Shown here in pieces: positions 1-64,000 of a stretch of DNA of 64,000 nucleotides. The translations under genes and the position numbers were made by a program. This stretch comes from Utricularia gibba (taxonomy: Eukaryota > Streptophyta > Magnoliopsida > Lamiales > Lentibulariaceae). The notes under the pieces are model-generated. The model did not search any database, was not told the DNA's origin, and saw only the letters and a list, made by a program, of their open reading frames with translations. Every line of letters starts with the position of its first letter. The first letter of the stretch is position 1. The DNA lies in the NCBI GenBank assembly GCA_002189035.1, contig NEEC01000002.1, forward strand, positions 3,162,001 to 3,226,000, written 5' to 3'.

Positions 1-1296
1 TTCAATTTCCAAGGAGAGGGGTGCCAAAGTAGCACTGTCTTTGCAGATAAAAAATCATTCAAACCATCAAAGAGACCACAAGTATCAACAGAATCTCCCC
101 ACCTCCAACACCACCATAAGTGTCAACAGCTTCTCATTGTTCAAAAATAAAATAAAATGGTCCACAGTCATGAGTCGTATTCCAACAAAACCTCTTTGGC
201 ATTTCCAAACATGTAGCAGCAACAATCTCATTGGCTGCACAAGTTCATTCAAATCAAAATGTATTCCCACACAATGATCATTTTCCAGTGAAAATACACC
301 ATCTATTTCATATTGAACTTGAAAAAATCCTCGCATCCATCCTGTGGCAAAATCACGAAGGACGCCACTCCAAATGCCAAAAAAATTCAAAAAAGGCAAA
401 CCACGAATACATCTTCAATGAGACAGCAGGTTACTCCACCATTAAGAGTAGACTACTTTGGGCTTAGGGTTTAGGGTAATACCAAGAACACCCTCAACTA
501 ATCTCCCCCAAGGACGGATGGGAATGACAATAGCAGAATCTACTGTCCCTAAATCTGATCTCTTTCAAGTAAGCATTTCCCAACCAAGTTCAGTCCTTAT
601 TCAAACATCCTCATAGAGTCTCAAGCACTGAGACAGAAAGGGAACTAAAAAAGAACCAATGATTTCCTTTATCTGAAATTAGTCCACATAGAAATCTTCT
701 TCATCACCACATAAAATCTACCCGGCCAGCACATGGAGGTGAAATAGGACAAATTTCTCAACCAATCAACCATGAAGATCAGCCAGGTCCATCATACAGC
801 TCCAATAGATGGCTCCATCCGGATAGTCATCAGCAACTTGCTGAGTGGGCAGAGAATCCCATCAAGTTTAAGCATTCTAGAAGAATAATTTTATCGTATT
901 TAATATTAATTTATTATATACCTAAAATACCAGAGTTCCCCAAGAAAAACTTGTTCAAATATTGACAAAACTACAGTTAACACAACAGCTCCTTAAACCC
1001 ACAATTCTATTTTTGTTCCGTTAATACTGAATAAAATCCAAGTGCAATACAAACCATGCCTCATTAAATATTGGAAACACGTCAACTCACTTATTTACGA
1101 AAAGTAGGCAATATCAGTTTTTACGGTCATCAATTGATAATCTACAGAAATTAGCAACACAGAAATCTATACCACAGAAGATGCATGAGGAAGAAGCAAG
1201 AGTTCCAGCAGCATGATGATCCAGATTAAAAAAAAAAATCAACAAACAAACACATAACACTGCATGACGGTGCATATGAGGGAAAGAGATCCATAC
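1..1296. other. Left edge: intron or flank of THO2, no recognised exon
   Basis: The last recognised THO2 exon ends at 1297 with a donor-like GTATGG. The next conserved block of the family, beginning around KKYPSMELRG, is not found on the minus strand down to position 1. The stretch is therefore either a long intron or foreign sequence joined to a truncated gene. A 104-codon open frame at 85-399 (minus) matches no family I know. A telobox-like motif (TTAGGGTTTAGGG) lies at about 464-477. Confidence 0.5.
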
Positions 1297-4200
1297 AAGT
1301 GACCCCAAAATGAAGCAAGGGACTGGAGCCAATCCGATAAGTTGAGCCCATCATCTTTAAGCTTATCTCGGCCACCTTGGGCTAGACGTTCAATGACAAC
1401 ATACTCCAAGATGTCGTATTCAAGCTGTCAAAATGCCCAAGCAAAAAATTAAGAACTCAAATCAGAGGGAAAGAACATGAATCCTTAAATTTGATCGTCA
1501 ATCAGTGATAGCATCATCATCCACAACATCAGTGTAGTAGCGATGTATAGCAACAAGAAGATTTACTATATTGAATGAATGGTCCAAGTGGAAGTTTTGT
1601 ATAAAATTTAGCCCTGTAGTTGAGTCCTCAAAGGAACAAAACAAACTTCTGGCATTACACTTCATGATATGGTCAGTGAAAAAGCACAAACACCCAGAGC
1701 ACCAATTCCTCACCTGAAAGCATTGCCAACTGGATGTTTCTATACGGGCTAATAATTTACTTCCCAGAAATCGCTACTTAGCCCACTAGTCAATAGTGTA
1801 AAGTAGAAAACAAAATTGGTAATCTCGAACCTGTGTCAAATATTTGAATGCATCGACAACTGGAGCAATCATGTCTCTGTAGGCCTCTATCTGCAGATTA
1901 CATAACCATGTGAGAATTCCAACAGAAGAACAAATGATGAGTAACAGATAAATAACAACATTACCTGATGGACAATCGTACGAAGAACTGTCATTGGATT
2001 AGCATGAGCCAACTTGGCAACCATTCTTCCAAGCTGCTTCAAGTTTTCCTTAGCAAGGCGCTTTAAAATTCTTCGTGTATCCAACTGAGATTGAAGAAAA
2101 AATAAACAAACAATAACAAAAATCCATAAAGCTTGAGAAAGAAAACCATTACCCTTGCTGTTTGCCTAGCCACCAAAATCATGGGGAAGCGTTCATCATC
2201 CTTTTCCCATTCACCATATAAACGATACCGCACCTAACACAATATACAATTCATAATTCAGCTACAAAATATACATAACGAAGCAACCATATTTGTGAAT
2301 ATTCCACCTCATAGGGTAGGAGACTCAACAGTTCCCATATTGCCTGTCCAATAGCTGGATTTGCAGGTATTAACTGCAACGAAGGCAGAAGAAAATTCCC
2401 AAGCGATTCCTCTATTCTTAATGTAGCATCCTTTAGGTGAAGGCGTGCATTTTGATTTTCATGTATGACTGATTGAGGGGCAAACAATCCATCTCCAGAG
2501 TTAACAAGATCCAAGGCACACACGTAATAGGCTCTCAGAACCCTGATTATCTAAAGAAGTGATCGCAATCAGTCATGCCACATGGAGAAGGCCAAAAAAT
2601 TACATTATATGTTAAAAAGAGAAAATCATGAAGATGCGTCACAAACAAAGATGAGTAAGAAACCTTCTGAAGCAACAAAGTGTCACGATAGAGATAAGGC
2701 CCAGCACAAGAAAGCATTTCAAAAAGTTCTTTTGGAAGATTGATGAAAGGTTTCTTTGGCAAGGTGTTGCCTGATTCCAGATCTTCAGTAGAGCTCGTGG
2801 GCAGACTGACAGTTTGGAGAACCCTTTGAGACACTAAATTATATGCTGGAAAAATTGTTTTTTCCACAAGCCTGGAAGAGGACATGGAAGTAAAGACATG
2901 AATATAATACTACATGTAGTATTGAAGGCAGGAAGCAGACGAATAATGCTGCAAAGGAAGGAGAATACACGTGAAATGAAGGATCCATCATTACCTAAAC
3001 AATCCATTGCAGATGTGAACATGCTCTATGGGATTGAGAGGTGACAGGTGATCCAACAGCTGGTTGGCATGAAGCCTGATTTCAGGACAGCTTAGGATCT
3101 AGTCCTAAAAATGCAAAGCAAATAAAGCCTACACTTGATGTACTTAACTTACCAATCATCCACATCCAGGAACCCCATAAGCAAGCCGAGAGCTTGACTA
3201 TTCTCAAGCTCTAATGACCTTTCTGTAGCAGCGGTCGTTTCAATGTCTAAGGCGGAGAAAAGGTCCACGGTTACATCACCTTGCTTATCATCATCCATGA
3301 GGTCCTTCCCAGTGGCTGCAAGATTGATTTTCCCAATCTTATTAGCCTGCACATCAGATGGGTAAGGTATCCAGGGAAAAATTTAAGTGTAATAAACTTA
3401 AGAAGATTTCAAAAAAGAAAGCCCCATTGCAGCAAATGTACCTCATCAAGTCTCTTAGCTGAAATGGTATTGTAATGCTCAAATGCGTCCTCATCTTTGG
3501 GAAGCAAATGTGAATATCTAAAAAGTTCCATCACAAAAATATGAAATGTCCTCATTCAGAAATACCAAAAAAACGCAACATTGGTAAATATATGCATCAA
3601 CCATTAGCAGAAACCATTCAATAGTCTATTAAAGACGGTATTACAAGGGGAAACAGTATGCTCTTTCTGCATGAAAAAATTCCAAAAGGAAAAAGATGCA
3701 ACCAAAGATGTTTCAGAAGGTTAAAGAAAGACAGGACAGTAAAACAAAGTGATAAGAATTACTCTATGCAGTAACAAAGCTTGAAAAACAAGAAAACACG
3801 AGAAAAAAAGAGTAGTAACTATATGGCAACTAAAAAATATTGATTATTTCCATGGCCAACTCACATGCTATCTATGTCAATAAATTCTTTCTTAATCAAC
3901 AATGCTGTGAGTTGATACAATCCAGCTGGAGCATGAGTCTGAATTTCTGAACGCTGATAATACTGAAACTTGAATCCAAGAATCTGAGCTGCATGAGACT
4001 ACATACAGCAAAAAGTGTTCATGAGCACCAGCACTGGACCTTAACAATAAAAAAAGGCTGCAGTACTACAAAGCAGAAAACAACAGATATTGTCTGTGAG
4101 AAGGTTATTGAAACGATCACACCATTACCTTAGGAAACAGTGGAATTAAGTCCAGAAAAATGCTGTTACCAAGCTGGAGCTCAAAACATTCAAGCACCTT

Positions 4201-5919
4201 CAGAACAGATGAATTAGTCAGTATGTACATGACATATTTGAACTCCACTCTGCATCAAAGATTGAATAAATAGAATACACATGATTGCAAAACAAGAAAA
4301 TGCTTACAATGTCAAAAACGCGATTTGGATCTAGATCAAAGTGACCAATCAACGACTGCCAAAAATACAAAAACTTAGCAAACAGGATAATGCACAAATA
4401 TGGCACAAATCCAACTTGTTTGAACCTTAACAATGCCAATGGTGGCACTTGAGGCATTTTTATTTGTCGCTTCAGGAACTTGGCAAAGAAGGGTTACCTG
4501 CATGAGAAGACTCACCCGTATTAGGGCAGTGGGTAAAGCAAGTCAGAAGTTTATATCTAGAAGATTCCCCATATCCATGGACAAGCGCACTCACAAAGCA
4601 TGGACGTTCACGTGTCCTTTTGCAATCTTTATTTCTTTCATAAAAATTAAAAGTTTAACAAACATACTGACCAAATCCAAAGTAATCAACACCAATGCAT
4701 TACTATTAATGCTTTTTTAGTGGGAAAGGGATAAACAAAAACGACTGCATAAAGGCAAAAATACCAGCTTGGCATAGCCTTCACTTTCTTCCCGAAGCAA
4801 ATTAAATTTGGTTTGCTGATACAGAAGGCGAGTGTTTACGCGAACCTGAAAGCAGAAGGATAATTTGACTACAAATTCATACAACAATGGTGTCACCAAG
4901 AAAAGAAAACATTACCTCCTTTGACTTCAAATCTGCAGCCCTAATCTTGATCATTTCACACTCCCACAAAAATTCTTCCTACACATTACGTCTCTAGATG
5001 AATAGCCAAGATTTAAAGAGTACAAAAAAGTAACATGAAATACTAACTTCACAGCGCTCTTGAAAGAATCTCAATGGGACAAGTGCTGACTCCACCAGCC
5101 ATTTTGCCTGGAATATCATCAAATAAATCAAGGTACCAAAATTAGAGTCAAACAGATGGTTGATCAGATGTGTTATTTTTATCAATTCAAAAAAAAAATC
5201 ATTTTAAAAATCAAAACAGTTGAACACAAGATAGTGTGACATCAAACTGATTCTTGAAGCTGCAACAACGCCTCACACAAGAAGTTTAATAAAGACGCAT
5301 TCACTTAAAAGGCAATGCAACATAAATTACCAGCTTAACCAGGCGAGATCGATGATCACCCACGACAGCAAGCTACACGAGATGCAACGAAGTTAGAAGA
5401 ATAGAGCAGTTATCAAAATATAGAAATGCATCATCGTCTTTTTTTAATGAAACGACATGAATTCTTTATAAGAAGGATGGGGAGTTGGTGGGCACGCTTA
5501 ATAACAAATATTAGATGGATAGTCTGTTTTGAGAAACAAATAAAATAAAAGTTTCATAACAGGGAACACAGCTCACATCATGCGCCATTTGAGCAACAAC
5601 GTCCGCAAAACATGATCCCACATCCCTTCTGGACCACAGTCTAGAAACTCCGTAGCTTCCAGAGCAACCTTGCATTTCTGATACGGCATCTCCCCTCGCA
5701 CCTGTAAAAAAAACCCTAACATCACTTGAAAAAGGCCTAGAGATTGAAAGACGAATACCACAATCCCTCCAAACAACGTATTACCGTCACAAAACAGAGC
5801 TCGTAAATGAACCTCAGTACATGAGCAGGACGAGAAAATCTGAAACTCGAGTTGGAGTTCTTGAGTTCTTTAATCGAATCATCCGTCATGTAAATGCAGT
5901 GCAATGCCGGAAAAGACAT
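1297..5919 (-). CDS. THO2: THO complex subunit 2 (5' exons, partial, one frameshift)
   Basis: THO2 is the large scaffold of the nuclear THO/TREX complex, which couples transcription to mRNA export and small-RNA precursor handling. About 19 exons can be followed from the ATG at 5919 ([19 protein letters not shown]): E1 5919-5785, E2 5701-5577, then small exons near 5373, 5107, 4979, 4846, 4496, 4355, 4197, 3999, 3513, 3348, 3073, 2873, 2551, 2233, 2081, 1891 and 1424-1297. Family blocks are plain, such as [56 protein letters not shown] and [18 protein letters not shown]. They cover roughly the first 640 of about 1800 residues. Exon 2 is 125 nt where 126 is expected: the frame breaks between EFLDCGPEG and [16 protein letters not shown], at the GGG read from 5626-5624. 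The rest lies left of the window or is lost. Confidence 0.93.
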
Positions 5920-8805
5920 TTTTCTAGGACTGTGATTGACAGGAATCAGTGGTTCCTGCTGCTCTAGATGATTAGACGACGCAAGAGGATCACAGTAGAA
6001 GACTACGGGGTAGCAACAATCCGCTTCATGGTCGACGAACCTACAATCTCACTTCTAGGGTTTCCACAACGCTCGCCATAGTATCAGACTTCAGTTCCCA
6101 AATTTCCTCTCTTTTGCTCTGTGCCCACTTGTGTTTCCGGCTTGTATTTTGCATCCGTTGTAGCTTCGGGTTTCGGATCCTGCAAAAGGGCCGGTTTACG
6201 GCCCACTAAACCCCCAAAAGCCCATGAAACCCAATTTTTTATCCAATTAATGATATATGGTTGTCTCAATTTTATATTTGTCATAAATTATTTTGCTGTT
6301 AAATAGATTTTTTATGTCATTTAAAATTATTATAGTATAATCTTAATTCAGCCAAAGTGATCGCGTTTTGAAAATAACATATCAAAATCTGAATATATAT
6401 AACACATTAATCCTCATAAAATGTTATTTTGGATGACCAACACAAAATCCCATTATTACCCTTAAGGGTGTGTTTTTATTATGGAATTTAAATATAGGGT
6501 AAAATTTTCTAAGTGTCCAAGTTTAGTTTTGCATATATTCTCTCATATTAAATCTAAATCGGGGAAACTTCAAAACATGACACGTATGTTTATTGATTTG
6601 GTAATTTATATCACATGTATTTTAGAGCACCTAATTTTCTCACAAATCAAATTTATATTACAATTTATGCCATTTTTTTTTATAGAAAAACATCAAAATC
6701 AGCCATACATATTTTTCAATTTAGTAATTTATACCATACATTTTCAAAATCACGAAAATCAGAAAAATTAGAGTATATAAACCTTACAAAATGAGGAAAA
6801 AATAAATCAAATATCTTTTAAAATCAACATTCATATTGGAAAATAAATTCAAAAATCAATTTATATAAATATAATAAAGTTTCAATAGCTATACAAATTC
6901 ATTTATAGTACATATTACATATTGTTATAATAAAAAAAATAATGCTTACAAAAATCTAAAAGTAAGGATAACAAAAAAAAATATAAAAAACTGTTAGTAT
7001 TATTGTTATTATTATCACTGAAAAACAATAATTTTCATAAAAAAAATATTTATTAATATAAAAAACACTAATTAAGAAAAATAAAAAAATACAATATTAA
7101 AAAGTAAGAAATAGACAAAAAAATTATTATTTTAACGAATTTAAATTAAAAACACATGAATATATTAATTTACAAATTTAATTTGTGGTAAAATTAACTG
7201 TTAGAAAATACATGTGGCATGTTTTGCAGTTTCCCCAATCTAAATCTGATACTTATCAATTATATTGGAGTTGAACATGGGTCAGTCAACAATCAGGGAG
7301 TCAATTAACTCATCAGAGGTTGACCATTAACCTGACTGGGATATTAGTCAACTTATGTTTAATATAAATTTACTTAAGCAACAGAAAAGTATCTCACCTC
7401 AAAATCTTTTTCATTATTTTTTTCTCATTTGTTATGCTACCAGCAAAATTTGAACCAAATCCAAAAAAGATCAAATTTTGTTCAATATAAACATACAACA
7501 AAATAAAATAAAGAGTGAGAAATAAAAATAAAAACTAGGGTTCTTAAAACTCTTGTCCCAATGGGTCGTCCCCTTCCCATCAAACCATGACCTGACTTGT
7601 ACTCGTTATGCACAAATACGACTCACGGGCTGGCCTAAGTGACAACAAGTTGATCCGGAATTGCACCCACCTCTAAGTTGTATGATGTGCCTAATACTTG
7701 GAAGTAATACACTGCAAATAATATTCTAACATTTTTGTTTATTTATATTGTTTTTGTCTCTAAATTATGTTTATTTATATTTCTATTATCATGATCAAAT
7801 ATTTTCCTTGTTTCCTTGAATAATGTTATATGGTTTTATTGTTAGAATATTTTCTTTTTTTCCTATCCAAATTGCTACTGATTATGTAACAATCATATAC
7901 TTATTAGTTCATTTAGTTCTGTTCTATGGTTGAAGTAATACATGTGTGATATATAGTTGGTATATGCATCGTGTTTTTTGAATTCAATTCTATTTTTTTT
8001 ATAATTCATGAAATAAAACAAAAATTTATATATCTTATGTTCCATATGCTTTTAATGTTCATTATCTGTTATACCTTTTTTTTTTTTTGCACAGCTCTTC
8101 AAAATTTATTAAATTGAGATATAAACTCTTTCCATCATCAACGATGGATTGTCCAACTGGATAATTTACAGAAAATTGTGATGGAGAATCGATGAAGAAG
8201 CAAATGACGTTTGGAATGATAGCCATTATTTGATGCTAACCATCATGAATAATTATATTGGATCCTTTAATCTCCTCGCATAATATTTCCGTATCAATGA
8301 GCAAGCTGCCTATTAAGAGGGAAAAAAAAAGAATTTATTAATAATGCGTACTATGCATTACAATTGAAAAAATTAACTGGAATAGACTCGTTCATAATTG
8401 TAGAAGAAAATCAAATATATATTTAAAATAACCTACGAGAATAGAATTAATTTTGGTAAAATAAAATTAGTTTTCAAACGTATAATTGCTCTAATTACTA
8501 CAATCAATTTTCACCTTGTATTAGAGATGTTAAAATTGTTTGTGCCACAGATGCCATCAAATCATCTACTGTTTACTGCCTAACCTCTCAAAATGTGGCA
8601 AAGTGAATTACGAAAATGTTAACACATGAGAGCGAGGCATTCGATTACGGAATGAAAGTTGCCTGAATCACTCAACCCGACTCATCCTCCTCTCCGGAAT
8701 AAAAAAGTGGAAACTCTAACTCTGTCTCAAAGTGGAAACTTCCGATCTCATCTCATTTCCCGCGCGTCTCGGTCACCCTCTCCTCGACTACCTCTTTCAC
8801 TCCTC
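5920..8805. other. Gene-free AT-rich intergenic stretch
   Basis: The first 200 bases or so are the probable 5' leader and promoter of THO2. From about 6.25 kb the sequence becomes very AT-rich, full of stop codons and poly-A/T runs on both strands. No domain is recognised in any frame. The part just left of 8805 would hold the 3' UTR of the neighbouring ALKBH10B-like gene. I see nothing else supportable here. Confidence 0.7.
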
Positions 8806-11800
8806 CTAATGAACCCCTTGGCGGTCCTCGATCACCGTCCCATTGCATCTGGCGTCATGGTTTGGGAGATCAGTGCGGGTTGGCTCCCTGGCGGCCACCT
8901 CCTCCGATTCCACGGATGCATCAGCAGGGAGATTGCTGGCTGCACCTGGTGAGTTACTGGAGCCCTGTGGTGGAAGGAAGACTCCAGTTCCTGGGAGATT
9001 TAATCTCGAGACGGCATTTCGCAGCGGGGGAGCAGACCAAGCAGCAGAAGCTGGTGGCGGAAGAACACCGGCAACTGGGGTGGGGAATGCCATTCCTGCA
9101 GCAACTGGGGTGGGGACAAATACGGGCTGGAGGCCATTGGGTGCAGGGATCTGCGGACGAGCAGCGGGAGTAGGAAGAACACCGGATGGTGGACCTGGAC
9201 CTTGACAACGGCCATGGTTGGGAGATCGGATAGGAGGAGGAGACCAGCTAGAGGGGGGCGAAGCAACATGAAACCGGCTAGAATCACCTTTCTTGGGGAG
9301 TGACTTTACCAGTGTAACGATAATTCTTTGTTTCCGGGACGATGGAATAGCGTGCTTGGTGAAGTCTGCTGACCTCCCGTCCATTACAAGCGCGGTCCTG
9401 TTGAAAAAAGGCGCTAAGAGGTCAAGTCCACAAAAGAAGCTCAAACCCACTGATCTGAAATATGCACAATTATTCTGAGATGAAAGCAAATGTACCCAGG
9501 GTGAAGAGACAGTTTAAGAGCACCACGATAATCTCCAGGATGATAAGCTGTCAAGACCCTACCAAAGGACATGTCGCATTCTGTCAAGAAAAGCAAACAC
9601 AGCGGCCTCCCAAACCATTTTGGCCAGTGATTAGGCTGTGAGTGGTCACCCTAATGTATGCGCAAGGGAAAAGGTTAGACCAGCCAAGACAAAAAGTATA
9701 ACACTGCAGCAGTACTCTCGTGTGTAACCTCATTGAAGATATCGATTATGCATGAGTCAGGCTTGAAGCCAACAACTTGCTTTGTAATTAACTGTTGGAT
9801 GGCGACATGCAGTGAATCAGGTATGGGCTCTATTTTCACATCTGCACAATATACAGCAGAGAAATGAGCAATGTGAAGAGAGATGTCAAACAAAGATAGG
9901 GGCATGCAAGCAGAAGCAGCACATAATCAATACGGAGGAGATAATAATAGAACAACATGCCTTTTGGAGCGCCACCTAGAGCATCATCATCAACTGGTGC
10001 ATCTACCATGGGGATACCGAGTTGAATGACCTCTCTTCCATGCCCCCTCATTGGCCTTTTTGAGACAATGAATGCTTGGCCTGTTCTAGTGTAAGAAGGA
10101 AAAAACTATGCCCTAAATATAAATGGACTGGACAGAATACTAACATTGAAAGTCAAAACCTTGAATGCAGTCGCCATTTAAATCATTGTGAGTCTCTTAG
10201 AGGAAATCCACAACAAAAAGTTATGAGCATCTTACAAGAAAGATGATAAAAGCACTTATTCTGATAAATCGTTTCATTTCCCACAGCATACACTAAATCT
10301 TCTGGATGTTCTTTTGTCAACTATATCATAGCACAAACTTCAGTATCGGCTACAGAGCTTTTCCTAGGTATTAATTATCTCAACACATGCTGCTATTGCG
10401 CATGGTATTGCCATTTTCCTCATTGGTTGCATGCTCATCATATCATTTCGTATGTGAGAGAAAAACATGAAAGAAGCATTCCACACATGAAAGGTTGATT
10501 TCTTGAAACTATTCATGCCATACACAACTACATAATACTTGCCTTGCAACTGTCCCTTCTTCCCAGCAGCTCTGTACTCATTCACTAAGGTAACAAGCTT
10601 GCAGACTTCTGAACTGTCGAATAAATCTTCATAGAGTTTCATTCCTTCGGCTATATTGACCTGTAAATGAAAAATTAAGCATGATATGCTCAAAAACCTA
10701 TAAAAAAGAACACCATATGAGGTGCTTACGGAAACTCCATCATGTATCTCATAAGAGACGAAAGTTTTTGGGGATGCTTTCTTTTTCTCAGTTGACACTA
10801 ATGCAGATCCATCCTCAGTGAAAGACCCTGAAACCAGAGGTAGTCTACTCATAGGAAGAATTACAGTACAATCAACCGCAGATTACAAGGTTAATGAAGG
10901 CACATATTAGAGAAGACACAATCCACAACCCCGGAACTTTGTAGTCTGCAGTCAAATAGTGAGAATAGAATTTCCTGAAAAAAGAGCTCAGACCACACCT
11001 GAATCCACTACATCACCATCTTCTTGTGAAGCAGCTTCTGCTGTGACTCCTTCCCTTATAGCAAAGGTATTAGCTTCGGACGTTTCATCAGATTCTACGA
11101 TAAAATAAACATCAACTTCGAAGAGACCATACTAAACCATGATGTGCGTATGCTACAATTTTTGGAAAGGTATGAGCACTTCTATTTAATCCATTAATAT
11201 CCCAGTAATGGCAACCAGATCAGGATTCGCTGACTGCCATTAAGAGTAGAAATGAAAAAGGACATAAGCATATTAGTATATCAAAAGCCAGCCTCTAAGA
11301 TTACAGCTAATGCAACAACAACAGCACAAGCACAGTCCAGGCCCTAGAATCTGATCCATGCAGGTGATAAATAGAAATTTTTTTTTTTTTATAATGGCTG
11401 CCACTCTAACTTGGATCGTTAGCGTAAAACACGTAAACAATAAATCCCACCTTCTTTCTCATCCTTTTCCAACTCTTCTTTCTCCATTGTATCTAGCTTC
11501 TCATTTATATTCCCGTTTCCCTTCAAATGCCCATTACTTTGATCTTCCCCATTACATCCCCTGCCAAAATTTTGAGCCTCGAAACCCCCTCTATAACCCC
11601 TACCCCCTCTTCTAAACTCCTTCCCAAAACTAGCTGTCCTAGCACTCCCCTCAACCCCGACAGCCCAGGGATGTCGCTTCCAACCCACCTGCTGCAAGGA
11701 GTAAACCACGTCAGCAACGGGGAAGTATTGTTGCATATGCAAAACCGGGTTCCAGTTACATCTCCTCTGCTGTATGGCTGCAATCACACCCTCATACTCC

Positions 11801-11994
11801 CCAGGATCCCCAACTGCCCTCAAATGGTGACAGAGAGCATCGATCATGGCATTCGCAGCAGCAAATTCGCTTCTAAACCACATCAAAAGCGCGTCCTTGT
11901 CATCCATTTGATGATGAGGTGATTGCTGTTGGAGGCTGTACCACTGAACAGGGAGTTTATCTGGAAGCATCACAGCCCCTGATTGCATTGCCAT
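8806..11994 (-). CDS. ALKBH10B: ALKBH10B-like RNA demethylase (Fe(II)/2-oxoglutarate dioxygenase)
   Basis: Arabidopsis ALKBH10B removes N6-methyladenosine from mRNA and affects flowering; this looks like an orthologue. Eight exons: 11994-11451, 11094-10999, 10827-10730, 10660-10543, 10080-9961, 9841-9729, 9650-9496, 9397-8806. They sum to 1836 nt, an intact 611-residue protein. The start MAMQSGAVMLPDKL at 11994 fits the family. Visible blocks are the N-terminal WFRSEFAAANAMIDALCHHL and QQRRCNWNPVLHMQQYF, the dioxygenase core (KPDSCIIDIFNE, GDHSQPNHWPKWFGRP, TECDMSFGRV, KHAIPSSRKQRI), and a Pro-rich tail ending in a GTGVFLPPQG motif. Introns 4 and 5 need GC donors (CAAG|GCAAGT and AAAG|GCATGT) to keep frame. 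A 95-codon upstream ORF (12396-12109) lies in the probable leader. Confidence 0.93.
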
Positions 11995-12108
11995 CCAATA
12001 CAATCAAACCTCCGATCTCAACAACGGTATAAAATCAGCAAAAACACACACACACAAAAACACAGAATCAAGAGAGCCAGTAACAACACTCTTGGTTCAA
12101 AAACAGAA

Positions 12109-12396
12109 TCACGAAAAGCGGCATCCGGACATCATCGGTTGAATTGATCCCGGATGAGGAGAGCGATCTTGGTAGCACCAGAAATGCACCAGAAAGAAAA
12201 GATGTCCAAGAGGATTATCCGCGGCGGCGGAGGAAGGCAATGAGAGCCTCCAGGAGACGACTTTCAGATCTGAGAGGGACGTCAGGGAAACAGAAATTGA
12301 GAATTCAAGTGCCGGGAGTCGGCCAAACTGTAGCAAGATCCGAGAGAAAAATGGCTTGAGAATCACGCGTGCACATCCATAGCAACGGTGCCCCAT
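12109..12396 (-). other. Upstream ORF in probable ALKBH10B leader
   Basis: An ATG-initiated frame of 95 codons (MGHRCYGCARVILK) ends 114 bases before the ALKBH10B start. It resembles no family. If transcription begins upstream of 12396 it would be an upstream ORF able to damp translation; equally it may be chance sequence in a promoter. No transcript evidence is available. Confidence 0.25.
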
Positions 12397-12399
12397 TTT

Positions 12400-13855
12400 C
12401 CACCTATTATTTTATTTCCTTTTTATTTAGGTCTCCAAACCCCATAATTAATTTCTAATTGAATTTGAAACACCACAAAATTATTTTCTTTTTAACTTTT
12501 TAAAATCGAATAAATTGTAATAAAAAAAAGGTGGCCATATTTTTGTCCTTTACTAATAATTAAAACAATTTTAATAAATCCAGTAATCTCGAAAAAACAG
12601 CATGTGTTTATGCTAACGGAAAAACAAAGTAAGTCAACAGTTGCGGGAGTGGGGGAGGTGAATCTGAGATCAAAACGAATAAATAAATAATTTATGCCTA
12701 CTAAAACAAAAAATAATAATTAATACGGAGTAAAACTTTATTTTATTTGTCACTTACGTAGGATTGCCACGCAACCATTTTTAATATGACTAATAAAAAA
12801 TATAACATCTAAAAATATAAATAATCGATGATTAAAAATGAATAACAAAAAAATGATCTCAATCCTTATTAAAGGGTTATTTTGTAATTTGAAGTTAATT
12901 TTAAATTATTTAGAATATAAACTTTTAAATACTATTCATTTTAATATTATAAAACTAGTTTATATAATATTATAAAATTTAGTAAATTAAATTATTGTAC
13001 AACTTAATTGATTATATCTATAGGTTTGAGGTGTGCAAATATTTTTTAATTAATATTTTATTTAATTATTAAAAATATTAATAAAACAAATCTAAAGTTC
13101 TGATTTTAAAGGATAATAAATAAAAATAAGAATTTTTAAAACATTAAATAAAATAACTAAATTAAATTATGTAAACAACAAAACCCATAATATTATAAAA
13201 GTACACAATGCAATTGGAGGGATCGAATCGATGATCCATCTCGAGAATTCAGAGACGATGTGCATTCATACTAGACGATTTTCATTCATACTATACATGG
13301 ACGGGCAAAATATTTGTGAGAACATGGTAAATTTGCAAAATAACTTAAATTGGTTAATAATTTGTAAGTTAATCCTACTTTGCAATTATTTTTGTATTAA
13401 ATTTTTTAATATAAAATAGTGTTATTATTATTTATATTCATATATATATATTTTGATTTCTATTACACATACTTAAATTAATATTGCATTTGGATATCTG
13501 AGTCTATGTCTTTGTGTATCATAGATGTTGTTGGATTACGCATGATAAAAAAGTTTGCTAATTCTGTCGTTGAAATGGAGGTGCTTGATAAGATTTTTGT
13601 TATTCTTGAAAAATCAATTGTCTCATTCTTGAACTTTCTCTCATTTACAAAATTTCCTTATTGGTCCAATGAAAATTTGGATTATCTATCCAATCTAAAT
13701 TGTATGTGTTCGAATATGAATCATACTTTTTTCTTTGTTGGAATTCTAAACATCTCATAACCTTGATACATTCTACTTCAAATGAATTTGGGAATTTGTT
13801 ATCAACATGTTATGTTCTATGATAGTTTTTATAAAACATGTTCTTATCTTATATC
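12400..13855. other. AT-rich intergenic stretch
   Basis: Very AT-rich sequence with many in-frame stops. Short open frames at 13231-13419 and 13506-13760 show no recognisable domain and biased, low-complexity composition. It probably includes flanking parts of the decayed retroelement that begins near 13.86 kb. No RNA gene or clear repeat boundary was seen. Confidence 0.55.
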
Positions 13856-13859
13856 AAGA

Positions 13860-14640
13860 ATAGTTATTTCATCATTTCTAATATGACAGTCACATTTGTT
13901 AGTTTAGTTTCTGAAGTTCTAGACTTACTCTCCACTTTGCATATACTCTTGTTTGAGGTATGCTTGTTAATGATATTTATTGAATGTTCAACTAGTTTCT
14001 CAAGCAAAGATAGAGCCTCAATAGATGTTTTCTTTTTCAAAAATCCTCCTACTATTGAATCAACCATGGCTCCATCTATGTACAATAATTCATTATAAAA
14101 ATAATTGACAAAAGTTTTGGTCTAAAAGCCATAGTGTGAGCAGCATCTCAAAAGTTTATTAAATCTTTCCCAATACTCGTGAAGTAATTCATTATTCATT
14201 TACTAAATATTACTAATTTCGTTCTAGATTCTCACAATTTTGCATGCTGAAAAATAGTTATTCGAGAATGCTTTCTTCATTCCAACTCAATCGATAATAC
14301 TTCTCAAACTCAGAGAATGAAATCATGTCTTCGCTTCTCCTTCCAATTGGAAGGTTCTCAAACAAATCTATTTTGTTATTTCAATAATCTTGAAGGATGT
14401 ACAAACTATTGTTTTGTTATTCAAGTCCTCATGGGATTTTTCACCAATCTTTCCATAAAATTTCGACAAGAAATTTATCATGACTGGCTTGAACTCATTC
14501 ACTAAATCATTTGGAAATCTACTGCATAAACCTCTATAAATATGATCAGCATCATTCAATTCATTCAAAGTTTTCTTAGGTTCAGTCCTCATTGAAATCA
14601 CTTGGTTTACGGCAAGGAGTTTCCTCAACTTAGCCGCTTC
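13860..14640 (-). mobile_element. Decayed Ty3/gypsy retrotransposon gag fragment
   Basis: Reading the minus strand, broken frames give the gag signature of Ty3/gypsy elements: LHEYWERFNKLLRCCSHYGF, NYFYNELLYIDGAMVDSIVG and GGFLKKKTSIEALSLLEKLV. These correspond to the family pattern 'ESLYEYWERFKRL...LIQYFYEGL...MIDAAAGGALMNKT'. Upstream (about 14630-14370) a more diverged frame may hold the preceding gag part. There are several stops and frameshifts, so it is not functional. No protease, reverse transcriptase or LTR could be attached to it. The lineage (Athila-like) is a guess. Confidence 0.6.
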
Positions 14641-17600
14641 TCTTACTTTATTTCGGTTCTTCCTAGTAGTTCTCTAAACTTCATGATTGAATTCCAGATC
14701 TCCTGCACCACAAGAATGCAAATGCATCAATTAAAAATACAAAATAATTACACACTACTCCTCAACAACGATGCTAATTTAATAAATGAGAATTTTGAAT
14801 GTCGCTAAAATGCTAATTCCTATATCAAATACATTTATAAACCCAATTCATTCAAAATCATTTTGAACACAAAGTATATAATGGTAAAATCGAGGTCAAT
14901 CATAAGGAGCATATGTTTGTATTGTATTTTTCTAATGCGAAATTTCAGAATAATTGTGTTTTTAGTCCTATGTTAAACTAAGAATGGTACACAAGTCCAA
15001 TAATTAAAATTAGATCACAATATAGAATGTAAAAAATATTGATTTTGTATACAAAATACTAGAATGTCTCAAAATAGTTTTGATGATTTGGTATTAAAGT
15101 TTTTAATCTAATTTATAATTATCTAGATGCACAACTTGAAATAATATAGGTATATCCCGATTATTCTTCATATTTTTTGCTAGTATACCTTTTAGTATAC
15201 TTACTTATTCCACACTCAAGTTTACCCATATAAAAAATATATAGAATTAAGTCTACTTAATTCTATTAATCCAACTTGGGATTATCTCCATCGAGCATCT
15301 AATCTATAATGCCAGCCACTCCTATCCTTAAGTCTACCCAAGGAATATAAAAAATGAACTGTTAATGGGTACAATTGTAATTACTTAGTAAATCCTAACC
15401 ATATCACCTTAAAAAATCATAAGTCATTCCTAAAGTCTAAGAAAGCATAATTTCATAAATATAAATTAAAGAAAATATTATAAGCACTATAAGACAAAAA
15501 AATCGCAAAAACCAAATATTCAACAAACTAAAACAAGCTAAAATAAATGTCTATTTTGCATCTGCAATTGTTTACTGTTCAAAATAGTAACACTCAACTG
15601 GTTATCCGGTGGCGGTTCTTCAAATTCGAAGTCTTCTTTAATCTTCCTTCTTCCCCCTTTCCATTGTGTTCTTCTCTTGTCTCATCGAAGCTCTCCTTCC
15701 AAAAAAAATATATCATCTCTATTATTCTTCTTTTCCAATGCAAATACGGCATCTGATACTTTAATGTTCTTAGCTTTAACCTACAAACTTCTGGTGACAA
15801 AGACAATGATTTTTATTCCCCTTTGGATAGTGTGCCCTTTCAACTTGATGCATATGTTTTCAATCCGATTTGTTGCTAATCTTGTTGCTAAGACTCAATA
15901 AATTATTAATAACATAAGGTGAACTAAATCAAAGTTTGACACATAAAATTAAAAACATACTGAATATTATATAAAATGTTAAAAACTACACAAATAAAAC
16001 CTATATTATAGTTAAACATGATGACTTTATAACATAAAAATATTAATAAAGTGTGTGTCATCAAAAATCAATTTGATACTTGTATGTGGATTAACACAAA
16101 TAAACCTTCGAGAGTAGAAGAGACAGTGCTGAAGAAACTACACTCAAAGCCCATTCCAATCATGAATTTTTGTATTGATAGCAATCTATGTCATTGAATC
16201 AACAACTTTGATGATGTCCAACAATCAATTCTTCAAAGCACTAGTAAAAACGTTTTGCCAAAATATTGCACTAAACAAGATGACGCTCTATGAAGATATG
16301 TCTCAATTGAAATATAGAGATGGTGAATTGATACACCGAAGTCAGTTCAAGAACATATTGATTAGGTGGTCGTAATGAAGATGAGTTCTTATAAAGAAAT
16401 CCAAGCTATGCCATTGCATGTTTGTATTCGATAAGGGCTTAAGAAGTTGGTATTTCGAGAAAGGAAATTAATCGTTTATCTACTTCAAAACCTAGGGGCT
16501 AACTATTCAATGGAGTAACTTCCAGAATGAATATATTCAACAAAAGGTCTACCCAATGAAAGTGTCTAAACAATAACTTGACATGCTACTAGTTTTTTCA
16601 TACAATGATGGAAAAGAATATAACAATATTGGTTGACACCCCAACTGCATTCTTGGATGTTGATTAAATATTTTACTGAAAATATCATATTTATAATACA
16701 TAGTAAAAAAAAAATAGAAGATATATTGAGTACCATAACTTTTGCCTAAGCATATAATAAAGAAAGAAGTAAGTATTGAAATTGACTTTTAGTTATGAGA
16801 AAATTGATTATGTGTAATTTATTACAGCTCCAAAGAAACCTTATTTATTTATTTTTATCAAGTTAGTATCTTATTTGTTCATTTTTACCATTTTTCAAAA
16901 CCTTAAGCTGCTCAAAAATATGGAAAAATTCTAAAAGTTGATGAGATTGATTCTATCAAACAGGACAATAAATAGCATCGGACAAAAGATTTATCCTAAT
17001 CAATTCCTATGTTTATTTCTTAGTCACATACTTTGATCTTTGGCAGGAGAGTTAACCATTGTCTCCACAAATGCTTATACACAAGAATAACGAGAGAAAG
17101 CAACAGAAACATGACCTCGGCATTTCTGCGAGCCGACTGACCAGGGAAAAAAGGAACGCAGCAGTCAAGTCCTGCTCTCGCATTCCTTTCCGTGGCCTTC
17201 AGATGAAGATCGCCGGCGGGGAAACCTGGAATCTCTCGTAATCCGGTTTCCATGAGGTGTTTTGCTTTCAACGTGGGAAGGGATAGGGATCGGGAACCAA
17301 TGCAATGCAATGCTGGCGATTCGTGCAGCCATGGGATGGGAACACCAAAACCATGCTCGTAAACTGTGCCACGTGTCACATCATTCAGACCAAGACAGGC
17401 TATTTTGGGCCCAAATGATTGATTGGCTTTACTTGACCTACCCACCCAGCCCACTATCAATAATTTCATTATCTCAATGCAACATTGTCATGTGGGGTAC
17501 GGTACAGCTACCTACAGCTACATAAATAAATAAATAATAATTACTTTAAAATAATTAATAATCAGCAGCAACGCATCAAGGAACACCCGCTTCATTCTCA

Positions 17601-20600
17601 TTTATTGTTGAAAACGAAAACGCAAGGCTTCAGATGTAAAAATAATGACGTACACATATATTTATATTTAGGAATACGAAATTAAATAGTGAGAAAGAGC
17701 TTTTTTAGGGTTGCCAAGCCGCAGGGGACAAATTTAATATGTTGGAAATAATGTGCACCCCTTTCAGCGCTCCACAAGTAGCTATTTTCTCACTTGGACA
17801 GGGACGCCAAATACGCATTTTCCAAAAAAGACCATATTTATTTGTCAGAGAAATTCATGAGATAAATAAAAAAGTGTGGTCCTGGTTAAAATTCGGTGAC
17901 GGATTGAGAATGGTTGCCAAGGACCTCTTATTTGTTTTTAATTTTTAAATTGATTCTATTTATTTTTTGAATATTTTAATATTTAATCGTTTTGTATTAA
18001 AATCATAAATTCAGATTAGGTAATTAAATTGAATTTATTGAATCTAAATTAAATAACAGATTAATTAGAAAAATTATATTATTCAGTTTAGGAATAATAT
18101 ATTTGTATCATAACATTAAATTATATAATAATTTAATATATTAAAATTTATAATACATATTTTATTTTATTAAATTTATAATATAATTATATGTTATCTC
18201 ACAAAAGTTTTAGAATCACAAACTAATTTTATTTTACATAATCTTAAAACTGATTCTATTCTATATAATCTGAAATATACCTTGTAATTACGAAACAGGC
18301 CGGAAGTGACTAATCCCGACCCAAGTGAGGGAGGGAGGGAGCGAGCGGTGGGTTGCATTAAACAAAGTTTAGAAAAGCTGGCAGCATGTGAAATCCGTGC
18401 ATTAAAGGCGTGGGGGGATAGGGCTTGGAAACGAGGCTGTAAAAATGAATATTTATGTGCAACTCGCCACAAAATCTCTATCCGAAACGAATTAATTAAT
18501 TAATTAATAATGGGGGGGGGGGTGGGGGTTCAGGAGGCAGCAGCACCCGACTCAAATTTTGAAATATTAATAATGAATAATGTTATTCCGTACTTGGTGT
18601 GGAGGGGAGGGGAAATACCGTATTTACCCCCACACCCCTTCCTTTTTCAACCACGCCCTCGCGTGGTCCACGCCACCCCTCCCTCTGTCTTTGTCCAAAT
18701 TAATGGCCTGTGGACAAGTAGCAACGGGTAGGGCGGTCAGCGCAGATAAGCTGCCCTGCCCGTCACCCTCAAAATAGTATTTGCAACTCCCACGAAATCG
18801 AAATTTTGGATATATTCGGGACAAATTCAGAATATTTTTTTTGGATTACCTGCATACATGTAATAAATAAATTTTTGTTTCATCATTCATCAAAGAGTTA
18901 ATATAATTAATACGACATAATACATTTTATGAGAAAAATCAAATTATTATCTATTTTAATAGTAATTAATTTTGAACAACACTTTCATTTTCTGTCCCGC
19001 AAACTCCACAGTGAAATGTTTTTAGTTTCCCCTGGGAAGAAGAAATGGACCAGGCCTCACACAAGTACGGTCATGGGAAAAAGACTAAATTTATTTCTTT
19101 AATAATAAAAATAACGTGTAATTAAAATTCAAGTTGTTGGATTTGGTTGATTTCCTTAAAAATTAAAAATACAAGTGGTTATTTATATATGGAATTTATT
19201 TAATTTCGTAAATTATATTTGTGCTGTTCAATTATGCTTTTGAGGATAATTAAAAGGCATTAATTGCGGGGCAGGGCAGGGCAGGGCAGGCAGGTTCAAA
19301 GTGAACATGGGGATGGGAGCTTACCAGCACCGTGATTAATGGTAAATTGGACTAATGGCGCCTTTTTAATTACCCGTTTAGGAATATAACCCCCTTTTAT
19401 TTATTTTAATTAATTAACTGGTCCTTGCTCTTCCCAAAACGCCCTCCTCCAACTCCTCCTCTTTTTTTGTTTTTTTAATACTCATATTGATTTAGATTAA
19501 TTTCGATAATCCAATATATATTTATTTAATAATAATGGGTACGTCTCAACTCCAACTCCATTCAATAATTCAAATCTCGGATTCAGGTTTTGTTGTTCCA
19601 ACCCCATGCAGATAGGGTTTGCATAATGATCAATGACATCTGTTTCTAAATAATCCCATTTCATGATCATCATTATTCATATTCATTGTTGGTAATGTGG
19701 AAATGACATGATTTATATATAGGATCGCTTACTATTTTTTTTATACACACTTTGAGGCATAACTACTTTTGTAATTGATCTTGTAGATATGTCAAGATTA
19801 TTTAGAAAAAGTGATTATTGAGAATTTATCTCTCACTCAGTAAGACCTAATTTTTACATATACAATTGTCATTTTTCTCATACACTTAAAATGCAATGTC
19901 TATTTTTATAATATATCCACATATGTCATCATTTGCAAAGCTAACTTGTCATTTATTACCATGAATAACTGAAACATTGGGTGTTTAAAATCAAGGAGTA
20001 ACATGATATAAATAATATTGGGTGGGTAACTACTAGGTTTGCAATATGGAAGTGACATCAATATAACTTTTGGGAAAGCCAAAAAGGTGTATGTAATCAA
20101 TCACCTTTCATTGGTGGGGATGTTTTGTTCTCAGTTCATTGTCTCCCAACTTTTATGGATTCTAATTGGTGAAAGAGGGTGGTTTTTTTTTTGTTACTAA
20201 AAGAGCATTTTCATCCCTCACCAACCCAAATTCATATATTTTAAACACTTTAATAATTTTAAAACTAATTATATTATGCGTAGTATTGAGTAGAGATTAA
20301 AAAACAGAAAATGATGCTCAAAATGTGATGGAAACAAGTATTATTTTCCGTGCTAAAAGTGATTGGCATATGATGATGATGCCATGCTACAAGAAAATAA
20401 TCATAGTATTAATAATGAATGCTCTTCTTCTCATTGGGTTGTCTAGCTCCTTCGAATCTTGATGAGGTATTATAAGAGAAAGTCATTTAAAAAAGTGATT
20501 ATGCATACATTCTATTTCACATATTAAGTTAAAGAATTTAGATTATGAATGATCAATTTCATCACACACTATTTGACATATGACTAGATCTCTAATTCAT

Positions 20601-21559
20601 TTTCCTGAGGGGAGGGGGCATAAGATAACACATACATAATGGCAGTAGAAGCAGTAGTGGTAGTAGTGAGTAATCATGTTGGTTTGTGAATAATGGGAGG
20701 GTAAAAGAGTCAATTCACTATCCGGCGGTCGGTAAAGTGAGTAGGAATCTTTCTTTCTTACCGTGAGGGAGGGCGGTAGGGGGGCTGCATCACAAGCGAC
20801 AAGCGCGTAGGCGCCCATAATGCAGCGAAGCAGTAAAAACACACATATGACATATGGCGCGGGCGGGCGGGCGGGGGTAGAATAGGGAGGGAGTAAAAAA
20901 TGAAATTAGTTGGGGAGGGCATTTTCGTCCGCACAGGGCGCACGAGATCTGGGCCTCCGCGGTCGCCATGTCATTATCGCGAAAGATATGTGAAAGCGAC
21001 GTCTCTTGTATTTTTCATTCAACATACTGTTTATTGGGCACTCCACCAGTGGGGAACACGCAAGATTGTAATAATGTACGCTGTTCTTGGTGTTATTACA
21101 CTCCTCTATGCCCCTCCTCCTTCTGCCACTTCCTACCGCAAAAAAAGTGCAACAGTGAATACAGCAAGAAAAGAAGCCTTCTGGGGGCCTCCGGTGGAAA
21201 ACACCTTATCTCAGGTCTGAGGAGAATCCATACCCACATCATATCATATCTTGGATAACAAGAAGAAGAAGAACAAGACTTGGTGGTGTTGGCAGCTGCA
21301 GATCTGCGTGTGTTTTGGTGGTTTCAGCTGCTCGAGCTTGCTTTTGTTTTCCCTTTCGGCTATTGGGGTCTGCCTCGAAGCTTTGTCCTCTTCTGCCCAC
21401 GATGGGGCTGTGATAAAATCTCTCTTTTTTCTCCTTTTTTTCTTTTGTCGCGCAGAACTTGTTTTCAGAGGTGTTGCCCCCTTTGTGGAACTTCAAAGGG
21501 GAGGAGGGTTTCTAGAGGGCAAGGAATCAGCTTTCTATTCATAGGTTGCAGAGGGTTTG
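14641..21559. other. Long gene-poor stretch, including upstream region of the cytokinin receptor
   Basis: Mostly AT-rich sequence with no convincing coding region. A 149-codon ATG frame at 17020-17469 (minus) sits in a locally GC-richer patch but matches nothing known to me. There are simple repeats (ATTA repeats near 18490, a G10 run near 18511). Two G-rich clusters lie at 19268-19291 and 20861-20877, and a C/T- and GC-rich stretch at 20.6-21.5 kb is the probable promoter and leader of the kinase gene starting at 21560. Degenerate retroelement sequence may extend into 15-16.6 kb, but I could not identify domains there. Confidence 0.5.
20861..20877 (+). promoter_or_regulatory. Potential G-quadruplex in kinase upstream region
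   Basis: Four G tracts separated by single C residues (GGGCGGGCGGGCGGGGG) lie about 680 bases upstream of the cytokinin-receptor ATG, on the coding strand. The pattern fits the usual G-quadruplex rule. Whether it is in the promoter or the transcribed leader is unknown, and no function is shown. Confidence 0.4.
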
Positions 21560-24500
21560 ATGATTTTATGGGCTTGGAATTGGTCATTGAATAACACAAG
21601 GAGTGTTTATTGGACGGCTGCGAAGATGAAAGGGTTCCATGTAATAGCGATGAAAGTGAACGACCAATTGTTTGGCACGAAGAGTAAGTGGTCACTAGTG
21701 AAGATTGCTTCAAACCGCAGAAATTTGGGAATTTGGTTTTTAGTGATTGCTTTTGCTAGTATCCTGATTTATTTTAAGATGGATGCTGATCAAAAAGAAA
21801 GAAGGAAAGAAAGTCTTGTTGGAATGTGTGATCAGAGAGCCAGGATGCTTCAAGATCAGTTCAATATCACCGTGAATCACGTTCACGCTTTAGCTATTCT
21901 TGTCACAACTTTCCATTATTCCAAGACACCTTCGGCAATCGATCAGGTTTGTTTATGAGTTTCTGCACCTTTTGAAGATGAACCCTTCTCAATTTTGGCG
22001 TGTTTTGCGGCACAGTAAGTTGTGTGTGTGTTTTCTTTCAAGAAAAAAGAAAACGAGCTTCTAAGTACTTGGGTTTTCTTATTTTTTTTCTGTTTTGACA
22101 TTTTTGCAGGAAACGTTTGCTGATTACACGGCAAGAACCGCTTTTGAGAGGCCACTGCTGAATGGCATTGCGTATGCTCAGAGAATTCTGCATTCTGAGA
22201 GAGAAGAGTTTGAGAGAACACACGGATGGACCATTAGATCAATGAGGGAAGAACCCGCGCCTGTCAGTGATGAATATGCTCCGGTTATATTTATGCAAGA
22301 AACAGTATCATACATTGAATCTCTCGATATGATGTCTGTGGAGGTAAAGGAATCCATCCAGATCACGGAAAATCCGGTTTTTTGGTTCAGGCACATCACC
22401 ATTTTGGTTTTTGATGCAGGAGGATCGTGAAAACATCTTGCAGGCTCGGGCTACTGGTAAAGCAGTTCTTACTAGTCCTTTTAAGTTGCTGAATAATCGT
22501 CTTGGGGTTGTGTTGACATTTGCTGTTTACAACTCCAAGCTCCCATCTGATGCCACAGTGAAGGATCGTATTGAAGCAACTGCAGGGTACATCCTGTTAA
22601 TCTGTTTTCTAGTTCCTTTTCATTTCAGATGAAACTTGCCTCTTGTATTTTCAGTATTCGAGCAGGGTTTTTGCAATATATAATGAGAAAAAAATGAAGC
22701 CTTCTGTGTGGTTACGGAATATTTCTACTTCAAGGCTACACCGACTACTACCATAATGATAGAGCAAAATTTACTTAATTCGTGGCTTGGTTTTAATTTT
22801 GCTTACACCTTTTTTGGACCCAAAAAACCGTATTATAGTAAATCGACAATAATATTAGTGATACAGAATCTATAGAAACGAGCTCATTAATTGTCTGAAC
22901 ACATTAATGCGTCCAGCCGATGCTCCTTATGTTGATCTGAACAGATTTTGGTGTCTTGCAGGTATTTAGGTGGAGCTTTTGATGTTGAATCACTTGTGGA
23001 AAATTTGCTTGGCCAACTTGCTGGGAACCAAGCAATTGTTGTTAAAGTGTATGATGTTACCAAGCCTTCTGATCCTCAGATTATCTACGGGAATCAGTCT
23101 TTGGATGGTGATATGTCCCTCAAGCATGTGAGCAAGCTTGACTTTGGTGACCCACGTCGTAAACACGAGATGATATGCAGGTACATGCCTTTGTTTTCTG
23201 CATTCAAATCTCTATGTATCATTTGGATATACACCATAGAGGCCAACCTTTTACTTGATAAGTGTGATGCGTTCATTGAGGATGCTTCAAAAGTGGCGAG
23301 GAATTATAGTTCTTAATTTGTGACTGTTATAGGTACCTTGAGAGGGCTCCCATGTCATGGATTGCATTAATGACAGCGGCTTTCATAGCTGTGATCGGTG
23401 GTTTAGTTGGTTATATGATATACGGTGGAGCAGTTCAGATTGTGAAGGTTGAAGACGACTTCAATAAAATGCAAGAACTAAAAGTTCGAGCTGAGGCTGC
23501 TGATATTGCCAAATCTCAGGTGCAGAGAGATTCTTCTTTTGTTCCCCATCAACAGCTTTCCTACAAATCTTCTAAACTGTGGTTTTGATCTTGCTGTTGC
23601 AGTTTCTAGCCACTGTTTCCCATGAGATAAGGACTCCCATGAACGGAATACTGGGTAGAATGCTGTTATATATGGATCATTTTCCGGGTTATTCTGCTGG
23701 TGTAAGTTGGGATCTGAATTTGTTGCTGTGTATTGGTACAGGAATGCTGCAGTTGCTGCTCGACACGGAGCTCACAAGAATGCAAAGGGATTTTGCTCAA
23801 ACAGCTCAAGATTGTGGAGTAACTTTGATAACGTTGATAAACGATGTTCTTGACCGTGCAAAGATTGAAGCTGGAAAATTAGAGCTTGAGTCTGTGCCAT
23901 TCGATCTTCGATCTGTTCTCGATGATGCCTTGTTTCTGTTCTCCGAAAAGTCTCGCCAAAAAGAATTGAGGTGAAGTTTGCAAATTGCACAATCACACAC
24001 ACTGCATATCTTCGTGCTTTCAATGCACAAGATTTATTCCTTTTTTGTTTCAAAAAGTACACCTGAGTTTATGTATATAACTGGATGTTGCAGCTCGCTG
24101 TTTTTGTTTCAGACAAAGTACCTGAAATTGTTGTTGGGGATCCTGGAAGACTTCGGCAGGTCATCATCAATCTTGTCGGGAACTCTGTAAAAGTGAGTAA
24201 TTGATTGGTTTCATTCAACTCTGTTGGTGTATTTTTTGTGTTCTTACTGATTTTGGTCGACCATCTTGCAGTTTACCGAGCAGGGCCATATATTTGTGCA
24301 AGTGCATCTTGCCGAACAAGCAAATTCAGTCCTGGACTTGAAGAACAGACCTTCCACAAACGATGAATCGCTGAAATTCAACACTCTAAGCGGCAAACAA
24401 GCTGCAGATGATCGAAGCAGTTGGGATGTATTCAAGCATTTAGACGATGATGTATTCTTGGATGGCAAAGAAAATGGTCGTGCTGATCAAAATGTCACCT

Positions 24501-25872
24501 TGATGGTGTGGGTTGAAGACACCGGAATCGGAATTCCGGAACATGCACAGCAGCGAGTGTTCACCCCGTTTATGCAGGCAGACAGCTCAACCTCTCGAAA
24601 CTACGGGGGAACGGGCATTGGACTAAGTATCAGCAGGTGCCTTGTTGAGCTCATGGGTGGTCAGATGAGCTTCACTAGCCGTCCCCATATTGGAAGTACG
24701 TTTTCGTTCACTGCACACTTGAAAATGTACAAGAGGGATACGTCCATTGATCTCAAGCGATCTCTGTTGGACGACATACCCATTGCGTTGAAAGGACTCA
24801 AGGCTCTTGTGGTTGATGGCAAGCCAGTTAGAGCTTCTATCACTAGGTACCATTTGAGGAGACTAGGAATACAGTCAGAGACTGTGAGTAGCATGAGAAC
24901 TGCAGCTGCTGTCTTCAGAAAGTACTGGTCTTTGATTTCCAAGTAAGAGCTTCTTTTTCCGCCCCTCATTTTCTGTTTGCACGCTTTTTTAAGCTTTTTT
25001 GCTTTGAAACAGGAATGAAAAACTCCCAGATGTAATTCTGTTTGAAAAGGATACTTGGATATCTGGTGAAGAAAACTGCTTCCCTCTACTCTCAAGCTCT
25101 GGACAAAATGGGCAATCCTGTAAACCACCAAAGATGATCCTTCTTGCGACAAATATCACACCTGGAGAGTCTGATAAAGCGAAGATGGCGGGATTCGTGG
25201 ATACCGTGATCATGAAGCCGCTGAGAGCAAAAGCAGTGGCAGCATGCCTGCTGCAAGTGCTTGGCATCAATGTGAAAAACCAGAATGGGACAGAGGCACA
25301 AGAGAAGTCCAAGAGTCTCCATGGATTGCTCTGCGGGAAGAAAATACTGGTAGTTGATGATAACAAGGTGAACCGTAGAGTTGCTGCCGGTGCCCTCAAG
25401 AAGTATGGTGCTGATGTAGTGTGCGCAGAGAGCGGCCATGAGGCGTTGAAGTTGCTGCAGATACCACATGATTTCGATGCCTGTTTCATGGACATTCAAA
25501 TGCCTGAAATGGATGGGTATGTAAAGAAAACCCTCGGGGCTCGGAGCGCCACCACATTCAGTCTTGCTGATCCTTTGCTGAATGCGCAGGTTCGAAGTGA
25601 CTCGTCGCATCCGAGAGATGGAGAACGAGGTGAACCAGCAAGAGAGGAGCGAGAATGGATGCGAAAGTGAAGGGCTGGTGGAGGAGAAGAGTGAGTGGCA
25701 TATCCCTGTGCTGGCAATGACAGCAGATGTCATCCATGCTACCTTAGACAAATGCCTCAAGTACGGCATGGACGGGTACGTTTCGAAGCCATTTCAGGAG
25801 ATGAGCCTGTATCAGGCGGTGGCGAAGTTCTTCGACGGCGACGGCCCCTCGATCGCATCATCATACTCCTAG
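21560..25872 (+). CDS. HK4: Cytokinin receptor histidine kinase, AHK4/CRE1/WOL type (one frameshift)
   Basis: A hybrid sensor kinase that binds cytokinin through a CHASE domain and passes phosphate His-to-Asp to phosphotransfer proteins. Eleven exons: 21560-21946, 22110-22343, 22420-22586, 22962-23180, 23333-23519, 23603-23654, 23742-23970, 24094-24192, 24272-24942, 25013-25516, 25590-25872. Order of parts: N-terminal membrane segment ([17 protein letters not shown]), CHASE domain ([59 protein letters not shown]), second membrane segment, the histidine box ([18 protein letters not shown]), ATPase boxes ([30 protein letters not shown]), a degenerate receiver, and a true receiver ([14 protein letters not shown]; phospho-Asp in [12 protein letters not shown]). 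The start is chosen because NWSLNN aligns with the AHK4 N-terminus. Exon 7 lacks one base in the A run at 23958-23962; with that base the total would be 1011 codons including the stop. Confidence 0.95.
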
Positions 25873-28440
25873 CAAGCTAGCCCTGGGCCTCCTGTTCGTG
25901 CCTTTCAGCCAGCTTCCAGATGAGAAGGGCCTCCTCTCCTCCTCTCCTCTGGATGATCGGAAAGCTGCGCCGGTGTACATAGCAAGCATTCTGATGTGGA
26001 TGAATCATGTGGCAAACCTGCCCGTCCGCTCGTTGTCGTCGTCGTATAGATGCAGTAGTACAGCAAACAAGGTGTCGGTCAGTCAGTCCGTCAGGTCTCT
26101 GGGTATAACAACAGAGTGGCTGGACTGCTTCCACGGAGGTGGAGGTGTCGAAATTCCATGCAGACGCCATACGGAAAGCCGACGGGTGCGGTGGTTCGTC
26201 CGACCTAAGAAGACGATGAGATGTTGGTATTATTAGATTGATTGTAAAAATTTATTGAATGAAGGGCATTCCATTTGGGCGAGGGACTGTAGGATATGAG
26301 GAATCATCTTGTGTGACTACTTCCATTTGGGTGGCTGGATAGCCCTAATCAACTTCATCCAGCTAAATTGCAAGTTGATCTCGAGCAGTATGAATGACTG
26401 GTATCTAAGGTCATTTTAAAAAGTTGCTATCAAACCTTTTTCTCTTACACACTACCATCAAAATTTTCTAACACACTCAAATGAGAATGGGAGTTAATTT
26501 GATAAATGGTCATCTCTCTCTACTGAAATTTGAGACATGATCATTTCCCAAAAACTCTTTGCAATTTGGCCATTTTGAAAATGACTCATTAAAAGAAAAT
26601 CGTTTTTTATTCAAAGTCAGTGTATATACATGGTATATTGAATTTTTTTAATTGTCTATTTTCAAAGAAAACCTAATTTCGTTGATGAATATATATAATT
26701 ACATAGTATTGTATATAATAGTATAAAATATGCAACAATAATGAATGAATTGTTATATAATTTACAAATACAAAAAATAATAACACCCTATTGTAGTTCA
26801 TTATTTGTATAAATAATGAAAACCATTTCTCAAATTGACCTTGAGAATGGTGAAGTTTGTAATACACTCCTTGTATTCATCTCAATTAATGCAAATGAAG
26901 TCTTATCATTTGTTTTCTGAATTTGATTTGAGTCAATTTATTATTTTTTAATATATATTATTATGCATGTATATTAAAAAATCATTTTAAAATTTTGTAT
27001 CTCATCCTATCAACCCTAGTCTAGTGATTTTTTTGGCAAAATTTCACACTCTTCTTTCTCTCTAGTTCTTAACATTCTCTTCTCAAATTCCAAACCTTTC
27101 TCTTGGATTCTAGTCATGGCTAGTGAACTTTTGACCCTCGAGTGATGCAAAAGGATTTAGATGTGTTATATTTTATGGTGTACAGATGTTTGGACTATGA
27201 TTTTAAATGATTAGTTTTATATTTATTTTAAAATGGAGGAGGAAGAAGGGTAAATTGGAAAAAAAATGTGTTTGCTTTAAGTTGAAACGTACTCTATATT
27301 AAATTTTTGGTCAACCTGTATATGCGATTTTAATTTATCTTATATATGTTTTAAATTAAACTACTTGTTTCATATTAACAAACACAGATATTAAATATAA
27401 CACATTTCAAAACTAGTATTTAACTATCTATTAAACAACACAAAGTCTACATAAATCTATCTGTTGGTGGGATGTATTAAAATTGCCACCAAGATGTTTA
27501 TGGAGTAAATTTGACATTAAAGGACAAATGATGAGCATGCAAACTTAAAACACTCAATTGTGTAAGCCATGAATTTGTTAGAGGATTAAAATCACATACC
27601 ATGAAGAAACCAGAACATATTAATGATATTTCATTAAGAAATGGGAAGGATTTACCTTAACTCTTACCCAAGATTCATAATTAAGATTAACAGATCAAAG
27701 AAAAAACGGGTGGTTGGAATTTTTGAACAATGATGATGATATCAATTAGGTGATTATTTATGAAAAGATAATCTATCGGTTTAAGATACCATTGCTTGAA
27801 GACCACTATAAATTATTGAGGAGGACATTAAAGAGGTTCATAATATCAAGTCATTAGTTATTCCTTTATCGTTTCGTATGGGGTTTCAAAGAAAAAAATA
27901 AAGATAAACTTGGATTGAAAGAATTCACGGATATAATAATGAAGAGAGTTAATATGAAAATTCTTGTGCTAGACATGATAAAGCAAGTGCAAAAATATGC
28001 AAAAATATTGAAGTATCTATGTGATCCATCTAGTACATGATAATTTAGAAAATTAGTTATCATATTTTTATCTTTCACACACTACAAATAAATTTTGTAA
28101 TATACGATGATCATTTTTCTCACACATTTAAAATACAATGACTACTTTTTAATATATCTGAAGAGACTAATAGTTATTATGATAATGGACAAGTAATGGA
28201 CTTCATTTTGGATAAGACTATAAAACATTGAAACCATATGAATAAGATATGTTTCATCTCTACATAGTAAGCACATGTAGAACACTTAAAAATAATTCGT
28301 GAGATAAATACCCTTTGCTCACATACATTACTTACATTGAACACTTCATTTTTTTATCCTGAGATCTTGAATAAAAAATTAATATTCATGATGTTGATTT
28401 TCTTGACTTAAGAACATTTATAAACGGCTGGTAGTTTGAT
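25873..28440. other. Intergenic: kinase 3' flank, then AT-rich DNA
   Basis: The first few hundred bases are the probable 3' UTR of the cytokinin receptor. From about 26.4 kb the sequence is AT-rich without recognisable genes. A 70-codon frame at 27866-28078 (minus) has no family resemblance. Material just before 28.44 kb may be the diverged upstream part of the copia element that follows. Confidence 0.55.
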
Positions 28441-28985
28441 ATATCAAAAGATGGTTGTCCAACAATTGAAGTTGATAAATTGAAAATGTCTACGAAACCT
28501 TATACCTCATTGATTGGCAGTTTTATGTATTTGGAGGTATGCACTCATTCGGATATTGCATTTGCTTTAAGTGTGTTGAGTAGGTTTCTTATTGACCTGG
28601 AAAAAAGACATTGGGAGACAACAAAGTACACACCTCGTTATTTGAAAGCTACCAGATCAATGGAATTGGTTGACAGACAAAAAGAGTTGCAACTTGTATC
28701 TTACACAGATTCTGATCTAGCTGAGGATGAGGGTACAAGAAAATCAACTTCTGGTTTGTTAGTTTATTGGCTGGAATTTCTATGTCTTGACAAGCGAGAC
28801 TTCAACATTGTGTTGCCTTCTCATGAAAGGATGTTATTTGGATTACAAGATTGGTTGCAGAGATTGGATGTGATGGAATGAAGCACATGCTTTTGTATGA
28901 CAATCAAAGTGCTCATGAGCTGAAGTTATGCAGGGTGAAGGCAGAAAGGAACTCAACTGATATGTTCACCAAGTATGTTCCTTGA
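28440..28985 (+). mobile_element. Ty1/copia retrotransposon: end of reverse transcriptase and RNase H
   Basis: One frame reads PYTSLIGSFMYLEVCTHSDI, then a long stretch to LVSYTDSDLAEDEGTRKSTS, the hallmark of copia reverse transcriptase/RNase H (family: YASAVGSLMYAMVCTRPDIA; GYTDADMAGDVDTRKSTSGY). After a frame break come DNQSAHELK and NSTDMFTKYVP followed by a stop, the normal C-terminus of copia Pol. The RNase H region is partly deleted and frameshifted, so the copy is dead. A purine-rich run (GATGGAGGGAGAGAATGATG) at about 29043 could be its polypurine tract, but no LTR was delimited. Confidence 0.75.
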
Positions 28986-30305
28986 AGAAGCACTGTTTGT
29001 ATCATTCTGATGGATGACTAGGAACCAAAACTCATGCATTGGATGGAGGGAGAGAATGATGAAATGGGCGAGCTCATGTCTAATGCCTTTAAAAACAGAG
29101 GAGTCTTGTCCTCACATACGTAAATGAGAGATGGTCCCAACTGCAGGTGCGGTGCACTCGAGGAAAACAACAAGAGGAAGCTTATTATCCGTATTTGTTT
29201 GCTTGTGACGAAAGGGTTGTAAGACCATCTTCCCTTCTGGTTGAGGGATATATTATGGCCTTTTTTTTTCCAGATCCGACAAGTTTGGTTTATGTAACTT
29301 AAAGATTTGCTTCTTCATCTAGTTATTTATTAATATATAAATTTTAAATTAAGAATAATCTATTTTATGAATGAAAACCCATCCTGGACAGGCCATCGTG
29401 GTTTATTAAGCCAAGCGAAGCCAAGAGGATGTGCCGCGTGATGCATTGACTCAGTTTCCCATAATATTCTTTTTTTCAAGTACAGGTCGCTGTCGTAGGT
29501 GTTGTGTCGGGTGGGCTCCATCCTCATCCCCATCCCCAAGGACAAACCCCATTAATGTATAATAATCCAGTTCTGTCGTTTCCACTTAATAAAATATACC
29601 ACAATAATTCTTTACTTTATTCCCCCAAACAAATTAACTGATTGATTTTGGAAAACTTTACATAAATAACATTAGTCAATAAATATAATACATTAATAAT
29701 ATTATACATTGTTAGTAATAACGCTTTGTATATCACGTCGTCATTGATGACACTTGAAAACACATGCCATCATTGATGATACTTTAGAAATATGTACACC
29801 AGAGTGTCATCAATCATGGTGCTTAGGAATCGACATAGCATGGCACCATCTTTCATAGTAAAAAGGTAATGAAATGGCATAGCAAGTCAACGAGATGCCA
29901 TTGAGAATGAGAGGAGAGTATGCAGCCATTTATCATCTTTCATATATTGCATGTTCAAAATTTTGATCAAAAAATATTTTAATTACAGGGGTGATATTAT
30001 TAAATTTTTATATATTTCTTTTTATATTCGTAGGTTTTGACATTTAAATTTTTTTGATTGCACGAGAACAATTAGGTTACTTATTTAAATTTTTTTATTG
30101 TTTGATTAATTGTTTTATTTATTAATTTATCATAGTTTTTTTATTGCATATATGATACTTATAAATTTGTTTTTAATTTTTGTATATATTAACGTAAGAT
30201 TTTTTTATGAATAATATGTTATTATTATTATTTTTATTATTAACTAATATATTTTATCTATTAATTTATTATACTATTTCTTGTTAAATATGTAATGTTT
30301 TTTTT
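28986..30305. other. Intergenic, TE-like AT-rich DNA
   Basis: No gene is seen. At about 29730-29820 the phrase CATTGATGA recurs several times in both orientations around ATCATTGATGATAC, suggesting decayed inverted-repeat or TE sequence. The stretch from 29950 to 30300 is nearly pure A/T. It probably belongs to the transposon that carries the mobile-domain remnant starting near 30.3 kb. Confidence 0.4.
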
Positions 30306-30309
30306 TGTA

Positions 30310-30860
30310 GATTGACATATCCTCATGTTCAAAAGTTCATGATCTTGAGGATCTGAGCCTGTTGGATATGCACAAGCAACACATTATTTATGGTCAATTA
30401 CATGGATCAGACCGTAAAACGATACAGTTCAAACACATATACAAATTCTTGGCAAGCATATCGTGGGAGAAGAGGACTGCGATATATCTTGATATTGGGG
30501 TTTTTATGAGGTTCTTAAGACATTACGAATGGAACTAGACCCGAATCTATTCACAGCTCTAGTAAAGAGATGGCGTCCAAAGACGCACACCTTATTATTA
30601 CCATGTGGAGAGGCAACGATCACTCTCCAAGATGTTTCTATGCTATGAAGGTCTTCGTATTGATGATATACCGATAATTCACACTTGCACAAAACGCACA
30701 ACACAGCAATGGCGTGAGCTATGTGTCAAAAAGTTTGGATGGAAGCCCGAGAAGACCTTCATTGTTGGTGATTCACAGTTCATTATGACTGACCTTTAGA
30801 CATACATTGATGATACATACATTGCTATCAAAGCGGAGACTCTTGAGAAGGAAGTTGTAT
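30310..30860 (+). pseudogene. Plant mobile domain (PMD) remnant of a transposon
   Basis: Three forward frames together give the PMD ('serine/threonine-protein phosphatase 7 long form' / MAIN-like) pattern: LLDMHKQHIIYGQLHG, then LDPNLFTALVKRWRPKTHTL and LLPCGEATITLQDVSML, then GLRIDDIPII and WRELCVKKFGWKPE. The block '[35 protein letters not shown]' is diagnostic. At least two frameshifts and several stops show decay. PMD domains are carried by Ty3/gypsy and Mutator-like elements; which of these this was cannot be told. A 16-bp unit (CTTTAGACATACATTG) occurs three times at about 30795-30910. Confidence 0.7.
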
Positions 30861-31717
30861 GTCCCGTAGGTGCTCCTTTAGACATACATTGACCTTTAGA
30901 CATACATTGGTGCTCCTCCCATAGGTATACTTCTGCACCCGCATTTTTTTATGATGACCTAATATTTCTAAAAACATGCAAACCATCTCCAGAACGTTAC
31001 ATATTTTTCAGCCTTTAAGTTAGAACGATTTTTTAATAGGCTACATAAAACACCCAACGCATCTCAGCTGATTCTCAAATTCTCAATGGATGCGCTGTTC
31101 ACATCACTCACCAACCTACTAATAAACTCAACTTATCTAGGAATCTTGTATGTAAGTGAATACTTGCGTCTCAGCCTACATCCCCTACGGTATTTCCTCC
31201 AATGTAAGTATACTAACACATTCATCTGCACCAAATATTCAGTCAAAACTGCCGCTACCGCACTCAATATGACATGACACTCCATGAGAAAATCCATGTC
31301 CACTCAACAGTCACCAAAATTGAGCAAAATAGTTCACTGAAACAACATCACATATTCTGAAATTGGAAATTTACAGATGAAAATCCACTATGTGGTGCTG
31401 TCATGGTTGACCCCTCGCGGTGCTACGTGGACCAACTCACCAAGAACAGAAACATACTTACCGAAAGACCCACCCTCTTGCGCTCGAATAGGCGATGTCA
31501 CTAGCAAAGCACGAACAAATTCTGGGTTGTAGACTTGCGTTCAAATGTAATTCACGCAAGGTCAAAAGTGGAAGTGCCTAGCTGGGTTTAACTAAACCGA
31601 CCCCCCCCCTGAAACCACCTGAAACCACGAACCAAACGTGGGTTTATGACTAAACCTACGTTACAACCCACCTAAACCAAGCAACTAAACGCACTTTAAA
31701 AGTTTCTATGGTCGTTG
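30861..31717. other. Intergenic stretch before the GARP exons
   Basis: No coding feature is recognised. It was searched for the missing first GARP exon (RWTPELH-type motif) on the plus strand without success. A short C-run lies near 31600. It may be a long intron of the GARP gene if that gene is intact, or a break point if not. Confidence 0.4.
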
Positions 31718-32475
31718 TTGTTGCAGAAGCAACTCCTAAGCTTGTTCTCCAGTTCATGAATGTGAAGGGGCTCACTATTTCCCATGTCAAGAGTCACCTC
31801 CAGGTTCGCTCTCATTCTCTCCTGAGCCACGGCATGTGTCGTCTCCCCTGAACTTGATTGGTTTTGGACTTGTGCCTGGAAAACAGATATACAGGAGAAG
31901 CATGAAGAGCAAGGAAGGTAATGTGTGTGTGTGTATGTAGGCACATGCATTTAGTTGATGTGGGGTGCGTACACGTTCTAATTAGCCAGTGGTGGGTACC
32001 TTTTTTGCAGGAGAGAAACGTGGGGAAGATGACGAAGAAGAAGAACAGGAGGAAAGTCTGATTCCTACAGCAAAACGGTGACGACAACTTGAAAATGTCG
32101 CTTTCCTTTTTCCCCTGTGTCCGGGTTCTTGATTTACTCGCACTTCTAGGGCAACAATCGAGAAGAGGAGTTGGAGGCAGAGAGGGAGGGACCTTTCGGG
32201 GCTCGTTCATTCGTCCGTACACCAATCATGAGGTTGTAAAGGCAAGGATGGATTTTTCAGACTTTTGAAGCTAATGATTTAATTCTTAGAAGTATTCTGT
32301 GGCGGTTGCAGCGCGGAGGGGTGTTGGGGACTTGTCTCTTGCACTGTCGCTGAACCATCGCCCATCTGCGAATGCTGCTTCGTCATCTGCTAGTGAACTC
32401 ACCGAAGCTACTTCTCCGTTTTCAACGTCGTCTCCGGTGCTCGGGTTGAGCCTCGCCGTCGGGAAGCGGTCGTGA
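31718..32475 (+). pseudogene. GARP/MYB-like transcription factor, 3' exons only
   Basis: The exon at about 31726-31803 encodes ATPKLVLQFMNVKGLTISHV followed by KSHLQ, the second half of the plant GARP DNA-binding domain (family: ATPKLVLQLMNVKGLSIAHV). A second exon gives IYRRSMKSKE, a third an acidic stretch EDDEEEEQEES, and the last DLSLALSLNHRPS ... LGLSLAVGKRS with a stop at 32475. LSLAL and LGLSL fit the LxLxL EAR repression motif. The first half of the GARP domain (RWTPELH) is not found upstream to 26 kb, and the joint between the last two exons is off by one base with the donors I can see. It is therefore either a fragment or a gene with a very long first intron. Confidence 0.6.
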
Positions 32476-32609
32476 TGCAGTCCTCCAACGCTCTTTCAAT
32501 CAGTGATCTCGATCCAGTTGAAGACATATATGTCTATGCAAAGACAAGGCATGCAAAAGCCAGGTGGCAACTAATAATGAACATGATGTAAGAAAGGGAA
32601 GCGGAATGC

Positions 32610-32648
32610 TTGTGTGCTGTGTGCGTGTGCGTGTGCGTGTGCGTGTGT
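32610..32648. repeat. GTGTGC microsatellite
   Basis: A short simple repeat of TGTGCG units (about 32616-32648) in the gap between the GARP fragment and the zinc-ribbon gene. It lies in non-coding DNA. Confidence 0.8.
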
Positions 32649-32832
32649 GACATGCATCCTTCGACTTTGATGTCTCAGTTGATGATTTACATGGCAAATA
32701 AAATGCTACTGGTACAGAAGAAGGAGGACTATCTAACGAAGCTGCGGATTGTACAACACGTAAATGGCATCCAAGGGGGAGATAAATAGCAGAGTTACAT
32801 TGAATACGCAGAGCAAAGAGAGAAAACCTTGG

Positions 32833-35413
32833 TCACAATCCTAACCTCTTGCTGCCGCACTCCGAGCAGAACTTGGATGTGTCCCGGAGGTAAGGGACTC
32901 CACATTGATCGCAGAATTTTGCAGGCGAGGATGGCTGAACAATAACAGAGAATGAGTGCATTACTAAGAAGCATAAAGAAAATATCGTCATTCTGTCACA
33001 CGCAAAAATGCTATAGGTGAAAAGAGTTCCGTAGGTAAAAAACAGTGGCAAAGGAAGCTCATGTTTGTTTCATTCATTGGGTAGTTTGAAGGAAGGATCA
33101 CGAGAAAAGAGAAGTGAATCGCACCATGGGATGCAGTCGGCTTCCAACATGACCAATGGACTGCAGGCAACCTAAATGTTGAGCGATCGCAGAAGGCTGG
33201 TGGTGGTTTTGGCTGAGTTCCGGTAAGTGATGAGGCCCAGATGCATGGTTGTGCATAAAATGAGGACTTTGAGCAATATGATGCTGGTTCAAATGTTGAA
33301 ACTGGGCTTGAGATACAAGCATTTGTAATTGCCGCTTCGGTGAATTTTGCTCGGTTTCCTAAGCAAGCAATCAAAATTCAAAGGATCATGGATAGATATG
33401 GATGTATCAGTGCTGACTGACAGCAGAGCTCCTCACCTCAGTTGGCTGGTGATACTCTTGTGAAATAGCGGCCGAGGAAGAGTTTTGTGGACTTGGGAGC
33501 ACCTGGACGCATTCCAGAAGTATGACTAAATTTAACAACAACTGGTGGGAAAGAAGCCTTTAGATCTTAGAAACTCACACACAAGCCAGGTATATTGGAG
33601 ATGGAGTTGCATACACCACGCCTGTACTTGTGCCTTGGAGCATAAAATTTGTAGTCTCCCGCAGATATAGCAACTTGATTCCTTCCGGTCAATCTTTTGA
33701 ACCTTTTGATATATTAGAAGCATGATGATCATAAATTACTAACAGGAATACTCGACAAGCTTTAATGAAAAATCAGGCAAAACACTGCATCCATGATCAT
33801 GAAAGGACGTATACATAAAGGTTAATCACCATAGCAGATTTATATTCACACATCCGTGAAAAAGAAACGACAGGAACTTACCATTCTGCATCATCCTGAC
33901 ACATTTTTGTAGGCTTTTCAACAATAGCTAAGCCATTCACCACGACAAACCTAACACGCTTCTCATCATGTATCACCAACTCTGGGAACCTGGATCTTGT
34001 TTCGAACGAAGTAGCAAGCTCCCTTCTCTTAAATGTACAAGAACCTATGTGGAAGACAAGCCAACTTCCGTGAGGGCCTAAAAAAAAGACTAGTACTCAA
34101 GCTACCCAGCACAATAAACATCAAGACCGCAGAAACAACAGAAGAAACAGAGGAGCGAAAAGTAACTGATAGACCAGTATAGGGAATCAATGAGATGTTG
34201 GGGGTTCGATTAACAAACATGATGCCAGTGTGTGGTCTGTCATGCACATTATGTGCGTTTCTCACCCAAAAACACAAAAAAAAGTATTTGGAACTCTCTT
34301 AAAGAATTAAGTTTTAACCTCAAAAGCTCCTTATCAAGGGATAGAAAATAAATATACCTTTCCTTGGAAACTTTTTTGCAAGCTTCCGGTACAGACCACC
34401 GGCTGCTTCAAGTGCCACACCGATAGTCTTTTCACGGATGCCACTAAGAGATGATAATCTTATGTTAACCTCATTGACTAACGTCTCATACAAGTTAGCA
34501 ATATACATCAACGGCAAAACATATCGTGCGTCGCCTTCATAGCGGACCTCTCTTGTTTTCCTCTTGCTTATGTTGTCTTGAGAGGACTGTTGCAGGATGT
34601 AATCAGTATCGTAATCCGTCATCTCAATCACATGTGAATCAAGAAAATGGTTTACAACGATCTCCAGAAACCTTGCCCGGGCAGTTTCAATAGGAGAAAC
34701 ATCTGACATTCAAAAATAAAAGCTGAGCAACCACCAGATAACTGCAAAAAAATTCAACACCAAAAAAATTACTAGTAGTCCAAAAGAGCAATAAATGGAA
34801 CCATCAATCGTCAAGTGGGTATATGTGCAACTTGAAGATCCATTATTTTCAAGACTGCTCCTATCATCATCTACACTCATGTTACGGAAAGGCAAAGGGT
34901 TCTGATACGCCTCATGCATGCATTCCTGCACAACGAAAGAGCTCTTTAAATTTAGAGACGATAAGACAACATTTACCTCGTTTGATAATCCAATCGTCTG
35001 GCGTGTTCTAGCAATGTCCACTCTAAGCAACTTATACTATTCGTTTCTACTTATTTTATTCTTACAATTTTACTGCAGCTAGTTGTTACTGTGACCCAGA
35101 ATAGTCCTCGTTAAACAACCATCACCAACTCAATGAGCAAAAATTAATCAACTAGACAGTCAAAGCTAGAAGCCGAATAGAGTGCTAATTCAAATTCCAT
35201 ATCAAGTAAAAACACAATACACGCCGGAAAAAGCAAGTAAAAGTTCGCACAAACCCCGACAACGGCAGACGAGCGGTCGTCATTATCATGATTTGCGGCG
35301 TCAGGGGAGGGATGATCGCCGGTATTGAGGTCATGCAAAGAGGTTCCGATGAAGGAATTGGCGGCGGCTGTGAGATCGTAGTGGTTCACCGGAACCCTGC
35401 TCCTGCTCCCCAT
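32833..35413 (-). CDS. Conserved plant protein of unknown function with C-terminal zinc ribbon
   Basis: I recognise this as a conserved single-family plant protein without known function. Eight exons: 35413-35255, 34925-34802, 34702-34358, 34044-33882, 33702-33579, 33502-33437, 33358-33125, 32934-32833, total 1317 nt (438 residues), all phases consistent. The core (exons 3-5) reads DVSPIETARARFLEIVVNHF, REVRYEGDARYVLPLMYIAN, GVALEAAGGLYRKLAKKFPR, KRVRFVVVNGLAIVEKP and FKRLTGRNQVAIS. A His/Gln-rich low-complexity region follows (QHLNQHHIAQSPHFMHNH), then a CxxC-CxxC zinc ribbon (CDQCGVPYLRDTSKFCSECG) and the end KRLGL. The gene diverges from the lipoyl synthase gene, with 535 bases between the start codons. 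It may bind RNA, DNA or protein through the ribbon, but that is inference only. Confidence 0.88.
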
Positions 35414-35948
35414 TGGGAGCAGCTTCTGGAAACCAGTAAATAAAGCAGGGAAAAGGAAAGGATTGGAGAAGCTCCAACGGATATACGGAGGAACAACGCT
35501 CGGGGTCGGGACTTCCGTTGCGGAATCCCGAGCCTACACCACGGATATGGCCTGACCTCTCGTACCAAGTTCTCAAATCTTCGAATGAGAAAAAGTAAAG
35601 TACAATAAAACCATAAAACCTAAGTGGGTGTGCTTCGGTTTCTTTCTTTTCTTTTTTCTTTTTTTTTAAATAATATAATATATTAATTTCCATTTCTGAA
35701 ATTTTATTTTACACATCAAATACTTATTTAAAAAAAAAAAAAGAAGAAGAAGAGCCGCTTCGAAGCCGGCAGCCATCGTCGGAGTTTACGAGGTTACAGA
35801 CTGCCGCGCCACAACCTCCGATCTCAACCGTTGTAAATCGAACGCCTATATCATCGACAAATAGTGGTGATCGCTTGGGAAAGCCACCAATTCGGTGGAT
35901 ACCCCGATAACCGAACTACCTTCTGTTCCAACGAACACAAGGGTAAAT
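35414..35948. promoter_or_regulatory. Divergent intergenic promoter region
   Basis: 535 bases separate the start codons of the zinc-ribbon gene (minus) and the lipoyl synthase gene (plus). The middle (35645-35745) is AT-rich with poly-T and poly-A runs; both sides are GC-richer, as expected for the two leaders. Shared control is possible but not shown by any motif. Confidence 0.5.
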
Positions 35949-37558
35949 ATGTTCCACCATTCCATTCCCAAGGTATCCGATTCTGCATTTTCTGCATTCG
36001 CGTCGCTGCACGGTCAGGAAAGAGGTCCAATTTCCGTTCGCTTTGGTATCCGCTGTGAAATCCACCTGGAACTAGATCCAATTGAAGGAAAAAGGCGTAG
36101 CATGGGGCTCCACACTGGTCGGGATCCCGATATGAGGAAGCCTGGATGGCTACGGCAGAAGGCGCCTCAGGGGGAGAAGTATGAGGAGGTGAAGGAGTCA
36201 ATCTCTAGACTCAAACTCAACACAGTTTGCGAGGAAGCCCAGTGCCCCAACATCGGAGAGTGCTGGAACGGTGGCGCCGATGGTATCGCCACGGCCACAA
36301 TCATGTTGCTTGGGGATACTTGCACAAGGGGATGCAGATTTTGCGCAGTGAAGACAAGTAGGAACCCTGCGCCTCCTGATCCCATGGAGCCGTACAGCAC
36401 TGCTCAGGCCATTGCGAGCTGGGGGTACTTGTTCTACTGTTCTTTATTTACTAGTGAAGAAGTTCATAATAGTGATTTCTGCATTCTTTTTTCATACTAC
36501 AGTGTGGATTACATCGTACTAACTAGCGTTGATCGGGATGATCTTCCTGATGGTGGAAGCAGTCATTTTGCAGAAACAGTCAAAGCTAGTAAGGTTTGGA
36601 TTCAAGATACTCCATTTTGGTTCACATTCGTTGAGTTTTCTCTGTCTCTTTGCCACTGGGGATCTTTAAACTCATGAACCATTTGGACATTTCATTTTGC
36701 TAGAGTCTCAAACCTGATCTTATGATTGAGTGCTTGACTTCGGATTTCCGAGGGGATTTGAATGCTGTGGACACTCTGGTTCATTCTGGGCTGGATGTAT
36801 TTGCTCATAACGTTGAAACGGTGAAACGACTGCAGCGGATTGTCAGGGATCCCAGAGCTGGGTGAGAACCTTTTCATTAGTTCATCCAACCGTGTTTGAA
36901 AGCCATTTCACACGATATAGTAGAAGGTTCGATTGTAATTTGCTACTGTGGTTAATGCTGCCAGCTACGACCAAAGTCTAGCGGTGCTGAAGCATGCAAA
37001 GCTGAGCAAGGAAGGAATGATAACAAAATCATCCATAATGCTGGGACTTGGCGAAAAGGATGATGAAATAAAGGAAGCCATGGCCGATTTGAGGGCTATT
37101 GATGTCGATATTTTGACACTGGTCAATATTTGCAGGTGAGCCATCAAAGATCCCTTTTCATTTTCACCTGGAGTATGAATGAAACAACACGTGTACTTCA
37201 AATAGTTTGTATTATGCTTTGGCTCGCAGCCCACACCATTACATCTTACTGTCAAGGAGTATATCACCCCAGAGAAGTTTGCATTTTGGAAAGACTACGG
37301 CGAGAGCATTGGCTTCCGATACGTCGCCAGCGGACCCTTGGTAACCTGGCACTACTCTATTCATTGGACCCAATGAAACCGAATCACCCTTGCACACTGC
37401 CTTCGCAAACTTAGCATTTTTCCTACTTGGGAACAGACATTGTCGACTAGTTTCTCACCTTTGCTGTGTTTCTTTCCAAGGTTCGATCTTCTTACAGAGC
37501 TGGGGAGCTTTTTGTCAAGGCTATGGTGAAGGAGAGGGCCAGGAACTCATATTCGTGA
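35949..37558 (+). CDS. LIP1P: Lipoyl synthase, plastid-targeted type (one frameshift)
   Basis: A radical-SAM enzyme that inserts two sulfur atoms into octanoyl chains on lipoyl domains; in plastids it serves pyruvate dehydrogenase and glycine-cleavage-type complexes. Six exons: 35949-36424, 36503-36593, 36704-36861, 36965-37135, 37230-37340, 37481-37558. The auxiliary-cluster motif [12 protein letters not shown] and the radical-SAM motif CTRGCRFC are both intact, followed by [54 protein letters not shown] and [20 protein letters not shown]. The N-terminal 60 or so residues are Ser/Phe/Arg-rich, as for a transit peptide; the ATG at 35949 is the first in frame. Exon 4 ends ILTL-VNIC where the family has ILTLGQYLQ: one G is missing at 37121-37122. 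The exons total 1085 nt, one short of 1086. Confidence 0.93.
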
Positions 37559-37741
37559 GTCTTTTCTGTACTCCCAGAACAAATTTTACCATTTCCTGAA
37601 TCGCAGACAATAGCTTGAAAGTAATTGATGCTCTGACCTCATTACCTTTCAGTTTTTTGTAAACACTAACAAAATCTAAACAAGCAACTGGAAACCGAAC
37701 AACCAGATCACAGACTTGAAATTGAAGGGGCTAGAAATGCC

Positions 37742-38164
37742 CTAAGAATCAAGCTTTGATGTTGAAATCTCTCTGCTCATTTGGCTTTCTTCTTTTTCTA
37801 CTGAATCATTCTTCGTCTTCTTCCTCTTCTTCTTTTTTCTCTTCCCTTCGTCATCACTAACCTTCACCTCAGCTTCCAAATCCCTGCCAAGATCAGTTTT
37901 TTCTCCTCCAATTCTCGATTCGACCTCCTTCTCTAATGATTCCAGCCCCACGCCATTATCATTCTGAGAAGCTTCTCCGTCCGATTTCGCGGATCTACTC
38001 TGCAACTGGAGCAACCAACCGTACGCCTCGACGGTGCGGTTGAGGTAATTGTTCACGACGGGGGAAGTGACGTACCCCGCGGCGGCGAAGCGGGAAATCA
38101 GCTTCGAAGCGCGAGCCAGAGAGATGGGCTTGGAAGAAACTAACTCCATCCCCACCCTCTTCAT
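37742..38164 (-). CDS. Small conserved plant protein with Lys-rich tail
   Basis: A single-exon frame of 140 residues starting at an ATG at 38164. The N-terminus (MELVSSKPISLARASKLISR, then FAAAGYVTSPVVNNYLNRTV) matches a plant family of unknown function that usually begins MELVSSKPISLSKASKLLSR and ends in a basic tail. Here the tail is KRKKKKRKKTKNDSVEKEES, a likely nuclear localisation signal. It converges on the lipoyl synthase gene, 183 bases between stop codons. A second start (MELV) lies five codons in. A truncated copy is present at 41.5-41.7 kb. Confidence 0.75.
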   Translation of the reverse strand: MKRVGMELVSSKPISLARASKLISRFAAAGYVTSPVVNNYLNRTVEAYGWLLQLQSRSAKSDGEASQNDNGVGLESLEKEVESRIGGEKTDLGRDLEAEVKVSDDEGKRKKKKRKKTKNDSVEKEESQMSREISTSKLDS

Positions 38165-38363
38165 CTTCCTCAGGCCACTCCAACCGCCGCCGGAATCGCT
38201 GCAACTTCCTGCCTTTTTATTTTCGCCCTCAGAGAAAATAAACCACCTATTTCGAAATTTTTTATTGTTTTCTTTGGGCCATTACTGCAGAAACAATTTG
38301 GGCTTTTTTTTTGAATATTAGACCCCCATTACCCCAAGAAGCTCAAGGTTTTTTATGAGGAAG

Positions 38364-38921
38364 TAGAGATGAAAGTTAAAGCCAAGACCTTGGGCCGGCC
38401 CCACCCGGTCCTAAAAAACATAGGGTTAGGGCCTATACATTAATGACCCGAAAGATTATCGTACTTTCTGATCCGAAGCCCTAAGCCTTTAGGGCCGATT
38501 GGGTTTCGGGCCTTAAAGCCCGACGGGCCTAGGGCCAATTTAAAAATAGAATTTTTATATATAATAATTATAATTATTTTTAATTTTGAATAATTTAAAT
38601 TCATTATATATATACTATTTTATTTTAAATATAAATAATATGAATTAATAATCTACATACTATTTTAATTTTTTTTCTATAAATTATTTAAATAATATTA
38701 AAATGTATATTAATGTTTAATAATTTTTTAAACTTTTTTATTTATTATATGGTAAACCTGTGGGCCGGGTAAGACCAGCCCGGCACTATGAATAATCGGG
38801 CTAGGGCCACCTTAATCTTATTTTTATGTGATTGGGCTTTAGCCCGGCCTTAGCCCGAAACTTGATGAGGCCCTCTGAAATAGGGTCGGGCCAGCCCCGC
38901 CCGGCCCAACTTTCATCTCTA
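38364..38921. mobile_element. hAT-type MITE, 558 bp, with 8-bp target duplication
   Basis: Perfect 14-bp terminal inverted repeats (TAGAGATGAAAGTT at 38364; AACTTTCATCTCTA ending 38921) are flanked by the 8-bp direct repeat TGAGGAAG (38356-38363 and 38922-38929). GGGCC/GGCCC-rich subterminal sequence surrounds an AT-rich middle. There is no coding capacity. An 8-bp duplication and TA-type termini are typical of hAT elements. The duplicated locus at 41.5-41.9 kb lacks the insertion, giving an empty-site comparison. Confidence 0.92.
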
Positions 38922-38995
38922 TGAGGAAGTTTTCCAACAACTTCACTCACGTATGGAGCTTCTTCTTCGGGTAATTCATCATTCAAATGCTCTAT

Positions 38996-39348
38996 GAGTG
39001 TGTTTGGTTGATGATATTAAGTGGTATATATTGATAATTATATTAAAATAATGTGTTTGGTAAATGGGATAAAAATTAATTATGATTCGTATTAGAATTT
39101 TAATTCTTAATTTTTAGGATTTAAATATACCATCCCATGAGGTAGGATTTACTTATCCCAAATGTAAATTTACATTTTAGGCCCAATTCCCTTCCTCTTC
39201 TTCATTCGTTTCTTCTATATAAAGGGAATTGTAGGGTTTTTTTTATGTAATTTAAACAACAATATGGGTACAATTGTCTTTTCTTAAAAATACAAATTCT
39301 GAAATATATTTAATATTCTACCTATAATTCATTAACCAAACACATCTC
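38996..39348. mobile_element. Candidate MITE, about 353 bp
   Basis: GAGTGTGTTTGGTTGATGA at 38996 is matched, inverted, by ATTAACCAAACACATCTC ending at 39348. The GTGTTTGGTT core resembles Tourist/Harbinger-type termini. No clean target duplication could be fixed. The similarity between the two copies of the small gene's promoter flank stops just before this element. Confidence 0.5.
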
Positions 39349-41450
39349 ATCCTATCCACAAATCTTTATCCCACTTACATATCCTTATTTAAATATTTCC
39401 TAGTATATTTGAATCCCATAACTATGGGAATTCCAACAATATGTTACAAAAATAGATTTTTATTTTGTAGGTTACGTTGCATGACTCCTTGCGATTCGTG
39501 GAAAATCATGCATCGGGTGCACACAGGGTGTTTGATTCACGTGGTGCATACAAGGTAAATGATTTTTTAGTTATTATATTTTATAAATTAATTTTGATTT
39601 AATTGCGATTGTATTAATTTATATAATTTGCATAATTTTTTAAAAATCGAATTTCTGAAATCAATGAATTTTGCATCCATTTTGGTGCAACCTAGTCAAC
39701 AGATACACCGAAGATATTTGAAATATAAAATAGATAAGTAAGTTCAAATTAAATTCAAAAAGGATAAACACTTCAATATTTAATAGAAGTAGTCTAACAA
39801 TCAAAAGTTCAAGAAAATTAATTATAGGTGATTTATTATAATATAAATTGAGAATTTTAGATTAAATCAAAGGCAGATAGCTGTATAACCATCATTATGT
39901 TTTAGAGTAGATTACTTTTGTAGAATACCGTTTCATGAGATTTATATATGTTATTGTCTACAAATATATTTTGTATGATATATGAGATAGTCTATGAAAT
40001 CAATGTGTTTCTCACCTTGTTCTACCTTCTCCATTGCCTTCCCCCCTTCTATTCTTGAGTTCATTTTCTTCTTAGGGAATACAGATAAGTTGTAACAAAG
40101 TGGTATCAAAGTTATAATCCTAGTGTGTGCCAAAACAAAAATGATCACTCGTTAAATCACATCTCATCAAATAGATGAATATTATGTGTATTGTCTCAAT
40201 AACTATGAAAATGATGAAGACTCCTCAATCCTTTGACGATATGTTTCAACAGTTTCATGAATTAGCCACGTCTCTAACAAATATTTGTACACCCCAACAC
40301 CTCTTTGAGAAACGTATACATAAATGACTAGTAGAATCACTTGGATCATTTACAATTCAATAATTCACAAAAACTTCAATAATTGGCATAAGATCACTCT
40401 ATTTTAGGGCTGGAGAATTTAACATCCAACCATCCACCATGTCCTAAAACTCAAAAATCTTCTAGTGATCAAAACTCACATTTCTATAGGAAGGGCCATG
40501 ACAACCTATCAAAAATTATTTTGATTTCTTTTGATGATACTAACCAATGAGGATGGATTTAGAGATCTTTGGTATTTCTTTTTGAATGAATCAATTTTAT
40601 AAGGCTGCTTACTAAATTTTTCAGGATTAAGCAAACGGGCAAAATCTCATAGTGTTTGGATGAATATTATTATTATCAATTACAAATTACTCTATTATTT
40701 CCTAACTATTATCTAAATAATTTTATGACTATTTTAATTCAAGAGTTTAAGGAAGAACTTCAAGAAGCTATCAATAACACTAAATATTAAACTAAAGAAG
40801 AAATCATATACTTTATCCTTTTTAGGGAATCAAAATATTCAAAGCTCCAATGAAAAAATCCTTCTTTATCTCATAAGAGTGAGCCTCAACTCTATCACCA
40901 TTCTTCAAGAGGCCACATTTTAGATACCTTAATTAAAGAAAGATTTGGATATAAATTTTACATTAAATGTGAAGAGTCTTTCTTTAAAAAATACCATTGT
41001 TAAGGCAAACAATTATTGTTATTAAATGCATATGAATTGCTTCTGAAAACACCCAATGAAGATATGCATTCTAATGTTCCATGTATGAAACAATTCTTTA
41101 GGAAACAATTTTGGTTCATGTCATTCGAGGAGAAAGCATAGAGAAATATTTGACTAATAGGATCCACGAGAAACAAGAACTGAGAGTTCTATTCAACCCT
41201 ATAGCAATTAACAATTTTCTTGATATAAGCTTGGTAAAAAATTCACCCTTTCATTAGTGCCCATTCACCCATTTCTATTAACGTAATCGGGTGGATAACA
41301 ATCAATAAAATAGTAGGTAACAAAAAATTTTTGTTGAAAAATGGAGATTCATGAATTTCGCTTTGATTTTAGGATATTTGATTTTAAGAAAAATTACAAT
41401 ATGCTAACATGGGTAGATTCCTCATTGAATATGACCTCTTCTTCGAAAAT
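39349..41450. other. AT-rich stretch, probably decayed TE sequence
   Basis: No intact frame exceeds about 65 codons. Translated plus-strand pieces between 40.2 and 41.4 kb have the look of decayed retroelement protein, but I could not align any of it to a named domain. Nothing else is supportable here. Confidence 0.4.
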
Positions 41451-41512
41451 TATAAAATTATGATCTTATCTATTACTAAGGATATGTAAACACTCACTTT
41501 TCTATGTTTGAG

Positions 41513-41942
41513 ATCCACAACTAGAGCAATGCACCGTGCGCCTTGACGGTGCGGTTGAGGTAGTTGTTCACGACAGGGGAAGTGACGTAACCCAGCGCGG
41601 CGAAGTGTGAAATCAGATTCAAAGAGCATGACAGAGAGATGGGCTTCGAAGAAACCAACTCCATCGCCACCCTCTTCATCTTCTGTAGGCAACTCCAACC
41701 CCCACCGCTGCTAGAATTGGTGTTGCTAGCCGCCTTTTTTAACCTTTCGAGAAAATAAATATGTTTCGAAATTGGTCTTTTTTATCATTTTCTTTTGGGC
41801 CTTTACCATAGAAATAATATGGTTTTTATTTAAATATTAGACCCGCTTAGATGCTAATACTTTTGTTTTTTAATGAAAAATTTTCCCAACAACTTTGGGC
41901 ATGCATTGAGCTTCTTCTTCGGGTACTTCATAATTCAAATGC
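41513..41942 (-). pseudogene. Truncated copy of the small Lys-rich protein gene and its upstream flank
   Basis: The minus strand from about 41683 reads MKRVAMELVSSKPISLS, then FAALGYVTSPVVNNYLNRTV, KAHGALL and a stop, against MKRVGMELVSSKPISLA in the gene at 37742-38164. The Lys-rich C-terminal half is absent. Similarity continues into the upstream flank to about 41942, matching 38200-38340 and 38922-38985, with no counterpart of the 558-bp MITE that splits the parental flank. The copy diverges by many substitutions. Its right end lies about 25 bases from the left end of the PIF/Harbinger element. Confidence 0.85.
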
Positions 41943-43733
41943 CTTGTCGAAATTCGAACAACACCTAAGGCCATGTTTGGCACACTTGTGAATGTGTTTT
42001 TAACAAGCAATTTTTAATTAGAAGTGTGTTTGATAAGAGTTGGGATGTTAACAAATATTGTTTAAATTATCGTCAATTTGAGTGTGATGGTAAACATGGG
42101 GGAAGGGGGAAGGGGAAGGGGATGTAAGTTAAGAATTATAATCATTTTTATTCTTTTTTTTACCCTTATCTAATCCTTTTTATTCCTTTTTTGCCATTGC
42201 CCTTAATAAATTTTGGATAAATGCACTCATTCCCAGATTGGGTTTGAGTTTTTCTTCAATAGTTTCTCACAATTGTAATCACTTTTCGCAATATGATTAA
42301 AACAATTTTTCTGTTTGATGAAGAATAGAAAGCCAAACTAAAAACTGCAATTTTTGGTAAAATTTGAGAATTTGTAATATTGGCTTCTTGACATGTGTTT
42401 ATGCATTGAATCATTTATTGATAATGCAATGGTTGTGTGGACATTAAGTGATGGTCATTATTTATGGTGAAAAGCTATCATTTTTGAACTATCATTCTCT
42501 TGTTACTTTTCATTTGTTTTAATTCCATTGATATATAATAAGATATTTGGTTTCATGTAGATGATTTTATTCACCTATATTTTCTGTGTTTTTTGGAAAA
42601 TATTTTTGAGATGATAGTTGTATGAATTTTCACTCCTACACGTGTCTTGACAATTTTTTTTATTTCTTGTGTACATTGGTTTTCTGATTTTTAGATCTAA
42701 CACTTGCCTTCAACCCATTTTTACAATCCCAAGTCTTTCATTGTGAAATAAAAAAAAATAGTTGATGAACAAGTTAGAGTTGTGGATGTCACTATAGCGC
42801 ATGCTATAAGAGCAATTAAATTTATATGGATGATGTCTCTGATTTATATATGGACGCAACAACAACGTCCAAGTATGAACATTGTGCGGTATTCATATAA
42901 TGAGAAAATTCCTCGCCAACTTGACTATATGAAATGTTTAATCAATGATGCAAACTCTGCATGCTTGGATGAGTTGGAGCTTACCGGAAGTGTGTTTCTG
43001 AAGTTGTATACCCTACTACAAGAAAAGATGAATCTAAGGCCAACTAAGTATGCAAATGTGCTGGAAATGGTGGCTATTTTCTTAGAAATTTAGCACGTGA
43101 TAGGAAAACAAGAACACAAAAACATGCATTCAAGAGATCAACTTGGACCATGTCAAACATTTTTATATCATGCTTACAACAGTGTTTTCATTGGGAGATG
43201 AATTGTATGTCCGAACTTGCCCAATAAATGAAGATTCAAATTCAAAATTTCATTTTTTGAGGTAGCATTTTCTTGCATCATCAACTTTATGTTTTTTTTT
43301 CCACTTGATGGCTTTTTAGACTTATTCCTTCCTTGTCAGAATTGTCTAGGTGCTCTTAATGGTTCAAACATTCCACTTCACGTAAAAGAAGTCTTGAAGT
43401 CACAATTAAGGAATTGAAAAGGCCAACTATCTGCAAATGTCCTAAGAATGTACGATGACAATATGAACTTTATTTATGTGATTTCTGGGAGAGATCTGTA
43501 TCAGATAGTATAATGTTGCAAGCAACACTTATTGGACAACCAAATACTTTCACAATAACGATAGTTAAGTTTAAATACTTTTTGGTGCATAATTTTTTTG
43601 TTACTATCTTTTAGTTGCTGCTCATTTAAGAAGTGTATAATGTTTATTTGTCTGACATTGGTTTTATGTGTAGGATGTTATTACTTGTGTGACAATAGTT
43701 ACACAAATTGCCAAGGTTTTTTTGCTCCTTATC

Positions 43734-45031
43734 TGTTAAGTGTCATTTTCTAGTTATTATTTATGTATTATTATGTATTAATTAAGTGTTAAGTCGTCCA
43801 ATTAGGAGTCTTATTATTAAGTATTTGATTTTTACTAGAAAATTTCTATTTTCCCATTTTATGTATATTTTATACATTTTTTCTCACACTTTGACCGAGG
43901 CATGTTAGGAGACTGTCAGGAGTGTTGCAAGAGTATTGCAGGTGGTCAGACTCTGAGTTTTCGTACCTTGTACGTGAGCTGGAATGATTGTGGGCGGAAC
44001 ACTGACACTGTTCAAGGCCCATGACTTGCGGCATGTCAGAGTCTGCAGCAATTATTGGGCGTAAACTTGCATGCAAAGAAAGGCTGCTGGCGCACGCAAG
44101 ACAGAAGGAATGATGGGAAGGGGACCCAAAGGAGTTAATGCACGTGGGAAATCATATAAAAGCCACTTGGAGTACTTAGTTTAGGACTTTTGAACATTTT
44201 CTCTTGTACTTAGAACTTTTAGGTTCTTCCTCCCCTCAAGGAGGAAGAACACTTAGTTTCCTTTTTGTTTCTGTTTCTATGGCCCTTTTGGACTAAAAAC
44301 CTTTAGTTTCTGGGAAGTAGATGAAGTTTCCTTCCAAGTCCTGAGCAATACACTCGGTTCTTCACTGAATTCAATTCGGATTCTGCATACTTCCACGCGT
44401 CTTGTTGCAGTCTTTCTGTAACGACTCTTAGTCAAGGTCCATGAGTAGCAGGCCACTTCTCGCGGATTTTGGTGAAGATCAAGGTGAAGACCACCAACTC
44501 CAACCCTGCTGGTTCGAGGGAAGTAGCAGATTGTTTGTGGCCTAGGTATCGCGACAGTGGACAGGTTGTGACCTCGGACCTGCCACTGGCCATTGGCAAC
44601 AGCTGGGCACACGCGCACAATTCGGTTTTGAAGGCAATCCTCTTGTCTTTCGAATCGTCCAAGGGGGAATCACATGAGACTATTCCTGTGACTCCTTGTC
44701 AATCAGAGTGTAAGGGAGAGTAAGCTATTCCTTGCTCCTATAACCAGCTATTCGGAAGAAATCAGTGAAAACCGAGGCAAGGACGGACAAAGGAAGGAGA
44801 TGGAGTCTTATTCCCAGAAAATGCGTCCTGTAGTCAAGGCCCATTACTTAGGTTGTATCTTTCATTTCTGCATCTTAAAAACCCTCTTTTACAAAACCGT
44901 GACATTTTGTAGAAGTTGCTTGCAAACACTTTTCACGAAAAACAACTCCCTGAGATCGATACTCGTACTACGTTTTCTAGTGTTTTACGTTTTAAAATAT
45001 TTAAAATTTATTGAGGAAACTACACACAACA
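43734..45031 (+). mobile_element. Solo LTR, 1298 bp, with 5-bp target duplication
   Basis: The element begins TGTTAAGTG and ends ACACAACA, so it has TG...CA termini within a TGTT/AACA inverted repeat. It is flanked by TTATC on both sides (43729-43733 and 45032-45036). It lies inside the Harbinger transposase, and the transposase reading resumes after it. A TATA-like box (CATATAAAAGCC, about 44153-44164) marks plus orientation. No internal retrotransposon domains are present, so this is best read as a solo LTR left by recombination. Superfamily cannot be assigned. Confidence 0.88.
44223..44250 (+). repeat. Perfect 11-bp hairpin inside the solo LTR
   Basis: GTTCTTCCTCC (44223-44233) and GGAGGAAGAAC (44240-44250) form a perfect inverted repeat with a six-base loop. 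It lies about 60-90 bases past the TATA-like box, so it would sit near the 5' end of the LTR transcript. Confidence 0.7.
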
Positions 45032-46266
45032 TTATCAGTGTGTTTGTTATAATTTAAAGGAGTAGGATGCAGAACCAAGGGCACCTCAAAATACAAAAGA
45101 ATACTTTAATATGCGTCATTCATGTATGAGCAATATTATTGAAAGAGTATGGGGATTTATAAAAATCAAGTAGGGCATTCTAGGAGGTGCAAACTACTAT
45201 ATTTTATGAACTTCTATGCGTATTATCATAGCTTGTGCATTGCTCTATAATTTTATTTGAAAAGAGATGCGCTGTGATCCTTTTGAAATTGAGGTATCTA
45301 TGGGATATCAGAATTTAGATGCTGAAACAACAGATGAGTTTGATGGCATACATACATTTGGAGGCATACCAAAGTGGAATGCTTGGCAGGATAATCTCAT
45401 TAATAATATGTACATGAGTTGGAATGCTATCCGTAGAGGTAGGCAGTGTCCTCTATGAATATCATAATTTGTTGCAACAAATTAATTTTTGTATGTTTTG
45501 TTTCATCTTAGATGAAGAGTAAGATTTTTTTTAAAACTATTCTACCTCTATTCAACTTCTTTATTTGTATCTCCTGATGCATATAATGAGAAGAAATAAT
45601 GAAAATCCAATAGTGAAAGCCCCTCGATGCAGGTGTGGTATGCCACCTCTATTCAATTTACTATATAGTTTAACATACTAAATATAATATAAGTATAAAA
45701 AAAATTTAAAATTAAAGTATATCACAAATATGTGTCAATTTGAGGTAGATGACTAATATATTTAAAAAGTAAGATATTTTATCAATGTCATACATCTACA
45801 AATCGCTAATCCAATCCGATTAATTGAGTAATGGGGGATAATTAGTTTAAGCTTAACTCGAGCCCCCTTCTCTCCTCTTTGTCAAAACCCAATTCAATTC
45901 ATGCATTTACTTTACCATCACCTCCCTCATCCCAATGATCAGGTGTCACACTCAATTTTATCTTAGATAAATCAACTGAGGGTTGCATTGAGATAGCAGC
46001 AAGGTAAACTCAATTTTCATAAAGTGGTCCAAATGCAAAATATTTTCCAAACATTGCAGCAAAAAAAAAAGTTACATGAAACACGCATCAACAAAATAGG
46101 CAACAAAAGTCAGGTAGCATATACTTAATAGGAAGCTTCTAATTATTTCCATCCATAATATTTTGGATCATAATTTCTTGCTATGGGCAAAAAGAGCTTA
46201 CGAAACATTCCAAAGTTGCAATATCTCGAATTATAGCTTGAATAACCTTAAGCCATTGTTAAGTAG

Positions 46267-47150
46267 TCATTGGGAGTACAGAGCCTTGCACCAAATCTGA
46301 AGCTTTTTTTTTCTTATCTTGCATCTCTTGGCTTGGTGCAAGAAGCTTGTCTTCAAGTTCAAAAATTGCAGTATTAGACTCCTTATTGAGTACTTGTAGT
46401 TCAATAATGAGATCATCAACATCATTAGAAACATTTCTTCCTTTTTTATGACCTTCGACACTTTCTGAATCATCGCCTTTGCTCTTTGAAGATGTTTGGT
46501 TTTGCTTTCGTTTACACCCATCAAAATACTTCTCTTGAGTGTCACAAGACAGTGTAGAGATTGATAGTAGATAGTTATCTTGACTAAGAAGTGGTTCAAT
46601 ATTTAGATAATTGATAGCAATATTAACTTCTTCAAGTTATTGAAAATCTTTAGTTACTCTATCTTTACCAAATATGTCAATTCAATCCTCATAGTATGAC
46701 CATGTTCTATTCCTTAATATGTTATGTAACTGCACATCATGCCGCAAAAATAGCACATATTTTCAAGATTGCCAAAATAATGATAAAATTAAATATACAT
46801 TTTTCAACTCTTCCCATAATTCTAGTGTAGCTTCTACGAACTTTGTTATATAATCAAAACCAATGCTTGACCTAGATAAAAAATCGATCTATGTATTGTA
46901 ATCTCTCTTAAATGTCCCAGATTTGGAATGCATATGAGGTTGGGTTTTTTTATCTGATTCATGATAAATTTTATAAAAATGTGTTCTAATGTTGGTAGAT
47001 AGTTTAGTTTCCAATCATTTTCAAATCTCCAACCCTTGGCTACTAACTCTTTTAAAGCAAGAATGAAGAAACGCTCTTCATGTGCACTTTAGGTGCATTG
47101 GGATCTACATTCTCCCTACTCTCACCCCTTGTAGATTTCTTCTTAGGTTT
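46267..47150 (-). pseudogene. Harbinger-associated Myb/SANT-like protein, decayed
   Basis: The minus strand has LRNRTWSYYED then IDIFGKDRVT, matching the end of the Myb/SANT-like domain partner of plant Harbinger transposases (family: 'RNKPFPHYDDLCVIFGKDRATG'). It is followed by FDGCKRKQNQTSSKSKGDDS and a coiled-coil-like Glu/Leu-rich segment (ELQVLNKESNTAIFELEDKL). Frame breaks and stops are present upstream. The partner protein is known in this superfamily to bind the termini and assist the transposase. Its orientation here, convergent with the transposase, agrees with both belonging to one element. Confidence 0.65.
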
Positions 47151-48559
47151 GTTTATTTCTATTCCTTTTTCGCTGCTTCACTATGAAAGAAAGATGGAAG
47201 AATTTTTTCACACACAAATAATGCACAAATGATAAAATCACTGTAATGCATACCTTGGATGACGAGATTGAAAATTGAACAATTTTGGATCAACATGAAG
47301 GGTTTAGTGTGTTTATATTCTAATTGAATGTTCATTGTCATTTTACTGTGTGTGACTTGATTGATACTTACTTCTACTTTCCACCCACCAAAATCAATGG
47401 GAGTAAAATTGAGATTTTAGTATACATTATCATAATTTAACAACACTCTACTAAACACATTCACAAAAAATAAAGTGTCTTACCAAACATGTGTTTATAC
47501 AAATAATGGGAAAAAATACGTTTTGATGTTAACGTTTTAAAGATTGCTTATAATTAGATGCACATGCTTTTTAAAATAGTTTTGTGGTACAAACGTTTCC
47601 GTTTTTATTCAAATTCAATACAAACGTTTTCAAAATATATCATTTTGGTACAAACGTTAAATATTATATTATTTTTCAAATATCAACATTTTTTAAACCA
47701 TTGTTTAAATACATATGTTGTTTAAAAAAGCTACAAAACAATACAATTGTTTTTTCACACATACTTTTTTATACATGCATTTATTGTAAATTATGATTTT
47801 GACCAAAATATATTAAAAATAATTAATATATTATAATATATAATAAAAATTAATAAAAAAAATATAATTTATATGTATTTCAAATTTTCATGTTTTCTAA
47901 ATCGTTAATTTAATTTACTTCATTATGTGAATTTGATTATTATATTATATTCATATTTATAAGTTTTTCAAAATTTACAACAATATCCGAAAACTTTTTC
48001 TAATAATTAAAAAATATCTAAATAATATATTAATATTATAAGTAATATAATTGTAAATATCTATTCCATTATTTAATAATTTGAATCCATCATAATAAAC
48101 TTAGTGTATTTTAAGTTGATTAATCACTTTTTTATAAAATGATACATGACATCAATTAAATGTTCCTATTGATTTGGATAGAATGAAAACTAAATATTAG
48201 ATAATTAAACATTTTTTGGAATTATCGAAATGTTTAAATATCATGTTATCCATCAAAGTAAACTAAACGATAAGCATGTCAATCAAAAGAAACAACGATA
48301 TAGCTATTGAAGTTTGGAAATCACCTACGTCAAACTAACCAGTTCATCCCCAAATGCTATACGTATTTGATTTCAGGGGAATCGCCGACGTCCACCCATC
48401 ATCACATTTGGCAATCCACATGTTGGAGCGAACTGTAATACATCATAACTCGTATACAACTTCTTGTAAGCTACAAAATGACAAAGTTAGTAGTATTCCA
48501 CTTATTGTATTTAACAACTTTGAATGATTAGAGGCTTAAAAATGATGGATACTCAGAAG

Positions 48560-49450
48560 GAAAGAAAACTGGTGGTGCATTCTGCATGAGGAGCATCACC
48601 GAATATAAAGCATATAACCCACATTCAGTTGGTCCAGTTTGTAGTGGAACCTATAAAAAGAATAACTTTAAAAATCAATTTGCTATAAGTGTTTGTACTA
48701 TGCTATTTATTGAGGTTGCATTGTGTGTACCTCATGAAAGCGAATATGCATAGAATCCAACTCATTAACATCGAAAGAAGGTGCCGCATACCCTAGCATG
48801 TATTTCAGACACCTACACAAGTAAAGTAGTGATTTAATCATAGCTAATTTATTGATTAATGTAGTATAATAATTTCTAGTACCTATACAAATCTTCTTCC
48901 GCTGGACATAATGCATCTCCTGCACTCAAAGAATCTAAGACAAGGATCATTCTATTGCGAGCATCTCCAAAGTTACAGCATACCGTCACCACCCAATGAC
49001 CTCTAGTTGTAGAACATAACAAGTTAAACACATTGTATATAATATTCAAATATAAAGCAAAGTGTAGCTTAACGATAAACAATAGGCCACACCATGTATG
49101 GGCAAGTAAGGAAGGCTGGTCGATGGGGAAATATTCTACGAACTCTCTCCTCATTATCAATCCACTCATTGAAATATAGAAGGTCAATGAAATAAAAAAT
49201 ATCTAGTCGCTCTTCTGGAATCTCAACTCTAATATGACGTAACACTTCTGTAAAATCAATCATTAAGAATTCCATACTTACGAAAGCTAGGAAGATGCTT
49301 CTTCTTCTTGCAATCCTTCGTCTTTTGTTTTGATACACCATCGTTCACAATAGTAGAATTTTCAGACGAAAGAATGACATTTTGGACATTGAAAAACCAC
49401 TGTCCTGCCATTGTAGGGGGGTGAGAACTTTCCCCACTCAAAGTCTTTCT
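48560..49450 (-). pseudogene. Ulp1-like (C48) cysteine protease of the MULE
   Basis: Exon-like blocks in order on the minus strand: an N-terminal spacer, then TTRGHWVVTVCCNF and MILVLDSLSAGDAL (about 48990-48890), CLKYMLGYAAPSFDVNELDS (about 48814-48731), and VPLQTGPTECGLYALYSVML (about 48656-48560). These supply the catalytic His (GHW), Asp (VLDSL) and Cys (TECG) of SUMO-protease-type enzymes, so the triad is visible even though the flanking gene structure is uncertain. Upstream frames contain stops, so I call it a probable pseudogene. It might still be read if introns remove the breaks. Confidence 0.7.
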
Positions 49451-49756
49451 CTTGTTTCACTTGTGGACTCTGATTTCAACAAACTAAACACATGAGCTCA
49501 AGGATGAAACAACGATTAAAAAAATCATACCTTTTCATCTTTGTTTGGCATGTCTGTATTTCCCTTGGGAGTAGCTGAATTTTGGGGTTGATCAGAGGTG
49601 ACCTTTGGCTCTGTTACTGTGGATGGTTCTTGTGTTCCTTGCTCATTTTCTTCATTTTTTCCACAACCTTCCTTTTTCTATAATAAGGAAACAATAGATC
49701 TTGATAACAAATAATACCACACCATATGGAACAAACCTATGATCCAATATAGTAGA

Positions 49757-50870
49757 CTACCTTTTTTTTTTGGAGTTCAGCTCACATGTCCGTGCATTGT
49801 GCCCTGTGTATCCACATGCTCGACAAAATTGTAATTGTCTTGTTCCAGCTTTCTTTTGTTTCCTATGAGGCGATTGTTTTTCATAAGGTGGCCTTTTTCG
49901 ATGCTTCTTGGGTCTACCACAAGGTGTCGTATGAAATATCGGAGGTAGTATGTTGCTCTTGTCCAACATTGACCATTCCTTACTATCCGGCATACCTACC
50001 AAACAAAAGTTAAAAAAGTGAAGACAATAATTAACAACAAAAACATTTTTCATATGATCCTCTGTAATACCCAAATCAACCTTAAGAAGGCTTAAAAACC
50101 ACATCCATGTGTCCTCACTCTCAGTATCCGCAACTGCATATGCTAGTGGTAAAATGTGTTGATCAACATCAAATGTGCATGCACTCAAAATTTGACCACC
50201 CTCTCTACCTTTAACATGACAACCATCAACACCAACAAATGGTCGACAATGACTCCAACCCGTTTTACAGGCATCCAAACAAATGTAGAGTTTTTCAAAT
50301 CGTCGATAAGTATTGCTGATGTTTGGAGGTGAGAGAACTAGGTCAATAGTAGTTCCAGGATTGGATAGAACTAATTGTGCACAATACCGATCAATCATCG
50401 AATACTCTGTTGCTAGCTTTCCATCACTATCTCCCAATACCTTCTTCCGTGCCACATGTGCTTGCATAGGATCCACCCACATGGATGTTGTTAAGTTGAT
50501 GTGATGCCTAAAATCACGTGTGGTGATGTCTGGCTCACCTAATAACTTATCCTCAAAGAGTCTCACTAGATACTTGGGTTTTAAAAACTTATTTTCAGTC
50601 AACTCCCTGTCACATGAACTACAGTGCTCACTATGATACTTAGACATTTGCCAATCTCGATTTGGACGGGGACCTGAGATGGTTACACCTCAACTACACC
50701 TTTCGTCCCGACCCCCTTCACACACAACACAGATGTATCTGTTGTCATTCCTCTTAAATTTCCACTGAATTCGTTCCTGAATACAATAAGCAACGATGGC
50801 ATCCCGTGCTGCTATTTTGCTACTAAATAATATTCCTTCCCTACATCGTAATAAAAAGACTTTTATGAAT
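49757..50870 (-). pseudogene. MuDR-type MULE transposase with CCHC knuckle, internally deleted
   Basis: The open frame from the ATG at 50647 reads SKYHSEHCSSCDRELTENKF, FRHHINLTTSMWVDPMQAHV, YICLDACKTGWSHCRPFVGV, DGCHVKGREGGQILSACTFD and VADTESEDTWMWFLSLLKVD. This is the MULE core with the first catalytic Asp (VDGCHVKG). It then jumps to SNILPPIFHTTPCGRPKKHR and a zinc knuckle CRACGYTGHNARTC. The third catalytic residue and the SWIM region expected between them are missing, so there is an internal deletion. Upstream (to about 50870) the N-terminal MuDR domain continues but holds an in-frame TGA near 50690. Confidence 0.82.
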
Positions 50871-52093
50871 AATAAATAGAAACCCCAGATAAATACACAT
50901 AGGAATCAACTCATACGCATTATAAGTAATATTCACAATAATTATAAACATAACATATACCAATTACATCTAAAAATTAGATGCAAAGAATTATTGATAC
51001 TCAAAGAAATAATTAGAGATTAACCTCTAACTATTATTAATATAAAAATAGTATAAGATTTACCTAAGATTTAATCCTTTTCATCCTTTTTTCGAGTTAT
51101 AATATATCATTTCTTCATCCTCATGATCATATAACTCAATGTCTTGAGTGGCAGCCTCATGTGCTTGAAGTATGCAATCTTCCTTCCACTCAATTTTAGA
51201 CTATCGGTTCAACATTGAACGAGCACGGAGGTTGCAACCCACTAGATTCATATTGAAACTCCTCCTCCGAATAAATGTATGATTCCGTAGTATCCGAATC
51301 ACTCATGGTTAGAACCTGTGGCACCAAAACAATTGAAAAGCTATAACAAATTAAATCGATACGATTCTACATCTGTCTAATAAACTTACGATTCAAAGAA
51401 TAATGATATAAGAAGATGAATCTAAAATTACCAGCAATAAAACCCAGAATCTGAGAACACCGACTCAGAGTCAAGAGAGCGATGGGCTACTAAACAAGGA
51501 CGATTGTGATGGGTCAAGAGATCGACGGGTCAACAATCACCGCTTGTGATGGATCGTGATGGCTAACAAAAATCAGAAGATTTCATCATGGTGACTAACA
51601 ATAACTGAACCCTAATTATATTACATTTCTTAATTTGGGAATGGGCCAGCTAAATATATGTACTGAAATAAAAGCCCATTAGTAAATGTTTGTTCTCATA
51701 ATGTAGGTGTTAAAAGGTATTTAAAAGATAAATTACAAATATACGTATCAAAAAAAATTTCAAAAAAACGTTGATATTGAAGATATATTATTTTTCAAAA
51801 TATTAGTTTCAAAATAAAAATTTTGAAAATGTTCGTACATATAATCTATAAAATTAAACGTATATACCAAAAAATAAATTATACAAACGTTAGTATAAAA
51901 TTGTATGTTTTTTTTCAAACGTTTGTATTGAAATAAAACGTAGCCCTACAAATAATTGAATAAATGTTACACATAACAATAATAATCTAAACAATGGAAA
52001 AATTAAATAACACAACCAAACATGACCTAATAGACAGTGTATAGACACACAGCTTGGAGACATTGGAAACGTTGTCTCCACCGCAGTTTCATA

Positions 52094-53653
52094 TCAAACA
52101 TTCTCCGGCCAGAACTCTCTGAAAAAGGCGATGTCAAATTCTTTTTCTTGCCACCGCTTCTCACGTTCCTGAATTTTCTTCATCTTCTTTGACGTCACCT
52201 TCACGGGTTCCAGCTTCTTCTTTGCCAACTGAAAATCAGGGGATCAAAAATCTCAACACATGTAGCAGCAACCCCAGTCATGCAGACAAGTAGAAGATCC
52301 AACGATACTACAGATAGAGGCTATATAAGGGTTTCAAGGTTCAAATCCTGCGGATCAAAGAGAGCTGAAGAAGCCCTTAGGGAGACTGTAAAAGAAAGCC
52401 ATATCTCAGAACTGGATCCAAGATTCTGGCCTAACGATACAGCTTAACAATCCACACACGAGAGAATAGAGAGCAGAATCAGGGGTCCTTTTTTCTGAAA
52501 AACTTGGTCAATACATCCTAGAGAAGAATATCAATGCCAGGAAGCAGAAGAAGTTCAAATGCGAGCAGAAACCAGGAAGAAGGAAATAAAGGAAACTGAG
52601 TTTGTTCACAAAAGAAAATTCAGGCTCACTATTGAATCCTCTCGATCATGGGATTTTAACTCTTCCGTAACTGTTCTGGGCTTATCAGCTCCAACGCCTC
52701 GCTTGTTTTTCTTTATAAAAGCCTCCACAGGCTCCAACCTGCCCTGCAACCAATAGGAGGAAAGTTTCATTACAACCAATTGTAATGATCAGGAATACAT
52801 CAAAAAATGTTGCATCATGGCACATCTTTAAGGAAGAATTTATTCCTCGGATAAGTGTATAAAGAAAATAAAAAAAAACATGAATTTCTTCATAAATTCA
52901 ATGCCTAACATCATTTTTACGCCGGCTCAAAACGGAATCAATTGAACATGATAAGACACTAGATCTGAAAAAGCCACCAATTTGCCATCGCCCGCAACTC
53001 ATGAAGCAATTTCAAAAAGCACAAGTGATAGTCAAGCCGTCAAATCCATTCTATGCAAAAACGTATACCTGTTATTCCAATAGAAATCAAATGACCATTA
53101 AGTAGGAAAAATACAACCTAGGTGACAGGTGTACCAGTATACCACATGTATTATCAATCAGACACAAAAGCATCCCCGTAAGCCAAAGGACATGACATAA
53201 TAGCACCCCATATCAAAATGCGAAATCCCGAAAGTAATAGTCCAACACATTGATAAACCCAGTGATATCTATCAATGAGAGTAGGCTCACCACTTACCCT
53301 CAATTACCTTAAAATTAAAAAAAAAACGAAAAAAAAATCCTGTCGAAGCTTAAGAAAAACCAGCAAGTAACCGGAACTAGACAAATTACTTAGGCAAAAG
53401 ACGACGGTAACTGAAAAACAATTACCTGCTCGTGGACGCCGAGTCCAGTCCCTTCTTTCCAGCCGTGCTTCTTCAACAGCTGAAATATGCAATGAAGAAT
53501 AAGAGACAAATTCAGACAACTCAATTCATTCATCCACTCAAACAGAAAAAAAAAAAAAGAGAGAAATCTCGCCTGAAAACCAATATTCGAAGAGGCAATC
53601 GGGTTCGATGAAGAGCACCCCAAACCCTCCGAGGAACCACCGGGAACCGACAT
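52094..53653 (-). CDS. Small G-patch domain protein
   Basis: Four exons: 53653-53573, 53479-53426, 52743-52630, 52228-52094, total 384 nt (127 residues). The protein starts MSVPGGSSEG and reads SSNIGFQLLKKHGWKEGTGL, GVHEQGRLEPVEAFIKKNKR, GVGADK, and ends EKEFDIAFFREFWPENV. This matches a family of short plant and animal G-patch proteins whose C-terminus is 'FREFWPDNV'. G-patch motifs bind and activate DEAH-box RNA helicases. Intron 1 must use a GC donor (CAG|GCGAGA) to join GFQ to LLKKHG, the conserved junction. The C-terminal third is Lys/Glu-rich. The right end of the Harbinger element lies 66 bases beyond the stop codon. Confidence 0.88.
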
Positions 53654-54216
53654 CCCCTATCGCGAAAAAGGTTTTCGGAAGACATCTGCAGATTCCAATT
53701 CTGTATTTGTAGGCGTATAGTATTAAACTAATAACACGTATTTCTTTTACTTGAATATTTATTTAAAAAAACTTTGGACCTATTAGGTTGGGGTAATTTT
53801 TTTGAATTGATTTTATTTAATTTTTATAGATTTCGATCTTTATCTATTCTTTAGTAAAATTAAAAATCAACATTATGAAATTAATTTTATAAATTATTAA
53901 ATTTCGTAAATATTCATGAGTTTATTCTATGATTTTAACTTGTAATTCAAATCATATAGAATAAAAACGTTTTTAAAATTATAAGAGTATAAAAGTTTTC
54001 TTTTATATAAAATTATCTAAAAGAACAAATTACTCTTTTTTAATTAATTATTTTTTTAATTTTTGAACTAAATAATAATAATAAACAAGGTAATGGGTTC
54101 CTCTTTAATTTCAGATGGTGAGTATTTTCTCGCCGCACTCGGCCTTTACTGTACTGTCGGGCTCTCCTCTCCTCCTGGGCTACCAACACCAATACCAATG
54201 CATTGTGTGTTGAAGA
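53654..54216. other. AT-rich upstream flank of the G-patch gene
   Basis: The first part is the probable promoter and leader of the G-patch gene. The remainder is AT-rich with no frame or motif I can identify. It ends at the target duplication of the MITE at 54217. Confidence 0.6.
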
Positions 54217-54738
54217 CTATGATTGTGACTGGGGTTTCAACCGGATCGGTCAAACCGGTTTGACCGATATATATATTTATATATATATTCATATTATTAT
54301 TATAATGAAATAAAGTACAAACATAATAACTTTAATCATCAAAATTTAAATATAGCATTATTTGTCATCTATCAATATAAAAAATATTGAACATTATTAT
54401 TAAGTTTTCATTAACTCAAACATCGGGCATAAAAAAACAGAAAAATATATTGATTTGAGGTGTCATTTACATACAACTGCAATAACAAAACAAGTATTGA
54501 AAAATTATTAAAATTAAGATTTGATAATGTGCAATTTTACCCAAGAGCCACAAATAGTACTAAAAATTATAAATAAACCATCATTACCTTGCAAATTGAG
54601 AGAATTAATGGCAGGGCTGCTGTTAACAAAAAAAAAATTCTAAATAATCGGTAATCATCTGACCAGTTAACCGGTGAGACAAGAAAAATCGGTTAACCGG
54701 TTTGACTAGCCGGTTAACCGGTAGAATCACAATCACAG
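54217..54738. mobile_element. hAT-type MITE, about 522 bp, rich in AACCGGTT
   Basis: CTATGATTGTGACT (54217) is inverted as AATCACAATCACAG (ending 54738), 14-bp ends with two mismatches. The flanks GTTGAAGA (54209-54216) and GTTGAAGT (54739-54746) agree in seven of eight positions, fitting an 8-bp duplication. Near both ends runs of CCGGTTAACCGG / CGGTCAAACCGG form multiple palindromes. There is no coding potential. It is unlike the MITE at 38364 in sequence. Confidence 0.8.
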
Positions 54739-54746
54739 GTTGAAGT

Positions 54747-56127
54747 TAATTTGTTTGGTTTTTATAAGAAAAAAGTCAAAATCTTTATGTTGATCTCATA
54801 TAATTTGTCATGCGTGTGACATGGTCTTCCAAAATAAACTTAAATCTTTGCATGGAAGTGGATCTTGCTTCCTCCATTTTTACTTTGATCCAAATTGGTT
54901 CACATCTCTCAATTTTATTGGACCTTAATTTATTTTCAAATCGGATAGAAAATATTCAAAATTCATAAAACCCATTTTAATTTGAAAAGATTAAATGAAT
55001 ATAAAATATGCAAATGAAAACTAATGATAAGTTTTTGCACGAAAAGGAGTGATTAAAACGTATATTTTGGAATTATTCAATCACTTGTTATTAAGTAAAA
55101 TAACAAACGATTATTTACAATATTTAGTATCGGTTAATAGTCCATGTAATACGTAATTTTTATATAATTAATCTTCAAAATTAGGAAGGATTGGAATTTT
55201 TTGTATTATAATGTGAATTTGGATATATTTATAATTTGTTTAATATAAGAAGTTGTTATTTCACAAAATTATTCAATAATCTTTTTATTTGGTATAAATA
55301 ATTTCAAAATACCAATTCTTAACTACTAAGAGGATACTTTAAATGTAAACATTTTTTAGTAATAAATAAGCAATCGTTTCATGTCAAAAAAAAAAAAAAA
55401 AACAACGTAGTTTTATGATATTGTACACTTCAAAATTATCCTCTAATTTCTCTTGTCTCAAATGTCTGAAAAAAAATTGTCGTTAAATGAGAATAAAAGA
55501 ATTAGTTGATTTGAATATATTTTTGTAAACATATTTCGCTTAAAAAAATGGCACAAATATTCACATTTTTTAGAAGTATTTTTTTAAGAATACAACTGAT
55601 GATGATTAGCGGCTTTCAGGGTGAAACCGAAGCTTCTTTTTCAGTGTTAAAAAGGATGAAATCTTTGGATGTCTCATTCGCTCAGATCCCTTGGAGGTAT
55701 CTGTCAACCTCTCTGTCACTGCTATGCCATCCTGGGGAGCGCTGCTTTTCCCAACTGTTGTATCATTATGCTTTTGCGTTTCAATAATGGTTGTCACCAA
55801 ATCCGCCCACAAAGTTCAAATTTTTATCGGAATTGGAATGAAGGGTTTTGGCCCAGATGAGGATTTTGCTCTTTTTTTTTTTTTATCTTAACCTATGAAC
55901 TGGAGGTTCGCACCAGTTTGACCAGGTCCCATTATTGCGGTGATGACAGTGACAAGACAGAAGTAATTTGGTTCTGTTACCAACCAAGGCATGAATGATT
56001 CTTAAATGACTTGATTCCTTACATCCCATTTCTTTCCGGGACCTCTGTCTCTCAGACCGATGCATTATTGAAGATGGGAGCGTGGGCACTGGATCCCATT
56101 GTGTTGAGAGCAACCATTTTTTTTCAA
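54747..56127. other. Intergenic AT-rich stretch
   Basis: AT-rich with an A18 run at about 55385-55402. From 55.6 kb composition becomes mixed, and several short minus-strand frames appear (55606-55812, 55883-56131) with no family resemblance. They could be exons of an unrecognised gene together with the frame at 56128-56490, but splice joints were not convincing. Confidence 0.45.
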
Positions 56128-56490
56128 TCATATCTGAGGGTGATTTGCTGTCTGATTAGTGTCTACTGAACTGAGAGAATTTACAGCTTCCTTTTCACTT
56201 TTTTTCCCCTTCGTTGGACTGAGAGATGCTCCTGCTGGGGGGGGGGGGGGGTTGTGTTGTAAATGTTCACGTGAAGTTGTATCGGTAGAAGTCAAGCTTT
56301 CTTCATAAATAGTATCCGTGTGTACGAGCGGCTGCTGGCATTTGAGAAGCCACCGTTGCCATTGTTGAAGTGCTTCATCGTCGTGTAGACGAGTACCCAT
56401 TAATTGATGCTTCCCATTCCTTGATGGATTTGCTGTAGGGGAGGCTGAAATGGTGACGGGGGCCAGAGCTCGAGTCGTTGATAACGACAT
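56128..56490 (-). CDS. Unrecognised 120-codon ORF
   Basis: An ATG-initiated frame (MSLSTTRALAPVTISASPTA) with moderate complexity, a Pro run (HNPPPPPAG) encoded by the G15 homopolymer at 56237-56251 on the plus strand, and a Ser/Lys-rich end. I recognise no domain. It lies 271 bases upstream of, and divergent from, the LRR kinase gene, so it may be part of that gene's promoter rather than coding sequence. Its frame depends on the exact length of the G run. Confidence 0.2.
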   Translation of the reverse strand: MSLSTTRALAPVTISASPTANPSRNGKHQLMGTRLHDDEALQQWQRWLLKCQQPLVHTDTIYEESLTSTDTTSREHLQHNPPPPPAGASLSPTKGKKSEKEAVNSLSSVDTNQTANHPQI

Positions 56491-56760
56491 TGCTGCTTTT
56501 GCTAATTTACTTTTGGCCCCAGCATCTCACTGTATTTCAATGGCCTGATTCTTTGTACAGTAGTTGCTAATAGATCTGGAGATTTCGGATGATTGAAAGA
56601 CGAAGAACGCTTTGATCTTGGCTGCTGCTTTCTGGTGACTGGCGTACTTCAGATCTGGAGATTTTGGCTGATTGAAAGATGAACAGTGCTCTATATCTTG
56701 GCTGCTGCTTTCTGATGACTTAGTAACTTTACTTCAGGGTCTTCTTTACTGAATTTTGCA

Positions 56761-58872
56761 ATGGTTGGTGGTATAACGCAATCAGGATATACACATTTCT
56801 TCTTGTTGGTTACCTTAGTTTTACTCTTGAGTGAACTCCCAGGGATAAGATCAGGAGATGGTGAAGCTCTTGCAGCTTTGCAAGTTTCCATTGATCCTCT
56901 GGGCCGTCTTGGATGGGGAAGAGGAAATGGTTTCTGCCAATGGGAAGGTGTGAAGGAATGCATAAACGGGAGGGTCACTAAGCTTGTGGTAGAAAATCTG
57001 AACCTGAGTGGCGCAATTGGAGAAGAAAGCCTGAATCAGTTGGATCAGCTAAGGGTGCTGAGCTTCAAGGGAAACTTGCTTTCTGGGCCAATTCCTCAAC
57101 TTCATGGCCTTGTCAATCTCAAGGCTCTTTTCCTTAACAACAACAGACTCTCAGGTGGAATCCCTTCAAGTCTCTCGCGGTTGCATAGGTTGAAAGTGAT
57201 CATTCTGTTCGGTAACCGGATATCAGGAGGCATTCCACAGTCACTAACTGGCTTGAGCAGACTCTATGTGGTGTATTTGCAAGATAATCAACTTACTGGA
57301 ACTATTCCACCGTTTAACCAGACTAACTTGAGATTCTTTAACGTGTCGAATAATGCACTCTCTGGTAGTATCCCTGTGACTGCTGCATTGAGCAAGTTCA
57401 ACGAGTCTTCTTTCATTGGCAATGTGGCTTTATGCGGTGAACAAGTTGCTATATCGTGTGCTCTTGCTTTATCTCCTAGTCCATCTTCGTTTACTCCTCC
57501 TCCCGCGGCAAGTAGCAGCCATCATAACCAGAAAATGAGGCTCATATTAATAGTTGTTCCAAGCATTGTTGGACTCTGCCTGTTATGCCTCTTAATAACA
57601 TTTGTGATGAGATTCTTGAGGAGGAGAAGTAAGAAGCCTGAGGTTGTGAATAAAGCATCTGAAGAAAGGGAAGATGGGGGTGCAGCTAGCGGTGGCAATG
57701 ACAAAGGCGGCGGCCATGATACTGGAAACAGAGGAGAGTTTTCTTGGGACCATGGAGGGGATGGGCTCGGGAGCTTGGTTTTTCTTGGACCAGGGGATCA
57801 GCAAATGAACTACAGCTTGGAAGATCTTCTGAAGGCTTCGGCTGAGACATTGGGACGGGGTACAGTAGGAAGCACTTACAAGGCGGTGATGGAATCGGGT
57901 TACATTGTTACAGTCAAGAGGCTAAAGGAAGCTGGATATCCAGCAATGGAGGTTTTCAGAAGACATGTTGAGGTTCTGGGAAGACTTAGACATCCAAATT
58001 TGGTTCCACTCAGAGCTTATTTCCAAGCAAAAGAAGAGCGCTTACTTGTCTATGATTACTTTCCAAATGGCAGCCTCTTCTCCCTCCTCCATGGTAAGAA
58101 TCCCCTTGATACTTACAGTTTCTATTATCTCTGATAGAATAGGTGCATTTGGCTTCCATGGTGAAGTTCTTGTTCCAAACTCGATGCAAGTTTCATCATA
58201 TTTTTTGCAGGGTCAAGAGCAGCTGGAGGCTCAAAGCCTCTTCACTGGACTTCATGCCTAAAAATAGCAGAGGACTTGGCAGCAGGGCTGGTTTGCATCC
58301 ATCAGACTCCAGGCCTGGCTCATGGGAATCTCAAGTCTAGCAATGTTCTGCTGGGACCTGAGTTCGAGTCATGCATTACGGACTACGGGTTGAACCCATT
58401 TAGAAACCCGGGCTCCTCAGATGAGACAAGTGCATCCTCATTATTCTATCGAGCTCCTGAGTGCCGTGACAATAGAAAACCTTCAACACAGCAAGCTGAT
58501 GTCTACAGCTATGGCGTCCTTCTACTCGAGCTACTAACTGGGAAGACTCCATTTCAAGACCTTGTACAAGAACATGGCTCGGATATACCAAAATGGGTTC
58601 GGGCTGTGAGGGAGGAAGAGAGCGAGTCAGGTGAGGATCAAGCCTCAGGGAACGAGACAGCTGAGGATAAACTGAATGCTCTTTTGAACATCGCCGTATC
58701 ATGTGTATCCATAGCTCCAGCTGACCGACCCCTGATGAGGGATGTCTTGAGGATGATCAGAGAAGCAAGAGCTGAAGCACACTTGTCTTCTAATAGCAGT
58801 GATCAATCCCCTGGAAGATGGTCTGATACAGTCCAGAACTTGCCCAGGCAAGACCTGCAGTTGAGTATGTGA
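56761..58872 (+). CDS. Inactive LRR receptor-like kinase (subfamily III, At1g60630-like)
   Basis: Two exons, 56761-58093 and 58211-58872, give 664 residues, intact. A signal peptide ([17 protein letters not shown]) is followed by a short LRR region of about five repeats ([39 protein letters not shown]). Next come a membrane segment ([20 protein letters not shown]), a basic/Gly-rich juxtamembrane part, and a kinase domain from [20 protein letters not shown]. The ATP Lys is kept (VTVKRLK), but the catalytic loop is [11 protein letters not shown] in place of HRDLK..N, and the Mg-binding DFG is DYG. This is the standard state for this receptor group, classed as pseudokinases that signal through partners. 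The ATG at 56761 directly precedes the signal peptide. Confidence 0.93.
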
Positions 58873-59678
58873 AGGTTTAGAGTCGGTTCCTGCATGATTT
58901 GAGGTAGATTTTGATCGTATCTGGAAGTTCTACTATTCTTTGCTAAATAGTAGAATCAAACCAAGATCAAAATCATTGGAGAAACAGGGCTGTCTAGTCA
59001 ACTTGAGTTTCAAGTGTCGGTAGATGATGTGGTTATCAGACAGCACTCCGCTGATTTTTCACTATTCAATGGTAGAATTTACTTCTCTAACAACTCTGGG
59101 ATCTCTAATTCATTTTCCTCATTGAATGAAAAACATTTCAAGCCAACTGCCGTCCCATGATTCTTGATCAACCTGGGACTTGGCTGAGTTAAACTATTCC
59201 AACATCGTTTCTATCTCAATGCCGTCTCAGTCGTTGTTGCTTGCCAATGCATATCACATTTTCAAGTGTGAGGCGTATGGTTTGTGACTTGTGTTCAAAA
59301 CACCCTGTCCGTCCTTCACGGGTTAGCAAGGGAAAAGACACAGGCTCATGCTGTTGTAAAAGAACGCCGAAGACACATAAGCCAAGTGCAAGAGTATATA
59401 GCAGGCTTTACTAGACTTTGTCCGGGACTGTAGTGCCATCCATGTCAAGTGAATTGACACTAACTGAGCAACTCTCTCTGTTTCTAGGCTCAGAATGAGC
59501 ACGTTGTGTAGCCAGCTGCTTCGGCAGAAATGGTGCTGTGGAACAGCTCCCGAAGAGACGAAGCCAGGAAACCCAGTTTTATTCGAAACACACAGACATC
59601 AGATTGGTCTGCCACGAGAACTGTCAATCGGCATCCTGGTTCCTGTCACAGAAACCACCATTGCAAACCTTAATATCA
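58873..59678. other. Gap between convergent LRR kinase and SANT genes
   Basis: This holds the probable 3' UTRs of the two convergent genes. A short inverted repeat (TACTATTCTTTG...AATAGTAGAATC) is seen near 58930-58960. No further gene is recognised. Confidence 0.55.
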
Positions 59679-61156
59679 TCATCTGCTGCTAAATGAAACG
59701 TACAGCAGTTGAACAAATTTTCCACACGACATTGTTTGCTTGTACCTCTGGCGGGGGCGGAAAAAGGTGCTTGCAAGTTCCTCGTTGAGTCGAACAGGGA
59801 GAGGAGGCATTTGGCTCATTATTCCTGGGGCGCTACTCATGCTGCAGCGTTGGCTTAAGTTCAGTAAAAGTCTCAGCTACTGTCAACATGAGTACAGACA
59901 ACTTACTCATTTAAGATCCGGCTTAAGTTGCGCTTTGCACAAAAGAAGAGATAAATGTTCCGCTGCAACTGCTTAACACAAAACAATGGTCCATAAGCAT
60001 GCGCAGTAGCAGAATCCAAAAACAGGAACATCATGTGATCGTGACTTACTGAAAACCATTTACTTTTGATACCTATACGACCCCTTGAGAAAGTAACACA
60101 AAACCTCAAGAGTGCCGCCATAGTTCATGAAGGATACAGCTGCTAAACTATACCTTGAGAGATGAAAGATTGGCAGCAATTTGGCAGAAGACCTGATCAT
60201 TTTGTTCTAAGAGATGTGTGGTCGCAGAGATCATTGCTGCAACAGGAGTGGCCTCAGGTAAGTTAAAGAAGAGATACATACAAGTGTCCAAATGAATGCA
60301 AACAAACCTGCGGAAAGCATCGAATCGCCTGTTGTCGAAGAAACTGTTTTCTCTGGTGAGCTGCTGCTCTTCACTGATGATTCCACCAAAACCTCCTGTG
60401 GAAGGAAAGATTGAAATTCCATTCTTTGCACCACAAGAAGACTGAAGCCGTAGCAACAGAGTAGATAATGAGATGCGTCATGTTGTCAAAACGGTGAAAA
60501 CTAGACATTTTTACATCTAGGCAGCATGACTGCTAATCTACATGAAAGGGAGAGAGGATGAAGTTACCGCCATCCATTTACATCGAAGAACAACATCTCG
60601 TACTGTCTTATGCGGAAGCAACGCTGCAAGCTTTATGTACCTCATTACACTGGTTTCACTTGCGTATCTGTGGATATTTGAACAAACCCAGAAGATAAAG
60701 AGTTTGCTGTTTGTGAAGCCATTTACTATGCTATGCAATGTACATTTCTTCTCAACACCCTTCCATTGCTTATGACAGAAAAACAAGTGATTAGTTGCTC
60801 CCGCACTGGAGATTCTTTCTAACATGTTGTACCGTAGACAGATTGGTACAATACAGAGCAGTTCTCTTTGGGAGAAATAGTTATACAAATACAAAGATCC
60901 TACAGCGACCAACTCAAAGAAGTTCAGGGAAGAACTCCAAGATCTAATCCCCTCACTGAAAAGGTGCATCTCCAAAATAACTGACTTCATCACTTTTGAT
61001 TCTGCATGACAAGGAGGGAGAGGAGGGTACGTACTCAACAAGTCCTTCCTCTAACTTGCGCTGCTCTTCGGGCGTCCACTCCACAGCAAAGCTGGTGTTG
61101 TCCTTAAAACTGGGAACTGAGTCGACACAACTCCGGGCAGCAGATACAGAGAACAT
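59679..61156 (-). CDS. SANT/Myb-like domain protein
   Basis: About six exons: 61156-61035, 60667-60568, about 60396-60309, 60236-60154, 59968-59907, 59841-59679. The first two make a single SANT/Myb-like repeat (VEWTPEEQRKLEEGLVEYAS, RYIKLAALLPHKTVRDVVLR, CKWM). Then comes a Ser-rich linker, THLLEQNDQVFCQIAANLSS, IYLFFCAKRNLSRILND and PGIMSQMPPLPVRLNEELAS. This order matches a conserved plant nuclear protein family whose C-terminus reads 'NNITAILNDMREMPGIMSQMPPLPV.LNEDLA'. Exon 3 is uncertain: the acceptor that keeps frame skips the basic stretch usually found after WM. The last few residues after ELAS leave the family pattern, so a one-base slip near 59770 is possible. Confidence 0.75.
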
Positions 61157-61811
61157 GATTCAAATCCGGTGGAGCGGAAGAGTAGAGAGAATAAAAACGA
61201 ATATGGGGATGCTGTGGCTATAGCAGCAGCAACGTGGTGAAAGGGAAGAACAAGGATCCAGGAGTGGATTCCAAAAACTGGAGAACGACAAGCACAGAAT
61301 CAAATGCCAACTGGTGTCTCTACTTTTTTGCATGGAAGGAGGAGATGCACAAGTACCTCCTTTATTTCCATGCACAGCTCATTTTCTTAGGGGCTGAGAT
61401 TTATGCCATTTTTATGCACAGCTCATCTTTACCAAGAGGGTTTAGGACTTTGTTGAATCGCTTAACCATCGATTTTGGTTTTGGTTCATCACTGGGGAAG
61501 TTTTTGCTGCCTCATGAATTGAGTTAAGAGTTCTGAAACTGACAAACACCCCCTTATTTTTTTTCATCATCCACACTTACTAGACTTGAATCGCTGTGCA
61601 AAACAAATTGGGATGGCACGAAAACTGGTTGTCTCATAAAACAACCCACGGACTTAGGCAAGTTATCACCTTGTCATTCAATCCCGTCAATAACAAATAA
61701 AGATCGAGTGCTGGGAAATGAGTGTTTCTAATGGGCTAAACAGTCCCCTACTTGCATCAAAATCAGAAGGTAGTCTCTTAAGTGACGTTGAATAACCAGA
61801 ACCTGTATACA
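61157..61811. other. Gap between SANT gene start and CCCH gene end
   Basis: This holds the promoter and leader of the SANT gene and the 3' UTR of the CCCH gene. Open frames here on both strands show no domain. No RNA gene or repeat was seen. Confidence 0.55.
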
Positions 61812-63936
61812 TTAGGAGTACACAACGCCCATCTTCTTGGCGAAATCATCATCATCGTCATTGGCATTGTCATCTTGGCCATCTGTGTATTTTCCTTCCA
61901 CAGCATCTGCATTCTGGTCCTCGTACAGCTCGAGGTCATCTTCACCTTCCTGATTGTAATCATAATCTTCACCATTCTCCTCAACCCCATCGTCAATAGG
62001 TATGTCATCGACCCCATGTATGGTGCTGGAATCAGTTTTTGGAGTGGAATCAGATGCATCTGGTTTCTCCTCCTGTTCGTATACAGCAGCAAACTTTGTC
62101 CTGGCTTCAATTGTGTCCTTAGTAATAGCTGGATCATTGGATGAAGCCATATTACTTGTCTTTCCATTGCCTTCACCCCTCTTTCGCTTCAAAATCTCCT
62201 GAAGAGATTTGGGGCCTTCAAATGATAGACCAGTTCCACCAGGTTGTTCCTCATTAGTCAAACGTTTCCTCTTCCCAAATTGCAGATCAGTTTGCGCCTG
62301 CTCACTTGAGTAAGCACTTTTTCCGTTTTTCAGCTCAGAAAGGCTTTTTGGGGCAGGGAAGTCAGCATTACTGTGAAGTAAAGGGGACTCTCTTCTGCCA
62401 TGGAAAACTGTGTGATCCCTGAGGCCATATGTAAAGGACTCTTCGTTCCCTGATTTTATCACCCCTCTCATTCTTGTGTGGGAGGAGGAAACGCCAACAG
62501 GTTCAGCACCTCCAGATAAAATTGTGTTACCTGGAGACCGTGACCTCCTTGGAAGTTCAATTCTTCCACGAAGGCGGCCACCAAAAGAATTGCCACGAAA
62601 GGAAGCATGACGCACATCCCTATGTTTATCCTGGTACACCTCTCGAGTTTGAATATCATAAGGCAGTTCATGGTTAATGACAGACCTTAAGCTGTTGGGC
62701 TTCTTTGGCTTTATTAACCGACGCCTGAGATCCAAATCATCAATATGACTCAAGGTTCTTGACCGATTATATGGATTATTGTCATAGTAAGGGCCTCCGG
62801 ACATTCTTTCATTCAAAGCTTGGTTTCGTTCTGAAGCAAGATGATGCTGTTCATGAGGATCATAATTCATGGAATCCTGATATCGTTCATCTTCCACACC
62901 AGAAATCATGTAGTAGTCACTGGAGTGGCCAATATCTAACTCATTCCTGGCTTCATATTCCCCGGACATGCCATATCTGTCATCGCCAGCATAGTAATCA
63001 GGGTCTCTTCCCTCATCATCAACAAGGACATCAAACCCTGGAGATGGTTCTCTCGAGACTTCCTCTAAGTCCTTACCGTTCATGCCTTCAGTTTCACCCA
63101 TATGATGCAACTGTTGAGCACGATCAGGCCTTCCAACAGGGTTTCCATTGGAGATGGGGCGGCCAGGCCGATGCCCATTGGACTCATTTATATCAGCGGC
63201 TGAAAACGCATTTCTAAAAGGAGCAGGCACATCTTTGGTTAGTTTTTCTTGCGAGGCAGCGGTAATAGGTTTAGCAGCAGAAGCAGATAGAACCTTCTTA
63301 TCTAAAACCCTTTTTTGCATTCCGCTGGAACCTACTTTAACAACTGCATTCTCAGCAGCAAGAGCCGTTACTGGCACTGGCAAGACCTTGCTACCTGAGG
63401 AAATTGGCGCATGGAGAAACGGACACCAGTCACCTTTCATGCAATGCCCTTTCTTGAAAAACACACAAGGCACTGTTGCGGAATTTGGTACAAGGGGGAT
63501 GGCTGTGGTCACAGGACGTGGTGTGGAAGAAGAGGATCCAGTAGATGCGGCTACCTGATTTCCACGCAGCCCATCAAGAGGCTGAAGAAACATGATTTGA
63601 AAACAAATGAGTCGGCAAATTATCAACATAAGAGGAAAAAGAAAGCACTCATGCTTATTACACCAAAAACGTTTTGCGATAACTTATTTGGAAACGTTTT
63701 TTGTTTTTGGCTACACGTTGAAAAGACCATGCGGTATTGTGCAGGTTCTTAAGATTATAAAAATAATTTTAAAATCCCAAAGAAACAACAAAGTATTCAA
63801 ATCCTCCCAATATCAAATGCCTTACCGGATGCCTGAAAGCACACTTTGGGTTTAAGCATTTGCTCGTCTGCCAATACCAGCAGTCCCTGGGATTTAATCG
63901 TGCAACCTCACTGTGCCGGTAATCGCACTCATTTCC
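61812..63936 (-). CDS. CCCH zinc-finger protein (3' part, C3H17-like)
   Basis: Two exons are inside the window, 63936-63826 and 63581-61812, and the gene continues beyond the right edge. The first holds parts of CCCH fingers (GNECDYRHSEVARLNPRDC, then WYWQTSKCLNPKCAFRHP). The second opens PLDGLRGNQVAAS and has a further finger VPCVFFKKGHCMKGDWCPFL with HAP. A long, mostly disordered region follows, with DDEGRDPDYYAGDDRY, an Arg-rich stretch (RLRGRIELPRRSRSPG), the family motif FEGPKSLQEILKRKRGEG, and a very acidic tail ending DDDDDFAKKMGVVYS. This architecture fits the Arabidopsis C3H17-type proteins, which are nuclear RNA-binding or transcription-related factors. Which member it is cannot be settled without the N-terminus. 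Confidence 0.85.
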
Positions 63937-64000
63937 CTAAAAGAAATCAGGAAAAAAAATGTCCTAAGAAATGCCAACAGGAAATAAAAACCAAACTTCT

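Follow-up and report, generated by a model that had tools for sequence, protein, structure and literature searches.

A solo LTR and an Ulp1-bearing MULE side by side in a degenerate PIF/Harbinger element of Utricularia gibba

Introduction

Plant genomes as a rule contain both nested insertions and solo LTRs. In a 64-kb stretch of DNA from Utricularia gibba (the window; all positions count from its first letter), such a nest spans 41966–52030, outer target duplications included, and raises the question as to which elements it contains, how they are arranged and how far the order of their arrival can be read from the sequence. An initial annotation proposed a three-layer nest with a solo LTR and a protease-bearing MULE inside one PIF/Harbinger element. 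Comparison with 100 Mb of the same genome led us to a reading that we consider nearly certain: a degenerate PIF/Harbinger element was later struck by a retrotransposon, now a solo LTR, and by an Ulp1-bearing MULE. The element identities and exact termini given at the outset were right; the decay of the Harbinger transposase and the loss of 877 bp from that of the MULE had been overlooked. Grapevine is known to have both PIF elements flanked by TAA/TTA duplications and MULEs that include Ulp1-like regions (PMC2528002).

Results and Discussion

The outer element and its ends

The host element lies on the plus strand at 41969–52027 (10059 bp with both inserts), contains transposase fragments and is flanked by TAA duplications at 41966–41968 and 52028–52030. 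Within the 64-kb window there is a single copy of its 5' terminal inverted repeat GGCCATGTTTGG (41969–41980, plus strand) and a single copy of its 3' repeat CCAAACATGACC (52016–52027, minus strand). The two repeats agree at 11 of 12 positions, and the good inverted-repeat match is limited to the outer 12–13 bp. The exactness first attributed to all three elements therefore holds for the TAA, TTATC and TACAAATAAT target duplications, but not for the Harbinger terminal repeat itself, with its one mismatch in 12. In the 22 kb around the element, a single 12-bp pair starts with GG, has no more than one mismatch and lies between matching TAA/TTA flanks; 100 shuffles of this stretch yielded one comparable pair in total.

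Relatives elsewhere in the genome place the ends at the same positions. A copy on contig C4 (L031) starts at 41968/41969 behind TTA, so that the 3-bp TWA duplication appears as TAA on both sides here and as TTA before the 5' end there. A copy on contig C402 (L030) is 88% identical over the outer 80 bp, and its similarity ends exactly at CCTAA, position 52030. The 5' third is absent from the C402 relative, so that each terminus is confirmed by a different relative.

Could the two 12-bp ends nevertheless derive from different Harbinger copies, or match by chance, with the true 3' end at an inner CCAAACATG near 47484? This motif is indeed present just before the MULE (47482–47495), and the match between the outer inverted repeats stops after 12–13 bp. 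However, the inner motif is less conserved in the C402 comparison (CCCAACATG), its extended likeness to the 5' end scores 49 and so falls within the shuffled range (maximum 52), and three further relatives (L032, L033 and L035) are collinear with the element across its 5' and 3' halves. We give almost no credence to this alternative and rejected the inner motif as a 3' end, largely because the C402 relative retains the outer one.

The uninterrupted site that the initial annotation suggested looking for was not recovered: a joined-flank search of 100 Mb of the genome yielded, besides the flanks in the window itself, just a partial duplicate of the left one (38921–38990 versus 41873–41942), which departs before the Harbinger insertion point. 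The outer insertion is accordingly read from termini and duplications. Just left of the element, a minus-strand coding fragment is locally duplicated at 77% identity (38003–38325 and 41518–41844). The block shared by 38921–38990 and 41873–41942 forms a second duplication (81%), which stops 24 bp before the left TAA.

The Harbinger genes

The transposase gene is decayed and split by the LTR within its DDE domain. The part before the LTR (42752–43733, plus strand), recognized by translation, contains frameshifts and stops and ends in YLCDNSYTNCQGFFAPY; the part after it (45037–45600, plus strand) continues with PQNTKEYFNMRHSCMSNIIERVWGFIK and contains NIIERVWGFIK, which carries the Glu. The first catalytic Asp of the DDE triad is Asn in the window copy (ALNGSN versus APDGSH in L033). 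Counting one TTATC, the frame is continuous, and the C402 relative passes uninterrupted through the same point as FLAPYRSIPLHLKEW; the claim that the transposase is rejoined across the LTR is thus borne out.

Family assignment came partly from the relatives. The post-LTR piece matches PF13359 (DDE_Tnp_4, Pfam) at positions 103–158 of 158 with E 9.4e-4, just under the gathering score, and the equivalent piece of L030 reaches E 2e-5, just below the cut-off. The first part of L033, which carries APDGSH, matches the same profile above the cut-off (positions 6–69, E 1.8e-7) and identifies a DDE_Tnp_4 (HARBI1-type) transposase. The pre-LTR piece of the window gave no Pfam match and was assigned through relatives. 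A second, degenerate gene on the minus strand (46259–47088) may be Myb/SANT-like, as judged from a weak PF12776 match of the homologous L030 frame (E 0.046); the frames of the window itself gave no Pfam match.

These features correspond to those of plant PIF/Harbinger elements such as Pifvine of grapevine (PMC2528002), with the same GG...CC terminal repeats, 3-bp TAA/TTA duplications and DDE_Tnp_4 transposase, and with a possible, weakly matched counterpart of their second, Myb/SANT-like reading frame. The net length of about 4.3 kb is close to the 5–7 kb of the grapevine families (PMC2528002). Unlike these, the window copy is degenerate, with a terminal repeat of 12–13 bp, and no intact copy was present among those inspected.

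The solo LTR

The first insert is a solo LTR of 1298 bp on the plus strand (43734–45031) with TG...CA ends and TTATC duplications at 43729–43733 and 45032–45036 (junctions TTATC|TGTTAA...ACAACA|TTATC). Its ends and its 5-bp duplications, both as first annotated, are backed by other copies of an abundant family: the genome contains 711 first-look candidates, and most of the 40 high-scoring copies that we scored are full length, at 87–95% identity. Ten of the 20 copies inspected, counting the one in the window, are solo LTRs flanked by perfect 5-bp duplications. Other copies are followed by TTTTTGGCGCCGTTGCCGGGGAG (PBS-like) or preceded by GTGTGGGGGAATA (PPT-like).

An interior piece of a likely full copy on contig C413 contains RVT_1, H2C2 and rve domains (Pfam), with RVT_1 at E 3.5e-11 and rve at E 2.5e-15 in L088. 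Reverse transcriptase and integrase domains in such a copy identify the family as Ty3/gypsy, in line with the TG...CA ends, the 5-bp duplication and an LTR common to full elements. The PBS-like TGGCGCCGTTGCCGGGGA of the family is presumably of the tRNA-Asp type. Non-chromoviruses use tRNA-Asp among other primers (PMC6317226), and a primer site of this type points to Athila/Tat. Together, PBS and PPT suggest that the family probably belongs to this non-chromovirus group, with which it shares 1.3-kb LTRs with TG...CA ends, 5-bp duplications, reverse transcriptase and integrase in full copies, and the PBS-like motif. The window copy differs in being a solo LTR.

Inside a Harbinger relative (L033, G000:C321:382000-391000), the same gypsy LTR recurs with 90% identity at another position (4666–5964), and a more distant LTR-like stretch in reverse orientation occupies 8120–8792 of that locus. 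Ty1/copia-like frames occur within or beside two relatives (L034, G000:C2:2818000-2825000, at 3422–6999, and L030 at 453–1839), which indicates that the Harbinger family is often interrupted.

The MULE

The second insert is a MULE of 4439 bp at 47508–51946, an internal-deletion copy with its genes on the minus strand. Its terminal inverted repeats are degenerate and about 220 bp long. The MULE is flanked by TACAAATAAT at 47498–47507 and 51947–51956, in agreement with the initial annotation. Both ends of ten other copies were checked: in seven the ends are the same and the 10-bp duplications perfect, and two more have near-perfect 10-bp duplications with one mismatch. Ends shared across the family and a duplication within 9–11 bp are typical of a MULE. 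Short non-autonomous derivatives of about 0.9–1.0 kb that retain both ends and lie between perfect 10-bp duplications were also seen (G000:C4:2344341-2345223, C411:609769-610666 and C213:2376743-2377752).

The transposase gene (49757–50820, minus strand) is truncated and has one stop in its N-terminal part. It matches PF10551 at profile positions 2–69 of 99 only (E 1.8e-5, 25.5 bits versus a cut-off of 27.6). Copies on C3 and C244 have 877 bp extra at 50051–50053, and one on C328 also has extra sequence there. The segment missing from the window copy encodes the C-terminal part of the transposase, including a SWIM finger (E 0.0023); CAT is shared at the deletion junction. The truncated PF10551 match and the SWIM segment of full copies mark the protein as a MULE-type transposase. 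Because this gene is truncated, the window MULE is unable to supply its own transposase.

The protease ascribed to the MULE is an Ulp1-like C48 peptidase, encoded on the minus strand at 48500–49344 with GT-AG introns. The spliced exon pieces match PF02902 with E 8.2e-8 (32.8 bits versus a cut-off of 20.7), and the catalytic His, Asp, Gln and Cys positions are all present (GHW, VLDS, Q and ECG motifs). Their retention in the window copy could speak for a captured or domesticated host protease instead of a standard family component. We regard this as extremely unlikely, since at least seven further copies of the family carry the same exons at similar positions, in several cases with stops or without a catalytic residue, and since Ulp1-like regions have been described in MULE families, for example in grapevine (PMC2528002). 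It is also very unlikely, in our estimate, that the intact catalytic residues beside a broken transposase reflect a use of the peptidase independent of transposition, such as SUMO processing that would favour the family or the host. The Ulp1/C48 MULEs of Arabidopsis (Kaonashi-type) and grapevine (Mutavine, PMC2528002) likewise carry transposase and Ulp1 in one element on the same strand; the window MULE differs from them in having degenerate terminal repeats (about 220 bp) and the 877-bp transposase deletion.

Levels and order of insertion

Subtracting the inserts, each with one copy of its duplication, restores a Harbinger element of 10059 − 1303 − 4449 = 4307 bp, consistent with the 4.3 kb first proposed. 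A relative that is continuous across both insertion points was found in the recommended genome search. The C402 relative matches 43593 to 43736 and resumes at 45052, without the LTR; it also matches through 47507 and resumes at 51947 with one 10-bp site copy (TACAAACAAT), without the MULE. A single site copy is thus present at each point. L032 and L035 are likewise collinear over the LTR site and lack the LTR. LTR and MULE belong to independent multi-copy families, each present at many other places in the genome. Neither observation that would have overturned the initial annotation was made: the Harbinger termini agree with those of relatives, and the C402 relative has neither insert at the homologous points.

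Both inserts are younger than the Harbinger element, as their position and the uninterrupted relative show. Since LTR and MULE lie side by side in one host element, the nest consists of three elements in two levels, not three layers. The claim that the order of events can be read directly therefore stands for the arrival of the Harbinger element ahead of each insert, but not for LTR versus MULE, which neither nesting nor private substitutions separate (1.46%, 19/1298, versus 1.5–1.8%, with sampling that differs between the two). Identity to the nearest copy is 95% for the MULE, 95% for the LTR and 76–88% for the Harbinger element, which fits an older Harbinger, although such gaps between families reflect family age as well as insertion age.

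Nesting alone would be compatible with a Harbinger element that picked up the MULE or the LTR as a passenger before moving to its present locus. This scenario is extremely improbable: the LTR had already broken the Harbinger transposase, a disrupted 10-kb element would need help in trans for moving, no relative has either insert at the homologous points, and the inserts look later by their identity to their own families.

We therefore favour separate arrivals in a Harbinger element already in place. An autonomous-type PIF/Harbinger entered a TAA site adjoining the duplicated gene fragment and decayed after its insertion. At later times and independently of each other, a Ty3/gypsy retrotransposon entered its transposase gene at TTATC and an Ulp1-carrying MULE entered at TACAAATAAT, 81 bp from the Harbinger 3' end. 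The retrotransposon presumably shrank to a solo LTR by LTR–LTR recombination. We infer that the complex as a whole can no longer move by means of its own proteins.

The nest is a well-preserved, fresh case of ordinary plant repeat structure. It leaves existing knowledge of plant transposons unchanged and provides a clean worked example of how relative insertion order is read from target duplications, together with exact termini for three repeat families that aid annotation of this genome.

Around the nest, translation alone points to a reading frame on the plus strand (35871–36677) whose CxxxCxxC-type motifs resemble those of lipoyl synthase and to a gene resembling LRR receptor kinases (56719–58872), both of which look like ordinary host genes.
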